A stretch of 64,000 nt of DNA. Origin: Alistipes sp. (GTDB lineage Bacteria > Bacteroidota > Bacteroidia > Bacteroidales > Rikenellaceae). Shown piece by piece: positions 1 to 64,000 of this stretch. The position numbers were made by a program, and so were the translations under genes. Every line of letters begins with the position of its first letter. Positions within the stretch are counted from its first letter, which is position 1. The stretch lies in NCBI GenBank assembly GCA_017398045.1, contig JAFQHI010000025.1:248001-312000 (forward strand), written 5' to 3'. The notes beneath the pieces are model-generated. The model did not search any database. It was not told where the DNA came from and worked only from the letters and a program-made list of their open reading frames with translations.

Positions 1-528
1 TGGGACAAGGAGCTTATCGACCGTCTGAACTTTGTGGTTAATAACGATTTCCAGCGTCTGACCTATACCGAGGGTATCGAGATTCTGAAGGCCTCGGGCG
101 AGAAGTTCGAGTTCCCCGTTGAGTGGGGTTGCGACCTTCAGTCGGAGCATGAGCGTTACCTCGTTGAGAAGCACTTCAAGCGTCCGGTAATTCTGATTAA
201 CTACCCGAAGGAGATTAAGGCCTTCTATATGAAGCAGAACGAGGATGGTAAGACGGTGCGTGCCATGGATGTGCTGTTCCCCAAAATCGGCGAGATTATC
301 GGCGGTTCGGAGCGTGAGGCCGATTATGGCAAGCTTTCTGCACGTGTAGCCGAATTGGGTATGAGCGAGAAGAGCCTTTGGTGGTATCTCGATACGCGTC
401 GCTGGGGTTCGGCTCCGCACTCGGGCTTCGGCTTGGGCTTTGAGCGTCTGCTGATGTTCGTGACGGGTATGACCAACATCCGCGATGTGATTCCCTTCCC
501 GCGTACCCCGCTGCACGCAGATTTCTAA
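1..528 (+). CDS. asnS: Asparaginyl-tRNA synthetase, C-terminal part (5' end outside window)
   Basis: This is the C-terminal part of a cytoplasmic class II aminoacyl-tRNA synthetase that charges tRNA-Asn. The frame is open from base 1, so the true start lies upstream; the GTG at 34 is internal. The visible part is the catalytic core: the stretch [18 protein letters not shown] belongs to the AsnRS/AspRS fold, and motif 3 ([12 protein letters not shown], with the ATP-binding Arg) sits near the end. The protein ends [11 protein letters not shown], the usual end of AsnRS; PFPR is shared with AspRS. The family (AsnRS rather than AspRS) is inferred from overall similarity of these stretches. The next gene, rpoN, follows after 86 bp. 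Confidence 0.93.
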
Positions 529-614
529 TCGGTCGAAAAAAAAGTGACCGAAACGAAAAATTTAATGGGACTTCTGCGCGTTGATGTGATGAGGTCCCGT
601 TAATTTTTATACCT

Positions 615-2033
615 ATGGCCATCAGTCAAAAACAGATACTTTCGCTTCAGCAGAAGCTCTCTCCGCAACAGATTCAGATGATTAAGTTGCTGGAGCTGCC
701 CACCGTGCAGCTCGAACAGCGTATCAAGCAGGAGATTGAGGAGAATATCGTGCTGGAGGAGGATGAGCGTCGGTCGGAGGAGGAGGAGCCGAAGGAGATT
801 TCGGTCGATGAGTACCTCAAGGAGGATGATACGCCTGCCTATAAAAGCCGGCTGAACCACTTCTCGCGGGACGACAAGCAGCGTCCGGTCTATCTGACGG
901 AGGGACGCTCGTTGCAGGAGTATCTGGTCGAGCAGCTCGGCTACCGCAACCTCTCGGAGCGAGAGATGCGATTGGCGGTCTATCTTGTGGGAAGCATTGA
1001 CGAAGATGGCTATTTGAGACGCGATTTGGAGTCGGTGGCCGATGATATCGCCTTCTCGGTCGGGGTGGAGTGTACGGTGGAGGAGCTGGAGCGGTTGCTG
1101 GGCATTATCCACGAATTGGAGCCGCAGGGCGTTGGGGCGCGTAACCTGCAAGAGTGTCTGCTGCTGCAAATGGGACAACTCTCGCAATCGACCCCGACAC
1201 GTCGCCTGGCGATGAAGATTCTCACGCACCATTTCGACGAGTTTGTCAAGAAACATTACGAGCGGCTGATGGCTCGCTTGCAGGTCTCGGAGGAGGAGTT
1301 CCGCGAGGCCATTGCCGAGATTAAACGCCTCTCGCCCAAGCCAGGAAATCTCTACTCCGAAGGGGGAACGAATGCCACCCCTTATATCATTCCCGACTTC
1401 CTGCTCGATTATCAGGATGGCGAATTTCAGCTCTCGCTCAACTCCTATAATGTTCCCGAGGTGAAGGTCAATCGCCGCTACGTGGAGATGATTCGCGATA
1501 TGGTGAAGGCCGACGGCAAGGTGCGCGAGGAGGATAAGGAGGCGTTGCAATTCGTGAAGCAGAAGATTGACTCGGCCAAGTGGTTCATTTCGGCCATCAA
1601 ACAACGCCACGATACGCTGATGCGGACCATGCAGACCATTTTGGACTACCAGCAGGAGTATTTCCGCACGGGCGACCGCTCGAAACTGCGTCCGATGATT
1701 CTCAAGGATATTGCCGACCGCACGGGGTTGGACGTATCGACCATTTCGCGCGTGGTGAATAGCAAGTACGTGCAGACGCAGTTCGGGATCATCCTCCTCA
1801 AATCGCTCTTCTCGGAGGCTATGCAGACCTCGTCGGGCGAGGAGGTCTCCTCCTATGAGATTAAGACCCTTTTGCAGAAGTGTATCGACGAAGAGGATAA
1901 ACGCCATCCGCTGACCGACGAAACATTGATGAATATCCTCAACGACCACGGTTACTGTATTGCGCGTCGCACGGTGGCCAAATACCGCGAGATGTTGGAT
2001 ATTCCGGTGGCTCGCTTAAGAAAACAGATATAA
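615..2033 (+). CDS. rpoN: RNA polymerase sigma-54 factor RpoN
   Basis: A 472-residue sigma-54 factor that binds core RNA polymerase and recognises -24/-12 promoters, needing an AAA+ activator to open them. The glutamine/leucine-rich N-terminal activator region is clear at residues 1-45 (LSLQQKLSPQQIQMIKLLEL). An acidic linker follows (about 45-75), then the core-binding domain. The diagnostic RpoN box ARRTVAKYR lies at about 450-458, 15 residues from the C-terminus. Length is normal for the family. The ATG at 615 is the first codon giving the intact N-terminal motif. It lies 86 bp after asnS on the same strand and may be co-transcribed with it. No enhancer-binding protein is encoded in this window. 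Confidence 0.96.
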   Translation: MAISQKQILSLQQKLSPQQIQMIKLLELPTVQLEQRIKQEIEENIVLEEDERRSEEEEPKEISVDEYLKEDDTPAYKSRLNHFSRDDKQRPVYLTEGRSLQEYLVEQLGYRNLSEREMRLAVYLVGSIDEDGYLRRDLESVADDIAFSVGVECTVEELERLLGIIHELEPQGVGARNLQECLLLQMGQLSQSTPTRRLAMKILTHHFDEFVKKHYERLMARLQVSEEEFREAIAEIKRLSPKPGNLYSEGGTNATPYIIPDFLLDYQDGEFQLSLNSYNVPEVKVNRRYVEMIRDMVKADGKVREEDKEALQFVKQKIDSAKWFISAIKQRHDTLMRTMQTILDYQQEYFRTGDRSKLRPMILKDIADRTGLDVSTISRVVNSKYVQTQFGIILLKSLFSEAMQTSSGEEVSSYEIKTLLQKCIDEEDKRHPLTDETLMNILNDHGYCIARRTVAKYREMLDIPVARLRKQI

Positions 2034-2071
2034 GAGGAAGTTGCCTCACAAGGCTCTTTTGGCATTGGCCT

Positions 2072-2165
2072 TGATAAGGAGATTAAGGAGATTAAGGAGA
2101 TTAAGGAGATTAAGGAGAGGTCTTTAATCTCCTTATTTTCTTTAATATCCTTTCGTCTCCTTTCC
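2072..2165. repeat. Purine-arm/pyrimidine-arm intergenic repeat, copy 1
   Basis: Five tandem 9-bp units of the type GGAGATTAA are followed by a pyrimidine arm (CTTTAATCTCCTTATT and related units). The two arms are complementary over about 15 bp, so either strand reads purine arm then pyrimidine arm and could fold back. It sits just after rpoN, before the shared terminator. It belongs to a dispersed family found at about ten places in this window. Confidence 0.8.
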
Positions 2166-2186
2166 TGCCCTTTTTTATAAAAAGAG

Positions 2187-2220
2187 AAGAGAGGGTGTCG
2201 GCCTGACACCCTCTCTTTTT
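2187..2220. terminator. Bidirectional terminator between rpoN and the winged-helix gene
   Basis: An 11-bp perfect stem, GAGAGGGTGTC/GACACCCTCTC (arms 2189-2199 and 2205-2215, loop GGCCT), is followed by TTTTT on the plus strand and by a T-rich run on the minus strand. It lies between two convergent genes and can stop transcription of both. Confidence 0.9.
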
Positions 2221-2225
2221 ATGGC

Positions 2226-2510
2226 TTACTTTTCGATGTAACTTCTCAACGCCTCGACATAATTTTCAAAGGCTCGGATGCCCTCCTCCGTGATGCGGCA
2301 GAGGGTGCAGGGCATCTTGCCGCGGAAGGTCTTTGTGATTTCGATGTAGCCCGCCTTTTGGAGCTTGTCGAGTTGCACGCTCAAGTTACCCGCTGTGGCA
2401 CCCGTCTCCTGGCGAAGGAAGACAAAATCGGCCTCCTCGACCCCCAAGAGAATCGACATCACCCCCAGCCGAAGCTCCGAGTGCAACAATGGGTCCAGTG
2501 TTTTAAGCAT
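2226..2510 (-). CDS. Winged-helix transcriptional regulator (ArsR/MarR-like)
   Basis: A 94-residue single-domain DNA-binding protein. The sequence reads as a winged helix: the recognition segment QETGATAGNLSVQLDKLQKAGYIEI (helix-turn-helix, about residues 34-58) is followed by a wing (TKTFRGKMPCTLCRITEEG) and a C-terminal helix. It resembles the short winged-helix family often annotated HTH_34. Two cysteines in MPCTLC could bind metal or be redox-active, but this is only a possibility. It overlaps the upstream membrane-protein gene by 8 bp, so the two are translationally coupled. Bacteroidetes often pair such regulators with membrane proteins of unknown role. The regulated target is unknown; the neighbouring operon itself is the obvious guess. 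Confidence 0.8.
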   Translation of the reverse strand: MLKTLDPLLHSELRLGVMSILLGVEEADFVFLRQETGATAGNLSVQLDKLQKAGYIEITKTFRGKMPCTLCRITEEGIRAFENYVEALRSYIEK

Positions 2511-3138
2511 TTTTGCGCGTTTTGGCGTTGATGATATGGCCCGGAATAATCATTCCGCAGATAAACAACAAGGCAAAGATAAGCATTTCTCCTTTATATA
2601 AAAAGAGGGAGTATTCGTTTACGTTTTCGACCACAACCGCATGGCGCATCATGACCTGATAGATGGCCATCGCCACCGTTCCGCACATAAAGAAGATGCC
2701 GCCCCATGTGACCTCCTTCATGGCAATCAGTCGTCCCGAAACGAGTGTGCCGATGCTGATAATCAGCGTCACAAGCGGCAGAATCGATACGCGGTAAAAG
2801 AGGGCAATGGCAAACGCAGGAATCATTGCCACGGAGCAGGCCAGCCACACCGAATCGACGGCACGGTCGATGTAGTTCTTCGGCTCGGTGGGTCGCTTGC
2901 GGCAGGTAAGGAGCATCAGGGGAAATCCCAGCAGGGGAATCAGCCACCAGGCAAACATCCAATAGAAGGACCAGCCGTTGACGACAACCAGCCACTCGAA
3001 AAGGGCGACGCCGGCCGTCAGGTAGCCCCAAATAAGATAGGGCTTTCCGGCATTGACCGTCAGACGACGGTGGGTGTTTTGAATCATCTGGGTAATGAGG
3101 GCCAGACTCTCGGCCTCGGTTAATTTACGCTCTTGCAT
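2503..3138 (-). CDS. Multi-pass membrane protein paired with winged-helix regulator
   Basis: A predicted integral membrane protein of unknown function, about 211 residues from the ATG at 3138. An in-frame TTG at 3165 would add nine residues, but the ATG gives a more usual N-terminus (MQERKLTEAESLAL). After a soluble N-terminal helix there are five or six hydrophobic segments, including YLIWGYLTAGVALFEWLVVV, WMFAWWLIPLLGFPLMLL and a final LIFALLFICGMIIPGHII. No catalytic motif is visible. The stop codon overlaps the start of the downstream regulator gene by 8 bp, which argues that the two work together, perhaps as a membrane sensor or as the regulator's target. Its promoter is the strong match at 3186-3217. 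Confidence 0.75.
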   Translation of the reverse strand: MQERKLTEAESLALITQMIQNTHRRLTVNAGKPYLIWGYLTAGVALFEWLVVVNGWSFYWMFAWWLIPLLGFPLMLLTCRKRPTEPKNYIDRAVDSVWLACSVAMIPAFAIALFYRVSILPLVTLIISIGTLVSGRLIAMKEVTWGGIFFMCGTVAMAIYQVMMRHAVVVENVNEYSLFLYKGEMLIFALLFICGMIIPGHIINAKTRKNA

Positions 3139-3185
3139 CGTTGTAAGGGTGTTAAGGTTCAACAATCGGGTCTTGTTTTATGATG

Positions 3186-3217
3186 CAAATATAAAGTAGT
3201 TTATAAAATAAACCAAA
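3186..3217 (-). promoter_or_regulatory. Bacteroidetes-type promoter for the membrane protein/regulator operon
   Basis: Read on the minus strand this is TTTG, 20 bp, then TATATTTG, an exact match to the Bacteroidetes primary sigma consensus TTTG-N19-21-TAnnTTTG. It points at the gene starting at 3138, leaving a leader of roughly 40 nt. Confidence 0.85.
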
Positions 3218-3235
3218 TTTTGCGCGAAAAAAATT

Positions 3236-3372
3236 GTTGAAAAAGGGTAAATAAGGGCGATAAGGGCGATAAGGGCGATAAGGGCGATAAGGGCGATAAG
3301 GGTTTCCCTTTAGTTTCCTTTAATCTCCTTTAATCTCCTTAAATCGCCTTTAGCCCCCTTTAATTCCCTATC
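3236..3372. repeat. Purine-arm/pyrimidine-arm intergenic repeat, copy 2
   Basis: Five tandem copies of the 9-bp unit AAGGGCGAT are followed by a pyrimidine arm made of CCTTTAATCT-type units. As in copy 1, each strand reads purine arm first. It lies between the end of the GNAT gene and the promoter of the membrane-protein operon. Confidence 0.8.
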
Positions 3373-3383
3373 TGCGCGGTGGC

Positions 3384-3818
3384 CTACAGCACCATCCGAT
3401 AGCAATTGGTCTCCTTTTTTTCGAACCCCATCGTTTGGTAGAGGCGATTGGCTGCTATGCGCGTGGGATTTGAGGTGAGCATCAACTGCGCTACGCCCGC
3501 CTTTCGCGCCTCATCGATGGCGTGTTGTACGAGCATTTTGCCATAACCAAGCCCGCGTTCGGAGCTGTGAACAACCACATCTTCAATCCACCCTTTGGCA
3601 CCCGTAGGGGAGTGGTAAAGGCCGAGCGTCAGCATACCGACCACGCGCCCGGCTGCGAGCAGCAGGTAGAGGTGGCTGGCCGTATCCTCCACCACGCGGC
3701 GCAGTTGAGCTTCGCTCATGGGGAGCGGATGGGGTGTCAGTTGCGCCAACAGCTCTTCGATGGCGTGATGATAGTGCGGGTCGTAAGCGGTTAATTCAAT
3801 CAGCGTAGGCTCTTTCAT
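3384..3818 (-). CDS. GNAT-family N-acetyltransferase
   Basis: A 144-residue single-domain acetyltransferase of the GNAT fold, transferring acetyl from acetyl-CoA to an amine. The acetyl-CoA pyrophosphate-binding loop is visible as RGLGYG at about 88-93. It is preceded by the beta-strand KGWIEDVVVHSSER and followed by the helix GKMLVQHAIDEARKAG and the terminal motif LYQTMGFEKK. The length and order match the compact GNAT domain. The substrate cannot be read from sequence; a small molecule or protein N-terminus are both possible. A TATCTTTA element just upstream on the minus strand is a weak promoter candidate. It is divergent from the PAP2-like gene. Confidence 0.88.
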   Translation of the reverse strand: MKEPTLIELTAYDPHYHHAIEELLAQLTPHPLPMSEAQLRRVVEDTASHLYLLLAAGRVVGMLTLGLYHSPTGAKGWIEDVVVHSSERGLGYGKMLVQHAIDEARKAGVAQLMLTSNPTRIAANRLYQTMGFEKKETNCYRMVL

Positions 3819-3891
3819 GGTTTTTGCTTCGATAATTGGTTAAAGATACGAATTTTTCCGCTTTTGGGGAGGCTTTCTTTTAGAAATTCAC

Positions 3892-3899
3892 TAATTTTG
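3892..3899 (+). promoter_or_regulatory. Probable -7 element for the PAP2-like gene
   Basis: TAATTTTG fits TAnnTTTG and lies 21 bp before the ATG at 3921. No good -33 TTTG is found at the right spacing, so this is a partial match. Confidence 0.5.
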
Positions 3900-3920
3900 A
3901 CCCTCTAACAGATTGCATAC

Positions 3921-4538
3921 ATGGATTCGAAATACTATACATCGTTTGCCCGCGCCCTCTCGATGGCTCTCCATCCGTTGGTGCTGCCCCTCTATTTGGT
4001 GGCGATGCTCTTTACGCAAACCACCTTTTCGCTCTTCCCTACGGGGGTGAAATGGTATTTAGGCGGCTCGGTGTTGCTCTATGGGTCGATTGTCCCGATG
4101 CTGGCCGTATTGCTGCTCTATAAGATTGGTTGGCTGAAGGATTTGCACATCCACCATCGACGTGACCGGCTGCTGCCCCTTTTGATTGGGGCTATTGCCT
4201 ATATGATTTGCGCCTTGGTGATTGCCAAGGTTCCGCAGGCCACATTCCTGCGTAAGTTTATGTTGGCGGCCGCTCTGTGCGAACTCTTTTGTCTGGTTCT
4301 CTCGACCGAATGGAAGGTCAGCCTGCATCTTACGGCCATGGGGGCGGCCGTTGCCCTCTTGGTGGTGATGAACTCGCTCGGTCTGACGCAGCTCTTTGGT
4401 TGGCTCATCGGCACGGTGTTGGCCGCAGGTCTCCTCGCCTCGGCACGGCTCTACCTCGGCTACCACAATCCAAGACAGGTGCTGGTCGGCTTCCTGGGAG
4501 GTTTCCTTTTGACACACATTGCGCTGTTTTGGTTGTAA
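3921..4538 (+). CDS. PAP2-like integral membrane protein
   Basis: A 205-residue multi-pass membrane protein related to the PAP2 (phosphatidic acid phosphatase type 2) superfamily. Six hydrophobic stretches are visible. The three PAP2 signatures are present only in altered form: a basic HHRRDRLLP segment (about 78-86) in place of motif 1, SLHLTAMG (about 134-141) in place of the PSGH motif, and ARLYLGYHNPRQ (about 175-186) in place of SRxxxxxHxxxD. The two histidines survive, but the canonical Ser-Arg and the final Asp do not, so activity is uncertain. Related genes in Bacteroidales are generally labelled PAP2 family and may act on lipid phosphates or undecaprenyl pyrophosphate; this is inference. 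Confidence 0.72.
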   Translation: MDSKYYTSFARALSMALHPLVLPLYLVAMLFTQTTFSLFPTGVKWYLGGSVLLYGSIVPMLAVLLLYKIGWLKDLHIHHRRDRLLPLLIGAIAYMICALVIAKVPQATFLRKFMLAAALCELFCLVLSTEWKVSLHLTAMGAAVALLVVMNSLGLTQLFGWLIGTVLAAGLLASARLYLGYHNPRQVLVGFLGGFLLTHIALFWL

Positions 4539-4554
4539 GATACCTATTTAATAT

Positions 4555-4589
4555 AACGAGGGCTGCTAATTCAGTTAGCAGCCCTCGTT
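4555..4589. terminator. Bidirectional hairpin between convergent PAP2-like and HAD genes
   Basis: A perfect 15-bp stem (AACGAGGGCTGCTAA, 4555-4569, with its complement at 4575-4589) and a 5-nt loop lie between two convergent genes. The following T-runs are interrupted on both strands, so it is a strong hairpin with modest U-tracts. Confidence 0.8.
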
Positions 4590-4606
4590 GATTTATCCAC
4601 CTCGCG

Positions 4607-4996
4607 CTAATCGAGATAACCCATTCTAACCAACATTTCGCGGATGCGTCGCCAATCGGCCGAGGGACGACGCTCTCCATCCAAAAAGCAGGTCGGGCAG
4701 CCCAATGCGCTGTCGTCAATCAAGAGGTCGGCATGGAGCTTCGGCGAAGAGGTCCAACGCTGTTGTGTGGGATTTTCGTTGATGGCCCAGAGCGGAATAT
4801 CGTGCTTGCGGAACCAGGCCACAGCCTCTTCCAGCAGGTTATCGCTGCGCATGGTCCAAAGAATCAGCTTGTCGCCCTGTGCCACCAGCTCCTTCAGGAC
4901 CGGCACGGCACCGATATCCTCACCCACCTCGGGGTAGGCGTGCGTAACGACCGTGCCGTCAAAATCGAGTGCTATTGTTGCTTCGCGGATTGCCAT
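4607..4996 (-). CDS. Small HAD-like hydrolase
   Basis: A 129-residue protein with the minimal features of the haloacid dehalogenase fold. Motif I is DFDGT (D11 nucleophile, D13), motif II is the Thr of LWTMRS (about T48), and the acidic motif IV is LLIDDSALG (D94, D95). There is no sizeable cap domain, so a macromolecular or phosphorylated small substrate is possible. Tryptophans and a Cys pair (GCPTC, 99-103) are notable. The start lies 9 bp after the wzc stop on the same strand, so it is probably the last gene of the wza-wzc transcript. Whether that reflects a role in polysaccharide metabolism is unknown. Confidence 0.75.
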   Translation of the reverse strand: MAIREATIALDFDGTVVTHAYPEVGEDIGAVPVLKELVAQGDKLILWTMRSDNLLEEAVAWFRKHDIPLWAINENPTQQRWTSSPKLHADLLIDDSALGCPTCFLDGERRPSADWRRIREMLVRMGYLD

Positions 4997-5005
4997 TGTA
5001 GTCTG

Positions 5006-7468
5006 TTATTTATTGGAAAGCAGACGGCGGAAGAACTTCGTAATGCGCTTGCGGTAGCTCTTCTCGCGGTATTCGATTTCGCCATAGCCGTAGCCGTAAC
5101 CATAGCCGTAACCGTACCCGTAGCCATAGCCGTAACCGTGGCGGTGGGTCTGCGAACCGTTGAGGATAATCGACATATTGTGGAACTTCTTCTCCTTGTG
5201 CAGACGCTCGATATCGGGCAGCTGGCGACGGTCGAGAATGCCTTCACGCACGACATACATCGTCAGGTCGGTCAGGCGGTCGCAGATGATGGCATCGGCC
5301 ACCGACATCGAGGGGGTCGAGTCGATGAGGATGAAATCGTAGCGCGAGCGCAACTCCTCAAAGAGTGCATCCAACTTATCCGAGAGCAACATTTCGGCAG
5401 GGTTGGGGGGCTGAATACCGGCATAAATCACATCGAAATTTTCGTGCATCGACGACTGCTCGATGATATCGTTCACCGTGTGCGTTCCCGTGAGGTAGCT
5501 CGTTACACCGCGCTTGCTCTTGCCGTGGCCCATCTGGGTCGAGAAGGCATGACGGCGCAGGTCGAGGTCCACGACAATCACCCGCTTACCGGCCGAGGCG
5601 AGGGTCATGGCGAGGTTCGTGGCCACGAAGGTCTTACCGGCATGGGGGTTCGACGAGGTGAAGAGAATCGTCTGCATCTTGTAGCCCTCCTGACCCGAGG
5701 TGACCCCCATGAAGGTCATGTTCGAGCGCAACATACGGAAGGCCTCCGAGATGGCATCGCGACCCGCCTCACGCACGGCAACACCCTGCTTCGAGATGGC
5801 GGCCTGCTCGGCCTGCGGAATATCGCCCAGGTAGGGGATGGTGGTGTACTTCTCGATGTCGCGACGGCCGCGAATCGACGTGTCGAGCATACCGAGCAGG
5901 AAGAACAGACCAAACGGAATGGCTACACCGAGCATCAGCGCAACGGCCATGATGACCATCGAGCGGGGTGCAATCGGGGAGTTGCTGCCATACGCAAGGT
6001 CGATGATGCGGGCATTCGGCTCGGCAATGACGTAGTTCAGCTGCGTCTCCTCCTGCTTGTTCAAGAGGTAGAGGTACAGCTCCTCCTTAATCTTCTGCTG
6101 ACGGGCGACATCGAGCATCACCTTCTCCTGGGTGGGCATACTCGAGATACGGCTGTTGATGCGCGTCTCCTCCTGACGCATCGTCTTGAGCTGCATTTCG
6201 AGGGTCTCGATGTGCGAGTTGAGCGAGGCGATAATCGAGTTGCGCGTGCCGGCCAGCATCGTGTTTAACTGCTGAATCACGGGGCTGTTCTCCGAGCTGT
6301 TCTGCAACAGCTTCTGGCGTTGGAGGATGGCCGTGTTGTAGTCGTTGATTTGCGACGAGATGCCGCTGCTGGCAATCGAGGCCACCATCGGAATCAGGTC
6401 GTGCGCCTTCGAGGCATCCTGCAAATAGGTGCGGATGTAGTCGGCCGTAGTGATTTGGTTCTCGAGCGAGAGGCTCTCGGCCTTGTATTTCGAGCTTTCA
6501 CCTGCCGTGCGCGTAGCTTCCGACTCAATGTCGATGATGCGGTTCGACTGCTTTATCGAGGCGATGTCGCGGTCCACCTTGCCCAGCTCCGAGCCGATAA
6601 CCTCCAGACGCGAGGCGATAAACTCGGCCGTGATTTGCGAGATACTCTGCTTGTCCTTGATACCATCCTCGTTATAGACCTCGATGAGCGTGTTAATCAC
6701 ATCCTCGGCGCGGCGCGGTGAGGCGGCATTCATCGAAATCGATACGACCGAAGCCTGCTTATTGACAATACCGCTCTGTACGCGACGACGGTAGTTGTTG
6801 GCCGTGGCCTCCAGCGTACTCTTCGTGACGGCAATATCCTTGTCGTAGTAGGTCGAGTCGAGGAAGAGGGTCTTCTCCACCACCAGCTGACCTACGGGGG
6901 TTGCCACCGTGTCGCCAAAGTTGGCCGTCAGCTTCGTGCGTTGCTCACGACGCGAGAGGAACTTATCGTAAAAGTCGGTCAAGAGGACCTGCGTATTCGA
7001 CAGCGGAGTCACCCTCAACGAACGCCCCTGGCGGTTGTCGTCGTTGATGAAACGCACCTCGATGGGCGACTGCTTGTAGAGGTCCTGCGTGCGCAAACCG
7101 CGCTGGGTCGAATAGTTCGTCGTCAGGTTGAGCTTCTTGACCACTTCGGTCATCAGGCGGCGCGATTGGAGGATATACAGCTCGTTATCCACGTTTCTGC
7201 GGCTCTGGAAACCGGCCAGGTCGCTAAAGGCGGTCATCTCCAAATCACCACCCTTGCGGCTGTCCTTAATCAGGAGCATCGCCTCACGCTTGTAGGTCTT
7301 GGGGGTTGAGGCCAGGTAGAAGTAGGCCACACCCAGACACAAAACGACCGAGGCAATGAACCATCGCCAATTGTTGAAGAAAATCTCGATGATATCGTGC
7401 AGGGTAATCGACTCGAACGAGTTGTCCTCGTTGTTCGGCATGGGCTGCATGGGCGTCTGTTCCGTCAT
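5006..7468 (-). CDS. wzc: Polysaccharide co-polymerase with tyrosine autokinase domain (Wzc-like)
   Basis: An 820-residue inner-membrane protein controlling polysaccharide chain length and export. An N-terminal Wzz domain begins after TM1 (about 34-53). A long coiled-coil periplasmic region follows, then TM2 (about 503-529). The C-terminal cytoplasmic BY-kinase domain has Walker A SSNPHAGKT (about 605-613), Walker A' VVDLDLR (632-638) and Walker B FILIDSTPS (712-720). The tail carries the phospho-acceptor tyrosines, here as nine Gly-Tyr dipeptides followed by EIEY and KSY and a basic end (KRITKFFRRLLSNK). It lies 22 bp after the wza-like gene, forming the usual export pair. No glycosyltransferases, flippase or polymerase are nearby, so the sugar polymer made is not evident. 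Confidence 0.94.
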   Translation of the reverse strand: MTEQTPMQPMPNNEDNSFESITLHDIIEIFFNNWRWFIASVVLCLGVAYFYLASTPKTYKREAMLLIKDSRKGGDLEMTAFSDLAGFQSRRNVDNELYILQSRRLMTEVVKKLNLTTNYSTQRGLRTQDLYKQSPIEVRFINDDNRQGRSLRVTPLSNTQVLLTDFYDKFLSRREQRTKLTANFGDTVATPVGQLVVEKTLFLDSTYYDKDIAVTKSTLEATANNYRRRVQSGIVNKQASVVSISMNAASPRRAEDVINTLIEVYNEDGIKDKQSISQITAEFIASRLEVIGSELGKVDRDIASIKQSNRIIDIESEATRTAGESSKYKAESLSLENQITTADYIRTYLQDASKAHDLIPMVASIASSGISSQINDYNTAILQRQKLLQNSSENSPVIQQLNTMLAGTRNSIIASLNSHIETLEMQLKTMRQEETRINSRISSMPTQEKVMLDVARQQKIKEELYLYLLNKQEETQLNYVIAEPNARIIDLAYGSNSPIAPRSMVIMAVALMLGVAIPFGLFFLLGMLDTSIRGRRDIEKYTTIPYLGDIPQAEQAAISKQGVAVREAGRDAISEAFRMLRSNMTFMGVTSGQEGYKMQTILFTSSNPHAGKTFVATNLAMTLASAGKRVIVVDLDLRRHAFSTQMGHGKSKRGVTSYLTGTHTVNDIIEQSSMHENFDVIYAGIQPPNPAEMLLSDKLDALFEELRSRYDFILIDSTPSMSVADAIICDRLTDLTMYVVREGILDRRQLPDIERLHKEKKFHNMSIILNGSQTHRHGYGYGYGYGYGYGYGYGYGEIEYREKSYRKRITKFFRRLLSNK
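5081..5137 (-). repeat. Hexanucleotide repeat coding (Gly-Tyr)9 in the Wzc tail
   Basis: On the minus strand nine TAY codons alternate with GGN codons, a 6-bp period, with synonymous third-base changes between units. It encodes the tyrosine cluster of the kinase. Gain or loss of units would keep the reading frame. Confidence 0.9.
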
Positions 7469-7490
7469 GTTGTATGCGGTTTTCTTTAGG

Positions 7491-8285
7491 TTATTTCGTA
7501 ATGGTTACAATCAGCGTGGCTACGGCAATGGCCGTGCTGATGAGCGAGATATAGAAGCTGCGGTTCTGGTTAATCTCACCGGCCTGGGCGCGGTATTTGT
7601 TGGGCTTGACGTAGATGGCGTCGTTCTGCTGGATGTAGAAGGCGGGCGATTGGAAGATATCCTTCGACGTGAGGTCGAGGAAGGTAACCGTGCGACGGCC
7701 CTCCACCTCGCGGTAAACCATCACATCGGAACGCTGTCCGTAGATGGTCAGGTCACCGGCCAGTGCCAACGCATCGAAAATCGTCACTTTGTCGTGCGTA
7801 ATGGTGTAGGAACCCGGGCGCGACACCTCGCCCAAGACCGAAATCTTCATATCGGCAAACTGCACATTCACCGTTGCGTCGTTGATGTAGCCTCCCTCAC
7901 GAATCTTGTCGGCAATGAGCGTCGCAAGGTCGTGGCGCGTCAACCCTTTGACCTCCAGCTCGCCGATGATGGGCATCACAAGACGACCCTGCTCGTCCAC
8001 CGTGCGCACCTGCAACGAACTGCCGCTCGAAATGCTCGATGTGGCCGAGGGGGTCAGTGCCGTATAGCCCGTGGCCGAGTTGAACGGCAGAGCCAGTTCG
8101 GGGTCTTTACTATTGACGACAATCGTCAGGCGGTCTAACGGCTGAATGCGGATTTGCCCCTGTTGCTCGATTTGTTCGGGCGAGAAGGAGGCGGCATCCT
8201 GCAAATACCAGATGCGCTTTTGCGAATCGCACGAGGCGAAACCGAGAGTCAGTGCCACAAGGGCCGTTACGAAGAGTCTTTTCAT
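7491..8285 (-). CDS. wza: Polysaccharide export outer-membrane lipoprotein (Wza-like)
   Basis: A 264-residue lipoprotein forming the outer-membrane polysaccharide export channel. The signal peptide ends in a lipobox (LGFASC, Cys19). Next comes the polysaccharide export domain (IRIQPLDRLTIVVNSKDPEL, about 46-65). One SLBB-type domain follows (MKISVLGEVSRPGSYTI), along with a stretch (IYGQRSDVMVYREVEGRRTV) before the C-terminal hydrophobic segment SLISTAIAVATLIVTITK. This C-terminal membrane segment is usual for Bacteroidetes Wza-like proteins. It is the first gene of the minus-strand wza-wzc-HAD group; the promoter candidate is at 8330-8337. Confidence 0.92.
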   Translation of the reverse strand: MKRLFVTALVALTLGFASCDSQKRIWYLQDAASFSPEQIEQQGQIRIQPLDRLTIVVNSKDPELALPFNSATGYTALTPSATSSISSGSSLQVRTVDEQGRLVMPIIGELEVKGLTRHDLATLIADKIREGGYINDATVNVQFADMKISVLGEVSRPGSYTITHDKVTIFDALALAGDLTIYGQRSDVMVYREVEGRRTVTFLDLTSKDIFQSPAFYIQQNDAIYVKPNKYRAQAGEINQNRSFYISLISTAIAVATLIVTITK

Positions 8286-8329
8286 GCTTAAAATAACCGT
8301 TAGGTTGTTTAATTAGCCATATAATCGCA

Positions 8330-8337
8330 CAAAGATA
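8330..8337 (-). promoter_or_regulatory. -7 element for the wza-wzc transcript
   Basis: TATCTTTG on the minus strand fits TAnnTTTG and lies 44 bp before the wza start. The -33 region shows only a TTTT about 22 bp upstream, so the match is partial. Confidence 0.6.
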
Positions 8338-8430
8338 GCAAAAAAATTCCATGAAATGGAAAACTCCCGCCTTAATTCAATACTTTTGACCGATTATTTT
8401 GTCCGAGTATGGTATTTGCGAAAAAAAGTG

Positions 8431-8438
8431 TACCTTTG
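8431..8438 (+). promoter_or_regulatory. -7 element for the amylase gene
   Basis: TACCTTTG fits TAnnTTTG. It lies 29 bp before the ATG at 8468, which supports that start over an in-frame upstream codon at 8399. Confidence 0.6.
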
Positions 8439-8467
8439 ACTTTTCAAAACCGACTTTAAGAGCGATT

Positions 8468-9736
8468 ATGATACTTCCCGCATGGAGCCGCAAGGCTGTG
8501 ATTTACGAAATGAACGTCCGCCAACTGACCCCGGCCGGTACGTTGCGTGCCGCGCAACGCCGCCTGAAGGGGTTGCACGAAATGGGCGTGGATACCGTGT
8601 GGCTCATGCCGATTTACCCCATTGGCGAACAGGGGCGCAAAGGTTCGCTCGGCTCCTATTATTCGATTCGCGACTATCGTGCTGTGAATCCGGAGATGGG
8701 TGCGATGGCCGACCTGGATGCCTTTGTGAAGGCTGCCCATCGCCTGGGTATGAAGGTGTTACTCGATTGGGTCGCCAACCATACGGCTCGCGACCACCGA
8801 TGGATTGCGGAGCATCCCGCGTGGTATGAGTGGGAGAACGGCGAGCCGAAAATTCCGTGCGATTGGACCGATACGGCCAAACTCAACTACGAAAACCGCG
8901 AGTTGTGGCAAGCCCAGGTCGAGGCGATGAAGTTTTGGCTTACGGAGCATGGCGTGGATGGCTTCCGTTGCGATATGGCAATGTTGGTGCCGACCCCGTT
9001 TTGGAACTATGCGGCCGAGGAGCTGCGTCGCGTAAAGGAGGATGTGTTCATGCTTTGCGAGGCCGAGCAGCGCGATTTGACCGAGCAGGCATTCAATGCC
9101 CACTACGGTTGGCGGATGCACCATCTGATGAACGATGTGGCTCGCGGGCATTGCCGTGTAACGGCCCTGCGCGACTACCTCTATACCGACCGAGGCGAGT
9201 ATCCGGCCTCGACCCTGCGCCTTTCCTTCACCTCGAACCACGATGAAAATTCGTGGAGCGGTACGGAATTTTCGCGCATGGGTTTGGCCCATGAGGCGAT
9301 GTCGCTCTTTACCTTTGTCGCACCGCGCTCCCTGCCGCTCATCTATACGGGGCAGGAGATTGGTTACGACCATGTCTTTCAGTTCTTTGACCGCGACCCG
9401 ATTCGCAAATATGCCCCCAACCACCATACGGAACGCTACCGGAAATTGATTCGTCTGTATCACGAGAACCGCGCTTTGTGGGGAAATGAGGGCGACTGGG
9501 TCGAGATTCGCAACAATGCCGAAGATTGCCTGATGATTCTGGTGCGTGAGACGGCCGATAATCGCGTGATTGCGGTGATGAACCTCTCGCCTTATACGAT
9601 TCAGGCCGAGTACAATACGGGCATCTACGCCGGTCGTTATACCGACTTTATGGCCGAAAAGCCCTACGCGCTTCCGACCTCCGTGAGCGAGATAATGGCT
9701 CCCTGGGCCTATCGGGTGTTGACGCTTCAAAAATAA
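8468..9736 (+). CDS. GH13 alpha-amylase family glycoside hydrolase
   Basis: A 422-residue (beta/alpha)8-barrel enzyme acting on alpha-glucans. The conserved GH13 regions are in order: DWVANH (100-105, region I), GFRCDMA (165-171, nucleophile Asp169), LCEAE (acid/base Glu198) and TSNHDEN (Asp259). There is no signal peptide from the ATG at 8468, so it is probably cytoplasmic, fitting a role in glycogen or imported maltodextrin use; glgB lies elsewhere in the window (61.8-63.8 kb). The frame is open upstream to 8399, but the -7 element at 8431-8438 and the natural N-terminus MILPAWSRKAVIYEMNVRQ support the start chosen. The next gene follows after 6 bp, suggesting co-transcription. Confidence 0.92.
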   Translation: MILPAWSRKAVIYEMNVRQLTPAGTLRAAQRRLKGLHEMGVDTVWLMPIYPIGEQGRKGSLGSYYSIRDYRAVNPEMGAMADLDAFVKAAHRLGMKVLLDWVANHTARDHRWIAEHPAWYEWENGEPKIPCDWTDTAKLNYENRELWQAQVEAMKFWLTEHGVDGFRCDMAMLVPTPFWNYAAEELRRVKEDVFMLCEAEQRDLTEQAFNAHYGWRMHHLMNDVARGHCRVTALRDYLYTDRGEYPASTLRLSFTSNHDENSWSGTEFSRMGLAHEAMSLFTFVAPRSLPLIYTGQEIGYDHVFQFFDRDPIRKYAPNHHTERYRKLIRLYHENRALWGNEGDWVEIRNNAEDCLMILVRETADNRVIAVMNLSPYTIQAEYNTGIYAGRYTDFMAEKPYALPTSVSEIMAPWAYRVLTLQK

Positions 9737-9742
9737 CCGCCC

Positions 9743-10642
9743 ATGAAAACGACCCTCCGTAAATTGTCGCTGTTGATGCTCCTCACCATGGTGTGGATGG
9801 GTACTCACGCGGCTCGCTATACGGTCGAGGAGATTCCCAACGTGCAGCTTGCGGACCGCACCCGCTATACGGCCAACCCCGACGGTATCTTGTCGGAGGA
9901 GGCGGTGCGTGCGATTGATTTTCTGTGTGATACGCTCCGCACGGGTGGTTATGCCGAGGTGGCGGTGGTGGCTGTCGAGGAGATTGCATCGGACGATGTA
10001 TTCTCGTTTGCCATCGACCTCTTCACGCAGTGGGGCGTAGGTCGCGAAGAGGGTGATAACGGACTCGGAATCTTGCTCGTTGAGGGGGCGCATGAGATTC
10101 GCTTTGTGACGGGCGATGGCCTGGAGGGCGTACTGCCCGATGCCATCTGTAAGCGCATCCAACTGCAATATATGCTCCCGCACTTCCGCGAGGGTAATTA
10201 TAGCGCAGGTATGGTGGCCGGTGTGGAGGCTGTGGCGCGTGTGCTGGAGGGGTCGGAACCGCTCCCTGCGGAGGAGGGCGAGAATCCCGAAATGTGGCTC
10301 ATGCTCATCTACTTCTTCTTCCCCTTTATCGCCTTGTTTCTCTTGGCGTTGCTTCGCAGCCGATGCCCGCAATGCGGTCGTCGAAAGTTGCAGTTGCAGG
10401 AGCAATTTACCTTGGGTAGCAACGCCTTCTACACCTTGGTTGAGGATGTATATGTGTGCCAAAAATGTGGAGCTACGGTGCGCAAACGTCACCGCGACTA
10501 CCACGAAAACAACCACGGAGGAGGCTCGCTCGGAGGCCCCTTTATGGGTGGTTTCGGTGGCGGTTCGTTTGGCGGTGGCTCGATGGGTGGCGGCTTTGGT
10601 GGCGGTCACTTTGGCGGTGGCGGTGCCGGGTCGAGATGGTAG
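9743..10642 (+). CDS. TPM-domain membrane protein with zinc ribbon and Gly-rich tail
   Basis: A 299-residue exported protein. It has a signal peptide (1-24), then a TPM (TLP18.3/Psb32/MOLO-1) domain at about 40-170, with the typical DNGLGILLVEGAHEIRFVTG and LEGVLPD stretches. One transmembrane helix follows (about 184-204). After it, on the other side of the membrane, is a four-cysteine zinc-ribbon (Cys208, 211, 239, 242) and a basic, histidine-containing, glycine-rich tail (FGGGSFGGGSMGGGFGGG). TPM proteins of the YgcG type are often next to LemA, as here (62 bp downstream). The family is linked to membrane or envelope maintenance, but its biochemical role is not settled. Confidence 0.86.
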   Translation: MKTTLRKLSLLMLLTMVWMGTHAARYTVEEIPNVQLADRTRYTANPDGILSEEAVRAIDFLCDTLRTGGYAEVAVVAVEEIASDDVFSFAIDLFTQWGVGREEGDNGLGILLVEGAHEIRFVTGDGLEGVLPDAICKRIQLQYMLPHFREGNYSAGMVAGVEAVARVLEGSEPLPAEEGENPEMWLMLIYFFFPFIALFLLALLRSRCPQCGRRKLQLQEQFTLGSNAFYTLVEDVYVCQKCGATVRKRHRDYHENNHGGGSLGGPFMGGFGGGSFGGGSMGGGFGGGHFGGGGAGSRW

Positions 10643-10645
10643 TCA

Positions 10646-10676
10646 CAAATTAAAAATTAAGAATTAAGAATTAATC
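10646..10676. repeat. AT-rich intergenic microrepeat (AATTAAGAATTAAG type)
   Basis: Short AT-rich tandem units (AAAATTAAGAATTAAGAATTAA) begin directly after the TPM gene stop. Similar stretches recur in other gaps of this window. Confidence 0.7.
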
Positions 10677-10704
10677 AATAGACAATACCTTAATACAAAC
10701 AGCT

Positions 10705-11283
10705 ATGAATAAATGGATGATTGCTTTGGGCGTTGCTACGCTCCTGGCTATTTTTTGCTACAAGACCTACAACGGTCTGGTGGAGAAGGATGAGGCGGTA
10801 GCTACCGCATGGTCGAATGTCGAGACGCAGTATCAGCGTCGTGCCGACCTGATTCCCAACCTGGTAAATACCGTGAAGGGCTACGCGGCTCACGAGAGCG
10901 AGACCCTCGAGTCGGTCATCGCTGCCCGCTCGGCTGCCACCTCGATTAACCTGACGGCCGACGAACTTACGCCCGAGAAGATTGCCGAGTACCAGGCTGC
11001 CCAGCAACAGGTGCGTTCGGCCCTGGGTCGCCTGATTGCCATTGCCGAGAACTATCCCGACCTGAAGGCCAATCAGAACTTCCTCGAATTGCAGGCCCAG
11101 CTCGAGGGTACGGAGAACCGTATCGCGGTGGCTCGCAAGGAGTTCAACGAGATTGCCCAGGCCTATAATGTCTCGGTGCGTCGTTTCCCTGCCAACCTCG
11201 TGGCTTCGATATTCGGCTTTGAGAAGAAGGCTTACTTTGAGGCGGATGAGGCCGCGGCACAAGCACCGGTCGTGCAGTTTTAG
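10705..11283 (+). CDS. lemA: LemA family protein
   Basis: A 192-residue LemA-family protein: an N-terminal membrane anchor (about 4-20), then the helical LemA domain with the conserved stretches AWSNVETQYQRRADLIPNLV and FNEIAQAYNVSVRRFPAN. Length is normal. It follows the TPM-domain gene, and the TPM-LemA neighbourhood is widespread, which suggests a joint envelope role; the molecular function is unknown. The stop codon TAG (11281-11283) is followed at once by the 125-bp palindromic repeat described separately. Confidence 0.94.
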   Translation: MNKWMIALGVATLLAIFCYKTYNGLVEKDEAVATAWSNVETQYQRRADLIPNLVNTVKGYAAHESETLESVIAARSAATSINLTADELTPEKIAEYQAAQQQVRSALGRLIAIAENYPDLKANQNFLELQAQLEGTENRIAVARKEFNEIAQAYNVSVRRFPANLVASIFGFEKKAYFEADEAAAQAPVVQF

Positions 11284-11410
11284 TTTTTCGATTTTATAGG
11301 GCATATTTGCACTTGCTCTTGCGAGGCCTGAATGGGATGTACGACGAGTACTACCCATCCAGGCCTCACTTCGTTTAAGCACAAATCTGCTCCTCTAAAA
11401 TCAAAAAAAA
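11284..11410 (-). repeat. Long palindromic element, copy 1
   Basis: A roughly 125-bp imperfect palindrome that starts right after the LemA stop. The outer arms (GATTTTATAGGGCATATTTG and its partner ending TCTAAAATC) pair imperfectly over about 25 bp. The inner stem pairs GAGGCCTG (11323-11330) with CAGGCCTC (11360-11367), with a GTAC/GTAC stem inside. It is the reverse complement of copy 2 at 55301-55426, with paired compensatory changes. The minus strand is given because it allows G-U pairing at 11331/11359; which strand, if any, is transcribed is unknown. Confidence 0.9.
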
Positions 11411-11479
11411 TATGGTGTGGCTTAAGCACGAAATCTTCTCACCTAAAATTAGAAAGTGCGTGGCGTTTATGGTTGCTGT

Positions 11480-11582
11480 TGATTAAAGATCGCTAAAGGA
11501 AATTAAGGGTAATTAAAGGTTATTAACCCTTTAGCTACCCTTTCTCTTTAGTTGCCTTTAGTCGCCTTTAGCCACCTTTGAA
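11480..11582. repeat. Purine-arm/pyrimidine-arm intergenic repeat, copy 3
   Basis: Purine units (CTAAAGGAAATTAAGGGTAA) are followed by pyrimidine units (CCCTTTAGCTACCC, CTTTAGTTGCCTTTAGTCGC). It lies between convergent lemA and S41 peptidase genes. No classical U-tract terminator is visible in this 341-bp gap, so this element or the palindrome may serve that purpose. Nothing else was recognised in the gap. Confidence 0.75.
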
Positions 11583-11612
11583 TAATTCTAAATTCTAAAT
11601 TTTGAATTCCCC
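11581..11612. repeat. AT-rich intergenic microrepeat (TTCTAAATTTTGAATT type)
   Basis: Units AATTCTAAATTCTAAATTTTGAATT adjoin the preceding purine/pyrimidine element, just before the S41 peptidase stop. Confidence 0.65.
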
Positions 11613-11624
11613 TAAAGTCGTCCT

Positions 11625-12989
11625 TCATCGGCCTTCTCGAATCAACTTCAGCGCACATTCGAGTGCCTGATCTTTGGGAACTGCGATATTAGGCAGGGCT
11701 CCTCGATTCGGTTCTCCTTCGCGGATGCCGTAGGAGTAGAAAACCTTGTAGGGAATCGCCACCGTAAAGTGGCTATGGGGGAGTTGCTGATAGATCACAT
11801 CGCCCGTCGAGATAGCCGGGTCGCCGACCTCCTCACCAATCGCCACGCCCATTCCGAAGCGGGTGAATTCCCATGCAAATGAGGCGGCCGATGAGTAGGT
11901 ACGATGGCTCATCAAGAGGTAGCATTTCCCGTTGAAACGGACTGAATCGGGGTAGGGTTGCATCAACTGCTCCTCGGTGATGGGCGGATAGTGAATCAGC
12001 GTGTCGGGGAGCGTCAGATTACGTTGTTGGCGCACGGGCTCCGAGATGCGTTGGGTCGTGTGACTAATCCAGTGGAAGGGCTTGCTTGAAATGTAGCGAC
12101 AAATCTCATCGCCTGTGTGCGAATTGCCTCCTCCATTGCTGCGCACATCGATAATGAGGTGACGGATGTTGCGCTCACGAGCCGTCGAAAACATTTCCTT
12201 GGCAAAGTCGTTGAATCCCTTCAGCTGACAAGCATTGAAGTGGAAAAGCATCGTGCTGTCATCGAGCAGTTCATAGCTGTAAGGCGCAACTTTCTCCTGC
12301 TGTAATGCTTTGGATAACTCCTTGGCGCTCCATCCCCGGGCGTTGATTGTTTCTCTTCCTCGGACACTCTTTAGGCGCAGAGTGTATTCTCCCGTCGGAT
12401 TGAGCCACGCCATGCGGATGTTGAAAACTCCGTCGGAGAGCTGGCTGTAACGAACAAAATCTTTCTCGGTGGCAAGTTGGCGACGCATCGCCTCGATGAT
12501 TTTTTGTGCCTTGATGCCGTTGATGTGGGTGATCTCATCCCCGGCTTGATAGTGAACGTCGTCTATCTTCGCACTCTTTTTAAGAGCCAATGCGTGGGTC
12601 GTGGGGTCAATTTGTATCGCAAAGGGGAAATAGGCATTGCCCTCGACTCGGTTATAGGCATTGTTTGCAACAACGAGGTGCCCCTCGTTGAAGGGGGCGA
12701 TTAACTCCATCAGAGCGATATAGAGGTCGAATTTATTGACCGAATCCTGCTTTGCAAAGTGTTTGTGTAAGGAGGCTACATCACGCTTAAAGCTCCGCTC
12801 GGAGCGATTGGCATAGAGGTTGGGGTGGATACGCTCCATCATGTTGATCAACGTGTCGATGTCAGCGTTAGCTTGTTCGGTAGTGAGGTTGCTTGATCCG
12901 TTGTACTGAAATCGGAGACCTTGTGCCGATGCGGCCGATCCGATCAGCAGCATGAGAAGCGGTAAAAGTCGAAAAACAAGTTGTTTCAT
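11625..12989 (-). CDS. S41 family peptidase
   Basis: A secreted serine protease of the tail-specific/C-terminal processing class, about 454 residues from ATG 12989; an in-frame ATG at 12998 adds three residues. A signal peptide (LVFRLLPLLMLLIGSAASAQ) is followed by a helical N-terminal region. A degenerate PDZ-like segment includes ALKKSAKIDDVHYQAGDEITHINGIKAQ. The S41 catalytic domain has LIIDVRSNGGGN and the nucleophile motif SHRTYSSAASFAWEF, where the active Ser is one of the pair after Tyr. Export and the periplasm or outer envelope as location are inferred from the signal. It is next to a TonB-dependent receptor gene on the same strand. Its promoter contains a homopolymeric C tract (see 13012-13042). 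Confidence 0.88.
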   Translation of the reverse strand: MKQLVFRLLPLLMLLIGSAASAQGLRFQYNGSSNLTTEQANADIDTLINMMERIHPNLYANRSERSFKRDVASLHKHFAKQDSVNKFDLYIALMELIAPFNEGHLVVANNAYNRVEGNAYFPFAIQIDPTTHALALKKSAKIDDVHYQAGDEITHINGIKAQKIIEAMRRQLATEKDFVRYSQLSDGVFNIRMAWLNPTGEYTLRLKSVRGRETINARGWSAKELSKALQQEKVAPYSYELLDDSTMLFHFNACQLKGFNDFAKEMFSTARERNIRHLIIDVRSNGGGNSHTGDEICRYISSKPFHWISHTTQRISEPVRQQRNLTLPDTLIHYPPITEEQLMQPYPDSVRFNGKCYLLMSHRTYSSAASFAWEFTRFGMGVAIGEEVGDPAISTGDVIYQQLPHSHFTVAIPYKVFYSYGIREGEPNRGALPNIAVPKDQALECALKLIREGR

Positions 12990-13011
12990 GGCGTTCATAA
13001 GTTAGATTTCC

Positions 13012-13042
13012 CAAAGATAAGTAAAAAAATCCCCCCCCCAAG
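13012..13042 (-). promoter_or_regulatory. Promoter with poly-C spacer upstream of S41 peptidase
   Basis: Read on the minus strand: CTTG (13039-13042, 3 of 4 to TTTG), a 19-bp spacer holding G8-9 and T7 runs, then TATCTTTG (13012-13019). The nine-base C run on the plus strand (13031-13039) makes up part of the spacer, so slippage would change promoter spacing. Confidence 0.55.
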
Positions 13043-13090
13043 AAATTCCCGAATTTTTTATACTTGGGCTGTATGTTAAATAATTGAACT

Positions 13091-13113
13091 AATTTTGAAT
13101 TCTTAATTCTTAA
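13091..13113. repeat. AT-rich intergenic microrepeat before the receptor stop
   Basis: Units AATTTTGAATTCTTAATTCTTAATT belong to the same family as those at 10646 and 16466. Confidence 0.6.
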
Positions 13114-15459
13114 TTAAAGTCGTCCTTCGTCCGTTTTCTCCAGTGTGCGCTGACGGAAGGCTTTGCCGCTCTTAAAGTTCCAGGTAAGGCCAAAGCGGAA
13201 TTGGCGTTCGCTCCAGAACTGACTGAGTTCGTAGTGGCGGTCAAACTGCTCGTTGCGGGCGTTGAGGTCCTGCTGCGAGTTGAAGAGGTTGCGCACGCCA
13301 ATGACAAGCGTAAAACGGTCGCCAAAGCGTTTCTTGAGCTGTGCATTGACCATGTGTGCCGCCCCGATTTCGGCATTTCCCATGCGTACTCGGTTGTGGT
13401 AGTTCCACGAAAGGTCGATGTAGAACTTTGCTGGCAGGGTGAAGGTCGTCGATGCGTAGGTCATCAGCATATGGTGCAGGCGAACGGGGGCATCGATTGT
13501 CACACGCTGTTCCCACGCGACGTAGGTCAGGTTGGCGTTGGCCTCCCACCACTTCGTGAGCTGCAACGGGGTGTTCAGATTGACATAATACTGCTTCGTG
13601 TCCTTGTAGTTGATGTGGTTGATATAGATGATGTTCGGGTCATTCGGGTCGGACATGAAGTTCTGCTGAATCTCATCCGTCTGGAGTGTTACACCGGCCG
13701 AGAGGGTATATTTGTACCACGCAACATACGTCAGGTCGATGCTGTGCGTAAACGAGGGGTCGAGCAGCGGGTTACCCGTCTGATAGGTGTAGTCCGAAAT
13801 CTGCTGTCGCTGGGGGTTGAGCTGCCAGAACGAGGGGCGCGAAATCTTGCGGGCATATTGACCGATGAGCATATGTTTGCCCTCCTTGTCGAGTTTGTAC
13901 GACAGGTTCAGGTTCGGGAAGAGCGAGAAGTAATCCTTGCCGAGCTTCGTGCCGTCGCTCTCGGTGCGGGTGTATTCGCCACGCAGACCCACCACAAACC
14001 CCCAGCGGTCGAAATTACCGCGCACAATGCCATAGGCGGCCGCAATCTGCTCGTTGTAGTCAATCAGGAAGCTCTCGCGCTCGTTTTTAAGCCATGTGTT
14101 CTCCTTCTCATACTCGAACAGGGCATCCGACTGCATCCGGTAGTAGGTGTATTTTCCGCCTGCTTGAAGGACGATTTTGGGCGAGAGGTGCTTCTCGTAG
14201 CTGAGCGAGGCGGTCGCCATGCGGTACTTTGAGTCGGTGAGGTCGCGGTAGAGCGAGTCAATCGCGTTCACCGCACTGCGGTTGTCGTGGCCGTTTTCGT
14301 GGGTGCGTACCTGGTAGTCGGCCAACAGTTTCAGCGTTGAGCCGAGCGTGTCGATTTTCCACACATAGTTAAAGGTGCCGTGGATGTCGCGCTGCTCATT
14401 GTTGCCGAGGAAGAGGCTTTGGGTCTGCTGCTCGAACGCCTCGCCACGCAGGAGCGAGTGGGAGTTGTTGGTGCTGTTTTCTTTGGTTTGGGTGAAGCGA
14501 CCGCCCAGACCTATCGAGTGCTTTTTCGAAAGCTCATAGACGGCATCGAGGCGACCGCCATAGTCTTGATGCGCTTCGTCGAGGTGCGATTGCGATTCGA
14601 GTTGTGTCGAGTTGGTGAGGTAGGTGGTCTGCTCTTTGGCGTTGGCCTCGGCGGTTTGGTCGGTAAACCAGGCGGCTGCATTGAGGTCCAATTTTCCGCT
14701 ATGCAGGGCGATGTTGGCCGAGGGGTTGAGGGCGAGTCCGTAGCGGTTTGCGGTAGTCCACATCTGCACCGAACCCATCGTGCCGTTTTCGCGCTGACGA
14801 CGCAACGTGATTTTGATGATGCCACCTGCCGAGTCGGCATCATAGTCGGCTCCCGAGGTGGGGATGACCTCGATTTTCTGAATCTCCTCCGCGCGTAAAG
14901 TTTTAATATAGGTAATCAGCTGTTCTTTGCTCATTTTCAATTCTCTGTCATTGACATAAACTTTCGAACCCGATTTACCGTTTACCGAGATTTTGTCGTC
15001 CGTAATCCAGACACCGGGGGCACGTTCGAGCAGTTCTACGCCATCTTTTCCCAAAGCAGCGACCGAATTGGCCACATCGACCACAAAACGGTCTGCTTCG
15101 CGGCGTACCAACTGCCCTTTGACCACCACTTCGTCGATTTTCGTTGCAGATGCAGTTAATACAATGTTACCCAAATTGGTGCCATCGATTATCTCAACCT
15201 CTTTTGAGTAGCTTTCATAGCTTAAATGCTGTACCGATAGGGTGTAGCGTCCTGCTTGGACGGAGAGCGAAAAATAACCCTCCTCGTCGGTTGTCGTGCC
15301 GGCCACCTGTTCGGTGCCTGCGAGAAGTACCACGGTGGCAAATTCGATGGGGGAGTTTTGCTCGTCCACGACACGGCCTGAAGTCGGAGTTTGACGTGCG
15401 GCCCATGTCGGGACGAGTGTCAGCAAAGTGAGTGCGAGTGTTAGAAAAGAGTGTTTCAT
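13114..15459 (-). CDS. TonB-dependent receptor-like outer-membrane beta-barrel protein
   Basis: A 781-residue outer-membrane protein with a signal peptide (1-20, ending PTWA). An N-terminal carboxypeptidase-regulatory-like beta-sandwich follows (about 25-105; GRVVDEQNSPIEFATVVL). Next is a plug-like domain (VVKGQLVRREADRFVVDV to AGGIIKITLRR, about 110-220) and a C-terminal barrel rich in alternating aromatic strands. The order matches the OMP_b-brl_3 type of TonB-dependent receptor rather than SusC; there is no SusD partner. The ligand is unknown. The C-terminus (RQRTLEKTDEGRL) extends past the usual terminal aromatic residue. It may share regulation with the S41 peptidase downstream, but each has its own promoter match. 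Confidence 0.87.
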   Translation of the reverse strand: MKHSFLTLALTLLTLVPTWAARQTPTSGRVVDEQNSPIEFATVVLLAGTEQVAGTTTDEEGYFSLSVQAGRYTLSVQHLSYESYSKEVEIIDGTNLGNIVLTASATKIDEVVVKGQLVRREADRFVVDVANSVAALGKDGVELLERAPGVWITDDKISVNGKSGSKVYVNDRELKMSKEQLITYIKTLRAEEIQKIEVIPTSGADYDADSAGGIIKITLRRQRENGTMGSVQMWTTANRYGLALNPSANIALHSGKLDLNAAAWFTDQTAEANAKEQTTYLTNSTQLESQSHLDEAHQDYGGRLDAVYELSKKHSIGLGGRFTQTKENSTNNSHSLLRGEAFEQQTQSLFLGNNEQRDIHGTFNYVWKIDTLGSTLKLLADYQVRTHENGHDNRSAVNAIDSLYRDLTDSKYRMATASLSYEKHLSPKIVLQAGGKYTYYRMQSDALFEYEKENTWLKNERESFLIDYNEQIAAAYGIVRGNFDRWGFVVGLRGEYTRTESDGTKLGKDYFSLFPNLNLSYKLDKEGKHMLIGQYARKISRPSFWQLNPQRQQISDYTYQTGNPLLDPSFTHSIDLTYVAWYKYTLSAGVTLQTDEIQQNFMSDPNDPNIIYINHINYKDTKQYYVNLNTPLQLTKWWEANANLTYVAWEQRVTIDAPVRLHHMLMTYASTTFTLPAKFYIDLSWNYHNRVRMGNAEIGAAHMVNAQLKKRFGDRFTLVIGVRNLFNSQQDLNARNEQFDRHYELSQFWSERQFRFGLTWNFKSGKAFRQRTLEKTDEGRL

Positions 15460-15491
15460 GCTATTTTGGTTTTTAGATTTGTTTCACGATG

Positions 15492-15524
15492 CAAAGATAT
15501 GCAAATAAAATGGTATTATGCAAT
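15492..15524 (-). promoter_or_regulatory. Promoter for the outer-membrane receptor gene
   Basis: On the minus strand: ATTG (3 of 4 to TTTG), 21 bp, TATCTTTG. It lies 32 bp before the receptor start. Confidence 0.7.
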
Positions 15525-15643
15525 ACAAAGAACCAATTTTTTTCAAATTTTTTTCATCTTTCGCCCTTTCCCCTTTGGGGAACTTGAGCAAATTGTTGAT
15601 AACTTTCTTGGACGGGAAGGGCAAAAAATGGCGGAATTTTTTG

Positions 15644-15651
15644 TAAATTTG
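15644..15651 (+). promoter_or_regulatory. -7 element upstream of plsC
   Basis: TAAATTTG fits TAnnTTTG and would give a leader of about 70 nt to the ATG at 15730. No clear -33 element was found. Confidence 0.5.
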
Positions 15652-15729
15652 CCCAATAAATCCCCCATTTTGCCCCGTAGCGGGCCGTAAAACGTGGGGG
15701 AGAAGGAAGAACCAAAAACGAAAATCGAT

Positions 15730-16461
15730 ATGTTGAGTCTTATTTATTGGCTGTGGATTTTACTCTCCTGCCTGGTAATTACGCTGTTATCGGCCATTGC
15801 CTGGGTCGTATGCTACCCCTTCGATAAACGTCGCACGGTGGTGCATGCCTTGTCGCGTTGCCTCGTGTGGTGCATCCATGGCGTGCCATTCATGACGCGC
15901 CATCGTATTCGTGGCTTGGAGAAGTTGGACCCGAACAAGGCTTACGTCATCATGTCGAACCACAACTCGATGTTCGACATTACCTCGATGTACTACCTGC
16001 CGCTCAACTTCCGCTGGGTGACGAAGCGCGAGGTGATGAAGACCCCCTTCTTCGGTCAGCTGATTTTTATGCATGGCGATATCATGATTAACCGCGGTCG
16101 TGCCGCCCAGGCGATGGAGCAGATGCTCCGCGAGGGCAAGATGTGGCTCGACAGAGGTGTCTCGGTGGCCGTCTTTCCCGAGGGTACGCGCTCGAAGACG
16201 GGCGAGATGGGTCGCTTTAAGGTGGGCGGCTTTATGATGGCCAAGGAGCTTGGGGCGACGATTCTGCCGGTCGTGATGGATGGTACGAACCGCGTCGTGA
16301 AGCCCAAATCGTTCCTCTTCAATTGGCGTGACCGCGTAACGGTGCAGGTCATGGAGCCGATTCCGGCCGAGGAGGTTCGCTCGACCGATACACGCGAATT
16401 GATGGAAAAGGTCGAAAAGCAAATCCGCGAAGAGCTGGCAGCGATTCGTGCAGCACGCTAA
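15730..16461 (+). CDS. plsC: 1-acyl-sn-glycerol-3-phosphate acyltransferase
   Basis: A 243-residue membrane-bound acyltransferase that makes phosphatidic acid by adding the second acyl chain to lysophosphatidic acid. An N-terminal membrane helix (about 3-28) precedes the catalytic motif NHNSMFD, with His78 and Asp83 of HX4D. The substrate-binding block FPEGTRS is at 149-155, and GATILPVVMDGTNRV corresponds to block IV. The ATG at 15730 is chosen because it places the membrane helix directly at the N-terminus; a GTG at 15694 would add 12 hydrophilic residues (MGEKEEPKTKID). parE follows after 44 bp. Confidence 0.93.
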   Translation: MLSLIYWLWILLSCLVITLLSAIAWVVCYPFDKRRTVVHALSRCLVWCIHGVPFMTRHRIRGLEKLDPNKAYVIMSNHNSMFDITSMYYLPLNFRWVTKREVMKTPFFGQLIFMHGDIMINRGRAAQAMEQMLREGKMWLDRGVSVAVFPEGTRSKTGEMGRFKVGGFMMAKELGATILPVVMDGTNRVVKPKSFLFNWRDRVTVQVMEPIPAEEVRSTDTRELMEKVEKQIREELAAIRAAR

Positions 16462-16465
16462 TCAA

Positions 16466-16500
16466 CCATTTTGAATTTTGAATTCTAAATTTTGAATTTG
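16466..16500. repeat. AT-rich intergenic microrepeat between plsC and parE
   Basis: CATTTTGAATTTTGAATTC followed by TAAATTTTGAATTTG, an imperfect palindrome of TTTTGAATT units that starts soon after the plsC stop. Confidence 0.65.
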
Positions 16501-16505
16501 TTATA

Positions 16506-18383
16506 GTGGCAGATTTACTCAATACAACCCAGAACTACGGCGATGATGCGATTATAACCCTCACGCCGCGTGAACATGTCCGCCTGCGCCCCGGTATGTA
16601 TATCGGCAAGCTGGGCGATGGTACGCAATCCGATGACGGTATCTATGTCCTGATTAAGGAGGTCACCGACAACTCGATTGACGAGTTTATGAACGGCAAC
16701 GGTCGCCAAATCGAGATTACGATTGAGGATAAGACCGTGACGGTACGCGACTATGGCCGAGGTATTCCGCTCGGCTCGCTCTCGGCAGCCGTGAGCGTCA
16801 TGAATACGGGCGGTAAGTACGACGACGACGAGGAGAACGCCGCCTTCAAAAAGACGGTGGGCCTGAACGGTGTCGGTGTGAAGGCCGTGAACTACCTCTC
16901 GAGTGACTTTATGGCCCGCTCGGTGCGCGAAGGGGTCGCCCATACGGTCTATTTCAAGCAGGGCTTGGAGCAGTCCGACAAGTGGGAGGAGGGTGTCGAT
17001 GAGAAGGACGGTACGCTGATTCGCTTTACGGTCGATGAGGAGGTGTTCGGTCCCTACAGCTACAACCTGGAGTATGTCGAGCAGTTGGTGCGCAACTACA
17101 CCTACCTGAACAAGGGACTCACGGTGAAGCTCAACGGGCAGTCCTACATCTCGAAAAACGGTCTGCTGGATTTGCTCAACGAGAATATGTCCGAGGAGCC
17201 GCTCTATGCGCCGATTCACCTTGCGAGCGAGGATATCGAGGTGGCCATAACCCACGGTTCGGGCTATGGCGAGAACTATTACTCGTTCGTCAACGGCCAA
17301 TATACCTCGCAGGGCGGTACGCACCAGGCGGCCTTCCGCGAGGCGATTGCCAAGACCCTCAAAGAGTTCTACCACAAGGATTACGACCCGTCGGATATCC
17401 GCACCTCGATTGTGGCGGCCATTTCGCTGAAGGTGTCGTCACCGATTTTCGAGTCGCAGACCAAGACCAAGCTCGGTTCGCGCGATATGTCGAAGTCGGG
17501 ACCCTCGGTGCGCAACTTTGTGGTCGATTTCCTCTCGAAGCACCTCGACGACTATCTGCATAAGAATCCCGAAGCGGCCCAGGCCATCCAGAAAAAGATT
17601 GTTGATAACGAGAAGGAGCGTAAAGCCATCTCGGGTGTGCAGAAGAAGGCACGCGAGACGGCCAAGAAGGTGTCGCTCAACAATAAGAAGTTGCGCGACT
17701 GCAAGGTGCATCGTGGCGACAAGAACGAGTTGGCCGACAAGACGATGATTTTCATCACGGAGGGACTTTCGGCTTCGTCGTCGGTCACCAAGTGCCGTGA
17801 TGCCTATACGCAGGCGGTCTTCTCGTTGCGCGGTAAGCCGCTCAACTGCTACGGCCTGACGAAGAAGGTGGTCTATATGAACGAGGAGTTTAACCTCCTG
17901 CAAGCGGCTCTGAACATCGAAGAGGATGTCGATAACCTGCGCTACGAGAAGGTGATTGTGGCTACGGATGCCGATGTGGACGGTATGCACATCCGTCTTT
18001 TGATTACCTCCTTCTTCCTGCAATTCTTTCCCGAGGTGATTCGTCGTGGCCACCTCTACATCCTGCAAACGCCTTTGTTCCGTGTCCGCAACAAGAAGGA
18101 GACCCACTACTGCTATTCGGAGGAGGAGCGTCAGGCAGCGGTCAAGAAGTGCGGCTCGACGGCCGAGATTACCCGCTTCAAAGGTCTGGGTGAGATTTCC
18201 GACTCGGAGTTCAAGCACTTCATCGGTGAGACGATGCGTCTGGATAGAGTCCGCATCACGAAGGATGACCCGATTCACGACCTGCTGGAGTTCTACATGG
18301 GTAAAAACACCTTTGAACGCCAAGGATTCATCATCAATAACCTGCGCATCGAGGAGGACCTCGTGGAAGCCGATTTGAATTAA
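16506..18383 (+). CDS. parE: DNA topoisomerase IV subunit B
   Basis: A 625-residue ATPase subunit of a type IIA topoisomerase that decatenates chromosomes. The GHKL ATPase motifs are EVTDN (52-56), DYGRGIP (82-88) and GLNGVGVKA (119-127). The transducer follows, then the TOPRIM domain with the acidic residues of TEGLSA (Glu419) and the TDADVDG triad (Asp488, 490, 492). The C-terminus lies soon after the TOPRIM domain. The start is GTG at 16506; no closer ATG keeps the conserved N-terminus. parC begins 6 bp after the stop, which supports topoisomerase IV over gyrase for this pair; gyrA is separate at 26.5 kb. Confidence 0.95.
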
Positions 18384-18389
18384 ACGACT

Positions 18390-21185
18390 ATGGCAAAAGA
18401 GAAAGAGATAATCGAGCAGGAGGAGCTGCTCGAGGGTGCAGCTGAAGTTCCGCAGGTCGAGGCCGAGGAGGCGGAGGCCCCCGCGACGGTGTCGGCCAAG
18501 GCGGCCAAATTCGACCGCCTGATGCAGGACGAGAGCGGTGTGCGCCGTCTGACGGGTATGTACAAGAATTGGTTCTTGGATTATGCCTCGTATGTGATTC
18601 TGGAGCGTGCCGTTCCCCACATCGAGGATGGTTTGAAGCCCGTGCAGCGTCGTATTCTGCACGCAATGCGCCTCATGGAGGATGGCCGCTATAACAAGGT
18701 GGCCAACATCGTGGGTCAGACGATGGCCTACCACCCGCACGGTGACGCCTCGATTGAGTCGGCCTTGGTGACGATGGGCCAGAAAGACCTGCTCATCGAC
18801 TGCCAGGGTTCGTGGGGTAACATCCTCACGGGTGACGATGCGGCGGCGGCCCGTTATATCGAGGCGCGTCTGTCGAAATTCGCCCTCGATGTGGTCTTCA
18901 ACAAGAAGACGACCGAGTGGATGATGGCCTACGACGGTCGTAAGGAGGAGCCGGTGACCCTGCCCGTGAAGTTCCCGCTGCTGTTGGCGCAGGGTACTGA
19001 GGGTATTGCCGTGGGTTTGGCTTCGAAGATTCTGCCCCACAACTTTGTGGAGTTGATTCATGCCTGCATCGCCCATCTTCAGGGACGCGATTTTCAGCTC
19101 TATCCCGACTTCCCGACGGGCGGTTTGGCCGATGTGAGCCGCTATAACGATGGTCTGCGCGGTGGTGCCGTACGTGTTCGCGCCCGCATCTCGAAGATTG
19201 ACAAGCGTACGCTGGCCATCACCGAGATTCCCTTCACGACCACATCGGAATCCATCAAGGAGTCGATTATCAAGGCCAACGAGCGCGGCAAGATTAAGAT
19301 TCGCAAGGTCGATGACCTGACGGCCGACAAGGTGGAGATTGTGATTCAGGTGGCCCCCGACGAGTCGTCGGATAAGACGATTGATGCCCTCTATGCTTTT
19401 ACCGACTGCGAGGTGTCGATTTCGCCCAACGCCTGCGTGATTTGGGACGAAAAGCCCCATTTCCTCGGTGTGAGCGAGATTCTGCGTCGCTCGGCCGACC
19501 ATACGCGCCATTTGCTGGGCCGCGAGTTGGAGATTAAACTCGAGGAGTTGAATGCCGCCTGGCATACCGCTTCGTTGGAGCGCATCTTCATCGAGAACAA
19601 GCTCTACCAACTCATCGAGGGTTGCCGCACCCGTGAGGCCGCTTATGAGGCGGTGGATAAGGGGTTGGAACCCTTCAAGAAGCTCCTGCGTCGGGAGGTG
19701 ACGCTCGAAGATGTGCAACACCTCACGGAGTTGAAGTTTATCCGCATTTCGCGTTACGATTCGGAGAAGGCCGACAACGAGATTAAGCAGATTGAGCAGG
19801 ATATCAAAGAGACGAAATACCACTTGGCGCACCTCACGGAGTATGCCGTGGCCTACTACGAGCGTATTCTGGAGAAGTACGGCAAGGGACGTGAGCGTAA
19901 GACCGAGTTGAGAACCTTCGACCAGATTGAGGCTACGAAGGTGGCCGTGACCAATGCCAAACTCTATGTGGACCGCGCCGAGGGCTTCTTCGGTACGGGC
20001 AAGTCGATGAAGGAGAAGGAGTTCGTTTGCGACTGCTCGGATATCGACGATGTGATTGTCTTCACGAAGGATGGCCGCTATGTGATTACGAAGGTCTCGG
20101 AGAAGGCCTTCTTCGAGAAGAACATCTACTACATCGGCGTCTTCAAGCGTGGCGACGAGCGTACGATTTACAACGTGCTGTACCGCGATGGTAAGAATGG
20201 CCCGATTATGATGAAGCGTTGCGCCATCAAGGCCATCACGCGCGATAAGTGCTACGATATGACGAAGGGTACGCCCAAGAGCGAGATTATCTATATGTCG
20301 GTCAATCCGAACGGTGAGGCCGAGGTGCTGAAGGTCTATTTCAAGCCCCGTCCGCGCTTGAAGCGTGTGATTGTCGATTTGGACTTTGCTACGCTGGCCA
20401 TCAAGGGTCGCCAAAGTCAGGGTAACCTCTTCTCGCGCTACGGCATCCATAAGATTGTGCTGAAGGAGCGCGGTACCTCGACCTTGGGCGGACAGAATAT
20501 CTGGTACGATGAGGATATTCGTCGCCTCAATGCCGATGGACGCGGTCGCCTGTTGGGCGAGTTCAAGGGGGACGATAAACTGATTGTCTGGACGGCCAAG
20601 AATCAGTTCTACGTGTCGGGTTACGACCTGGGGCAGCACTTCCCCGACGATACGATTCATGTGTCGCGTTTCCGTCCCGAGACGGTCTATGCCGTGGCCT
20701 ACTACGACAACGAGCAGCAGTACTACTACCTGAAGCGTTTCTCGGTGAAGCTCTCGGAGAAGTTGCAACCGTTCCTCGACGAGGGGTCGCGCTTTATCGC
20801 CCTGACCGAGTGCGAGGGTGCCGAGGTGGAGCTGACCTATCAGGGTGCGCACGAGCATCGTCCCGCCGACCGCCTCGATGTCGATTCGTTTGTGGGTGTG
20901 AAGAGTCCCCAGGCCAAGGGTAAACGCCTCTCGACCTTCGATGTGGCCACGGTGCAGTTTATCGAGCCGGAGCAACCCGAACAGCCCGAGGAACCGAAAG
21001 AGGAGCCGGAGGAGCCGATGACGGAGGAGCCGATGACGGAGGAGGTGACCTTTGAACCGGAGGAGGAGGTTGTGGACCTCACCCCCGTAGAGCCGATTGC
21101 CCCGACCGGTGTGCCGCTCGAGATTGAGCGGGCGAAGGGTGACGAAGAGGAGTTGGTCGAGGAGCCGCAGTTGAACCTCTTTTAA
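18390..21185 (+). CDS. parC: DNA topoisomerase IV subunit A
   Basis: A 931-residue breakage-reunion subunit. The region around the catalytic tyrosine reads AARYIEARLS (Tyr156). The quinolone-determining segment is HPHGDASIES, with Ala120 where E. coli ParC has Ser80. The C-terminal part holds degenerate beta-pinwheel blades. A long acidic, Pro/Glu-rich tail (EPEQPEQPEEPKEEPEEP and beyond, about 850-931) and an acidic N-terminal extension of about 50 residues are lineage-specific additions. It is translated from the same transcript as parE (6-bp gap), and aroK follows after 3 bp. Confidence 0.95.
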   Translation: MAKEKEIIEQEELLEGAAEVPQVEAEEAEAPATVSAKAAKFDRLMQDESGVRRLTGMYKNWFLDYASYVILERAVPHIEDGLKPVQRRILHAMRLMEDGRYNKVANIVGQTMAYHPHGDASIESALVTMGQKDLLIDCQGSWGNILTGDDAAAARYIEARLSKFALDVVFNKKTTEWMMAYDGRKEEPVTLPVKFPLLLAQGTEGIAVGLASKILPHNFVELIHACIAHLQGRDFQLYPDFPTGGLADVSRYNDGLRGGAVRVRARISKIDKRTLAITEIPFTTTSESIKESIIKANERGKIKIRKVDDLTADKVEIVIQVAPDESSDKTIDALYAFTDCEVSISPNACVIWDEKPHFLGVSEILRRSADHTRHLLGRELEIKLEELNAAWHTASLERIFIENKLYQLIEGCRTREAAYEAVDKGLEPFKKLLRREVTLEDVQHLTELKFIRISRYDSEKADNEIKQIEQDIKETKYHLAHLTEYAVAYYERILEKYGKGRERKTELRTFDQIEATKVAVTNAKLYVDRAEGFFGTGKSMKEKEFVCDCSDIDDVIVFTKDGRYVITKVSEKAFFEKNIYYIGVFKRGDERTIYNVLYRDGKNGPIMMKRCAIKAITRDKCYDMTKGTPKSEIIYMSVNPNGEAEVLKVYFKPRPRLKRVIVDLDFATLAIKGRQSQGNLFSRYGIHKIVLKERGTSTLGGQNIWYDEDIRRLNADGRGRLLGEFKGDDKLIVWTAKNQFYVSGYDLGQHFPDDTIHVSRFRPETVYAVAYYDNEQQYYYLKRFSVKLSEKLQPFLDEGSRFIALTECEGAEVELTYQGAHEHRPADRLDVDSFVGVKSPQAKGKRLSTFDVATVQFIEPEQPEQPEEPKEEPEEPMTEEPMTEEVTFEPEEEVVDLTPVEPIAPTGVPLEIERAKGDEEELVEEPQLNLF

Positions 21186-21188
21186 CCG

Positions 21189-21713
21189 ATGAGTGAAGGG
21201 ATGAAACCGCTCTTTTTGGTCGGTTATATGGGGTGCGGAAAGAGTACCATCGGGCGCAAACTCGCACGCGCCCTGCACCGCTCGTTTGTCGATACCGACC
21301 AGCGGGTCGAGGAGCAGGAGGGCGCAGCCGTCTTTGATATCTTTCGCTACGAGGGCGAGGAGCGTTTCCGCGAAATCGAGCGCGAGGTGTTGGAGCGTGT
21401 GATAGGCGAGGGAGAGGCCTCGGTTGTCTCGACCGGTGGCGGACTGCCTGCCTGGAGGGATAATATGGAGCGCATGAACGAGGTGGGACGCACGGTCTAT
21501 CTCAAGCGGTCGGCCGAGAATATCGCCTCGCGTTTAAGCCCCTACGGACGACAGAAACGACCCCGCCTGCGCGGACTGAACGACGAAGAGTTGGTGCTTT
21601 TCATGCGGGAAGATATGGCTCGCCGTGACCCTTATTACAGCCGAGCCTCGCAGGTGGTGGCCTGTGAAGGCAAGAGCGACGAAGAGATAATAAGAGAAAT
21701 CATAGATTTCTAA
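21189..21713 (+). CDS. aroK: Shikimate kinase
   Basis: A 174-residue cytoplasmic kinase that phosphorylates shikimate at the 3-hydroxyl using ATP, the fifth step of the chorismate pathway. The P-loop is GYMGCGKST (12-20). The shikimate-binding Asp lies in FVDTDQRVEE, the Gly-rich motif is STGGGLP, and the lid Arg is in RPRLRGL. Length is typical. It starts 3 bp after the parC stop, in the same operon, a pairing of location rather than pathway. Confidence 0.95.
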   Translation: MSEGMKPLFLVGYMGCGKSTIGRKLARALHRSFVDTDQRVEEQEGAAVFDIFRYEGEERFREIEREVLERVIGEGEASVVSTGGGLPAWRDNMERMNEVGRTVYLKRSAENIASRLSPYGRQKRPRLRGLNDEELVLFMREDMARRDPYYSRASQVVACEGKSDEEIIREIIDF

Positions 21714-21760
21714 TTAAGAATTTAGAATTTAGAATTTAGAATTTAGAATTTAGAATTAAT
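21711..21760. repeat. Tandem 7-bp AT-rich repeat (AGAATTT)
   Basis: Five tandem copies of AGAATTT begin right after the aroK stop and end in AGAATTAATC. This is the longest AT microrepeat of the window. Confidence 0.85.
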
Positions 21761-21763
21761 CTC

Positions 21764-21805
21764 TTATCAACCTTTATCAACCTTTAGTAACCTTTAATCT
21801 CCTTT
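21764..21805. repeat. Pyrimidine-arm repeat, copy 4 (single arm)
   Basis: Tandem 10-bp units CCTTTATCAA, CCTTTAGTAA, CCTTTAATCT lead straight into the ATG of murI. Only the pyrimidine arm is present. Confidence 0.75.
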
Positions 21806-22582
21806 ATGAAAACCAACGCACCCATAGGTATCTACGATTCGGGAATGGGCGGTCTGACTGTTCGTCAGGCGGTGTGTCGTCTGCTGCCCGAAGAGTCGGT
21901 CATCTACCTCGGTGACGGCAAGAACTGCCCCTACGGTTCGCGCACGGTGGAGGAGATTCGCCAGCTCTCTATCGAAGCGGTGGAGTATCTGCGTAGTCTG
22001 GGGTGCAAATTGGTGGTGGTGGCCTGCAATACGGCTACCGCGGCAGCCATTGACCACCTTCGGGCGACCTATCCCACGATGCCGATTGTGGGGATGGAGC
22101 CGGCCGTGAAACCTGCCTGTCTCCATACGAAGAGTCGGGTGGTGGGGGTGTTGGCCACCGAACGGTCGCTCGACGGAGAGCTGTTTCGACGCACGGCAGC
22201 CAAGTATGGAGCCGACATCGAGGTGCTGACCACGGCCGGAAAGGGCTTCGTAGAGCTGGTCGAGGCGGATAAGGAGAGGACTTCGGAGGCGGTGGAGACG
22301 GTGCGTCGCGCCATCCGCCCGATGCTTGAGCGGGGTGCCGACCAAATCGTGTTGGGTTGCACCCACTATCCCTTCCTGCTGCCGGCCTTGGAGGAGGCGG
22401 CTGCGGGCTTTGAGGTGACCTTTGTGGACCCCTCGGAGGCGGTGGCCAGGCGCGTCAGACAACTCCTCGATGAAAACGGCCTGCGTGCCGAGACGGGTCA
22501 TCGACCCACATACCGATTTGAAACTTTTGCCGACGAGAGCTATCGTCAGCGACTCGAACAAAAGGCCGTTGATACGAAATAG
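21806..22582 (+). CDS. murI: Glutamate racemase
   Basis: A 258-residue cofactor-independent racemase that makes D-glutamate for peptidoglycan. The two catalytic cysteines sit in VVACNTATA (Cys74) and VLGCTHYPF (Cys185); the substrate Asp-Ser pair is in IYDSGMGGLTV (Asp11, Ser12). Length is normal. The ATG lies directly after a pyrimidine-rich repeat. ftsK begins 36 bp downstream on the same strand. Confidence 0.96.
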   Translation: MKTNAPIGIYDSGMGGLTVRQAVCRLLPEESVIYLGDGKNCPYGSRTVEEIRQLSIEAVEYLRSLGCKLVVVACNTATAAAIDHLRATYPTMPIVGMEPAVKPACLHTKSRVVGVLATERSLDGELFRRTAAKYGADIEVLTTAGKGFVELVEADKERTSEAVETVRRAIRPMLERGADQIVLGCTHYPFLLPALEEAAAGFEVTFVDPSEAVARRVRQLLDENGLRAETGHRPTYRFETFADESYRQRLEQKAVDTK

Positions 22583-22618
22583 CTTCGCGTGCGCGTTATA
22601 TTATTAAGTAAGCAAATT

Positions 22619-25339
22619 ATGGCAACAACCAATAAAAAAGCCTCAAACGGCCGTCAGCGAGTGACCCGTTCCGACAGCGAAAGCGCACGTTGGATTTCGG
22701 GGCTTGTGATTATCTTTATAGCCCTGTTTATGGCCGCCTCGGTCCTCTTCTCCTACTTCTGTTGGGAGGGCGACCAGAGTGGTTTGCAACTCTCGACCGA
22801 GGAGCGTGAAACGCTGGGTGTTACGCCCGAGAATATGTGCGGCTGGCTGGGCGCACGGGTCGGTATGTGGCTGGTGGACCAATCGTTCGGTCTCTTTGGT
22901 CTGCTACTGCCCATTATCGTATTGCTGCTCGGTGTGCGGGTGATTCGCAAACGCCCCCTGCTGGTGAACCACCTCGCTTTGTCGTTGGTGTTGGTCATGT
23001 TGCTCGGGTCGCTCACGCTCGGCTTTGCTTTTGGGTCGAAGTGGAGCCTTTGTGCCTCGACCGGATGGGGTGGAGCCTTCGGTATTGAGGTGGCCAAACT
23101 GCTCCACGGCCATATCGGTGGCTTCGGTACGGTGATTTTGCTCTTGGGCGGTTGGATTTTGACCGGTGTCTTTATCAATCGCAACTTTATCAATATGGTG
23201 AACGATGCCACTACCGTCCTGGTCGATAAGGGCGGTCAGGTGGTGGACCTGTTGCGCCACCGCGACGAGGCGAACGAACAACTTCAGGAAACGATTGAGG
23301 AGGAGACTGACGATGAGCCGATTGCACCGAAACGGGTGGCAACAAAACCGGCACCCCGACCGGTTGTGGAGCCGGCTCCCGAACCGCAACCCGAGCAGCA
23401 ACCCGAGATGCGCGTTTCGCAGCCCGAATCGCGTCCTACGTTGCAGGAGGCCGTGAAACGTGAGCTGACGGAGGAGAACCCCTTCGAGGTGGTCGATTTG
23501 TCGCAGAAAAAGGCCGAACAACGGGTCGTGATGGGTGCAGGCGGTCTGGTGGAGTTGGAGCGTCCGAGGGTGATAAAAGATGGCCCCTTCGAGGAGATTG
23601 ATTTGTCGCCCCGCGTAGAGACGCCCCCCGTCGAGGAGCCGAAGCCCGTTGTTGAGGTGCCTACGGAGGGTTTCGAGTTAATCGAGGAGCCGAAGCAACC
23701 CGCTATTCAACCTGCCGTTCAGCCCGCGCAACAGCCCGCAACGCCGGCTGTCGAGAGCGAGGGACTTGTGGTGGTGGTCCGCGAACCGAAAGAGGAGGAG
23801 GCGGCCAAGCAGGTCTCCGAGTTGTACGACCCCACGAAGGACCTGTTGAACTACAAAAAGCCCCCCTTCGCGCTGTTGGAGGACTACCAGTCCGATTCCG
23901 AGGTGTCGGAGGATGAGATTTTCGAGAATAAGTGCAAAATCGAGGATACGCTCAAGACCTTCGGTATTCCGATTCAGAAGATTAAGGCCACGGTAGGCCC
24001 GACGGTAACCCTCTATGAAATCGTACAGGCGCAGGGTGTGAAGATTGCCAAGATTCAGGGCCTCGAGCAGGATATTGCCCAGAGTCTGAAGGCTTCGGGT
24101 ATCCGTATCATCGCCCCCATTCCGGGCAAGGGTACGATTGGTATCGAGGTGCCGAATCGCAACAAGCGCATCGTCTCGATGTACTCAGCCATCCGCTCAA
24201 AGCGTTTCCACGAAACGAAGGCCGAGTTGCCCGTAGTTATCGGTCGCACGATTCAGAACGAAAACTACGTCTTCGACCTGGCCAAGATGCCCCACTTGTT
24301 GGTGGCCGGTTCGACCGGTACGGGTAAGTCGGTGGGTCTGAATGCAATTATCACCTCGCTTTTGTATCGCAAGCACCCCTCGGAGTTGAAATTGGTGATG
24401 ATTGACCCCAAGATGGTCGAGTTCTCGCTCTACGGGAAATTGGAGCGTCACTTCCTGGCCAAGATGGAGTCCGAAGATAAGGTGATTATCACCGACCCGA
24501 TGAAGGCGGTCTATACGCTCAATTCGCTCTGTACGGAGATGGAGAGCCGTCTGGAGTTGTTGAGCCAGGCCGGTACGCGCAACATCGTGGAGTATAACCA
24601 GAAATTTACGGCTCGCAGACTGAACCCCGAGAAGGGACACCGCTTCCTGCCCTATGTGGTGGTCGTGATTGATGAGTTTGCCGACCTGATTATGATGGCC
24701 AAGGAGGTGGAGCGTCCCGTGATGCGTTTGGCGCAGAAGGCCCGTGCCGTGGGTATTCACCTGATTGTCGCCACGCAGCGTCCCGACGTGAAGGTCATCA
24801 CGGGTGGTATCAAGGCCAACTTCCCCGCCCGCATTGCCTTCCGTGTGATTCAGATGATTGACTCGCGCACGATTCTCGACCGTCCGGGAGCCGAACAGCT
24901 CATCGGTCGCGGTGATATGCTCTTCTCGCTCAATGGCGATGTGACCCGTGTGCAGTGTGCGCTGGTCGAAACCGAGGAGGTAGAACGCATCGTGGACCAC
25001 ATCTCGAAACAGCAGGGCTACACCTCGGCCTACCTCCTGCCCGACTTTGTACCGGAAGGGGGCGAGGGTGCGATGGGTAGCGAGGAGCAGGATATGGCCC
25101 CCAAGAAGTATGACTCGCTCTTTGCCGAGATTGCCCGCGATGCGGTGATGAACGGCTCGATATCGACCTCGATGATTCAGCGCAATTATGAGGTGGGCTT
25201 CAACCGTGCGGGACGCATCATGATGCAGTTGGAACGCGCCGGTATTGTGGGGCGTGCGCAGGGTGCCAAACCGCGCGATGTGCTGTTCCACGACTCGCCC
25301 TCGCTCGAGGCGAAGTTGCAGGAGCTGGGGCTGTTTTAG
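22619..25339 (+). CDS. ftsK: DNA translocase FtsK
   Basis: A 906-residue septal DNA pump that segregates chromosome termini. The N-terminus has four or five membrane helices (about 18-190). A Pro/Glu-rich linker follows (about 205-400) with repeats such as EPAPEPQPEQQPE. Then come the alpha/beta motor with Walker A GSTGTGKS (564-571), Walker B in VVVIDEFADLI, and the ATQRPDVKVITGGIKANFPARI signature. The C-terminal winged-helix gamma domain (SISTSMIQRNYEVGFNRAGRIM) reads the orienting DNA sequence. The ATG at 22619 is preferred over the in-frame GTG at 22587-22589 region, since it gives the polar start MATTNKKASNGRQ. lolA follows after about 94 bp, a common Bacteroidetes order. Confidence 0.95.
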   Translation: MATTNKKASNGRQRVTRSDSESARWISGLVIIFIALFMAASVLFSYFCWEGDQSGLQLSTEERETLGVTPENMCGWLGARVGMWLVDQSFGLFGLLLPIIVLLLGVRVIRKRPLLVNHLALSLVLVMLLGSLTLGFAFGSKWSLCASTGWGGAFGIEVAKLLHGHIGGFGTVILLLGGWILTGVFINRNFINMVNDATTVLVDKGGQVVDLLRHRDEANEQLQETIEEETDDEPIAPKRVATKPAPRPVVEPAPEPQPEQQPEMRVSQPESRPTLQEAVKRELTEENPFEVVDLSQKKAEQRVVMGAGGLVELERPRVIKDGPFEEIDLSPRVETPPVEEPKPVVEVPTEGFELIEEPKQPAIQPAVQPAQQPATPAVESEGLVVVVREPKEEEAAKQVSELYDPTKDLLNYKKPPFALLEDYQSDSEVSEDEIFENKCKIEDTLKTFGIPIQKIKATVGPTVTLYEIVQAQGVKIAKIQGLEQDIAQSLKASGIRIIAPIPGKGTIGIEVPNRNKRIVSMYSAIRSKRFHETKAELPVVIGRTIQNENYVFDLAKMPHLLVAGSTGTGKSVGLNAIITSLLYRKHPSELKLVMIDPKMVEFSLYGKLERHFLAKMESEDKVIITDPMKAVYTLNSLCTEMESRLELLSQAGTRNIVEYNQKFTARRLNPEKGHRFLPYVVVVIDEFADLIMMAKEVERPVMRLAQKARAVGIHLIVATQRPDVKVITGGIKANFPARIAFRVIQMIDSRTILDRPGAEQLIGRGDMLFSLNGDVTRVQCALVETEEVERIVDHISKQQGYTSAYLLPDFVPEGGEGAMGSEEQDMAPKKYDSLFAEIARDAVMNGSISTSMIQRNYEVGFNRAGRIMMQLERAGIVGRAQGAKPRDVLFHDSPSLEAKLQELGLF

Positions 25340-25433
25340 AACTAAAGGTAGCTAAAGGAGATTAAAGATTACCAAGGGTTTGCGTTAGTTGCCCTTAATC
25401 CCCTTTAGTAACCTTTCATAATCCTTAAGAAGT
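25340..25433. repeat. Purine-arm/pyrimidine-arm intergenic repeat, copy 5
   Basis: Starting at the ftsK stop: ACTAAAGGTAGCTAAAGGAG with a further purine unit, then pyrimidine units TTGCCCTTAATCCCCTTTAG and CCTTTCATAATCCTTAAG, ending at the lolA ATG. Confidence 0.75.
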
Positions 25434-26027
25434 ATGAAAAAGACCGCTTTCCTCTTTGCGCTGTTGCTTTGTCCGCTGTTTTTGTTCGGGCAGAGCGATG
25501 CCGCAGCATCACTCGGCCGTATGCGTCAGGCCATGCAGGCCTTCGAGGGTTATACGGCCTCTTTTACCATCGCCCAGGGTGAGGAGCAGCACCTCGGTTC
25601 GTTCTCGGTCGAGGGAGAGCGTTACCGCATCGAACTTGCCGATATCGAGGTCTATGGCGAACAAGAGGAGCGTTACGAAGTGAATAAGGCGCGGCGTGAG
25701 GTGACGATTCTTAAGACCGATACCCAATCGACCGATATCCTCTCCAACCCCGCCCACGCATTGGAACTCCTTGGCGAGGAGTATCGAGCCGTGCTGTTGA
25801 AAGAGACGGCCACCGATGCCACCTTCAGCCTCGCTGTCGATAGCTCGCTACGCAATGCCGTGCGTCTGACGCTCGATAAGCGGAGCAACCTGCCGCGTCG
25901 CATTGTCTATCTGGCCGATGGTCTGGAGCTTACGATTGAGATTCATTCGATTCAATCGCTGCAAGCTCCGCTGCCCGTCTTCGATAGTTCGCACTACAAG
26001 GAGTACGAACTTATCGACTTTCGGTAG
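25434..26027 (+). CDS. lolA: LolA-like outer-membrane lipoprotein carrier protein
   Basis: A 197-residue periplasmic protein with a cleavable signal peptide (1-20, LFALLLCPLFLFGQS). The mature part fits the LolA fold, an open beta-barrel that carries lipoproteins from inner to outer membrane. Supporting stretches are the early helix LGRMRQAMQAFEGYTASF, a run of beta-strands (GSFSVEGERYRIELADIEVYGE), and LRNAVRLTLDKRSNLPRRIVY. The match is distant, as usual for Bacteroidetes LolA-like proteins. Its place directly after ftsK agrees with the common gene order in the phylum. Confidence 0.82.
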   Translation: MKKTAFLFALLLCPLFLFGQSDAAASLGRMRQAMQAFEGYTASFTIAQGEEQHLGSFSVEGERYRIELADIEVYGEQEERYEVNKARREVTILKTDTQSTDILSNPAHALELLGEEYRAVLLKETATDATFSLAVDSSLRNAVRLTLDKRSNLPRRIVYLADGLELTIEIHSIQSLQAPLPVFDSSHYKEYELIDFR

Positions 26028-26035
26028 GCGGGGTT

Positions 26036-26160
26036 TAAGGGCTTTTTAAGGGTGATTAAAGGGAGCTAAAGGTGGCTAAAGGTGGCTAAAGGTGGCTAAA
26101 GGGTAGGGGGGGGTAAAGTGCCTTAAGGGTGCTTAAGGGTGCTTAAGGTCCCTTAATGGG
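26036..26160. repeat. Purine-arm repeat, copy 6, with CCTTAAGG units
   Basis: Units of TTAAGGGTGATTAAAGGGAG are followed by four CTAAAGGTGG units in tandem, then CCTTAAGGGTGCTTAAGGG repeats that are partly self-complementary. It begins soon after the lolA stop. Confidence 0.8.
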
Positions 26161-26197
26161 TGTTGTATGCGCAACTCGCCACTCTCTTTCCTCTTCG

Positions 26198-26285
26198 CTC
26201 TTTAACCCACCTTTGGTGGCTTGACTTTGCTCCGGCTCGGCATCACGCAAGCGTGTGCGCTCGCCTTAATCGCAAAGTTATCTCT
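26198..26285. repeat. 88-bp structured repeat, copy 1 (upstream of gyrA)
   Basis: Identical to 59908-59995 except for one T/C change in a hairpin loop (26214). It contains the hairpin CCACC-TTT-GGTGG, a second hairpin around CACGCAAGCGTG, and an enclosing inverted repeat ACTTTGC/GCAAAGT. Both copies are flanked by CT-rich tracts (TCTCTCCTC and the like). It lies about 240 bp before gyrA. Confidence 0.9.
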
Positions 26286-26449
26286 TCGCTCTTCGCTCTC
26301 TCTCCGCTCTCTCCTCTCTCTCCTCTTTGCTCTTTCCTCTCAAAATGTCCGAGGGGGTGTCGGTGTGTTTTCTCAACGCCTTAAAATCGCCTAAAAATGG
26401 CCGAAAAACGAAAATTTCTCGCGCGCGTGAGCGAATCGAGGGCCGAAAA
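26286..26449. other. Gap upstream of gyrA: polypyrimidine tract, no gene seen
   Basis: The first 56 bp are almost pure C/T (CTTCGCTCTTCGCTCTCTCT and similar). The rest is A-rich with an inverted repeat TTCTCGC (26416-26422)/GCGAGAA (26453-26459) that overlaps the -33 region of the gyrA promoter. A 62-codon ORF here shows no coding signal. Confidence 0.6.
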
Positions 26450-26481
26450 ATTGCGAGAATCGAAAATAAAGCCTATTTTTG
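26450..26481 (+). promoter_or_regulatory. Promoter of gyrA
   Basis: ATTG (3 of 4 to TTTG), 20 bp, TATTTTTG. It leaves a leader of about 40 nt to the ATG at 26523. Confidence 0.7.
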
Positions 26482-26522
26482 TACGTTATTTATGCGTGAA
26501 AAAGCAATAAACTGATTAAAAC

Positions 26523-29102
26523 ATGATAACTGAAGAAGAGAAGAATGCCGGTTTGGTCGGACGTATTGTTCCGGTCAATATCGAAGAGCAGATGAAATCG
26601 GCCTACATCGACTACTCGATGTCGGTCATCGTCTCCCGCGCCCTTCCCGACGTGCGCGACGGTCTGAAGCCCGTACACCGCCGTATCCTGTTCGATATGT
26701 CGGCCGAGCTGGGTCTGACGCACGACAAACCGACGCGTAAGTCGGCCCGTATCGTGGGTGACGTGCTTGGTAAATTCCACCCCCACGGCGACTCGTCGGT
26801 CTATGAGGCGATGGTTCGTCTGGCACAGGAGTGGGCCATGCGCTACCCGCTGGTGGAGGGCCAGGGTAACTTTGGTTCGATGGACGGTGACTCGGCGGCT
26901 GCCATGCGTTATACGGAGGCCCGTATGCGCAAGATTACCGACGAGGTGATGGCCGATATCGACAAGGAGACGATTGATTGGACCCTGAACTTCGACGATA
27001 CGCTTCAGGAGCCTACCGTATTGCCGACCAAGATTCCGCTCCTCATTGTCAATGGTGCGAGCGGTATTGCCGTAGGTATGGCTACGAACATGGCTCCCCA
27101 CAACCTCTCGGAGGTGGTGGATGCCTGCTGCGCCTATATCGATAACCCCGAGATTACGGGTGAGGAGATGTTGCAATATGTCAAGGCTCCCGACTTCCCG
27201 ACCGGTGCGCAGATTTATGGTTACGAGGGCGTGAAGGAGGCGATGCTGACGGGTCGCGGTCGCGTGGTGATGCGTGCCAAGACCGAGATTGAAACCACCC
27301 CCTCGGGACGTGAGTGTATCGTCGTGACGGAGATTCCCTACATGGTCAATAAGGCGGAGATGATTAAGAAAATCGCCGACATGATTAACGACAAGAAGCT
27401 GGAGGGTATCTCGTACATCAATGACGAGTCGGACCGCTCGGGTCTGCGCATCGTGATTATCGTGAAGCAGGATGCCCTGGCCAGCGTGGTGCTGAACAAC
27501 CTCTACAAGAATACGCCGCTTCAGACGTCGTTTGCGGTGAATAATATCGCCCTTGTAAATGGTCGTCCGCAGCTCTTACCGATGCGCGATTTGGTGATGC
27601 ACTTCGTGAACCATCGCCACGACGTGGTGGTGCGTCGCACACAGTACGACAAGCGTAAGGCCGAGGAGCGTCTGCACATCGTGCAGGGTCTGCTGGTTGC
27701 GCAGGACAACATCGACGAGATTGTACACATCATCCGCTCTTCGCGTACGCCCGACGAGGCCAAGCAGCGCATGATGGAGCGTTTCGGTCTGGACGAGATT
27801 CAGGTATCGGCCATCATCGAGATGCGCCTGCGCGCCTTGACCGGTCTGGAGCATGGCAAATTGATGGCCGAGCGTGACGAGCTGATGGCCTTCATCCAGC
27901 GCATGACCGATATCCTGGCAAGCGAGGCGTTGCAGCTGGAGGTGGTGAAGAACGAACTCATGGAGATTAAGGAGAAGTATGGCGACGAGCGTCGCACGGA
28001 GATTGTCTATGCAGCCGAGGAGTTCAACCCCGAGGATTTCTACGCCAACGAGGATGTGGTGATTACCATTTCGCACATGGGTTACATCAAGCGCACGCCG
28101 CTGGCCGAGTATCGCGCACAGCATCGTGGCGGTATCGGTGTGAAGGGTAGTGCAACGCGCGATGCCGACTTTATCGAGCATATTTATGTGGCCAAGATGC
28201 ACAATACGATGCTCTTCTTCACCGAGCAGGGTAGATGTTATTGGCTCAAGGTATACGAAATTCCCGAAGGAACACGTTCTTCTAAAGGACGAGCCATTCA
28301 AAACGTCATCCAAATCGCCCAGAACGACAAGGTACGTGCCTATATCAACGTGTGGAATTTGCAGGACGAGGAGTTCCTCAACAACTACTACATCGTGATG
28401 TGTACGCGTCGTGGTACGATTAAGAAGACGAAGGTCGAGGCCTACTCGCGTCCGCGTCAGAACGGTATCAACGCCATCGTGGTACGCGAGGGTGATGAGC
28501 TGCTCGATGCAAAGATTACGAGCGGTAACGCCGAAATCCTGATTGCGGCCCGTGAGGGTAAGGCCATCCGCTTCAACGAGCAGACGGTGCGCCCGATTGG
28601 CCGTGTCGGTGCCGGTGTTCGCGGTATCTCGATTGAGGACGACGACGAGGTGGTTGGCATGATTGCCGTCGAGCCGGACGACAAGAAGGATGTGCTGGTA
28701 GTGAGCGAGAATGGTTTCGGTAAGCGTACCGACCTCGATGAGTATCGCATCACGAACCGTGGCGGTAAGGGTGTCAAGACCATCAATGTCACGGAGAAGA
28801 CCGGCAAGCTGGTGTCGATTCAGGCTGTGGGCGATGATAACGACCTGATGGTCATCAACCGCTCGGGTGTGGTGATTCGCACGGCTGTGGACCAGATTCG
28901 CTTGGCGGGTCGCGCCACGCAGGGTGTGAAGGTGATTAACCTCCGCGAGGGTGACTCTATTGCTTCGGTCGTAGTTGTTCCGAAGAACGACGAGGGCGAG
29001 GAGCAGACGGAGAATCCCGCAATCGAGGGTGCCAATGAGGGGGAGGCCGTAGTGGTTGAGACGCCCGCAACGGAGGCTCCCGAACCGCAGGCAGAGGCAT
29101 AG
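26523..29102 (+). CDS. gyrA: DNA gyrase subunit A
   Basis: An 859-residue breakage-reunion subunit of DNA gyrase, which introduces negative supercoils. The catalytic tyrosine is Tyr130 in AMRYTEARM. The quinolone-determining region reads HGDSSVYE with Ser91 and Glu95 at the positions of E. coli Ser83 and Asp87, i.e. the drug-sensitive Ser is kept. The C-terminal pinwheel shows the repeated [28 protein letters not shown] blades, including a GyrA-box-like RSSKGRA. It ends in an acidic tail. gyrB is not in this window. The TPR gene follows after 42 bp. Confidence 0.96.
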
Positions 29103-29144
29103 TGGATTGAAAATTAAACAACAAAACCTTAAATTCATACGACA

Positions 29145-30491
29145 ATGAAAAGAATGATTTTGGTGGCTCTGGCCGCCGTGCTGTTGGCTGTACCGGCCGC
29201 TGAGGCACAGAAGGTAAACAAGTCGTCGATTGTTGCAAAGCTTCAGAAGAGCGATGCCGATATCAATGACGCAAAGAAGAGTGTGAAGGCCGCAACGTGG
29301 GTAAACCGCGGTAAGGCTTACTACGAGGCTGCCGTTGCTCCGACGAAGGATGTATTCGTGGGCATGGAGACGATGATGCTCAAGCTCACCTGCGGTGAGC
29401 CGCAGTCGCAGGGTCAGGAGACGCTGGCCGGTGTGGCTTACGAGTCGTGGGTTTATCCCTTCGTAACGGTTTATGTAAAGGATGGCAAGGTGGCCACCTG
29501 GACCGAGACGCAGACGGTTTATCAGGGTGCCGGCAAGGTAGCTGTTGAGGCCTACCTGAAGGCACTTGAGATTGATGCGAAGCAGGCCGAGAAGGTGAAG
29601 GAGGGTCTTCAGCAGCTCGCCAACTTCTACTCGCAGCTGGGTAACACGTCGCTCGACGCTGCCCGCTATGCCGATGCTGCCGAGGGTTATCTGGCCGCTC
29701 ATGAGATTCTCTCGAACCCCGTGATGGGTGAGGAGCAGGATGGTACGCTGGTTTACTATGCCGGTTATCTCCGCACGATGGACGGTGCCAAGAATCCCGA
29801 GTCGTTTGTTAAGGGTGCCAAGCACCTGGAGGATGCTTTGGCCATGAACTATGCCGACGAGGAGGGTAATATCTACTACTACCTCTTCCACTGCTACTAT
29901 GGCCAGAAGGAGGCTGACAAGGCAAATGTCATGAAGGCCAAGGATGCGCTGTTGGCAGGTATCGAGAAGTTCCCGAAGAATGAGCGTATTCTGGAGGGTC
30001 TGATGCAGCTCTACACGGCCGAGGAGGGTGTTGGTGACCCGCAGGATTTGGTAGCTATGCTCGATGCACAGCTGGCCGAGAATCCCGAGAGCGTGGACCT
30101 CTGGTTTGGTCGCGGTCGTCTGTTCTATGCACTGAAGGATTTCGACAAGTCGGTTGAGTCGTTCCAGAAGGTTGCCGAGCTGAAGCCCGAGCTGTATGAG
30201 GGTTGGTTCTACCTGGGTCTGTTCTACACCTTGAAGGGTGACCAGCAGAACCAGATTATCAACGATAAGCAGTACACCTCGCAGGCCGCTTACGATGCTG
30301 ACCTGGAGGCTGTAAACGACATCTATCGTCAGGCACTGCCCGCTTTCGAGAAGGCACTGGAAATCAACCCCAACAGCGTTGATACGCTCGAGTCGTTGAA
30401 GGCCATCTGCTTCCGTCTGCGCGACGACGAGGGTATGATGGACAAGTACAACAAGTACAACGCTGCTTGGCAGGCTGCAAAGGCTCAGTAG
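29145..30491 (+). CDS. Exported tetratricopeptide-repeat protein
   Basis: A 448-residue protein with a signal peptide (1-21, ending AEAQ). Several TPR-like helical pairs lie in the second half, for example AVEAYLKALEIDAKQAEKVK, DLWFGRGRLFYALKDFDKSV and ALPAFEKALEINPNSVDTLE. The N-terminal 130 residues (VNRGKAYYEAAVAPTKDVFVG) are less repetitive. TPR arrays usually serve as protein-binding scaffolds; the partner here is not known. The gene follows gyrA by 42 bp, an order I associate with Bacteroidetes genomes. A clear terminator follows it. Confidence 0.85.
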   Translation: MKRMILVALAAVLLAVPAAEAQKVNKSSIVAKLQKSDADINDAKKSVKAATWVNRGKAYYEAAVAPTKDVFVGMETMMLKLTCGEPQSQGQETLAGVAYESWVYPFVTVYVKDGKVATWTETQTVYQGAGKVAVEAYLKALEIDAKQAEKVKEGLQQLANFYSQLGNTSLDAARYADAAEGYLAAHEILSNPVMGEEQDGTLVYYAGYLRTMDGAKNPESFVKGAKHLEDALAMNYADEEGNIYYYLFHCYYGQKEADKANVMKAKDALLAGIEKFPKNERILEGLMQLYTAEEGVGDPQDLVAMLDAQLAENPESVDLWFGRGRLFYALKDFDKSVESFQKVAELKPELYEGWFYLGLFYTLKGDQQNQIINDKQYTSQAAYDADLEAVNDIYRQALPAFEKALEINPNSVDTLESLKAICFRLRDDEGMMDKYNKYNAAWQAAKAQ

Positions 30492-30531
30492 TTGAAGATT
30501 TTGTAGGGTTTATTTAGCCCTTCCTTGTAGG

Positions 30532-30568
30532 CCCCGAACGGTGATTCGTTCGGGGCTTGTTGTTTTTC
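30532..30568 (+). terminator. Rho-independent terminator after the gyrA-TPR unit
   Basis: A 10-bp perfect stem GCCCCGAACG/CGTTCGGGGC with a 6-nt loop, followed by a T-rich tail TTGTTGTTTTT. Confidence 0.9.
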
Positions 30569-30670
30569 GGACGGGGAGCAAATGGGCGTTAAGAGGTGCT
30601 ATGGGTGATGCACGATTTTCGTAGTAGCTTTTAGTTTTCTGTAGCTCCCTTTATCAACGCGCTTTTTTTT

Positions 30671-30701
30671 ATTGCTAAAGCAATAAATTTCATTATCTTT
30701 G
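30671..30701 (+). promoter_or_regulatory. Promoter of the suf operon with overlapping palindrome
   Basis: ATTG, 19 bp, TATCTTTG (30694-30701) fits the Bacteroidetes consensus. A perfect palindrome ATTGCT-AA-AGCAAT (30671-30684) covers the -33 element and part of the spacer, a position where a bound regulator would block polymerase. The regulator is unknown. Confidence 0.65.
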
Positions 30702-30730
30702 CATGATATAGTGACTATAGCGTGACTACT

Positions 30731-32179
30731 ATGGCAGAAAAGAACGAAAAAGAGATATTGCAAGACCTTACGGGCGAGGAGTACAAGTATGGCTTCACGA
30801 CCGATATTGAGACCGAACTGATTGAAAAGGGGCTTTCGGAGGGGGTGATTCGCACCATCTCCGAGAAAAAGGGTGAGCCGGAGTGGATGACCGAGCGTCG
30901 TCTGGAGGCTTATCGCTATTGGCTGACGTTGGAGCATCCTCGTTGGGCGCACCTCGATATTCCCGAAATCGACTTTCAGGATATCATCTACTATGCCGCC
31001 CCGAAGCCCAAGAAGAAGCTCGGCTCGATGGATGAGGTGGACCCCGAACTGAAACGCACCTTCGATAAGTTGGGTATTCCGCTCGAGGAGCAGATGGCAC
31101 TGGCCGGTGTGGCGGTGGATGCCGTAATGGATTCGGTGTCGGTCAAGACCACCTTCCGCGAGACGCTCAAGGAGAAGGGTATCATCTTCTGCTCCATCTC
31201 CGAGGCGATTAAGGAGCATCCCGAACTGGTGAAGATGTATCTGGGCAGCGTGGTGCCTTACAAGGATAATTTCTACGCGGCACTCAATGCGGCCGTCTTT
31301 TCGGATGGTTCGTTCTGCTACATCCCCAAGGGGGTGCGTTGCCCGATGGAACTTTCGACCTATTTCCGCATCAATGCAGCCGGTACGGGCCAGTTCGAGC
31401 GCACGCTCATCGTAGCCGACGAGGGTTCGTATGTGAGCTACCTGGAGGGTTGCACCGCCCCGCAGCGCGATGAAAATCAGCTCCACGCCGCCGTGGTGGA
31501 GATTGTCGTAGAGAAGGATGCCGAGGTGAAATACTCCACGGTGCAGAATTGGTATCCGGGCGATAAGGAGGGTAAAGGCGGTGTCTATAACTTTGTGACC
31601 AAGCGCGGACTTTGCCGTGAGAACGGCCGTCTGTCGTGGACGCAGGTCGAGACCGGCTCGGCCATCACGTGGAAATATCCGAGCTGCGTGTTGTTGGGCG
31701 ATAACTCGGTGGGCGAGTTCTACTCGGTGGCCATGACCAACAATTTCCAGCAGGCCGACACGGGTACGAAGATGATTCATATCGGCAAGAACACCCGTTC
31801 GCGCATCGTGTCGAAGGGTATCTCGGCCGGTAAGAGCCAGAACGCCTACCGTGGTCTGGTGCGCGTGAATCCGGGTGCGGAGTATGCCCGCAACTATTCG
31901 CAGTGCGATTCGCTGCTCATTGGTGATAAGTGTGGCGCACACACCTTCCCCGTGGTCGATTGTCGCAACCGCACGGCCGTCCTGGAGCATGAGGCCACGA
32001 CCTCGAAGATTTCCGACGACCAGCTCTTTTACTGCAACCAGCGCGGCCTGACGACCGAAGATGCGGTGGGGCTGATTGTGAATGGGTATGCCCGCGAGGT
32101 GTTGGCCAAGCTCCCGATGGAGTTCGCCGTCGAGGCCCAAAAACTCCTGGCTTTGCAGTTGGAGGGTAGCGTGGGTTAA
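30731..32179 (+). CDS. sufB: Fe-S cluster scaffold subunit SufB
   Basis: A 482-residue subunit of the SufBCD complex, on which Fe-S clusters are assembled. The long right-handed beta-helix core is recognisable ([49 protein letters not shown]). The C-terminal segment carries the conserved [26 protein letters not shown] with cysteines, followed by EHEATTSKI. Start chosen as ATG at 30731; a GTG three codons upstream is less likely. It heads the operon sufB-sufC-sufD-sufS. Confidence 0.96.
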
Positions 32180-32236
32180 TGTTTTAACTCCGAATATTAA
32201 ATAATTGAATCGAAAAAATAAAAAAATAAACAATAT

Positions 32237-32989
32237 ATGTTAAAAGTTAAAGATTTACACGCATCGGTCGATGGCAAGGAGATTCTTTGCGGCATCAACC
32301 TCGAGGTGAAGGCGGGCGAAGTGCATGCCATCATGGGACCGAACGGCTCGGGCAAATCGACCCTGGCATCGGTCTTGGCCGGCAACGAGAAATTCACGGT
32401 CACCCAGGGTGAGGTGGAGTTCGAAGGCCGCAATCTGCTCGAAAGTTCGATTGAGGAGCGCGCCCGCATGGGTCTCTTCCTCGGCTTTCAGTATCCGGTC
32501 GAGATTCCGGGTGTGACGATGGCCAACTTCATGAAGATTGCCGTCAACGAGCAGCGCAAATTCCGTGGCGAGGAGCCGCTGACTGCTGCCGAGTTTTTGA
32601 AGTTGATGCGCGAGAAGGCGAAGGTCGTGGAGTTGGATGCAAAACTCACGTCGCGTGCCGTGAATGAGGGCTTCTCGGGTGGCGAGAAGAAGAAGAACGA
32701 GATTTTCCAGATGGCGATGCTCGACCCGAAGTTGGCGATTTTGGACGAAACCGACTCAGGCCTCGATATCGACGCGCTGCGTATTGTGGCTACGGGTGTC
32801 ACGAAGCTCCATACGGAGGAGAATGCCACTGTGGTCATTACCCACTATCAGCGTCTGCTGGACTATATTGTCCCCGATTATGTGCATGTGCTGTATAAGG
32901 GGCGCATCATCTATACGGGCGACAAGTCGCTGGCCCTGAAGCTCGAGAAGGAGGGCTACGATTGGTTGATTAACGACTATAAAGAGTAG
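32237..32989 (+). CDS. sufC: Fe-S assembly ATPase SufC
   Basis: A 250-residue ABC-type ATPase that powers the SufBCD scaffold in the cytoplasm. Walker A is GPNGSGKST (about 34-42). The Q-loop follows in LGFQYPVEIPG, then the signature EGFSGGEKKKNEIFQM, Walker B KLAILDETDSGLD and the switch His in VITHYQRLL. Length and the SufC-specific FSGGEKKRNE variant are typical. sufD starts 4 bp downstream. Confidence 0.96.
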   Translation: MLKVKDLHASVDGKEILCGINLEVKAGEVHAIMGPNGSGKSTLASVLAGNEKFTVTQGEVEFEGRNLLESSIEERARMGLFLGFQYPVEIPGVTMANFMKIAVNEQRKFRGEEPLTAAEFLKLMREKAKVVELDAKLTSRAVNEGFSGGEKKKNEIFQMAMLDPKLAILDETDSGLDIDALRIVATGVTKLHTEENATVVITHYQRLLDYIVPDYVHVLYKGRIIYTGDKSLALKLEKEGYDWLINDYKE

Positions 32990-32993
32990 CGGC

Positions 32994-33809
32994 ATGGAGT
33001 TGCGCGAATTGATACGCGATTGGAAGCAGGTCAAGGAGCAGTGGACGGTCTCCGGATGCGAAGAGCAACCCGTCGTGTCGCTCTCGCCGGAGCATCTGAC
33101 GGTCGAGGTGGCCGAAGGTGGAGCGGCTCATCTGGTGATTCTGTGTCATGAGCCACGCACCTCGGAGCTGAAACTGCACCTCGCCGAAGGGGCATCCCTG
33201 ACGGTCAACCTCCTCTTTACGGCCGAGGCTTTTCTCTCGCTCGAAGCCGACCAGGAGGCACACAGCTCGCTGAAGATGACCTCCGTGGAGTTGGGTTCGG
33301 CCAATGCCCGCCTAACGATTAACCTCCGTGGCCGAGATGCCGAGAGCGAGGTAAATGGCGTCTTTCTTACCGGTGGTGAGGAGCATGCCGAGCTGATGAT
33401 TCGCACGAATCACCTCGCTGCGGATTGCCGCAGCCGCTCGATAGCCCGCGGTGTGGCCGGTGGCAAGTCGGTGGGACGTTTCGAAGGGATGGTCTATGTG
33501 GCGCAGGATGCCCAGCGCACCGATGCCGAGCAGCAGAATCGCAACCTGCTCCTCTCTCAGAAGGCCCGCATCGAGACGATGCCCCAGCTCGAAATCTATG
33601 CCGACGATGTGAAGTGTTCGCATGGAGCCACGGTCGGGCAGATGGACCAGGAGGCTGTCTATTATATGCGCCAGCGCGGTATGGACGAGCAGCAGGCGCG
33701 TCGTCTGCAAATCGTCGGCTTTGTGGGCGATTTGGTGATGCACTGCAACGAGGATGCGCTGTGTGATGCGGTGCTGAAACTCATGGAGCAGAAATTAGAA
33801 ACGATGTAA
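32994..33809 (+). CDS. sufD: Fe-S assembly protein SufD, short form
   Basis: A 271-residue SufD. The conserved C-terminal part is intact: beta-helix strands (ARLTINLRGRDAESEVNGVFL), then LEIYADDVKCSHGATVGQMDQEAVYYMRQRG, including the CSHGATVG motif whose His in E. coli SufD sits at the cluster-forming interface with SufB. SufD proteins are usually above 400 residues, so the N-terminal helical domain is largely missing. No frameshift is evident upstream: only 4 bp separate it from sufC. This looks like genuine reduction and not a broken gene. Position between sufC and sufS supports the assignment. Confidence 0.88.
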   Translation: MELRELIRDWKQVKEQWTVSGCEEQPVVSLSPEHLTVEVAEGGAAHLVILCHEPRTSELKLHLAEGASLTVNLLFTAEAFLSLEADQEAHSSLKMTSVELGSANARLTINLRGRDAESEVNGVFLTGGEEHAELMIRTNHLAADCRSRSIARGVAGGKSVGRFEGMVYVAQDAQRTDAEQQNRNLLLSQKARIETMPQLEIYADDVKCSHGATVGQMDQEAVYYMRQRGMDEQQARRLQIVGFVGDLVMHCNEDALCDAVLKLMEQKLETM

Positions 33810-33822
33810 TCAACTACCACCC

Positions 33823-35043
33823 ATGTTTGATGTTGAACAAATCCGCAAGGAGTTTCCGCTCTTAAGCCGCGAGGTCTATGGTCGCCGACTCGTCTATCTC
33901 GATAGTGGAGCCACGGCCCAGAAACCCGAGGTGGTGATTCGTGCGGTGGATAGATTGCATCGGGAGCTGAATGCCAACATCCACCGCGGTGTGCATTACC
34001 TCTCGGAGCAGGCAACCGAGGCCTATGAGGCGGCCCGCGAAGAGGTAGCCCGCTTCATCGGAGCCGGCAGCAAGGAGGAGATTATCTTCACGGCTGGAGC
34101 GACGGCCTCCATCAATTTGGTGGCCTATGCCTGGAGTGAGCGTTTCCTGCAGGCGGGGGATAATATCCTCATTAGCGAGCTGGAACACCACTCGAACATC
34201 GTTCCGTGGCAATTGGCTGCCGAGCGTAAGGGTGCCGAGATTCGCGTACTGCCGTTTGACGATGCGGGCAACCTGATGGTCGAAAAACTGCCCGAATTGT
34301 TGGATGAGCGCACCAAGTTGGTGGCCGTTACCGAGGCTTCGAATACGCTCGGTACGCGCCCCGATTTGCGCCCTATCATTGCGGCAGCCCACCGTGTGGG
34401 AGCGGTTGTGATGGTCGATGGTTGCCAGGGCGTGGTGCATGGCGGAGGTCATGTCGAGGAGTTGGATTGCGACTTCTACGCCTTCTCGGGACACAAACTC
34501 TACGGCCCGACCGGTATCGGTGTGTTGTACGGCAAGCGGGCTTTGCTCGATGCGATGCCGCCCTTTATGGGGGGTGGCGATATGGTGGACCGCGTATCGT
34601 TCGAAAAGACGACCTATGCCCCCGTGCCGCTCAAATTTGAGGCCGGCACGGCCAACTATATCGGTGCCATTGCCCTGAAGGAGGCGATTGGTTTCCTGCA
34701 GGAGGTGGGCATCGAGGCGGTCGAAGCACACGAACACCACCTGTTGCAAATGGCTACCGAGGAGCTGAACCGTATTCCCGGACTTCGAATTTACGGTACG
34801 ACAGCCAATAAATGTGCCATTCTTTCGTTTAATGTAGAGGGGGTGCATGGCTACGATATGGGCATGATTCTCGATAAGCTCGGCATTGCCATCCGCACGG
34901 GACAACATTGTGCCGAGCCGGTGATGCAACATTTCGGGGTGCAGGGTATGTGCCGCGCCTCGTTGGCGATGTATAATACGGAGGAGGAGATTGAGGCCCT
35001 GGTGAAGGGGGTCGGGCGTGCCGTCAGGATGTTGCGCGGATAA
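33823..35043 (+). CDS. sufS: Cysteine desulfurase SufS
   Basis: A 406-residue PLP enzyme that takes sulfur from cysteine for Fe-S cluster assembly. The PLP-binding lysine is in SGHKLYGPTG (Lys225) and the persulfide cysteine in RTGQHCAEP (Cys363), the group II (SufS/CsdA) context. The substrate-binding NIHRGVHYLSEQAT and LEHHSNIVPW motifs are present. It completes the suf operon. No sufE or sufU sulfur acceptor is encoded nearby, so the sulfur-transfer partner lies elsewhere or is absent. Confidence 0.95.
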   Translation: MFDVEQIRKEFPLLSREVYGRRLVYLDSGATAQKPEVVIRAVDRLHRELNANIHRGVHYLSEQATEAYEAAREEVARFIGAGSKEEIIFTAGATASINLVAYAWSERFLQAGDNILISELEHHSNIVPWQLAAERKGAEIRVLPFDDAGNLMVEKLPELLDERTKLVAVTEASNTLGTRPDLRPIIAAAHRVGAVVMVDGCQGVVHGGGHVEELDCDFYAFSGHKLYGPTGIGVLYGKRALLDAMPPFMGGGDMVDRVSFEKTTYAPVPLKFEAGTANYIGAIALKEAIGFLQEVGIEAVEAHEHHLLQMATEELNRIPGLRIYGTTANKCAILSFNVEGVHGYDMGMILDKLGIAIRTGQHCAEPVMQHFGVQGMCRASLAMYNTEEEIEALVKGVGRAVRMLRG

Positions 35044-35102
35044 AGCCCCGGAAAGGAAGTTTCGAAAAACAGCATAGAATAACCCAAATTACACGAAATA
35101 AG

Positions 35103-35780
35103 ATGTTTATTGTTCTCGAAGGTTTGGATGGTGCGGGTAAATCGACCCAAATCAAACGCTTGACCCGTTTCTTTGAAGAGCGTGGTCGGGAGTGCGCCTA
35201 TCTCCATTTTCCGCGTTTCGATGCACCGGTCTATGGCGAGTTGATAGCCCGTTTTTTGCGTGGTGAGTTCGGCTCGGCCTCGGAGGTGAACCCCTACCTC
35301 GTAGCGTTGATTTATGCCGGTGACCGTGCCGATGCGGCTACGATGATTCGGCAGTGGCTCGATGCGGGCAAGGTGGTGATTTTGGACCGCTATGTCTATT
35401 CCAATGTCGGCTATCAGTGTGCCAAATTGGAGGCAGGCGAGGAGCGCGACCGCCTTATGCAGTGGATTCTGGAGCTGGAGTTTGGCTACAACCATATTCC
35501 CAAACCCGATTTGTCGCTCTTTTTGGATGTCCCCTTCTCCTTCACCGAGCGCAAGCTCAGCGAGCAGCGCGAAGGGGAGGACCGCGACTACCTGCAAGGC
35601 AGTAAAGATATTCACGAGGCTTCGCTTACGTTGCAGCAGCGCGTGCGCGAGGTCTATTTGTCGTGTGCCGCACGCGACGAGGCGTTGCGCGTGGTGGATT
35701 GCAGCAATGCCGAGGGGACGATGGAGCATCCCGACGGCATCTTTGCGCGTATTGAAGAACTTATTAACCCCCTCTTATAG
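35103..35780 (+). CDS. tmk: Thymidylate kinase
   Basis: A 225-residue cytoplasmic kinase that converts dTMP to dTDP. The P-loop is GLDGAGKST (8-16), the DRY motif appears as LDRYVYSN, and the LID region is YLQGSKDIHEAS. Residues of the dTMP site lie in FPRFDAPVYG. The protein is slightly longer than most bacterial TMKs, matching the Bacteroidetes form. The gene starts 59 bp after sufS. The next gene begins 2 bp after its stop, so tmk and the membrane protein are co-transcribed. Confidence 0.94.
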   Translation: MFIVLEGLDGAGKSTQIKRLTRFFEERGRECAYLHFPRFDAPVYGELIARFLRGEFGSASEVNPYLVALIYAGDRADAATMIRQWLDAGKVVILDRYVYSNVGYQCAKLEAGEERDRLMQWILELEFGYNHIPKPDLSLFLDVPFSFTERKLSEQREGEDRDYLQGSKDIHEASLTLQQRVREVYLSCAARDEALRVVDCSNAEGTMEHPDGIFARIEELINPLL

Positions 35781-35782
35781 TC

Positions 35783-36916
35783 ATGCGAACCAAACGAGCC
35801 TTTAAGAACCTCTCGCACGTGTGTCGTGTGATTTTGGCCCTTACGTTCATCTTTTCGGGCGTGGTCAAGACGGTGGACCCCTGGGGTACGGCCCTCAAAG
35901 TGAGCGAATACCTGACCATCTACGGCTGGGATTCGTTGCAGGAGTATGTGATGCCCTTTTCGATATGGTTGTGCGGTGCAGAGCTGATGATGGGTCTGAT
36001 GTTGCTGTTTAAGGTGCGCATCCGCCTCATCTCGATTTTTGCCGTCTGCTCCATGATTATCTTCACCGTCATCACCTTGTTAAGTGCTACGGTCCTGCCG
36101 GTCGAGGATTGCGGCTGCTTCGGTGAGGCAATGAAGCTCACCCCCTGGCAGACCTTCCTGAAAAACCTGGTGCTGTTGCCGTTGGCCGTGGTGGTATGGT
36201 GGCGTTACCGCCCCGACCGCATCTTCTCCTTCTCGAAGGCGGAGGTCTTCTGTACGGTGCTCTTCTTCTCGCTGGCCATGGGGTTGGGTACCTACTGCTA
36301 CTACCACCTGCCGGTCATCGATTTTCTGCCCTACAAGGTGGGAACGAACATCTACGAAGAGATGCAGCGCGAGCAGACCGCCCAGGACGAAGAGGTGGAG
36401 ACCGTGTTGGTGTATAGAAACCTCAAGAGCGGCAAGCTGAAGGAGTTCACGTTGGAGGAGAACGAGTGGCAGGACGAAACGCAGTGGGAGTGGGTAGAGA
36501 CCCGCACCGAGAGCGAGAAGAATGTCGTGCGGGCGATGATTAGCGAGTTTGCCGTCCACAATGCCGATGGCGATGCCACGGAGCAGCTGCTTACCTTCCC
36601 CGGCCGTCAATATCTGTTCTGTGTAACCGATATGGACCACATTCCGCCGATGTGTGAAAACATACTCTATGATTTGGCCGATAATGCCGGTATGCTGGGA
36701 CAGCGCATTGCCCTCTTGACCCCCGACCCGCTCTACGACCGCACCCACTTTTGGATTGCCGGCACGAAGGTCTATTGCTACAACATTGATGCTTCGACCA
36801 TGAAGACCATGTTGCGTGCCGAAAACGGTGTGGTGGTGTTGGACGATGGTGTCATCACGGGAAAATACAACTGCATGACCATGCGGTTGAGCGTCTCGCA
36901 TTTAGAGAACCAATAA
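35783..36916 (+). CDS. DoxX/MauE-like integral membrane protein
   Basis: A 377-residue protein. The N-terminal 165 residues have four or five membrane helices of DoxX/MauE type, starting FSGVVKTVDPWGTALKVSEYL. A cysteine pair lies in the conserved VEDCGCFGEAMKLTPW, reminiscent of proteins handling thiol redox or quinones. After a further helix (about 152-170) comes a soluble C-terminal domain of about 190 residues without recognised motifs (FPGRQYLFCVTDMDHIPPMCENILYDL and following), perhaps thioredoxin-like. I believe it belongs to the family NCBI calls BT_3928, from memory. Function unknown. It begins 2 bp after tmk. Confidence 0.78.
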   Translation: MRTKRAFKNLSHVCRVILALTFIFSGVVKTVDPWGTALKVSEYLTIYGWDSLQEYVMPFSIWLCGAELMMGLMLLFKVRIRLISIFAVCSMIIFTVITLLSATVLPVEDCGCFGEAMKLTPWQTFLKNLVLLPLAVVVWWRYRPDRIFSFSKAEVFCTVLFFSLAMGLGTYCYYHLPVIDFLPYKVGTNIYEEMQREQTAQDEEVETVLVYRNLKSGKLKEFTLEENEWQDETQWEWVETRTESEKNVVRAMISEFAVHNADGDATEQLLTFPGRQYLFCVTDMDHIPPMCENILYDLADNAGMLGQRIALLTPDPLYDRTHFWIAGTKVYCYNIDASTMKTMLRAENGVVVLDDGVITGKYNCMTMRLSVSHLENQ

Positions 36917-36924
36917 GAAAAACT

Positions 36925-39909
36925 ATGCGAAAACTTCTCTTGTTGATAATTGGCCTTGTAAGCCTTTCAGTGGCCGATGCACAGTCGCCGGAGGGGGCTG
37001 CGGCACGTCTGCGCGGTCGGGAACTCTACGAGGCCGGCCGTTGGAGCGATGCCCGCCATGCCTTCCGCGAGGCGCAACAACACACCCCCTCAAACGAGGT
37101 GGCAGCCCGCGAAGAGATTGATTATCACCTCGCGGCACTCTCCGTCGAGTTGGGGTCGGAGGAGGCCGATAAGGCGTTGGAGGAGTTTATGCGTCGCTAT
37201 CCGAATTCGACCTATGGCAATCGGGTGCGCTTCTCGCTCGGCTCGTACTATTGTGCCGAGGGCGACCACGCCAAGGCGCGTCGTTACTTCTCGGAGTGCG
37301 CCTACAAGGCGTTGAGTAGCCGTGAGCAGGAGCGTTACGACCTCCGTATGGGTTATATCTCCTTCCACGAAGGCGATTATACCGAGGCCTACAACTATTT
37401 CAACCGTATCAGCCCCGAGTCGAGCGTTGCCGACCATGCCACCTACTACCGCGCCTATATGGATTATGCCGAGGGGCGCAACGAGGCGGCCAAGGAGAAA
37501 TTTGTTGCCCTGCTCGACTCGCCCGCCTATGGCAAGTTGGCCCCCTACTACCTGCTCCAACTCGAGTTTCTCGCCGGCAACTATCGCTACGTGGTGGAGC
37601 ATGGCGAGGTGCTGGCTGCGGAGGCGGTGGGGGAGCGTAGAGCCGAAATCGAGCGTGTGATGGCCGAATCGTGGTTCCATCTCGACAACTATAGCAATAC
37701 GTTGCAGCATCTCGACGCCTATATGGCTGCAGGTGGCGAAGGGGGGCGTGAAGATGCCTACCTGAAGGGCTTCTCGCTCTATCGTCTGGCTCGCTACGAG
37801 GAGGCCGAGCCGTGGTTGCGCCGGGCTTGCGGACCGCAGGATGCCCTGACACAGAATGCCTCCTATCACCTGGCCGACTGCTACCTGCGCCTGGGGCAAA
37901 AGGAGCAGGCACAGCAGGCCTTTGCCATGGCTACGGACCACGAGCTGGATGCCGTGATTGCCGAGGATGCCCTCTTCAACTGCGCCAAACTGCAATATGA
38001 GTTGGGTGGGGGAGCCTTCAATGGTGCCATCCACCTGCTGAATCGCTACCTGCAAACCTATCCCCGCTCACGACGCGCCGAGGAGGCTCGCACGTTGCTC
38101 ATTGCGGCCTACTACAATTCGCGCGATTACGATGCCGCCTATCGCGCCATTAAGTCGATGCCTGCGGCCGATGCCGAATTGCGTACCGTGCTGCAAAAAA
38201 TCACCTATTTTCGCGCACTGGAGGCCTACGAGGCGGGTAACCTGTCGGCTGCCCATAGCGCACTTGCCGAATCGGTACAGTTGGGCGTGTCGCCCCGCTA
38301 CACGGCTTTGAGCCTCTTCTGGCAGGGAGAGATTGCCTATTGCGAGGGCGACTATACCACGGCTGCCGCGAAGTTCGATAACTACCTGAAACGCGCTCCG
38401 CAAAACGAGCGGGAGTATGCCTTGGCGCAGTATAATCTGGCCTATTGCCACTTCCAGCGTGAGCGGATGGCAGATGCCGAGCAGGGCTTTGAACGCTTCC
38501 TCTCGACCTATACCCGTCGTGACGGCTATCGCGGTGATGCGCTGAATCGCCTGGGCGATGCAGCCTATTCGGAGCGTCGCTATGACGAGGCCGAGAGCCG
38601 CTATCGTCAGGCTATGGCCGTAGGAGGCTCGACGGCCCACTATGCCGCCTATAAGCGGGCCGTAACGCTCGGTATCATGGGGCGTGTGAGCGAGAAACAG
38701 CAGGCCCTGCAACAAATTGTGCGCAGTGGCGCGGGAGACTATTGCGAGGAGGCACACTATGAGCTGGGACGCACCTGCATCGGACAGGAAAAGTACAGCG
38801 AGGGTGCCACCTATCTCGAACAATTCGTCAAACGATACCCCGCATCGAGTCGCCTGACCCAAGCCTATGCCGACCTGGGATTGGCCTACCTCAATCTGGG
38901 GAAGCGCAACGAATCGTTGGCGGCTTATAACACGGTCGTGGAGAAGGCTCCGCGCTCGGAGGAGGCGCGTGAGGCGATGCAGGGTATCCGCGATATCTAC
39001 CTTTCGGATGGCAATGCCGAGGGCTATTTTGCCTATGCCGAACGTGCCGGTATGGAGAGCGACCTGACGGCTCTTTCGCGCGATTCGCTCTCCTTCTCGG
39101 CTGCACAGAGCCTCTATCTGGATGCATCGCGCAAAGAGGATGCCGAACGCTCCCTGCGTAGCTATCTGAAGAGCTATCCGAAGGGTAACTACCGCGTCGA
39201 TGCGCTCTACTACCTCTCGTCGCTCTACCTGCAACGTGGAGCCAATGAGGAGGCCATCGAACCCCTCACCGAACTTGCCGACCTCGGACAACACCAATAC
39301 AGGGTTGAATCGCTCAAGCAGTTGGCTAAACTCACCTATGAGGCCGACCGCTACGCAGAGGCGGCTGCGGCCTATCGCAAACTCTTCGATGTGCTGACCA
39401 CGAGTCAGGAGCGCGAGGAGGCGATGACGGCCTATGTGCGCTCGATGATGCTGACCGGCGACAAGGAGGCGATTGCCAAGATGGCGGCCGATGTGGTGGC
39501 GCAGGAGGGTGCCGGAGCGACGGCTACGCGCGAGGCGAAGTATGCCTGGGCGGAGCAGATGCGCGAGGAGGGACGTTCGGAGGCGGCCCACCTGCTCTAC
39601 GAACAACTTGCCTCCGAAGTACGTACCAAGGAGGGTTCGGCAGCCGCCTATCGGGTGATTGAACACGACTTTGCCAACGGTGAGGGTGACTTGGATGCCG
39701 TCGAAAAGGCGATTTTTGCCTATTCGGAGCGAAGCCCCAAGGCCTACTACCTGGCTAAAGCCTACCTCTTGTTGGGCGATTTGTACCTCAAGCGGAACGA
39801 TATGTTCCAGGCTCGTGCCACCTATCAGAGCGTGGTGGATGGCTACTCGCCGCAGGATGACGGCATTGTGGAGGAGGCACGGCAACGAATCGAAAAAATG
39901 AGTGAATGA
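36925..39909 (+). CDS. Large exported tetratricopeptide-repeat protein
   Basis: A 994-residue protein with a signal peptide (1-20, LLLIIGLVSLSVADAQS). The rest is an almost continuous TPR solenoid, e.g. AARLRGRELYEAGRWSDARHAF, ALNRLGDAAYSERRYDEAESRYRQAM, AYADLGLAYLNLGKRNESLAAYNTVV and VDALYYLSSLYLQRGANEEAIEPLTEL. Such long periplasmic TPR arrays in Bacteroidetes (YbgF/BamD-like) act as scaffolds. It overlaps the next gene, a beta-barrel protein, by 4 bp (ATGA), so the two are translationally coupled and probably form one complex at the outer membrane. Specific function unknown. Confidence 0.86.
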   Translation: MRKLLLLIIGLVSLSVADAQSPEGAAARLRGRELYEAGRWSDARHAFREAQQHTPSNEVAAREEIDYHLAALSVELGSEEADKALEEFMRRYPNSTYGNRVRFSLGSYYCAEGDHAKARRYFSECAYKALSSREQERYDLRMGYISFHEGDYTEAYNYFNRISPESSVADHATYYRAYMDYAEGRNEAAKEKFVALLDSPAYGKLAPYYLLQLEFLAGNYRYVVEHGEVLAAEAVGERRAEIERVMAESWFHLDNYSNTLQHLDAYMAAGGEGGREDAYLKGFSLYRLARYEEAEPWLRRACGPQDALTQNASYHLADCYLRLGQKEQAQQAFAMATDHELDAVIAEDALFNCAKLQYELGGGAFNGAIHLLNRYLQTYPRSRRAEEARTLLIAAYYNSRDYDAAYRAIKSMPAADAELRTVLQKITYFRALEAYEAGNLSAAHSALAESVQLGVSPRYTALSLFWQGEIAYCEGDYTTAAAKFDNYLKRAPQNEREYALAQYNLAYCHFQRERMADAEQGFERFLSTYTRRDGYRGDALNRLGDAAYSERRYDEAESRYRQAMAVGGSTAHYAAYKRAVTLGIMGRVSEKQQALQQIVRSGAGDYCEEAHYELGRTCIGQEKYSEGATYLEQFVKRYPASSRLTQAYADLGLAYLNLGKRNESLAAYNTVVEKAPRSEEAREAMQGIRDIYLSDGNAEGYFAYAERAGMESDLTALSRDSLSFSAAQSLYLDASRKEDAERSLRSYLKSYPKGNYRVDALYYLSSLYLQRGANEEAIEPLTELADLGQHQYRVESLKQLAKLTYEADRYAEAAAAYRKLFDVLTTSQEREEAMTAYVRSMMLTGDKEAIAKMAADVVAQEGAGATATREAKYAWAEQMREEGRSEAAHLLYEQLASEVRTKEGSAAAYRVIEHDFANGEGDLDAVEKAIFAYSERSPKAYYLAKAYLLLGDLYLKRNDMFQARATYQSVVDGYSPQDDGIVEEARQRIEKMSE

Positions 39910-41612
39910 TGAAATTGCGTTTGATAGGGCTGTGTGCGGTGTTGCTGACCGCCTGGACGGCCCAAGCACAGGTTGCAAAGCAGGTCGAGGTGACGAAGGC
40001 CTATGTTCCCTCGTTGGAGCCGGCTACGAAGCTCCACATCGCTCCCGATATGACCGATACGACGCAACTGCGTCCCGAAATCGACTATACGGTGACCCCC
40101 CTTTCGCTCGAAACTTCGCTTTCGACCCGCCCCATACGGCCTGCGACGGTCACCTATTGGGAGTTTAACCGCCCGCAACCCTTCTTTTTGAAGGCGGGTA
40201 TCGGCTATCCCCTGCAATCGGTCTTGGAGTTCAACGCTTCGACCCAAAACCCCGGAACGGGCTACGCCTTGGGTTACCTGCAACACGAGGGACGTTTCGG
40301 AAGGGTGAAGAACGACTTTGGCGTGAAGAATTATGCTACGCGCATGATGAACCGTGTAGGTGGCGCAGCCGGCCTGTATTGGGGGCGTCGCGTGGTGGAG
40401 GCCGACCTGAATTATCGGTTGCGTCGTGATTGCCGCTATGGTATGTATTATCCGAAGGGGTCGCCGATTCCGGGTGATAAACTGCACTATTCGGATGCCA
40501 ACTTTGCGGTGCGATTGGGCGACGATTTTCTGAATCTGCAACGCTTTAATTTCGAAGTGGCACTCCACGGTTCGCTCTTTATGGATAACTCCGACCCCCT
40601 CTTCGAGCTGCAAAAGAGCAACCAGATGGATCTCGGTGCCAAACTACGTATGGCGCGTGCCTGGCGTTCCGGTCGTTTCGATGTCCGCGCGGCCTACCGC
40701 TTGATGGATGGTCGCAAAGGGCTGAAGGGGTATGACGAGCAGCTCCTGATGGCCGGTTTGAGCTATGGGGTTACACGTTCGCGCCTGCTGTTGGAGGTGG
40801 GTGCCGACTTCTATCACGACCGCATTCGTCGCATGGAGCAAGAGCGCGAAGCAGAGAATTATATCCTCCCCGCGCTGAAGATGGAGTGGAGCTTGGCACG
40901 CAAGGCATTGAAGCCGTTTGTGAACTTGGAGAGCGGATTTAGCACCAACGATTTCCGCTCACTTACGGAGGAGAATCCCTACCTGCTGACTGCGCTGTGG
41001 GGTGCAAAACCGACGGTCGATTACGACCTGAAGGCGGGTCTGAAAGGCTCGTTTGGCCGCGACCGCTTTGCTTATCGTCTCTATGTACAGCTGTTGCATC
41101 GTCGTAACCACAACTATTGGGTGATGCCCGTACTTCACACGGCGATGCCGACCCACTATTTCGGTGGTTGGATGACCCTTTGTCAGGATGACCTCTCGGC
41201 CGCAGGGTTGGGGGGCGAGTTGAGCTATCGTCCCGACACCTCGCTCCTGTTCGAGGTGTCGGCTTTGTTGCGCTCCTTCGAGGAGGAGGGGTCGTTGCCC
41301 GTGGCCCAGCCGGAGCTGACCGGAGCCTTCGGCATGAGGTATGAACATCCGAAATTCCGTCTTGGTGTGCGTGCTGCGGTGGTGAGCGAGTGTGCCTGGG
41401 CCTATGTATCTACCGATGCGCCCTATCAGGTGAAAGGACGTTTTGAAAGCCCCTTTGCAGTCGATGTGCAGCTCGATTTCGAGTGGATTTTCTCACCGAC
41501 GATTACGGGCTTTATCGAGGGCCGGAACCTCGCCAATCAGTCGCTCTATCGCTTTGCCAACTACCGCGAATATGGCATCAATGCCCTGGTGGGTGTGAAG
41601 ATGAGTTTTTAA
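39906..41612 (+). CDS. Outer-membrane beta-barrel protein, TonB-receptor-like barrel
   Basis: A 568-residue protein with a signal peptide (MKLRLIGLCAVLLTAWTAQAQ). A short extension (VEVTKAYVPSLEPATKLHIAPDM) follows, then a barrel of amphipathic strands ending in the terminal aromatic NALVGVKMSF typical of outer-membrane porin-like proteins. The C-terminal strands (FIEGRNLANQSLYRFANYREYGIN) match the end of TonB-dependent receptors, but no plug domain is seen, so it is not a normal receptor. It overlaps the TPR gene upstream by 4 bp. Such TPR/barrel pairs recur in Bacteroidetes; the task of the pair is unknown. Confidence 0.78.
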   Translation: MMKLRLIGLCAVLLTAWTAQAQVAKQVEVTKAYVPSLEPATKLHIAPDMTDTTQLRPEIDYTVTPLSLETSLSTRPIRPATVTYWEFNRPQPFFLKAGIGYPLQSVLEFNASTQNPGTGYALGYLQHEGRFGRVKNDFGVKNYATRMMNRVGGAAGLYWGRRVVEADLNYRLRRDCRYGMYYPKGSPIPGDKLHYSDANFAVRLGDDFLNLQRFNFEVALHGSLFMDNSDPLFELQKSNQMDLGAKLRMARAWRSGRFDVRAAYRLMDGRKGLKGYDEQLLMAGLSYGVTRSRLLLEVGADFYHDRIRRMEQEREAENYILPALKMEWSLARKALKPFVNLESGFSTNDFRSLTEENPYLLTALWGAKPTVDYDLKAGLKGSFGRDRFAYRLYVQLLHRRNHNYWVMPVLHTAMPTHYFGGWMTLCQDDLSAAGLGGELSYRPDTSLLFEVSALLRSFEEEGSLPVAQPELTGAFGMRYEHPKFRLGVRAAVVSECAWAYVSTDAPYQVKGRFESPFAVDVQLDFEWIFSPTITGFIEGRNLANQSLYRFANYREYGINALVGVKMSF

Positions 41613-41745
41613 GAGGAAAGAGAAAAGAGGAGAGAGCGAAGAGGAAAGAAAGTTGAGAGTTGAAAGTTGAGAGCCAGAATACCCTTTAGTCGCCTTTAGC
41701 CACCTTTAGTAACCTTTAGTAACCTTTAGCAGCCCTTCCCCTTTG
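41613..41745. repeat. Purine-arm/pyrimidine-arm intergenic repeat, copy 7
   Basis: Immediately after the stop: a polypurine arm (GAGGAAAGAGAAAAGAGGAG, then AAGTTGAGAGTTGAAAGTTG), followed by pyrimidine units CCTTTAGTCG, CCTTTAGCCA, CCTTTAGTAA twice. The GTTGAGAGTTGA part is shared with copy 8 at 50750. Confidence 0.8.
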
Positions 41746-41754
41746 GGTGGGGAG

Positions 41755-41795
41755 CATAAAAAACGGAGGCCGATTCAGTAGAATCGGCCTCCGCT
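41755..41795 (-). terminator. Terminator of the surface lipoprotein gene
   Basis: A perfect 13-bp stem (CGGAGGCCGATTC, 41764-41776, and its complement at 41781-41793, loop AGTA). On the minus strand it is followed by TTTTTT, so it ends the minus-strand TonB-receptor/lipoprotein transcript. Confidence 0.92.
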
Positions 41796-41814
41796 GTTTA
41801 TGAGGGTCTTGTCG

Positions 41815-44337
41815 TTAGATTTCCGTCATCGAACCCTCGGCGTATTGGAACTTACCCGTATCAACTACGTCGAACGTGTAGGCGTAGTTGACATTCGGAC
41901 CATAAGCATAGACCTTGATAACCACCTTCTTGTACTCGGCGGGGGTCATCTCGGGATAGACATAGCCCAGCACGGCGGCAAATACCTCTGCCGTGTTCTC
42001 CTTGAGCTTGGCTACAATCTCATCGTCCGACAGGTCGCCCATGCCGGCAGCGGCGAAACCACCCTTGCAGGCCGAAGCACGCCAATCCATGTTGCCGTAG
42101 TAGGCCGAAGCACCCGTGTAGAACTCGTTGTTACCGTAGTTCGATACCCAGTAGTTGCCGGCCGGCTTCTCACCGTTGATGGTTACAATGTCGGTCGAAA
42201 TGATGACACCTGCGTTGTCGCGGGCCGGTGCGCCCATCGGCACATCCTTGTTGTCATATACCCAGTTTACGCAGTACTGGTAGAAGGCCTTCGTGTCGGC
42301 ACCGTTGCCCGTGTAGTCCAGCTCCAGCGTGCGGTCGATGGCCCATGCGCCCTCGGCCTTACGGAACTGGTCGGTCTTGGTGGCGAAGTAAGCCGTCTTA
42401 TTCCAAATCGTACCATCCGATACATACTCATCCACCTTCCACGAGGTAGCACCACCGGCGTAGCAGCGATAAGCGACATAGGCTACATCACCCTCCATGG
42501 CATAGGGCTGCGTCTTACCCAGGAACTTGGGCAGGTAGTTGTCCTGTGCGGGGTTGGTGAAGTTACCATACTTTTGGCCCATCTCCGTGTAGTCCGAAGG
42601 CTGTACGGCTACAATCTCCGTATCCTCGAAGGCCGTGCCGTTCCACTTGAAGTAGGCGTACTTCTTCTCGCTCGTCACCGTAGCGGCCTTCGGCTCGCTC
42701 GAAACGGCAGCCGTCGTCTCGCCACCTACCAGCTTGAAGAGCGTGGGATAAACACCGCGCGAGTCGGGGTAGCAACCGAACGATGAGTAGTTCGAATCGT
42801 ACTGCAGCGTCTTCGACATCGTGACATTCGTCACCGAGAAGGTGCCGTCACCATTCGCCGTGAAGGTATAGCCGTAGCCATCCGTACCGGCCGTGTCCGA
42901 AACATTGAACGAGTTGTAGGAGCCGCTCAGGTAGTAGTAGCGACCATCCGTGCCCTGGAGCGTGTACTGACCCTCGGTCGAGGCGGCAGCTACGGTCCAA
43001 GCAACCGCGTTCGAAGCGTCATCAACAGCGATTTGGCCGTTCTCGATCGTCAGCGAGGTACCGGTGGGGTAGCCGTACTTCTTGTCGGCAGCCAGCGGCG
43101 TTACAGCGTAGTTGGCCGTCTCAGTTACCGATACCAGGAGGTACTGACCTGCACCGTCGAACGAGCTAACCTGCTGGTAAACGGGCGTCGTCGGGGTCGA
43201 GGGGGTCGACGAACCAACAGCCGTTACATCCACATAAGCCGTGCCGGCCTCGTTGAGAACGAAGATGTGGGGTACGATACCGCGAATATCGGGGTAGCAA
43301 CCAAACGACGAGTAGTTCGAATCGTACTGCAGCGACTTGGTCATCGTTACGTTCGTAATGGCGAAGGTACCATCCTCGTTGGGCGTGAAGGTAAAGCCGT
43401 AGCCATCCGTGCCGGCATCAGCCGATACGTTGAACGAGTTGTAGGAGCCGCTCAGGTAGTAGTAGCGGGCATCGGGAGCCTGGATGGTGTACTCGCCTTC
43501 GGTCGAGGTGGCCGTTACGGTCCAAGCCAAGGCGTTGGTCGTGTCATCAGCCGTGATAGCGTTCTCGGCAATCGTAACCTCGGTGCCGGTGGGGTAGCCA
43601 TATTTCTTATCGGCTGCCAGCGGCGTTACGGCGTAGTTAGCCGTCTCCGACAGGGCTACGATGAGGTACTTACCCTCGCCCGGGAACTTCACTTCGGGCT
43701 GCTCGGGCTCCTGCGGATTCTCGGGCTGCTCGGGGTTCTCCGGCTCCTCCTCGGTCGAAGGCTCCTCGGCCGAATAATTATAGGTAACGGCTACGTACTG
43801 GCCGGCCTCCATGCCCTCGCTCGGAATCACCGACTTGAGCTTGGCCACCGTCTTGGGCGTAACAGCCTTTACGTAATCCTCCTCGCTTTCCCAGATTGCC
43901 TTGTAGTTATCCTCCGAGAGGGTGTACTCCGTAGCGGCATTCATGGCAGCAATCTCCTCCGGCATATCGAGTGCCGTGGTGTAGGTTACCATCACAATCG
44001 AGTTGTTGTCGAGGGTGGGGTAGGCCGACGAAAGGAAGGCCGGAATATAGGCGGCAGCCTCGTCGGGGGTCGAGAAATACTTGTTCTTACCAATAGCGGC
44101 GAGGGCATCTACGGCCTCCTGACCGGCAGCCTCGGCATTGGTCTTGTTGGTCGAGTTCTTCGAGATGGTCGAGTAATCGTCCTCCGTAAGGGTGTATTCG
44201 ATGCTCTGTACATCCGTAATCTCGGTTTCAGGCTCGTAGCCGTCAATCATATGCTCGTTGTAGAAGTCCGACTCGCAACCCCAGGCCACAACGGCTACGG
44301 CAGCAAGCGACAAGAGCTGTTTGATATACTTATTCAT
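41815..44337 (-). CDS. Surface lipoprotein with two duplicated domains
   Basis: An 840-residue lipoprotein; the lipobox VAWGC follows a hydrophobic signal. The start is ATG 44337; the upstream TTG is unlikely. The N-terminal region contains two similar segments of YTLTEDDY/YTLSEDNY type. A Pro/Glu linker (EEPSTEEEPENPEQPENP) follows. Then come two near-identical domains at about 219-364 and 392-538, each with ANYAVTPLAADKKYGYPTGT, RYYYLSGSYNSFNVS and LQYDSNYSSFGCYPD. A distinct C-terminal domain (about 560-840) ends the protein. It lies 13 bp after a TonB-dependent receptor, so it is probably the receptor's surface partner, in the role SusD plays for SusC though not SusD-like. The ligand is unknown. 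Confidence 0.8.
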   Translation of the reverse strand: MNKYIKQLLSLAAVAVVAWGCESDFYNEHMIDGYEPETEITDVQSIEYTLTEDDYSTISKNSTNKTNAEAAGQEAVDALAAIGKNKYFSTPDEAAAYIPAFLSSAYPTLDNNSIVMVTYTTALDMPEEIAAMNAATEYTLSEDNYKAIWESEEDYVKAVTPKTVAKLKSVIPSEGMEAGQYVAVTYNYSAEEPSTEEEPENPEQPENPQEPEQPEVKFPGEGKYLIVALSETANYAVTPLAADKKYGYPTGTEVTIAENAITADDTTNALAWTVTATSTEGEYTIQAPDARYYYLSGSYNSFNVSADAGTDGYGFTFTPNEDGTFAITNVTMTKSLQYDSNYSSFGCYPDIRGIVPHIFVLNEAGTAYVDVTAVGSSTPSTPTTPVYQQVSSFDGAGQYLLVSVTETANYAVTPLAADKKYGYPTGTSLTIENGQIAVDDASNAVAWTVAAASTEGQYTLQGTDGRYYYLSGSYNSFNVSDTAGTDGYGYTFTANGDGTFSVTNVTMSKTLQYDSNYSSFGCYPDSRGVYPTLFKLVGGETTAAVSSEPKAATVTSEKKYAYFKWNGTAFEDTEIVAVQPSDYTEMGQKYGNFTNPAQDNYLPKFLGKTQPYAMEGDVAYVAYRCYAGGATSWKVDEYVSDGTIWNKTAYFATKTDQFRKAEGAWAIDRTLELDYTGNGADTKAFYQYCVNWVYDNKDVPMGAPARDNAGVIISTDIVTINGEKPAGNYWVSNYGNNEFYTGASAYYGNMDWRASACKGGFAAAGMGDLSDDEIVAKLKENTAEVFAAVLGYVYPEMTPAEYKKVVIKVYAYGPNVNYAYTFDVVDTGKFQYAEGSMTEI

Positions 44338-44350
44338 AATCGTCAATCGT

Positions 44351-47050
44351 TTAGAAACGGAGTTTTAAGCGGAGCGTGTAGGTGCGGCCGAACGAATACA
44401 TCACGGCGTAGCAATCCTCCCAACCCTTGGCGTCGGTAGCACACTGTGCATCCATGATGCCCTGCAGGTTGTACACATTGTTTACGTTACCGTAGAGCGT
44501 AGCGTTCACATTACCAATCTTGAACGAATAGCTGGCCGAGAGGTCGAGCTGGTGGCTCCAGGGAATACGCCAGGGGTTGTTTACGTTGACAGCCGTGTTG
44601 GGCGTCAGGTTCGAACCGAGGTAGAAGTCGGCGTAGTTGTTGGCATAGACATTCCAGTCGGCACTTACGCGCAGACCCTTCATCGGGAAGAAGTCGGCAC
44701 CAATGGCAGCCGTCGTCTGTGCCGAACCGGCTACGTGGATATCCTTCTGGTTCAGGTCAATCCAAGCGTGGTCCTCGGCCATGATGCCCGAAGCTACCGT
44801 ACCATCGAGTTTCGAGGTCATCGGCTGACCCTGCGAGTCGTAGATGTAACCGCGCGTGTTGCTCGACCAAATCCAATCACCGACCGAAACCATACCCGTC
44901 AGGTTCATCCAGCGGGTGGGCTTGTAGCGGAAATCCAACTCGATACCCATGTGGCGGGCATCGACACCGGTCATGTTTACACGAGCGTAGTCGCCATTCG
45001 ACATGAGCTTCGAGCGCACGTCGGCCTTATCCATCCAGAGCGTGTAGTAGGCGTTGAGGTTAACGCTCAACTTCTCGCTACGCAGACCGTAGCCACCCTC
45101 TACCGAGAATACCTTCTCGTTTACAGCGTCGGGGTTGGTCATGTGGCTCGTCGTCGACTGGAGGAAGGCACCACCCGAGAAGAAGGGGGCGCGCGAGATG
45201 TAACCTACGTTGAGGAAGACATTCGACTTCTTCGTGAAGTTCCAGTTTACACCACCCTTGGCCGTGAAGCCCATGAAGTTGATGTGGTCCGACTCCTGGT
45301 GTGCCGCATCATAGTAGAAGCGGTCCACACGCCAGTAGCCCGTGTTCGATACCGAACCCGAAACAAAGGCGTTCAGGTTGTTCTTCGTCCACTCGAGCTG
45401 GGCAAATACGCCCTCCTGGTGAACGTGACCGTCGTAGTCGCGGTAAACCACGTCACCTACCGACAACTTCTCGTACTTCCAGTTCGGGTCGGCAGCAGCA
45501 GCGTTATTTACGGCCTTGACATTCTTACGGTCGGCATCGTCGATGAAGTACTCACCACCGTAGAGGTCCACAATCTCGTTCGTATGCTCACCGATGTAGT
45601 AACGTACATCGACACCGGCCGAAAGCTCCAGATTCTTCGTGATTTGGTTCGTGTAGGTCGAGAGCAGACCATACCACATATGGTTGTTCTTGCTATCCGA
45701 CATCACCATCTTCGAACCGTCGGTGCTGGCGGCATTCATATCCTGAATAGCACCGTAGTCGAACGTACCATCCGCCTTACGGAAGTCGTAGCGCAGGATA
45801 CCGTTGTTCGAACCGTTCCACATGGCGCGATCCGACGACGTGCGACCCTGACCCGAGTAACCGCCACCGCGACCAATCGACATATAGAGGGCCGTCGAGA
45901 GCGACGACTTGTAGTCAATCTGCCACTGGTGGTTCAACGAAATCTGGGGCTTGTGGTAGTGGTTCCACTGCGAGGTGCGCTCCTTGCCGTTGTTGTCGAA
46001 ACCATAGACGGCGTTGTAGCGATACTTATCCTCCTCGCCCATCCATTTGGCCACCTTGTCCCACTCCTTAATCGAAAGACCGGCATAGAGCGGCTTGCGC
46101 TGGTTGTGGCTCTGGGGCGCACCAAAGGCGGTCAGCGAGAGCTGGTGGTGGTCGTTCAGACGCTTCGAGACGTTTACGAACCAGTTGTAACCCTCGAACG
46201 AGGTACCCTGTACATAACCGTCACCCCAACGCTTGGCCAGCAGCACGCTCATGGCCCAGCCGCTCTTCGTCAGACCCGTCGAGAGGCTCAGCGAGATGTT
46301 CTGCAAACCGTCGTTACCGACACCATACGAGAACGTACCGCCCTTCTTGGCATCAATCGTGTTCGTCACGATGTTAATCGTACCACCGACCGAGGGCGAC
46401 GAAATCTTCGAGGCACCCATACCGCGCTGCGTCTGCATCGAGCGGGTTACATCCGACAGACCGGCCCAGTTCGACCAGTACACGCCGCCCCACTCCATGT
46501 CGTTCACCGGCACACCGTTAATCATCACGGCTACGTTGGCCGACTTGAAACCACGCATGTTGATTTTCGAGTCACCGAAGCCACCACCGTCTTTCGTTAC
46601 ATAAACACCCGGGGTCGATTTCAGAATCTCGGGGAACTCCTGGCCACCGAGTTTGTACTCGATGTCCTGAGCCGAGACGGTCGAAACAGCCACCGGCGTC
46701 TTACGCTGCACGGCCACCGACTGGGTAATCACCACATCCTGCATGGCGATTGCTTCGGGGTCCATCTGAATCGTACCCAGTGCCTGACGCGAAGCCGACG
46801 TCGAGACCTTGCGCACGATAGTCTTGTAGTTCAGGTAGCTGATTTGAATCTCCTCTGCGCCCTTTTTCACCTGGAGCGAGAAGGTACCATTCAAATCCGA
46901 GCTTGTACCCTGCGTCGTACCCGGGACGATAATCGTAGCACCAATCAGCGGCTGATTGTTTTCATCTACGAGCGTACCCGTGACGACCGTCTGTGCTGCG
47001 ACCGTGAAGCCGAGCATCAGACCAACCATCAGAAGTAAAAGTTTCTTCAT
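44351..47050 (-). CDS. TonB-dependent receptor
   Basis: An 899-residue outer-membrane active transporter. Signal peptide 1-19 (LLLMVGLMLGFTVAAQ); carboxypeptidase-regulatory-like domain about 22-100 (GTLVDENNQPLIGATIIVPG). The plug includes the PVAVSTVSAQDIEYKLGGQE, INMRGFKSANVAVMINGVPVND and SSPSVGGTINIVTNT motifs. A 22-strand barrel follows, ending YTLRLKLRF with the terminal Phe. The plug layout is nearer to siderophore/vitamin-type receptors than to SusC. It is transcribed with the lipoprotein gene 13 bp downstream. The roughly 200-bp leader region upstream holds a -7 element and a hairpin. Substrate unknown. Confidence 0.93.
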   Translation of the reverse strand: MKKLLLLMVGLMLGFTVAAQTVVTGTLVDENNQPLIGATIIVPGTTQGTSSDLNGTFSLQVKKGAEEIQISYLNYKTIVRKVSTSASRQALGTIQMDPEAIAMQDVVITQSVAVQRKTPVAVSTVSAQDIEYKLGGQEFPEILKSTPGVYVTKDGGGFGDSKINMRGFKSANVAVMINGVPVNDMEWGGVYWSNWAGLSDVTRSMQTQRGMGASKISSPSVGGTINIVTNTIDAKKGGTFSYGVGNDGLQNISLSLSTGLTKSGWAMSVLLAKRWGDGYVQGTSFEGYNWFVNVSKRLNDHHQLSLTAFGAPQSHNQRKPLYAGLSIKEWDKVAKWMGEEDKYRYNAVYGFDNNGKERTSQWNHYHKPQISLNHQWQIDYKSSLSTALYMSIGRGGGYSGQGRTSSDRAMWNGSNNGILRYDFRKADGTFDYGAIQDMNAASTDGSKMVMSDSKNNHMWYGLLSTYTNQITKNLELSAGVDVRYYIGEHTNEIVDLYGGEYFIDDADRKNVKAVNNAAAADPNWKYEKLSVGDVVYRDYDGHVHQEGVFAQLEWTKNNLNAFVSGSVSNTGYWRVDRFYYDAAHQESDHINFMGFTAKGGVNWNFTKKSNVFLNVGYISRAPFFSGGAFLQSTTSHMTNPDAVNEKVFSVEGGYGLRSEKLSVNLNAYYTLWMDKADVRSKLMSNGDYARVNMTGVDARHMGIELDFRYKPTRWMNLTGMVSVGDWIWSSNTRGYIYDSQGQPMTSKLDGTVASGIMAEDHAWIDLNQKDIHVAGSAQTTAAIGADFFPMKGLRVSADWNVYANNYADFYLGSNLTPNTAVNVNNPWRIPWSHQLDLSASYSFKIGNVNATLYGNVNNVYNLQGIMDAQCATDAKGWEDCYAVMYSFGRTYTLRLKLRF

Positions 47051-47115
47051 AAATGTTTGTTTAAGTGAATAATAAGTTTGTTATGTGTTTTTTCGTAGTT
47101 CTTTTTCGCTTTACA

Positions 47116-47155
47116 CACGAAAGAGCTACCCCCGCTTGAAAGGCAACTCTTTGTG
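47116..47155 (-). promoter_or_regulatory. Leader hairpin upstream of the TonB-dependent receptor
   Basis: An inverted repeat CAC-AAAGAG/CTCTTT-GTG (one bulged base) encloses a 21-nt loop. It lies between the -7 element at 47165-47172 and the start codon, so it would be in the mRNA leader. It does not match a riboswitch class I recognise. Confidence 0.4.
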
Positions 47156-47164
47156 CGCTCTATA

Positions 47165-47172
47165 CAAAGATA
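47165..47172 (-). promoter_or_regulatory. -7 element for the TonB-receptor/lipoprotein operon
   Basis: TATCTTTG on the minus strand, giving a leader of about 110 nt. The -33 region is poor. Confidence 0.55.
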
Positions 47173-47253
47173 GAGGATATATTATAAATAAATGCTACGT
47201 TTAGGTGTGTAAATTGTTAAAATTTTATAAACAATTTCACTAAACGGTTATCA

Positions 47254-48189
47254 TTATATCAAACCGCGACCGAATTTCTGAATACGCCCCTCCTCGGTGA
47301 GCGAGGCGGTAATCTTATCCAGCACACCGTTGATGAAGTTGCTCGACCCGGGGGTGGAGTAGTACTTCGAAATCTCAATCCACTCGTCCATCGTCACCTT
47401 GACGGGAATCGACGAGAAGTGAATCAACTCGGCCATGGCAATGGTGAGAATCAGCGTATCCATCATCACGATGCGCTCCAAATCCCAGTTGGCGGTGAAT
47501 CGCTCGACATACTGCTGGTACTCGTTGAAGTTCAGGAGCGACTTCTCGAAGAGCGTCTTGACGAACTGCGGGTCCTCCTCGCTCTTGAACTTCTCCGTGA
47601 TGCGCAACTCCTTGTGCGAGGGGCGCATATTGCTCAACGTGCGCTGAATCATCATCAGCACGTAGGGCAGGTCGTCTGCCCAAAGAATCGACATCTCCTC
47701 CAGTGCATCGTCCAGCGCGGGGAAGTCGGCCAGCAGGTCGTAGAGTTTATCGACCAGGATGCGGTCCTCCTCGAACGAACGCTCGTCGCGCATCATGTAG
47801 GATTTGAAGTAGGGCGTTTCGCTCAGCTGCTGGTAGATGGAGCGAATCAGCTCGGGATAGTTGACCCACGAGAGCTTTTGCTTGGCTACGCGGTCGTTGA
47901 TGGCATCCGTCACCGAGATGGTGCGAATCACCTGGTTGTCGATGAATTTGGTATTGGGATTCAAATCCTCGAAGGTGGGGAGCTTCTTCTGCTTGGCAAT
48001 CTCCTGACGCTCGGCAGCATACTTTACGAGGGCCTCGGGCAGGGTGAGCAGCTGGAAGTAGAGGTCGTAGGCCTTGTCGATGGATGCCATGAGGGTCTTC
48101 TCGGTGGCAATCATGTTGTCGGCATCGCTTTGCAGATGGGCGTAAAGAGCCTTGGCGACCTTGATGCGAAGTAATCGGCGACTTATCAT
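47254..48189 (-). CDS. nusB: Transcription antitermination factor NusB, Bacteroidetes long form
   Basis: A 311-residue protein whose start (MISRRLLRIKVAKALYAHLQ) and C-terminal half carry the NusB helical fold. The C-terminal part includes NWDLERIVMMDTLILTIAMAEL and the DEWIEISKYYSTPGSSNFINGVLDKI signature. NusB binds boxA RNA with S10 during rRNA transcription. Most NusB proteins are about 140 residues; here an insertion of roughly 150 residues separates the first helix from the core, a form usual in Bacteroidetes. It follows ffh by 53 bp on the same strand. Confidence 0.92.
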   Translation of the reverse strand: MISRRLLRIKVAKALYAHLQSDADNMIATEKTLMASIDKAYDLYFQLLTLPEALVKYAAERQEIAKQKKLPTFEDLNPNTKFIDNQVIRTISVTDAINDRVAKQKLSWVNYPELIRSIYQQLSETPYFKSYMMRDERSFEEDRILVDKLYDLLADFPALDDALEEMSILWADDLPYVLMMIQRTLSNMRPSHKELRITEKFKSEEDPQFVKTLFEKSLLNFNEYQQYVERFTANWDLERIVMMDTLILTIAMAELIHFSSIPVKVTMDEWIEISKYYSTPGSSNFINGVLDKITASLTEEGRIQKFGRGLI

Positions 48190-48242
48190 ACTGGAATGAA
48201 CGTGTCTTATTTATTCTTAAGTTTGCGTGTTGAGTGGGGTGA

Positions 48243-49580
48243 TTAGCGACGGAATCCTCCGCGGCCCATCGGCATCTTGGGTAGCTTGCCACCAGCACCG
48301 GCCACCATTTTCATCATCTTGCGCGTATCCTCGAACTGCTTCATTAGGCGGTTTACGTCGGCCATCGTCGTACCCGAACCCTTGGCGATGCGCTCACGAC
48401 GACGGGCGTTGATGATTTCGGGCTTCTCGCGCTCTTCGGGGGTCATCGAGCCGATGATGGCCTCGACCTGCTTGAAGGCATCGTCCGGAATATCGACATC
48501 CTTGAGCATCTTGCCCATGCCCGGAATCATCGAGGCCAAATCCTTCAGATTACCCATCTTCTTGACCTGCTGAATCTGCTGGATGAAGTCGTTGAAGTTG
48601 AATTGGTCCTTCACGAGCTTCTTCTTCAACTTGCGGGCCTGCTCCTCGTCGAACTGCTCCTGGGCGCGCTCTACAAGCGACACGACATCACCCATGCCGA
48701 GGATGCGGTCGGCCATACGCTCGGGATGGAACACCTGCAAGGCATCCATCTTCTCGCCGCTCGAGATGAACTTCAGCGGCTTATCGACCACCGAGCGAAT
48801 CGAGATGGCGGCACCACCGCGCGTATCACCATCAAGCTTCGTGAGGACTACGCCATCGAAATCGAGGCGGTCGTTGAACTCCTTGGCGGTATTGACGGCA
48901 TCCTGACCCGTCATCGAATCCACCACGAAGAGGGTCTCCGAGGGGTTCACGGCAGCCTTGATGGCGGTAATCTCCTGCATCATTGCCTCGTCCACAGCCA
49001 GACGACCGGCCGTATCGACAATCACCACGTTGTAGGACTTCTGACGGGCATATTGAATGGCGTTCTGGGCAATCTCCACGGGATTCATGTTGCCCTCCTC
49101 GGTATAGACCTCGACACCCACCTGCTGACCGAGAATCTTGAGCTGGTCGATGGCGGCCGGACGATAGACGTCACCCGCAACGAGCAACACCTGACGGCCC
49201 TTCTTCGACTTGATGAGTTGTGCCAACTTACCCGAGAAGGTCGTCTTACCCGAACCTTGCAGACCGGCAATCAGCACCACGGCGGGCGTGCCTTCGAGCT
49301 TGATATCGGTTGCTGTGCCACCCATGAGCTGTGCCAGCTCGTCGCGCACAATCTTGGTCATCATCTGACCCGGCTTAACGGCCTTCAGCACATCCTGGCC
49401 CAGGGCCTTCTGCTTCACCTGGTCGGTGAAGTTCTTGGCCACCTTGTAGTTTACGTCGGCATCAATCAGCGCACGACGAATCTCCTTGAGCGTCTCGGCG
49501 ACATTGATTTCGGTAATACGGCCCTCACCCTTCAGGATTTTAAATGACCGTTCGAGTTTATCGGTTAAGTTTTCAAACAT
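48243..49580 (-). CDS. ffh: Signal recognition particle protein Ffh
   Basis: A 445-residue SRP GTPase that binds 4.5S RNA and targets nascent membrane proteins. N domain (1-90); G domain with GLQGSGKTT (G1), DVYRPAAIDQL, DTAGRLAVDE (G3), TKLDGDTRGGAA (G4) and the closing SSGEKMD. The M domain includes IPGMGKMLKDVDIPDD and the RNA-binding RRRERIAKGSGTTMADVNRLMKQF. It ends with a Gly/Met-rich tail. Promoter candidate at 49600-49607. nusB is the next gene. Confidence 0.97.
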   Translation of the reverse strand: MFENLTDKLERSFKILKGEGRITEINVAETLKEIRRALIDADVNYKVAKNFTDQVKQKALGQDVLKAVKPGQMMTKIVRDELAQLMGGTATDIKLEGTPAVVLIAGLQGSGKTTFSGKLAQLIKSKKGRQVLLVAGDVYRPAAIDQLKILGQQVGVEVYTEEGNMNPVEIAQNAIQYARQKSYNVVIVDTAGRLAVDEAMMQEITAIKAAVNPSETLFVVDSMTGQDAVNTAKEFNDRLDFDGVVLTKLDGDTRGGAAISIRSVVDKPLKFISSGEKMDALQVFHPERMADRILGMGDVVSLVERAQEQFDEEQARKLKKKLVKDQFNFNDFIQQIQQVKKMGNLKDLASMIPGMGKMLKDVDIPDDAFKQVEAIIGSMTPEEREKPEIINARRRERIAKGSGTTMADVNRLMKQFEDTRKMMKMVAGAGGKLPKMPMGRGGFRR

Positions 49581-49599
49581 AATCTTTGGAATTAGCGCA

Positions 49600-49607
49600 C
49601 AAAGATA
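49600..49607 (-). promoter_or_regulatory. -7 element for ffh-nusB
   Basis: TATCTTTG on the minus strand, 19 bp before the ffh ATG. No convincing -33 element in the AT-rich DNA upstream. Confidence 0.55.
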
Positions 49608-49614
49608 CGAAAAC

Positions 49615-49640
49615 GAATTAAGAATTAAAAATTAAAAATG
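49615..49640. repeat. AT-rich intergenic microrepeat upstream of ffh
   Basis: GAATTAAGAATTAAAAATTA, of the same type as the one at 10646. Confidence 0.6.
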
Positions 49641-49728
49641 ATAATGCGTGTGCAAAAAAAGTGGGAACCACTCTTTCTTGCCATTTGTCGGATGGATGCT
49701 GACTACCAATCGCTAATTGCGGTCCCTT

Positions 49729-50316
49729 TTACAGCAACCCGGCCTCGTAGTAGAGGACAATCTGCTCCAGAACGCGGTCTTCGTTCTCTTTGTCGTATTC
49801 GGATTTGAGGTTGTGGCCGAAGATGCGGCCGATGCCCTGCCAGAAGCTCGCCACAAAACCGCCGCGGAACTCCCGAATTACCTCATAGGCCGTGTAGTCC
49901 GTTTCGCGGTCGATGAGCTTGACCAACACACGCCCCTGGGTGCGGGTCATGCGCTTCGCTACGGGGGTATATTCGTCGAGTATCTGCTTGTAGCATTGAC
50001 GGATATATTTGCGCTGCTCCTTCTTCGAGAGTGTGAGCAGTTCGCCCTCCATGTCGTGCATCTTCTGCTTGGCAATCTGCGCCAGGGGATAGACCTTCTT
50101 GACGGCATCGACCAAACGGCGGTAGCGTCTTAAATCGGCCTTTTTGTTGAAGACATAGACGGGTAGAATATCGACCTGCAGGGTCGAATCTTGCCCCATC
50201 ACGGCCCAACCGCTTTGGCGAATGCCGCGCGTGGAGTGCTTGGCCGCACGTCGTTGTGCCACCGCATCGCCTGCCACCAGCAACAGGAGCAAAGTCGCTA
50301 TGAGCCAATTTCGCAT
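49729..50316 (-). CDS. DUF4294 family exported protein
   Basis: A 195-residue protein with a signal peptide (1-20, LLLLLVAGDAVAQ). The mature sequence contains the DUF4294 stretch: RRYRRLVDAVKKVYPLAQIAKQKM, KKEQRKYIRQCYKQILDEY, MTRTQGRVLVKLIDRETDYTAYEVI and FVASFWQGIGRIFGHNLKSEYD. The family is common in Bacteroidetes and has no assigned function. The conserved Arg/Gln/Asp residues in the central part suggest an enzyme or binding domain, but this is only inference. It is divergent from the thioesterase gene. Confidence 0.85.
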   Translation of the reverse strand: MRNWLIATLLLLLVAGDAVAQRRAAKHSTRGIRQSGWAVMGQDSTLQVDILPVYVFNKKADLRRYRRLVDAVKKVYPLAQIAKQKMHDMEGELLTLSKKEQRKYIRQCYKQILDEYTPVAKRMTRTQGRVLVKLIDRETDYTAYEVIREFRGGFVASFWQGIGRIFGHNLKSEYDKENEDRVLEQIVLYYEAGLL

Positions 50317-50325
50317 TTTTTTTGC

Positions 50326-50347
50326 TACCTTTGTCCCTACAAAGATA
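50326..50347. promoter_or_regulatory. Overlapping divergent -7 elements
   Basis: TACCTTTG on the plus strand (50326-50333, for the thioesterase) and TATCTTTG on the minus strand (50340-50347, for DUF4294) lie 6 bp apart in crossed order: each promoter must read through the other. The -33 elements are weak. Confidence 0.5.
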
Positions 50348-50377
50348 GTAATTTAACGGAAATAAAGCATAAAAAGT

Positions 50378-50749
50378 ATGTTGGAAAAAGGATTGTCGGC
50401 CACCTCGAAGGTGGTGGTAAGCGTAGCGAATACGGCCTGCACGATGGGTTCGGGCGATTTGGAGGTCTTTGCAACCCCCGCAATGGTGGCCCTGATGGAA
50501 AATGCGGCCATGAAGGCGGTGGCTGCTGCACTGCCCGACGGCTCGACGACCGTAGGGTCGGAGATGAACTGCTCGCACATCAAACCCTCGAAGGTGGGGG
50601 CAACGATTACCGCTACGGCCGTTTTGACCGAGGTCGAGGGGCGCAAGCTCACCTTTACGGTCGGTGCCTCGGACGAGCAGGGCATCATCGGCGAGGGCGT
50701 ACATACGCGCTTTGTCGTTGACCGCGAACGCTTTATGGCAAAGCTGTAG
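50378..50749 (+). CDS. Hotdog-fold thioesterase (fluoroacetyl-CoA thioesterase-like)
   Basis: A 123-residue hotdog-fold acyl-CoA thioesterase. It resembles the FlK family: FATPAMVALMENAAM carries the Thr33 and Glu41 of the catalytic set, and MNCSHIKPSKVG has the His67. The C-terminal beta-strands (KLTFTVGASDEQGIIGEGVHTRFVVD) complete the fold. FlK itself hydrolyses fluoroacetyl-CoA; gut relatives probably act on other short acyl-CoAs. The protein is cytoplasmic. A purine/pyrimidine repeat starts directly after its stop. Confidence 0.85.
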   Translation: MLEKGLSATSKVVVSVANTACTMGSGDLEVFATPAMVALMENAAMKAVAAALPDGSTTVGSEMNCSHIKPSKVGATITATAVLTEVEGRKLTFTVGASDEQGIIGEGVHTRFVVDRERFMAKL

Positions 50750-50915
<166 letters not shown>

Positions 50916-50920
50916 ACAAA

Positions 50921-50955
50921 AACAAAAAAAGAGACCCCAAAAGGTCTCTTTTTCT
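50921..50955 (-). terminator. Terminator of the tRNA-Gln gene
   Basis: On the minus strand a stem AGAGACC/GGTCTCT is followed by TTTTTTT, directly after the tRNA 3' end. Confidence 0.88.
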
Positions 50956-51029
50956 TGGTTGAACTGCCGGGACTCGAACCCAGAACGACAGAACCAAAAT
51001 CTGCTGTGTTACCATTACACCACAGTTCA
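50956..51029 (-). tRNA. tRNA-Gln (anticodon TTG)
   Basis: A 74-nt cloverleaf including an encoded CCA. The acceptor stem TGAACTG pairs with CAGTTCA, with discriminator A. The anticodon stem GCAGA/TCTGT encloses loop TTTTGGT with anticodon TTG. The T arm is CTGGG-TTCGAGT-CCCGG. The U1-A72 end pair is a usual identity element of glutamine tRNA. It has an exact consensus promoter and its own terminator, so it is a single-gene transcript. Confidence 0.97.
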
Positions 51030-51051
51030 ATCCGTTGCTCGAAAGCGACGG

Positions 51052-51082
51052 CAAAGGTAACCAAAAATTCCGAAAATGCAAA
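51052..51082 (-). promoter_or_regulatory. Promoter of tRNA-Gln
   Basis: On the minus strand TTTG, 19 bp, TACCTTTG, an exact match to the Bacteroidetes consensus, ending 22 bp before the mature tRNA 5' end. Confidence 0.88.
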
Positions 51083-51142
51083 AGCCCATCCATAAAACCT
51101 GCTATTTTTAACTCTTAATTTTTCATTTTAATCCCAAAGGTG

Positions 51143-51150
51143 TATCTTTG
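51143..51150 (+). promoter_or_regulatory. -7 element of metX-hom, leaderless arrangement
   Basis: TATCTTTG is followed by CACCT and the ATG at 51156, only 5 bp on. Transcription would begin at or next to the start codon. The upstream TTTT/TTTC near 51117-51124 could serve as -33. Confidence 0.6.
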
Positions 51151-51155
51151 CACCT

Positions 51156-52172
51156 ATGAATATTTACAAACATGGCCCGTTTAGGCTGGAGTCGGGAGTC
51201 GAACTTCCGTCGCTTGAGATAGCCTACCACACCTATGGTGAGCTGAATGCCGACCGTTCGAATGTGGTCTGGGTCTGCCATGCCCTCACGGCCAATTCCG
51301 ATGTGGCCGACTGGTGGCCCCACACGGTGGAGGAGGGTCGTTTTCTGGACCCGTACGACCATTTTGTAATTTGCGCCAATATCCTCGGCTCGCACTACGG
51401 CACGACCGGCCCCTTGTCGGTGAATCCCGCAACGGGCGAAAAGTGGTATGGCGATTTCCCGCACTACACGATTCGGGATATGGTTGCGGCACACCGTGCG
51501 TTGGCCGATGGGCTGGGTATCAGCAGCATCGATACGCTGGTCGGTAGCTCGGTGGGTGGTTTTCAGGCCGTGGAGTGGGCGGTGACGGAGCCGGAGCGAT
51601 TCTCGAAATTGGTCCTTATTGCCACCGATGCCAAGGCTTCGCCCTGGACGATTGCCATCGACGAGACGCAGCGCATGGCCATCTTCTCGGACCAAACCTA
51701 TGGCGAGCGTCGTGACGATGCCGGTATGCGGGGCATGGCCGCCGCGCGTGCCATCGGTCTTTTGACCTATCGCGGTTCGCTCGGCTACAACCTCACGCAG
51801 CAGGATAAGGAGCCGAACCCGACGGTGCATCGTGCCTCGACCTACCAGCAATACCAGGGCGAGAAGCTCTGCCGTCGCTACAACGCCTACTCCTATGTGG
51901 CGATTCTCGATGCCTTCGATACGCACGACGTGGGGCGCGAGAGAGGTGGCCTGGAGGCGGCACTGAAGCGTATTACGGCCCAAACGGTGGTCGTGGGTAT
52001 CACCTCCGACATCATCTTTACGCCGGCCGAGATGCGTCTGCTCACGGAGCGGATTCCTGCGGCCCGCTACTATGAAATCGACTCGCCTTTCGGTCACGAT
52101 GGCTTTTTGGTCGAACACGAACAATTGAACAGCATCATTTACCCCTTTATCAATAATCTGACAAATGAGTAA
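51156..52172 (+). CDS. metX: Homoserine O-acetyltransferase
   Basis: A 338-residue alpha/beta-hydrolase-fold enzyme that acetylates L-homoserine from acetyl-CoA, the first committed step to methionine. The nucleophile elbow is GSSVGG (Ser132). The family signature LGSHYGTTGPLSVNPATG is present, and the catalytic His is in SPFGHDGFLVEHEQ near the C-terminus, with an Asp in VGITSDIIF. The start is supported by the conserved FRLESGVELPSLEIAYHTYG following directly. It overlaps hom by 8 bp, so both steps from aspartate semialdehyde to O-acetylhomoserine are coupled. Confidence 0.95.
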   Translation: MNIYKHGPFRLESGVELPSLEIAYHTYGELNADRSNVVWVCHALTANSDVADWWPHTVEEGRFLDPYDHFVICANILGSHYGTTGPLSVNPATGEKWYGDFPHYTIRDMVAAHRALADGLGISSIDTLVGSSVGGFQAVEWAVTEPERFSKLVLIATDAKASPWTIAIDETQRMAIFSDQTYGERRDDAGMRGMAAARAIGLLTYRGSLGYNLTQQDKEPNPTVHRASTYQQYQGEKLCRRYNAYSYVAILDAFDTHDVGRERGGLEAALKRITAQTVVVGITSDIIFTPAEMRLLTERIPAARYYEIDSPFGHDGFLVEHEQLNSIIYPFINNLTNE

Positions 52173-53376
52173 CATTAAAATCGGTCTTTTTGGTTTCGGT
52201 GTCGTAGGCCAAGGTGTCTATGAAGTGATTCGCAAGTCGAAGAATGCCCATGCCGAGATTGTGAAAATCTGTGTCCACGACCTGAAGAAACCCCGTCAGG
52301 TGGAGGTGCCTGCCTCGCTTTTGACCAATCGTGCCGAGGATATTTTGAACAACCCCGATATCAACCTTATCGTCGAGGTGATTAACAATGCCGAGGATGC
52401 CTTCTCGATTGTGAAGACCGCCTTGGAGAAGGGTATTCCCGTGGTGTCGGGTAGCAAGGCGATGTTGGCCAAGCATCTGCCCGAACTGATTGAGTTGCAG
52501 AAAAAGCACAACGTGGCCCTGCTGTATGATGCCTCGTCGTGTGGCTCGATTCCCGTGATTCGCAACCTGGAGGAGTACTACGACAACGACCTGCTGTTGG
52601 AGGTGAAGGGTATTTTGAACGGCTCTTCGAACTACATCCTCTCGCGCGTCTTCGACCACAAGGAGGCCTACGAAAGCGCACTGCGCAAGGCGCAGGAGCT
52701 GGGCTTTGCCGAGACCGACCCTTCGTTCGATATCGAAGGCTATGACTCGCTGTTTAAGTTGGTGATTATCACGGTTCATGCCCTCGGTACGTATGTGGCT
52801 CCCGATACGATTTTCACCTATGGCATTTCGACCATCCACGATTCGGATATTCAGTATGCCCGCGAAAAGGGGGTGAAGATTAAGCTCGTGGCGCAGGTCG
52901 TAAAGGTGAGCGACGAACACTTCACGATGTTCGTGATGCCCGAATTTGTCAGCCCGAACAAATATATATATAGTGTCGATGACGAGTACAACGGCGTGGT
53001 GATTCGTGGCGAGTGTTACGACCGTCAGTTTATGTTCGGTAAGGGGGCAGGTTCGTTGCCGACCGCCTCGTCGATATTGAGCGATGTGATGGCGCGTCTG
53101 CACGATTACCGCTACGAGTACAAGAAGCAGAACTACCTCCAGAAGCCCGACTATACGACCGATATCACGCTGAAGATTTATGTCCGCTACTCGGAGACCA
53201 ACATTCAGCACGTGCTGGATTTCGAGGCCATCCACGAGCAGTATATCTCCTCGGAGAGCAACTACGTGATTGGCGATATCAAACTCTCGGAGCTGATTGC
53301 CAAGCGCGATAAACTCCATGCCAAGGATTTGTTTATCGCCAACATTCCGATTTTCTTTTTGAATAAGGATAATTAG
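52165..53376 (+). CDS. hom: Homoserine dehydrogenase
   Basis: A 403-residue NAD(P)-dependent enzyme reducing aspartate semialdehyde to homoserine, the branch point to threonine and methionine. The Rossmann motif GLFGFGVVGQGVYEV is at about 7-21, and the substrate domain has KGILNGSSNYILSRV and the conserved GFAETDPSFDIEGYDSLFKL signature with catalytic Lys/Asp residues. No aspartokinase fusion is present. The C-terminal part past residue 320 does not look like a typical ACT domain, so feedback control may differ. Overlap with metX (8 bp) and the terminator downstream define a two-gene operon. Confidence 0.94.
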   Translation: MSNIKIGLFGFGVVGQGVYEVIRKSKNAHAEIVKICVHDLKKPRQVEVPASLLTNRAEDILNNPDINLIVEVINNAEDAFSIVKTALEKGIPVVSGSKAMLAKHLPELIELQKKHNVALLYDASSCGSIPVIRNLEEYYDNDLLLEVKGILNGSSNYILSRVFDHKEAYESALRKAQELGFAETDPSFDIEGYDSLFKLVIITVHALGTYVAPDTIFTYGISTIHDSDIQYAREKGVKIKLVAQVVKVSDEHFTMFVMPEFVSPNKYIYSVDDEYNGVVIRGECYDRQFMFGKGAGSLPTASSILSDVMARLHDYRYEYKKQNYLQKPDYTTDITLKIYVRYSETNIQHVLDFEAIHEQYISSESNYVIGDIKLSELIAKRDKLHAKDLFIANIPIFFLNKDN

Positions 53377-53397
53377 GAAATCGGGGCGAGGTTCCAA

Positions 53398-53440
53398 TAA
53401 AAAAGAGGATGCCGACAGTGTCAGGCATCCTCTTTTTTGT
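53398..53440. terminator. Bidirectional terminator between hom and the SDR gene
   Basis: A stem AAAAGAGGATGCC (53401-53413)/GGCATCCTCTTTT (53424-53436) with A-run on the left and T-run on the right, so it serves both convergent genes. Confidence 0.92.
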
Positions 53441-53453
53441 TGGCTCTTTGTCG

Positions 53454-54269
53454 CTATTTGAAGGGCGAGTTCGGCTCTTTCGACATCACGTAGTAGAACA
53501 TCTTGTCGAGGAAAGCGGGGGCGAACTTCTTGACGAAGTGGGTGGCGCGACCCTCAATCTCCATCAGGCAGAGACGCTTGCGACGACGAATGCCACGCAC
53601 GACAATCTTGGCTACCTCCTCGGCCGTCATCATCTTATCCTCGTTGCGCGGGGTCTCGCCTTGCTGCGAACCGTCGGCCGTGAGGGCCGAGAAGCGGACA
53701 TTCGAGGCGGTGAATCCCGGGCAGGCGACCATCACGTGCAACCCCTTTTTGAGGTTCTCGATGCGGAGGGTCTCCAAAAAGCCCGTCATGGCATACTTCG
53801 ATGCGGAGTAGCCCGTGCGACCCGGCAGACCGTGCAGACCGGCTACCGACGAGATGCCGACAATCGAACCTTTGGCCTGCTGGAGGTAGGGGAGGGCCGC
53901 CTTGCAGCAATTCACCGTACCCCAGAAATTAACATCCATCAAACGGTGCAGGACATCGAGGTCCACATCGTCGAAGATGGCACGCATCGAGAGGCCGGCA
54001 TTGCAAATCAGAATATCAACCCCGCCAAACTCCTTGACGGCCGTGTCGATAAGCTCCTTGCACTCCTCCTCCTTCACTACGTCGCATCCGCAGTAGGCCG
54101 CCTTGCCACCTTTCTCACGAATCTCACCCGCAATGAGTTGCAGTTTCTGGATGCTGCGTGCGCCCAGGACTACGTTGGCTCCCAGCGCAGCAAATTCACG
54201 AGCCAATGCCTCGCCGATGCCCGACGAAGCTCCCGTTACGATGACGGTTTTTCCGTTAAAATCTTTCAT
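53454..54269 (-). CDS. Short-chain dehydrogenase/reductase
   Basis: A 271-residue classical SDR oxidoreductase. The cofactor motif TGASSGIG is at 12-19, NAG at about 90-92, and the catalytic set is Ser141, Tyr154 and Lys158 (YSASK). A C-terminal extension rich in basic and aromatic residues (RRRKRLCLMEIEGRATHFVKKFAPAFLDKMFYYVM) suggests membrane association, as in SDRs acting on lipids. The substrate is unknown. The start lies 1 bp after the MBL-gene stop; the two form an operon. Confidence 0.9.
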   Translation of the reverse strand: MKDFNGKTVIVTGASSGIGEALAREFAALGANVVLGARSIQKLQLIAGEIREKGGKAAYCGCDVVKEEECKELIDTAVKEFGGVDILICNAGLSMRAIFDDVDLDVLHRLMDVNFWGTVNCCKAALPYLQQAKGSIVGISSVAGLHGLPGRTGYSASKYAMTGFLETLRIENLKKGLHVMVACPGFTASNVRFSALTADGSQQGETPRNEDKMMTAEEVAKIVVRGIRRRKRLCLMEIEGRATHFVKKFAPAFLDKMFYYVMSKEPNSPFK

Positions 54270-54270
54270 A

Positions 54271-55053
54271 TCAGTCGTTTAATTCTATTTCCAACATATC
54301 GTATGCCAGCTCAACGCCCTGCGGCAGTTGCGGGCCGGTCTCGGCATAGCATCCCATTTCGTGGGACATATGGGTCAGGTAGGCCCGCTTGGGGGCTATC
54401 TTTTCGATGAGCGAAACGGCCTCTTCGACATTGAAATGCGAATCGTGTTGTGCGAATCGCAACGCATTGACTACCAATACTTCAATCCCTTTGAGCTTGC
54501 GCAGTTCCTCCTCCTCGATGGTCTTGAAATCGGTCAAATAGGCCAACTTCCCGAAGCGAAAGCCCGTCACCTCGAAGCGGTCCGAGTGGTGACCTGCGAT
54601 GGGAATTACAAACGCAGGGCCGATGCGGAAAGGCTCGCTTTGCGAGATGGTGTGGAGCCGAATCTCCGGCACACCACGGTATTTGTCGGCCACAAAGGCG
54701 TAATCGAAATCCTTCTTCACGGTCTGCAACGTGCGAGCCGTGGCGTAGAGGTCGATGGGGCGGATGGTGGGGTAATCGACAAAGTTCAGGGCGCGGACAT
54801 CGTCCAAACCGCCGATGTGGTCCTTGTGTTCGTGGGTGAGCAGGATGCCGTCCACGCGGCGTACATCGGCCCGCAGCAGCTGATAGCGCAGGTCAGGTCC
54901 GGCATCGATAATGAGCCGAATCCCGCGCCACTCAAGCATTGCCGATGTGCGTAGCCGCCTATCGCGCGGGTCGTCGGATTGACACACCGCGCATTGGCAT
55001 CCGATTACCGGCACGCCCTGCGACGTTCCTGTTCCCAAAAATGTGAGCTTCAT
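54271..55053 (-). CDS. MBL-fold metallohydrolase (PhnP-like)
   Basis: A 260-residue metallo-beta-lactamase-fold hydrolase. The metal motif is THEHKDHIGG (His74, His76, Asp78, His79), with further ligands in AGHHSDR and the C-terminal YLTHMSHE. An N-terminal cysteine cluster (IGCQCAVC, Cys19, 21, 24) resembles the structural zinc site of PhnP-type phosphodiesterases. The start is ATG at 55053; a GTG one codon upstream is possible. The -7 element lies only 4 bp upstream, implying a leaderless transcript. A cyclic nucleotide or phosphodiester substrate is likely but unproven. Confidence 0.88.
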   Translation of the reverse strand: MKLTFLGTGTSQGVPVIGCQCAVCQSDDPRDRRLRTSAMLEWRGIRLIIDAGPDLRYQLLRADVRRVDGILLTHEHKDHIGGLDDVRALNFVDYPTIRPIDLYATARTLQTVKKDFDYAFVADKYRGVPEIRLHTISQSEPFRIGPAFVIPIAGHHSDRFEVTGFRFGKLAYLTDFKTIEEEELRKLKGIEVLVVNALRFAQHDSHFNVEEAVSLIEKIAPKRAYLTHMSHEMGCYAETGPQLPQGVELAYDMLEIELND

Positions 55054-55057
55054 CACA

Positions 55058-55065
55058 CAAAAATA
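55058..55065 (-). promoter_or_regulatory. -7 element of the MBL-SDR operon, leaderless arrangement
   Basis: TATTTTTG on the minus strand, followed by TGTG and ATG. No clear -33 element in the AT-rich DNA beyond. Confidence 0.5.
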
Positions 55066-55095
55066 ATGATTAAAAATGAAAAATGAAAAATTAGG
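55066..55095. repeat. AT-rich intergenic microrepeat upstream of the MBL gene
   Basis: Units AATGATTAAAAATGAAAAAT with further AAAAATGAAA repeats. Confidence 0.55.
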
Positions 55096-55122
55096 CCTTA
55101 ATTCGAGGACGGAAAGGGATTA

Positions 55123-55235
55123 ATGATATTAAAGAGGTTAAGGAGATTAAAGAGATTAAAGAGATTAAAGAGATTAAAGAGATTAAGGGGATTAAGGAGA
55201 AATTCTTTAATATCATTAATTTCATTAAGGTCATT
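55123..55235. repeat. Purine-arm/pyrimidine-arm intergenic repeat, copy 9
   Basis: Five tandem AAAGAGATT units flanked by GGTTAAGGAG and GGGGATTAAGGAG, then a weaker pyrimidine arm (CTTTAATATCATTAATTTCA). No gene was recognised in the 370-bp gap 55057-55426 apart from this repeat, the hairpin at 55283 and the palindromic element. Confidence 0.8.
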
Positions 55236-55282
55236 ATTTCATCAGCTCCACGCCCGTTTTTTCTGTCAAACTCTACGCAAAG

Positions 55283-55306
55283 GCCCGTTCTTAACGGGCT
55301 TTTTTT
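55283..55306 (+). terminator. Orphan plus-strand terminator hairpin
   Basis: GCCCGTT-CTT-AACGGGC followed by TTTTTTT. It has the right form for plus-strand termination, yet both neighbouring genes are on the minus strand. Confidence 0.6.
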
Positions 55307-55426
55307 GATTTTAGAGGAGCAGATTTGTGCTTAAACGAAGTGAGGCACGGATGGGTAGTACTAACGTACGTCCCATTCGTGCCTCGCAAGGGCAAGTGCA
55401 AATATGCCCTATAAAATCGAAAAAAA
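55301..55426 (+). repeat. Long palindromic element, copy 2
   Basis: Begins right after the stop of the minus-strand peptide transporter gene (seen from that strand). The inner stem is GAGGCACG/CGTGCCTC, where copy 1 has GAGGCCTG/CAGGCCTC: two base pairs changed on both sides. GATGGG/CCCATT and GTAC/GTAC inner pairs are kept, while the loop is shorter by one base. The outer arms match copy 1 closely. Confidence 0.9.
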
Positions 55427-56986
55427 CTACTTGGTTACGCGCTCAAGCCACTTCACCATACCCAGCATTACGCCCATCGAAACGAGGCAGACAACGAGGA
55501 ATACGGTCCAGCACTGCCAGATGGGCCATGCGTTGTACATCAGCGGACCTACCCAGAGCATCAGGTTACCGAGAGCCGTGGCACCGAGCCACAGACCCTG
55601 GCACAGACCCAGCAGGTGCTTGGGAGCCACCTTCGATACGAACGAAAGACCCAGCGGCGAGATGAACAACTCGGCCACCGTGAGGAAGAAGTAAACGGCA
55701 ATCAGTACCCACCAGTGTGCCTTACCGGCCATCTGCTCGGCAATCGGGAGAGCCTTGTAGGCGTCGGCCGAGGGATAACCTGCGATGAGCGAGTAGATAG
55801 CCAGGAACAAGAAGGCCAAACCGGCGATGAACATACCGATAGCAATCTTACGCGGGGTCGAAATCTCCTTGCCACGACGTGCCAAAGCACCAAAGATAGC
55901 CATGATGACGGGCGTAAGGACAATCACGAAGAAGGGGTTGATGGCCTGCCATACCTCGGGAGCTACGGCCGACGAATCGACGAAGTCGCGGGCGAAGAAC
56001 GAGAGCGACATACCGTTCTGGTGGAACGAGAACCAGAAGAAAATCACCACGCCCAGCACGGCGAAGAGGGCATACAGACGCTGTTTAATCTCCTTGGCGG
56101 CAGCAGCTTTCTCCTCGGCGGTGTACTCCACCGACGCCACCTTGGCCTTCTTGGCCGGCGTGGGGAACATTTGCTGCGAGAGGAAGAAAATCACAAGCGA
56201 GATGAGCATAGCCACCACCGAAGCGATGAACGAGTAGTGGATACCCTCGTTGAAGATTTGCAGATACTGCTGGCACGAAGCGGCCATATCGGCAATGTTA
56301 CCACCGGCCTCGGTCATGAGCTGCTGCAAGTTGGCAAGAGCCTCGGGAGCCATGGCGGCGGCACCGTTGATGAACTCATGGCAGAGGGCGGGCAGCTGTG
56401 CGTTATAGACCATGCCGTTGGTCTCCAGCCACCACGAACGCAGCAACGGAGCTACGAAGGGGGCAATCAGACCACCCACGTTGATGAAGACGTAGAAAAT
56501 CTGGAACCCCGAGTCGCGCTTGCTCTTGGCCTCTGCGAGTGCCTCGGGGCTAACCTTGGCAGCCTCGGCCTCCAGGTTGTCGTACATCTGACCGACGATG
56601 GCTTGCAGGTTGCCCTTGAACAGACCATTACCGAAGGCAATGAGGAACAAGGCAAAGCAGGTGAAAATCAGGAGCCAGGTCGTATTGCCGGCCGTAGCCA
56701 GAATCGGAATCGAGAGCAACACGTAACCAGTAGCCATCACCACCAGACCCGACTTAATCGTGGCCTTGTAGTTCTGCGTGTGGTCGGCAATGTAACCGCC
56801 CACCAGCGCCAAAAGGTAGATACCTGCATAGAATACCGAATAAATCGTACCGCTGACAGCCTCGTTCAAACCGAACTTCGAGCAGAGGAACAGCACGAGA
56901 ACAGCGTTCATAATATAGTAGCCGAAACGCTCACCCATATTACTCAACGCGGCGGCCAAAAGGCCTTTGGGGTGTCCTTTGAACAT
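55427..56986 (-). CDS. POT-family peptide/MFS transporter
   Basis: A 519-residue proton-coupled oligopeptide transporter. The POT signature with the proton-coupling motif ERFGYY lies in TM1 (about 19-24, NMGERFGYYIMNAV). The FGNGLFKGNLQAIVGQMYD stretch is the second family signature. Fourteen or so hydrophobic helices can be traced. An insertion (about 185-250, MVYNAQLPALCHEFINGAAAM and following) sits in a central loop and looks lineage-specific. Likely substrates are di- and tripeptides. It ends directly against palindromic element copy 2. Confidence 0.92.
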   Translation of the reverse strand: MFKGHPKGLLAAALSNMGERFGYYIMNAVLVLFLCSKFGLNEAVSGTIYSVFYAGIYLLALVGGYIADHTQNYKATIKSGLVVMATGYVLLSIPILATAGNTTWLLIFTCFALFLIAFGNGLFKGNLQAIVGQMYDNLEAEAAKVSPEALAEAKSKRDSGFQIFYVFINVGGLIAPFVAPLLRSWWLETNGMVYNAQLPALCHEFINGAAAMAPEALANLQQLMTEAGGNIADMAASCQQYLQIFNEGIHYSFIASVVAMLISLVIFFLSQQMFPTPAKKAKVASVEYTAEEKAAAAKEIKQRLYALFAVLGVVIFFWFSFHQNGMSLSFFARDFVDSSAVAPEVWQAINPFFVIVLTPVIMAIFGALARRGKEISTPRKIAIGMFIAGLAFLFLAIYSLIAGYPSADAYKALPIAEQMAGKAHWWVLIAVYFFLTVAELFISPLGLSFVSKVAPKHLLGLCQGLWLGATALGNLMLWVGPLMYNAWPIWQCWTVFLVVCLVSMGVMLGMVKWLERVTK

Positions 56987-57050
56987 AGATAAAAATTTAG
57001 TTGTTTATAAAAATTTGTTGTTTGTATTGTTCACTTTTTTCCAACGAGGA

Positions 57051-57058
57051 CAAATATA
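57051..57058 (-). promoter_or_regulatory. -7 element of the peptide transporter gene
   Basis: TATATTTG on the minus strand, giving a leader of about 65 nt. No strong -33 element. Confidence 0.5.
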
Positions 57059-57059
57059 C

Positions 57060-57085
57060 AATAAAGAATTAAGAATTAAAAATAA
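57060..57085. repeat. AT-rich intergenic microrepeat upstream of the POT gene
   Basis: AATAAAGAATTAAGAATTAA, followed by AAATAAAG. Confidence 0.55.
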
Positions 57086-57371
57086 AGATGGAAAATTGAT
57101 TGATAAAAGGGGCTGAAACGACTGCATGGCAACCGAAGGGGTGACCCACCATCCGGATATTGTGCGCGTTGTTTTGCTGATTTGTGTCATTTTTCTGCCA
57201 AAATGTCAGCCACGTGTCAGTAAAAAATGGCGGCATAGCGATTTTTGCGCCCCTTTTGGCACAAAATCGGGTTTGGTACAGCGTTTGTTCGGTTAGAAAG
57301 CGTTGTCGCAGTAAGAAAGCGGCAACCCCCAAAACAGGAACAAAAATACAAACGAATAAAAACATTAGATT
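57086..57371 (+). promoter_or_regulatory. Upstream region of dnaK with TGTCA repeats
   Basis: No gene is recognised in these 286 bp. TGTCA occurs three times (57185, 57204, 57215), the last two around CCACGTG. No TAnnTTTG element sits close to the dnaK start, unlike most genes here. Heat-shock control through these repeats is a guess. Confidence 0.4.
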
Positions 57372-59270
57372 ATGGCAAAGATTATTGGTATCGATTTAGG
57401 TACGACGAACTCCTGCGTAGCAGTGATGGAGGGCAACGAGCCCGTGGTTATTCCCAACTCGGAGGGACACCGCACCACCCCCTCGGTGGTGGCATTTACC
57501 GAGAGCGGTGAGCGCAAGGTGGGTGACCCGGCCAAGCGTCAGGCTATCACGAACCCCAAGCGCACGGTCTTCTCGATTAAGCGTTTCATGGGTGAGCGTT
57601 ACGACAACGTGACGAACGACATCGCTCGCGCTCCCTATACGATTGTTCGCGGTGACAACAATACGCCCCGCGTCGATATCGACGGTCGTCAGTACACGCC
57701 GCAGGAGATTTCGGCCATCACGCTCCAGAAGATGAAGAAGACGGCCGAGGATTACCTGGGCCAGGAGGTGACGGAGGCTGTGATTACGGTTCCCGCCTAC
57801 TTCTCCGATTCGCAGCGTCAGGCCACGAAGGAGGCCGGTGAGATTGCCGGTTTGAAGGTACGCCGCATCATCAACGAGCCGACGGCTGCTGCTTTGGCTT
57901 ACGGTCTGGATAAGAAGAACAACGACATGAAGATTGCCGTTTACGACCTCGGTGGTGGTACGTTCGATATCTCGATTCTGGAGCTTGGCGACGGTGTGTT
58001 CGAGGTAAAATCGACCAACGGTGATACGCACCTCGGTGGTGACGACTTCGACCACGTGCTGATAGATTACATGGCCGAGGCTTTCAAGGCCGAGCATGGT
58101 GTTGATTTGCGTCAGGACCCGATGGCTCTTCAGCGTCTGAAGGAGGCTGCCGAGAAGGCCAAGATTGAGCTTTCCAGCTCGACGACGACCGAGATTAACC
58201 TGCCCTATATCATGCCCGTAAACGGTATTCCGCAGCACCTTGTGATGACCCTCACGCGTGCCAAGTTCGAGCAGCTGGCCGACCATCTGATTCGCAAGAC
58301 CGTAGAGCCTTGCAAGATTGCCCTGCGCGATGCCGGCCTCACGGCTTCGGATATCGACGAGGTGATTTTGGTGGGTGGTTCGACCCGTATCCCCGCCATC
58401 CAGAAGATTGTCGAGGAGTTCTTCGGTAAGACCCCGAACAAGGGTGTGAACCCCGACGAGGTGGTCGCCGTAGGTGCCGCTATTCAGGGTGGTGTCCTGA
58501 CCGGTGAGGTGAAGGATGTGCTGCTGCTCGATGTAACGCCCCTGTCGCTCGGTATCGAGACGCTGGGCGGTGTGATGACGAAGCTCATTGAGGCCAACAC
58601 CACCATCCCGACCCGCAAGTCGGAGGTATTCTCGACCGCTTCGGACAACCAGCCTTCGGTAGAGATTAACGTATGCCAGGGTGAGCGTCCGCTGGCTCGC
58701 GACAACAAGTCGATTGGTCGCTTCCACCTCGATGGTATTCCGGCCGCTCCGCGTGGTGTGCCGCAGATTGAGGTAACCTTCGATATCGATGCCAACGGTA
58801 TTCTGAACGTGTCGGCCAAGGATAAGGGTACGGGCAAGGAGCAGAAGATTCGCATCGAGGCATCGTCGGGTCTCACGGAGCAGGAGATTCAGCGTATGCG
58901 CGACGAGGCCAAGGCCAACGAGGAGAAGGACAAGGCCGAGAAGGAGCGCATCGACAAGATTAACGCTGCCGATTCGAACATCTTCGCTACCGAGAAGCAG
59001 CTCAAGGAGTACGGCGACAAGATTCCGGCCGAGAAGAAGTCGGCTATCGAGTCCTCGCTTGCCAAGCTTAAGGAGGCTCACAAGAACCAGGATATAGCCG
59101 CCATCGATACGGCCATTGCCGAGCTGAATGCCGCATGGCAGGCCGCTTCGCAGGACATCTACGCCCAGCAGCAGGCCCAGCAGGCCCAGGGTCAGCCTGG
59201 CGGTGGCCAGCAGACCGGTGGCGAGCAGAAGGCCCAGGCCGAGGATGTAGAGTTCGAGGAGGTGAAGTAA
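57372..59270 (+). CDS. dnaK: Molecular chaperone DnaK
   Basis: A 632-residue Hsp70 chaperone. The ATPase domain starts [18 protein letters not shown] and contains [14 protein letters not shown] and [14 protein letters not shown]. The linker [19 protein letters not shown] leads to the substrate-binding domain, helical lid and a Gln/Gly-rich tail ([15 protein letters not shown]) ending in DVEFEEVK, the EEVK/EEVD-like end for co-chaperones. No dnaJ or grpE is adjacent. A hairpin terminator follows and overlaps the promoter of umuD. Confidence 0.98.
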
Positions 59271-59291
59271 TTTTACCGAATAATTTCCACG

Positions 59292-59328
59292 AAAGGGTTG
59301 CCGTTTGGCGACCCTTTTGTTATTTTTG
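59292..59328 (+). terminator. dnaK terminator overlapping the umuD promoter
   Basis: Stem AAAGGGTTGCC (59292-59302)/GGCGACCCTTT (59307-59317), one G-T pair, then TTGTTATTTTT. Its T-rich tail is also the -7 element TATTTTTG (59321-59328) of the next gene. Confidence 0.8.
59321..59328 (+). promoter_or_regulatory. -7 element of umuD, leaderless arrangement
   Basis: TATTTTTG followed by CACCT and the ATG at 59334, the same layout as metX. A GTTG 20 bp upstream is a 3-of-4 match to the -33 element and lies inside the terminator stem. Confidence 0.6.
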
Positions 59329-59333
59329 CACCT

Positions 59334-59765
59334 ATGGATGATTTGAAATTAACGATACTTTCGGCCGACCTCTCGAGCCACGAGGAGCTGCCCGTGGTGG
59401 GGGCAACGGTGAAGGCCGGTTTTCCCTCGCCGGCGGACGATTTTCTGGAGCAGCCGCTCGATTTGAATCGGGCGTTGATTCACAACGCGGCATCGACCTT
59501 CTTTGTCCGCGTTGAGGGCGACTCGATGAGCGGTTCGGGCATCGACGATGGTGACCTGCTGATAGTGGACCGCGCTGTTGAACCGAGCGAAGGAAAGATT
59601 GCCATCTGCTTTGTGGATGGGGAGTTCACCGTCAAGCGACTCGGTCGTGACGGCCGGGATTGGTTGCTGCTGCCGGCCAACCCGAAATATCATCCTATCC
59701 GCCTTACGCAGGAGGATGAACTGACCATTTGGGGCGTGGTGACGTATGTGATTAAAGCACTGTGA
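59334..59765 (+). CDS. umuD: UmuD-like autoproteolytic protein (translesion polymerase subunit)
   Basis: A 143-residue S24/LexA-type self-cleaving protein that partners the UmuC polymerase after DNA damage. The cleavage site fits AG-F (Ala28-Gly29), the nucleophile is Ser64 in EGDSMSG and the general base is Lys101 in GEFTVKRL. There is no DNA-binding domain, which separates it from LexA. ATG 59334 is chosen because the -7 element lies just upstream; an in-frame ATG at 59298 lies inside the terminator stem. umuC follows after 240 bp, an unusually wide gap filled by repeats. Confidence 0.93.
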   Translation: MDDLKLTILSADLSSHEELPVVGATVKAGFPSPADDFLEQPLDLNRALIHNAASTFFVRVEGDSMSGSGIDDGDLLIVDRAVEPSEGKIAICFVDGEFTVKRLGRDGRDWLLLPANPKYHPIRLTQEDELTIWGVVTYVIKAL

Positions 59766-59769
59766 TGGT

Positions 59770-59880
59770 AGGGTGATAATGTTCCTTAAGGGTGCTTAAA
59801 AGGCGAGAAGGGGTTTAGTAAAGTTCCTTAAGGGGGCTTAAGGGAGCTTAAGGTTTCTTAAGGGGGGGAAATTGCTTTCC
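59770..59880. repeat. CCTTAAGG-type purine repeat, copy 10
   Basis: Units TTCCTTAAGGGTGCTTAAAA, TTCCTTAAGGGGGCTTAAGG and GAGCTTAAGGTTTCTTAAGG lie between umuD and umuC, related to those at 26120 and 50860. Confidence 0.75.
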
Positions 59881-59907
59881 TTTTTTCTCTCTCCTCTCTC
59901 CTCTCTC

Positions 59908-59995
59908 CTCTTTAACCCACCTTCGGTGGCTTGACTTTGCTCCGGCTCGGCATCACGCAAGCGTGTGCGCTCGCCTTAATCGCAAAGTTATCTCT
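59908..59995. repeat. 88-bp structured repeat, copy 2 (between umuD and umuC)
   Basis: 87 of 88 bases match the copy at 26198-26285. It ends 10 bp before the umuC start, so it would sit in the mRNA leader of umuC. The one change (C at 59924) falls in the loop of the CCACC/GGTGG hairpin. CT-rich flanks (CTCTCCTCTCTCCTCTCTCC) surround it. Confidence 0.9.
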
Positions 59996-60005
59996 CTCCT
60001 CTTGA

Positions 60006-61268
60006 ATGATGTACGGCCTTTGTGATTGCAATAACTTTTTCGTTTCGTGTGAACGAGTTTTCCGACCCGATTTGGAGGGCCGGCCGGTCGTCGTGTTGTC
60101 CAACAACGACGGGTGCGTTGTGGCGCGTTCGAACGAGGCAAAGGCTATCGGCATCGGGATGGGGCAACCGTACTTTCAGGCGCGGGGACTGCTCGAAAGG
60201 CATAACGGGGTGGTTTTCTCCTCCAACTTTACCCTCTATGGCGACCTCTCGCGGCGTGTGATGACCACCTTGCGCTCGATGGTCGAGGAGATTGAGGTCT
60301 ATTCCATCGACGAGGCCTTCTTCAATCTCGAGGGCTATGGTGAGCCACTCGATGAGCTGGGGCGCAAGATTCGCACGACGATTCGTCGCCATACGGGGAT
60401 TCCGGTCAGCATCGGCATCGCTCCGACAAAGACACTGGCCAAGATTGCCGCCAAACTTGCCAAGCAGTATCCCAAATTGGGCGGTTGTTGCTATATGCAC
60501 CATGAGGAGGATATCAGCAAGGTCCTCTCGCGCTTTCCGCTGAAGGATGTCTGGGGCATCGGTCGCAGGTATGGCAAGGCCTTCGATAAGATGCAGATTC
60601 TCACGGCTCAACAATTCGTCGAGTTAGACAAACAGTGGGTGCAAGGGCGCATGGGAATTACGGGTGTGCGCACCTGGATGGAGCTGCGAGGTATCCCTTC
60701 GCTTCCGATGGACGACCTCTCGGCTTCGAGACAGCAAATCACCGTCTCGCGCTCCTTCCCGCACGAGATTTACGCGTGTGGCGAGTTGGAACCTATCGTG
60801 GCGGAGTTTGCCTCGCGGTGTGGTGAAAAGTTGCGTCGGCAGGGGTCGCTCTGTCGGACGATTCACTGCTTTTTGATGACCAACCGCCACCGTCCCGACC
60901 ACCCGCAACACGTCGAGGAGACGGTCTATCGATTCTCCGCTCCGACCGATAGTTCGTTGGCACTGGTGAAGGAGGCTCGCACGCTCCTGCGTGCGATGTA
61001 TCGTGCGGGGTATGGTTATAAAAAGGCGGGCATTACGTTGGGCGGGTTCGAACAGCGTGGCTCGCAACAGCAGGCCCTCTTCGATGTCCCCTCCGATGCA
61101 CGCCACGAAAAGTTGATGGAGGTGATGGACCACCTCAATCGTCAATATGGACACGGCGCACTGAAAACGGCTGCCGAGGGGAATAAACCCTTTCAAATGA
61201 ATCGTGAACACATGAGCCGTCGCTACACGACCGAGTGGGGCGAACTGCTCACCGTAAAGGCAAAATAG
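60006..61268 (+). CDS. umuC: Y-family DNA polymerase (UmuC)
   Basis: A 420-residue error-prone translesion polymerase. The palm motifs are [18 protein letters not shown] (first catalytic Asp) and [13 protein letters not shown] (Asp-Glu pair). The [23 protein letters not shown] finger motif follows the family. The helix-hairpin-helix thumb ([12 protein letters not shown]) and a little-finger domain come next. ATG at 60006 or 60009 are both possible. With umuD it forms DNA polymerase V. The following DedA-like gene starts directly at the base after its stop. Confidence 0.95.
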
Positions 61269-61718
61269 ATGGAGGCGTTTACCGAATTTATGCTCGATTG
61301 GGGCTATTGGGGATTGTTGCTCTCGGCATTTGTGGCAGGCTCGATTTTCCCGATGAGTTCCGAGGCCGTGATGCTCGGCCTGTTGGCGTTGGGGTTGCAC
61401 CCCGTGGGATGTGTATTGGCTGCCTCGGTGGGCAATACGTTGGGAGGTATGACCTGCTATTGGATTGGTACGCTCGGCAAGACGGAGTGGATAACACGGC
61501 TCGGCATACGGCAGGAGCAACTCGACAAGGCCGGCCGTTTCTTGGGCGGTCGGGGAGCCTGGATGGCCTTCTTCAGTTTTCTGCCGACAATTGGCGAGGC
61601 GATTGCCGTGGTGCTGGGGCTGATGCGGAGCAACCGTACCATCACGTTGGTGGCCATGTTGCTCGGAAAGGCCGCCCGTTATACGGTGATTGCGCTGATT
61701 TTCTTCTATTTGAAGTAG
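61269..61718 (+). CDS. DedA/YqaA-like membrane protein
   Basis: A 149-residue membrane protein of the DedA/SNARE-associated (VTT) type, close to the YqaA branch. The features are GYWGLLLSAFVAGSIFPMSSEAVM, ASVGNTLGGMTCYWIG with the conserved Gly/Asn, and the FFSFLPTIGEAIAVVLGLMR re-entrant segment. DedA proteins are linked to lipid flipping and envelope homeostasis. It directly abuts umuC (0 bp between stop and start), which suggests co-transcription with the damage-response pair, although a functional link is not known. Confidence 0.88.
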   Translation: MEAFTEFMLDWGYWGLLLSAFVAGSIFPMSSEAVMLGLLALGLHPVGCVLAASVGNTLGGMTCYWIGTLGKTEWITRLGIRQEQLDKAGRFLGGRGAWMAFFSFLPTIGEAIAVVLGLMRSNRTITLVAMLLGKAARYTVIALIFFYLK

Positions 61719-61742
61719 TTTCTGTGGAAGGCTAACTGACAA

Positions 61743-61779
61743 AGAGGGCGTGTTCAACTTTCGATTGAACACGCCCTCT
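61743..61779. terminator. Bidirectional terminator between the DedA-like gene and glgB
   Basis: A 15-bp perfect stem AGAGGGCGTGTTCAA (61743-61757)/TTGAACACGCCCTCT (61765-61779), 7-nt loop. Convergent genes on both sides; U-tracts are weak. Confidence 0.82.
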
Positions 61780-61797
61780 AAACTATACTTTCGCGCC

Positions 61798-63834
61798 CTA
61801 TCGCTTACGCAGATAGACCGTAGCTGTGCGTGCTACGTTGTAAATCTTCAGGCGCGGCCACTTCTTGCCCTCCTCGTCCTCGACATTGAACGAGAAGTGT
61901 TCGCCCGCCATATCGACCGTGTCGTGACCGCCGAAGCGTTTTTCGTCGGTCGAGAGAATCGGCACATATTTGCCGGCCTTCTGTACCGGTAATTCGTAGT
62001 CGGGAATCGAAGCCGTGGGGTGCCAGTTGAAGACAAAGAGCAGGCGGCCGTGCGAGAAGACGATGGTCTTGTTCTGTTCGTCCATCTGGAGATTCCAGGC
62101 GTAGCCATCCTCCAGGACCTTGTACTTCTTCATCAGCTTGATCATGGCGCGGTCGAAGTCGCCCAGGAACGAGTAGCGCAAAAAGCCGTTCGTGGAGAGC
62201 GACCACTGACGACGGGCATGAGCATAGCTCCAATTGTTACCCTCGCGCGGGAAGTCAATCCACTCGGGATGGCCGAACTCGTTGCCCATGAAGTTCAGGT
62301 AGGCCTGCCCACCCGTGGCGATGGTCATCAGACGAATCATCTTATGCAGGGCCATACCGCGCTCGATAATCAGGTTCTCCGAGGCGCGGTTCATATCCGA
62401 GTACATCTCCTTGTCCATCAGTCGGAAAGCGATGGTTTTATCGCCCACCAATGCCTGGTCGTGCGACTCGGCATAGGCCACGGTTTTGACCTTCGGCAGA
62501 CGGTTCGTCAGTACGGACCACATCTCCCAGATGTTCCAATCCTCGTCGGGGATATCCTTCAACAATTTAATCCAAAAGTCGGGAATCGCCATGCCGAGGC
62601 GGTAATCGAAGCCGACACCGCCCTCCTCAATCGGGATGCAGATGCCCGGCATACCGCTCACATCCTCGGCAATCGTGACGGCTGCGGGGTTCAGCTCATG
62701 GACGAGCTTGTTGGCCAGCGTGAGGTAGCAGATGGCATCGGTATTGACACCTGCGTCGAAGAACTTCTCGCGGGCATCGAAATCTGTGTAGCCGTGGTGG
62801 TGGTAGAGCATCGAGGTGACACCATCGAAACGGAAACCGTCGAAATGGAACTCCTCCATCCAGTATTTGATGTTCGAGAGCAGGAAGTGCTGCACCTCGC
62901 GTTTGCCGTAGTCGAAAATCATCGAGTCCCAGTAGGGTTGATAGCCTGCATCGCCCGCCTTCGAGTAGTGGTGGTCGGTACCGTCCAGCTCGTTGATGCC
63001 CTCGTCGAAATTCTTCACGTAGTGGGCGTGTACGAGGTCCATGATGACGGCAATGCCCTTTTCGTGGGCCACGCGAATCAGCTCCTTCAGCTCCTCGGGC
63101 GTACCGCAACGCGACGAGGGGGCAAAGAAGTTCGAAACGTGGTAGCCAAACGAACCGTAGTAGGGGTGTTCGGCGATGGCCATGAGTTGGATGGCGTTGT
63201 AGCCGTTTTTCTTCACGATGGGCAGTACCTTCTTCGTAAATTCGCGGTAGGTGCCGACCCCCTCTTTTTCCTGCGCCATACCCACGTGCGACTCGTAGAT
63301 GAGCAATGCGCCGTTTTTCGAGGCATCAAACTTGTCGCCCATCCAATCGAAGGCCTCGCCCGGCCACCAGAATTGCGCCGAGAAGTTTTTCGTTGCTTCA
63401 TCCTGCACCACGCGCGTCGCGTAGGCCGGAATACGGTCGTGCCAACCATTCGGGCCATGTACATGAATCTTATAAAGCGAGCCGTGCGTGAGTCGGTCTC
63501 GGTACATGGCAGCCGGCAGGAAGATGCTCCAAACACCCGCTCCGTCGCGTTTTAAGCGCAACTCGGTGCGTTGCCAATTGTTGAAATCACCAAATAGATA
63601 GACATCCTGCGCCCCGGGCAGCCATTCGCGGAACCACCATCCGTCGAGTGTGTCGTCCCACTGCCAGCCGAAATAGCGGTAGCCGTTGGCATACTCCGAA
63701 ATCGAGCCGTTGCCGGCCGTGATGTCCGCCAACTTCTCCGTATAGCGGGCATAGCGGGCGTTCATCTCGCCCTCGACGGGCTGCAACCATTCATCTTCGG
63801 CCACAATGGGCAGTATCGGTTTTTCCTGATTCAT
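61798..63834 (-). CDS. glgB: 1,4-alpha-glucan branching enzyme
   Basis: A 678-residue GH13 enzyme that makes the alpha-1,6 branches of glycogen. An N-terminal CBM48-like domain (GWWFREWLPGAQDVYLFGDFNNW) precedes the catalytic barrel. The barrel has VIMDLVHAHYVKN, the nucleophile region HFDGFRFDGVTSMLY, the acid/base in AVTIAEDVSGMPG and the third Asp in YAESHDQALVGDK. This arrangement is of the eukaryote-type GH13_8 group, common in Bacteroidetes. The start at ATG 63834 gives MNQEKPILP; further upstream codons are hydrophobic and unlikely. A -7 element lies at 63856-63863. Confidence 0.95.
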   Translation of the reverse strand: MNQEKPILPIVAEDEWLQPVEGEMNARYARYTEKLADITAGNGSISEYANGYRYFGWQWDDTLDGWWFREWLPGAQDVYLFGDFNNWQRTELRLKRDGAGVWSIFLPAAMYRDRLTHGSLYKIHVHGPNGWHDRIPAYATRVVQDEATKNFSAQFWWPGEAFDWMGDKFDASKNGALLIYESHVGMAQEKEGVGTYREFTKKVLPIVKKNGYNAIQLMAIAEHPYYGSFGYHVSNFFAPSSRCGTPEELKELIRVAHEKGIAVIMDLVHAHYVKNFDEGINELDGTDHHYSKAGDAGYQPYWDSMIFDYGKREVQHFLLSNIKYWMEEFHFDGFRFDGVTSMLYHHHGYTDFDAREKFFDAGVNTDAICYLTLANKLVHELNPAAVTIAEDVSGMPGICIPIEEGGVGFDYRLGMAIPDFWIKLLKDIPDEDWNIWEMWSVLTNRLPKVKTVAYAESHDQALVGDKTIAFRLMDKEMYSDMNRASENLIIERGMALHKMIRLMTIATGGQAYLNFMGNEFGHPEWIDFPREGNNWSYAHARRQWSLSTNGFLRYSFLGDFDRAMIKLMKKYKVLEDGYAWNLQMDEQNKTIVFSHGRLLFVFNWHPTASIPDYELPVQKAGKYVPILSTDEKRFGGHDTVDMAGEHFSFNVEDEEGKKWPRLKIYNVARTATVYLRKR

Positions 63835-63855
63835 ACTCCTAAATTTTTGGTGTAT

Positions 63856-63863
63856 CAAATTTA
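63856..63863 (-). promoter_or_regulatory. -7 element of glgB
   Basis: TAAATTTG on the minus strand, 21 bp before the ATG; an AGGAG sequence lies just before the start, rare in this window. Confidence 0.55.
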
Positions 63864-63965
63864 CGAAAAAGAATTGAGAAATAAAAACAAGCGCGGTAAA
63901 AAATGGCAGCAACGGGCGTTAAAGGTCGCTCTTTGCCGATCGGCTGTTGCCCGACGTTTCTTTTT

Positions 63966-64000
63966 TTACACAATCACTCCAATTTCGTCAATCAGTTGAT
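63966..64000 (-). CDS. Possible C-terminus of a further minus-strand gene (partial)
   Basis: On the minus strand an open frame enters from the right edge and ends QLIDEIGVIV then TAA. Eleven codons are too few to identify it. The gap 63835-63965 holds the glgB promoter and nothing else that I recognise. Confidence 0.35.
   Translation of the reverse strand, partial: QLIDEIGVIV

Follow-up and report, generated by a model that had tools for sequence, protein, structure and literature searches.

The stretch of Alistipes sp. DNA analyzed here (the window; 64,000 nucleotides, positions 248,001 to 312,000 of contig JAFQHI010000025.1) carries two inverted copies of a palindromic element, one behind lemA and the other behind a putative gene for a POT-type transporter (Table 1). 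The original prediction described this pair accurately. Copy 1 can be aligned with the reverse complement of copy 2 from end to end, and the palindrome of each reaches both of its ends. Each copy immediately follows a stop codon, two stem pairs have changed on both sides (GAGGCCTG/CAGGCCTC versus GAGGCACG/CGTGCCTC), and the loops differ by a one-base indel (GTACGACGAGTAC versus GTACGTTAGTAC). Both strands of both copies fold better than shuffled sequences (z -7.9 to -11.9, with none of 200 shuffles as stable in any of the four folds), and the window holds two occurrences of a 25-mer of the arm, where 0 would be expected; these values rule out a chance palindrome.

Table 1. Features at the two copies of the element, in positions of the window (R1 and R2 are the covariance models described in the text)
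Feature	Position	Strand	Remarks
lemA ORF	10705..11283	+	Stop codon TAG at 11281-11283; from the ORF list; same C-terminus in relatives without the element
Element copy 1	11284..11410	+	Abuts the lemA stop; same orientation as the gene (A); R1 match 11285-11408 on the minus strand, 127.4 bits; R2, 83.2 bits
Right-arm remnant of another subfamily	11421..11455	+	AAGCACGAAATCTTCTCACCTAAAATTAGAAA, the right arm of the L201/L202 element; downstream of copy 1
Degenerate (AAAGG..)n / (CCTTT..)n array	11480..11580		Similar arrays trail several other copies
Short terminator-like hairpin	55283..55299	-	GCCCGTTAAGAACGGGC; abuts the far end of copy 2; the module also trails the L005 copy
Element copy 2	55301..55426	-	Directly after the POT stop; R1 match 55301-55423 on the plus strand, 126.3 bits; R2, 78.5 bits
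Putative POT-type transporter ORF	55427..56986	-	Stop codon at 55427-55429; from the ORF list; name from the original prediction

The degenerate array behind copy 1 has a counterpart at 55120-55240. These arrays take the form (AAAGGnnnCT)n/(AGnnnCCTTT)n or (ATTAAGGAG)n/(CTCCTTAAT)n, appear by eye as large imperfect palindromes and may serve as terminators. A peptidase-like ORF (S41 type by eye) at 11625-12998 separates lemA from a TonB-dependent-receptor-like ORF in the window; in two relatives, G024 and G020, a receptor-like C-terminus comes after lemA within the stretch examined.

The two copies are members of a genus-specific family of structured repeats, proposed 3'-boundary elements, most of which lie at the stop codons of ordinary genes. 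Two covariance models were built. R1 (alignment A3) comprises 23 full copies from the genome that contains the window, and R2 (alignment A4) comprises 32 copies from four other species (G003, G011, G017, and G022) whose arms are quite different from those of the own genome; 40 copies had been fetched for R2, and 8 with differently built arms were omitted before alignment. In the own genome of 2.36 Mb, R1 finds 24 strong full-length copies (antisense-strand matches of at least 85 bits), besides weaker matches and the opposite strands of the same palindromes. A DNA search of this genome gave 39 matches, 19 of them spanning nearly the whole query; they include full copies, partial copies, and short chance-level matches, and longer elements with diverged ends, such as an autonomous transposon sharing the terminal repeats, could escape such a search. 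Trained on other species, R2 recovers the copies of the own genome with 14 matches at E values of 1.8e-21 to 1.7e-14 and two weaker ones.

Beyond the own genome, R1 matches 15 of the 24 other genus genomes in a first set of relatives and none of 16 genomes of other families. R2 matches 92 of 151 sampled genus genomes, the own genome included, in a search that lists at most 21 matches per genome, and none of 197 genomes of other genera, one of which is listed as belonging to the same family; searches spanning more than 40 genomes used stricter filters, by which weak matches are lost. The number of R2 matches at an E value of 1e-10 or better ranges from 1 to at least 82 per genome among 40 chosen carriers, and both these counts and the R1 match counts in the first set of relatives may include both strands of each palindrome, so they are not copy numbers. 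The 60 fetched copies were chosen among the R1 matches listed for the first set rather than from all matches. The recurrence that the original prediction had called for is thus seen both within the genome and across the genus. The closest LemA among named genomes is that of Alistipes sp. isolate RGIG8565 (water deer); it is 98% identical across residues 13-192, and an element follows lemA there too. Phage and plasmid records contain no stretch similar to copy 1, the only copy used as a query there. The sole match in the window at the Rfam gathering score is a tRNA; the element itself gave only seven matches far below the gathering score, and four further element loci gave none, so a known Rfam RNA was dropped from consideration. 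A literature search, with supplements outside its reach, returned no earlier description of this Alistipes hairpin family; its conserved fold and its position against stop codons suggest a gene-end element that is little known.

Placement at gene ends is precise and one-sided. In the own genome, 18 of the 24 placed copies start -3 to +7 nt from the stop codon of an ORF (2 of 26 loci could not be placed). Across eight genomes, 56 of 83 copies start within -3 to +12 nt of the stop codon that ends an ORF of 100 codons or more, 33 of them at distance 0, and a stop on the opposite strand is equally near the other end in only 1 of 83. Further species, each represented by its best R2 match (1 of 23 was lost, and seven additional loci, L410-L416, were not used), give the same picture, with 20 of 22 copies at a stop codon and 0 of 22 at the opposite end. 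The gene-end placement claimed in the original prediction therefore stands with an opposite-end control. Of the 27 copies outside the range, five sit 130 to 144 nt beyond a stop, and at least one of them (L054) is a second tandem copy. At lemA and other loci, relatives without the element stop at the same codon, and the protein ends appear to be native at filled sites. By crude ORF calling, the next long ORF is codirectional behind 41 of the 83 copies and convergent behind another 41, and the element is therefore not simply a terminator.

The stop codon's third base closes the hairpin in about half of the copies. In 44 of 83 copies the stop codon directly abuts the core (one of 84 copies was lost from this analysis for want of a TTT/AAA anchor), and 43 of these 44 show Watson-Crick pairing of its third base with the nucleotide that follows the opposite arm (A-T in 31, G-C in 12). 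The combinations of stop codon and partner are TAA-T in 24 copies, TAG-C in 12, TGA-T in 7, and TAG-A in 1, the last being the lemA copy of the window and the sole exception. Shuffling within genomes gave a mean of 32 paired copies and a maximum of 41 in 10,000 shuffles. In the further species the third base is paired in 17 of 18 copies (the exception is TAA with C), a count that is not independent because the outermost pairs are part of R2; the 83 copies, by contrast, were selected with R1, which lacks that base. At the L047 locus, the stop codon and its partner differ jointly, being TAG-C in the window genome and TGA-T in G043, and G024 has TGA with a mismatched G. No clear pairing of the middle base of the stop codon is seen. 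The POT copy has two T residues between the stop codon and the core, so third-base pairing is not seen there.

The element is a long hairpin with an outer helix of about 10 bp, an internal loop, middle helices, a large internal loop, and a conserved apical GGATGGG..CCCATTC helix, and its core measures 108 to 127 nt in 83 copies. A box C/D-like k-turn (GTGATAA/CTGA in divergent subfamilies) was dropped on inspection, given a symmetrical internal loop and the absence of the motif from the own subfamily. In A4, 97.2% of cells pair and 32 of 46 pairs change on both sides; in A3 the corresponding values are 95.5% and 20 of 40, and the structures were derived from these same alignments, which favors the percentages paired. 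The covariation score is 0.558 for A4 (0.177 when shuffled, below 0.10 when slid) and 0.353 for A3 (0.116 and below 0.09), and the slid controls retain the relatedness of the sequences yet score far lower.

The same fold is conserved where it stands. Orthologous copies with the same arms, compared between two species at 11 loci, differ by 31 substitutions in 1342 sites (2.3%), while the adjoining gene ends at 10 of these loci differ at 222 of 1775 sites (12.5%). Unpaired sites of these copies change sevenfold more often than paired ones (7.0% versus 1.0%), with 20 of the 31 substitutions falling on unpaired positions (287 of 1345; p 2.7e-7). In the 80 nt downstream of the copies, 116 of 746 aligned sites differ and there are 748 gap columns (14 comparisons at 11 loci, not all independent). 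The fold is thus maintained across copies and in place between species, and both the compensatory nature of the stem changes and the selection on the fold proposed in the original prediction are supported, by covariation across copies and by the lower substitution at paired sites of orthologs. That orthologous copies diverge so little looks like the effect of constraint in place; gene conversion could partly account for it, because a hybrid copy in G043, described below, shows recombination between subfamilies.

The antisense (B) strand folds better than the mRNA (A) strand in 83 of 84 copies and in 22 of 23 copies from further species, and the one own copy with a better mRNA-strand fold may have had its orientation misread by the script. 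The antisense strand folds better because it has conserved G.U pairs, which are A.C mismatches in the mRNA; one such G.U pair is fixed in all 32 sequences of A4. This argues for a folded antisense strand, as RNA or as single-stranded DNA. On the other hand, a stop codon belongs to the mRNA, and recent pair substitutions do not favor the antisense strand: 11 of them at pairs keep the A-strand pair in 7 cases and the B-strand pair in 5.

The ends of the genes that carry 19 of the copies were followed, without a species tree, in five relatives. These ends are filled in some relatives and empty in others. G054 has the least similar LemA of the five (82%); none of the 17 ends traced there looks filled, and its one R2 match lies elsewhere. 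The lemA end is filled in the window genome, G043, and G020 and empty in G024, G008, and G054, where a hairpin followed by T is present (the script picked this up in G024 and G008; in G054 it was spotted visually). At the POT gene, one arm type is common to the window genome and G020; two further types occur in G043 and G008; G024 and G054 have no element there. The window's lemA copy shares its loop with the copy in G043 and G020 and has different arms; a right arm like theirs remains downstream (the remnant in Table 1), and its subfamily is still whole at lemA in those two genomes. Copy L287 of G043 is a hybrid, with left and inner arms of one subfamily, the outer right arm of another, and a mismatched outer helix. 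Relative to the arms, the apical hairpin is inverted in L284 (G020) and L301 (G008) compared with most copies examined, and several loci carry extra right halves in tandem. From these sequence comparisons we infer that gain through copying would explain both the presence or absence of the element and the differences between arms. Regarding the small mobile palindrome that had been proposed, the presence/absence pattern and the differing arm types at one site favor spread by copying, and no mobilizing enzyme was found in the three enzyme families searched.

On contig 55 of G000 (23752-24183), tandem right halves of different subfamilies (L014, L021, and L022), each with a tail, lie behind one full copy, an array that looks like polar growth with the newest copy at the stop codon. 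At the end of the L053-locus gene (DnaJ-like by eye), all that G043 retains is the mini-hairpin CCGTTGATTTTAGGCTAAAATCAACGG (L259), the arm of which overlaps the gene's final codons. At the L050, L051, and L053 loci, the spacer before the next gene often contains another repeat, AT-rich and AATTTTGAATTCTAAATTTTGAATT-like.

Terminator-like signals occur within 100 nt of the stop codon at 0 of 49 filled and 18 of 47 empty ends as filed by the script, which left out L038 and stretches shorter than 150 nt. After five sites misfiled as empty had been moved by eye (G043 and G020 at lemA and three others, one of them truncated; the L053 mini-hairpin in G043 stays filed as empty), the counts are 0 of 54 and 18 of 42. 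Within 350 nt they are 10 of 49 and 25 of 47, as filed. The hairpin is followed by a U-tract on neither strand; instead, a T-tract precedes it and an A-tract follows it in both directions, and a plain intrinsic terminator was rejected for want of a U-tract. The role in termination or stability suggested by the original prediction thus gains only indirect backing, from the signals at empty orthologs, and no help from the ends of the hairpin itself.

The best reading, to which we assign a probability of roughly 0.45, is a selected, REP-like 3'-boundary element that spreads by copying. The folded element would act in cis at the 3' boundary of the gene, replacing an ordinary terminator or working beside it. 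It might block traffic across the gene end, be it 3'-5' decay, read-through, antisense transcription, or the terminating ribosome, the last option being modeled on REPs within 15 nt of a stop codon, which are reported to stall ribosomes in the portion of PMC12306157 available to us. The copying process would set the stop-codon end precisely and the other end loosely. It is the functional step of this 3'-boundary reading that we infer.

It is possible, if rather doubtful, that the family is instead a mobile single-strand hairpin, its folded B strand being the substrate of some recombinase or transposase that inserts at stop codons, in the manner of IS200/REP hairpins or integron attC bottom strands, with the fold kept since only foldable copies multiply. 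The better fold of the B strand and its fixed G.U pair would suit such an element, as would gene ends that hold a copy in one species but not in its relatives, the variety of arms at a single site, tandem right halves, and the precise stop-codon end. The search for enzymes, which covered the Y1 transposase, integron integrase, and reverse transcriptase families, speaks against it. PF01797 (Y1 transposase) occurs in none of 25 genus genomes, while 13 of 16 genomes of the order's other families have one, and a RAYT/IS200 mobilizer was rejected on its absence from these 25. No integron integrase (TIGR02249) scores above the cut-off in 25 genus genomes, where general tyrosine recombinases appear only below it; the sole integrase above the cut-off belongs to another family. 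PF00078 (reverse transcriptase) is absent from the own genome and several high-copy genomes (absences in G000, G008, G011, G017, G020, G021, G022, G024, and G043) and is found in 20 of 61 genus genomes, including G002, G007, and G014, which have no R2 match; a reverse transcriptase partner was rejected because these enzymes do not track the element. Direct repeats of at least 3 nt, such as the target-site duplications of a MITE would leave, flank 3 of 83 copies, against a shuffled mean of 2.0, as counted in the flanks of the copies themselves. The constraint on copies in place and the choice of in-frame stops would also go unexplained. Combining insertion with function, a new class of hairpin might insert at the last base of in-frame stop codons, recognized via translation termination or the mRNA; insertion would be polar, older copies would be left as downstream right-half remnants, and the hairpin would then take over 3'-end duties and be kept by selection. 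We consider this combination unlikely.

Transcription of the antisense strand into a noncoding RNA, with its 3' end against the neighboring gene's stop codon, would account for the better RNA fold of the B strand and for its conserved noncanonical pairs. We give it only a slim chance, as the B side of the copies inspected by eye shows no conserved promoter-like sequence, codirectional next ORFs make up about half of the cases, and the recent pair substitutions keep the A-strand pair more often than the B-strand pair. Inverted apical hairpins and exchanged arms indicate that template switching or recombination may operate, and in a neutral repeat template switching between the arms could keep the symmetry by mutation, without selection. 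Such arm-to-arm correction should, however, erase fixed mismatches and G.U pairs, which are conserved; orthologous copies diverge less than the coding DNA beside them, and the stop-codon placement would be left unexplained, all of which makes a neutral repeat very improbable. We hold out just as little hope for ordinary bidirectional intrinsic terminators: copies do occupy the place of terminator-like signals in some empty orthologs, but the T-tract precedes and the A-tract follows the hairpin in both directions, and copies also lie between codirectional ORFs with short spacers.

Among known systems, ERIC sequences are imperfect palindromes of about 127 bp in enterobacteria, extragenic and with no known mobilizer. 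They resemble the Alistipes elements in length, imperfect palindromy, and extragenic position and differ in phylum. To our knowledge, neither stop-codon anchoring nor strand-biased covariation is known for ERIC. Integron attC sites sit behind the stop codon of a gene. Both they and the Alistipes elements are imperfect palindromes behind a gene with the antisense strand as the better folder, the folded strand of attC being the bottom (antisense) strand according to the accessible text of PMC8876359. In contrast to attC, RYYYAAC/GTTRRRY boxes are present in 0 of 83 Alistipes copies (outer 30 nt, either strand), and lemA keeps its TonB-type neighbor with or without the element. With no boxes in these copies and no integrase above the cut-off in 25 genus genomes, an integron attC site was rejected. 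Palindromic structured-RNA candidates of 106 to 132 bp (HMP2_1032, HMP2_4205, and others) are described near TonB or TPR genes of Bacteroidetes and predicted to be Rho-independent terminators in the accessible part of PMC8040213; by description, that set could include the Alistipes family.

The REPs of E. coli and other bacteria, which are associated with RAYTs, are likewise palindromes repeated outside genes, and some of them adjoin stop codons. As far as the accessible text of PMC3733652 goes, a REP is a palindrome of 20 to 40 bp, and GTAG REPs often supply the stop codon of flanking ORFs. The Alistipes core, in contrast, measures 108 to 127 nt, has a multi-loop covarying fold, and pairs with the third base of a native stop codon. 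The family is also without a Y1 transposase in the 25 genus genomes, and a fixed end tag such as GTAG or CGTC was not seen in the copies inspected; the stop codons that abut the core in 44 of 83 copies are TAA in 24, TAG in 13, and TGA in 7. Palindromes dispersed through bacterial genomes are nothing rare, but it is unusual for copies to lie against the exact end of a coding sequence, for the last base of the stop codon often to fall within the pairing, and for the fold to be visibly constrained in place. Matched in 92 of 151 sampled species of the genus, the family offers, in its filled and empty orthologous gene ends, a natural experiment on 3'-end definition in Bacteroidota, and it bears on how a short hairpin without a recognized transposase can reach stop codons, which touches on where REPs and integron cassettes came from.
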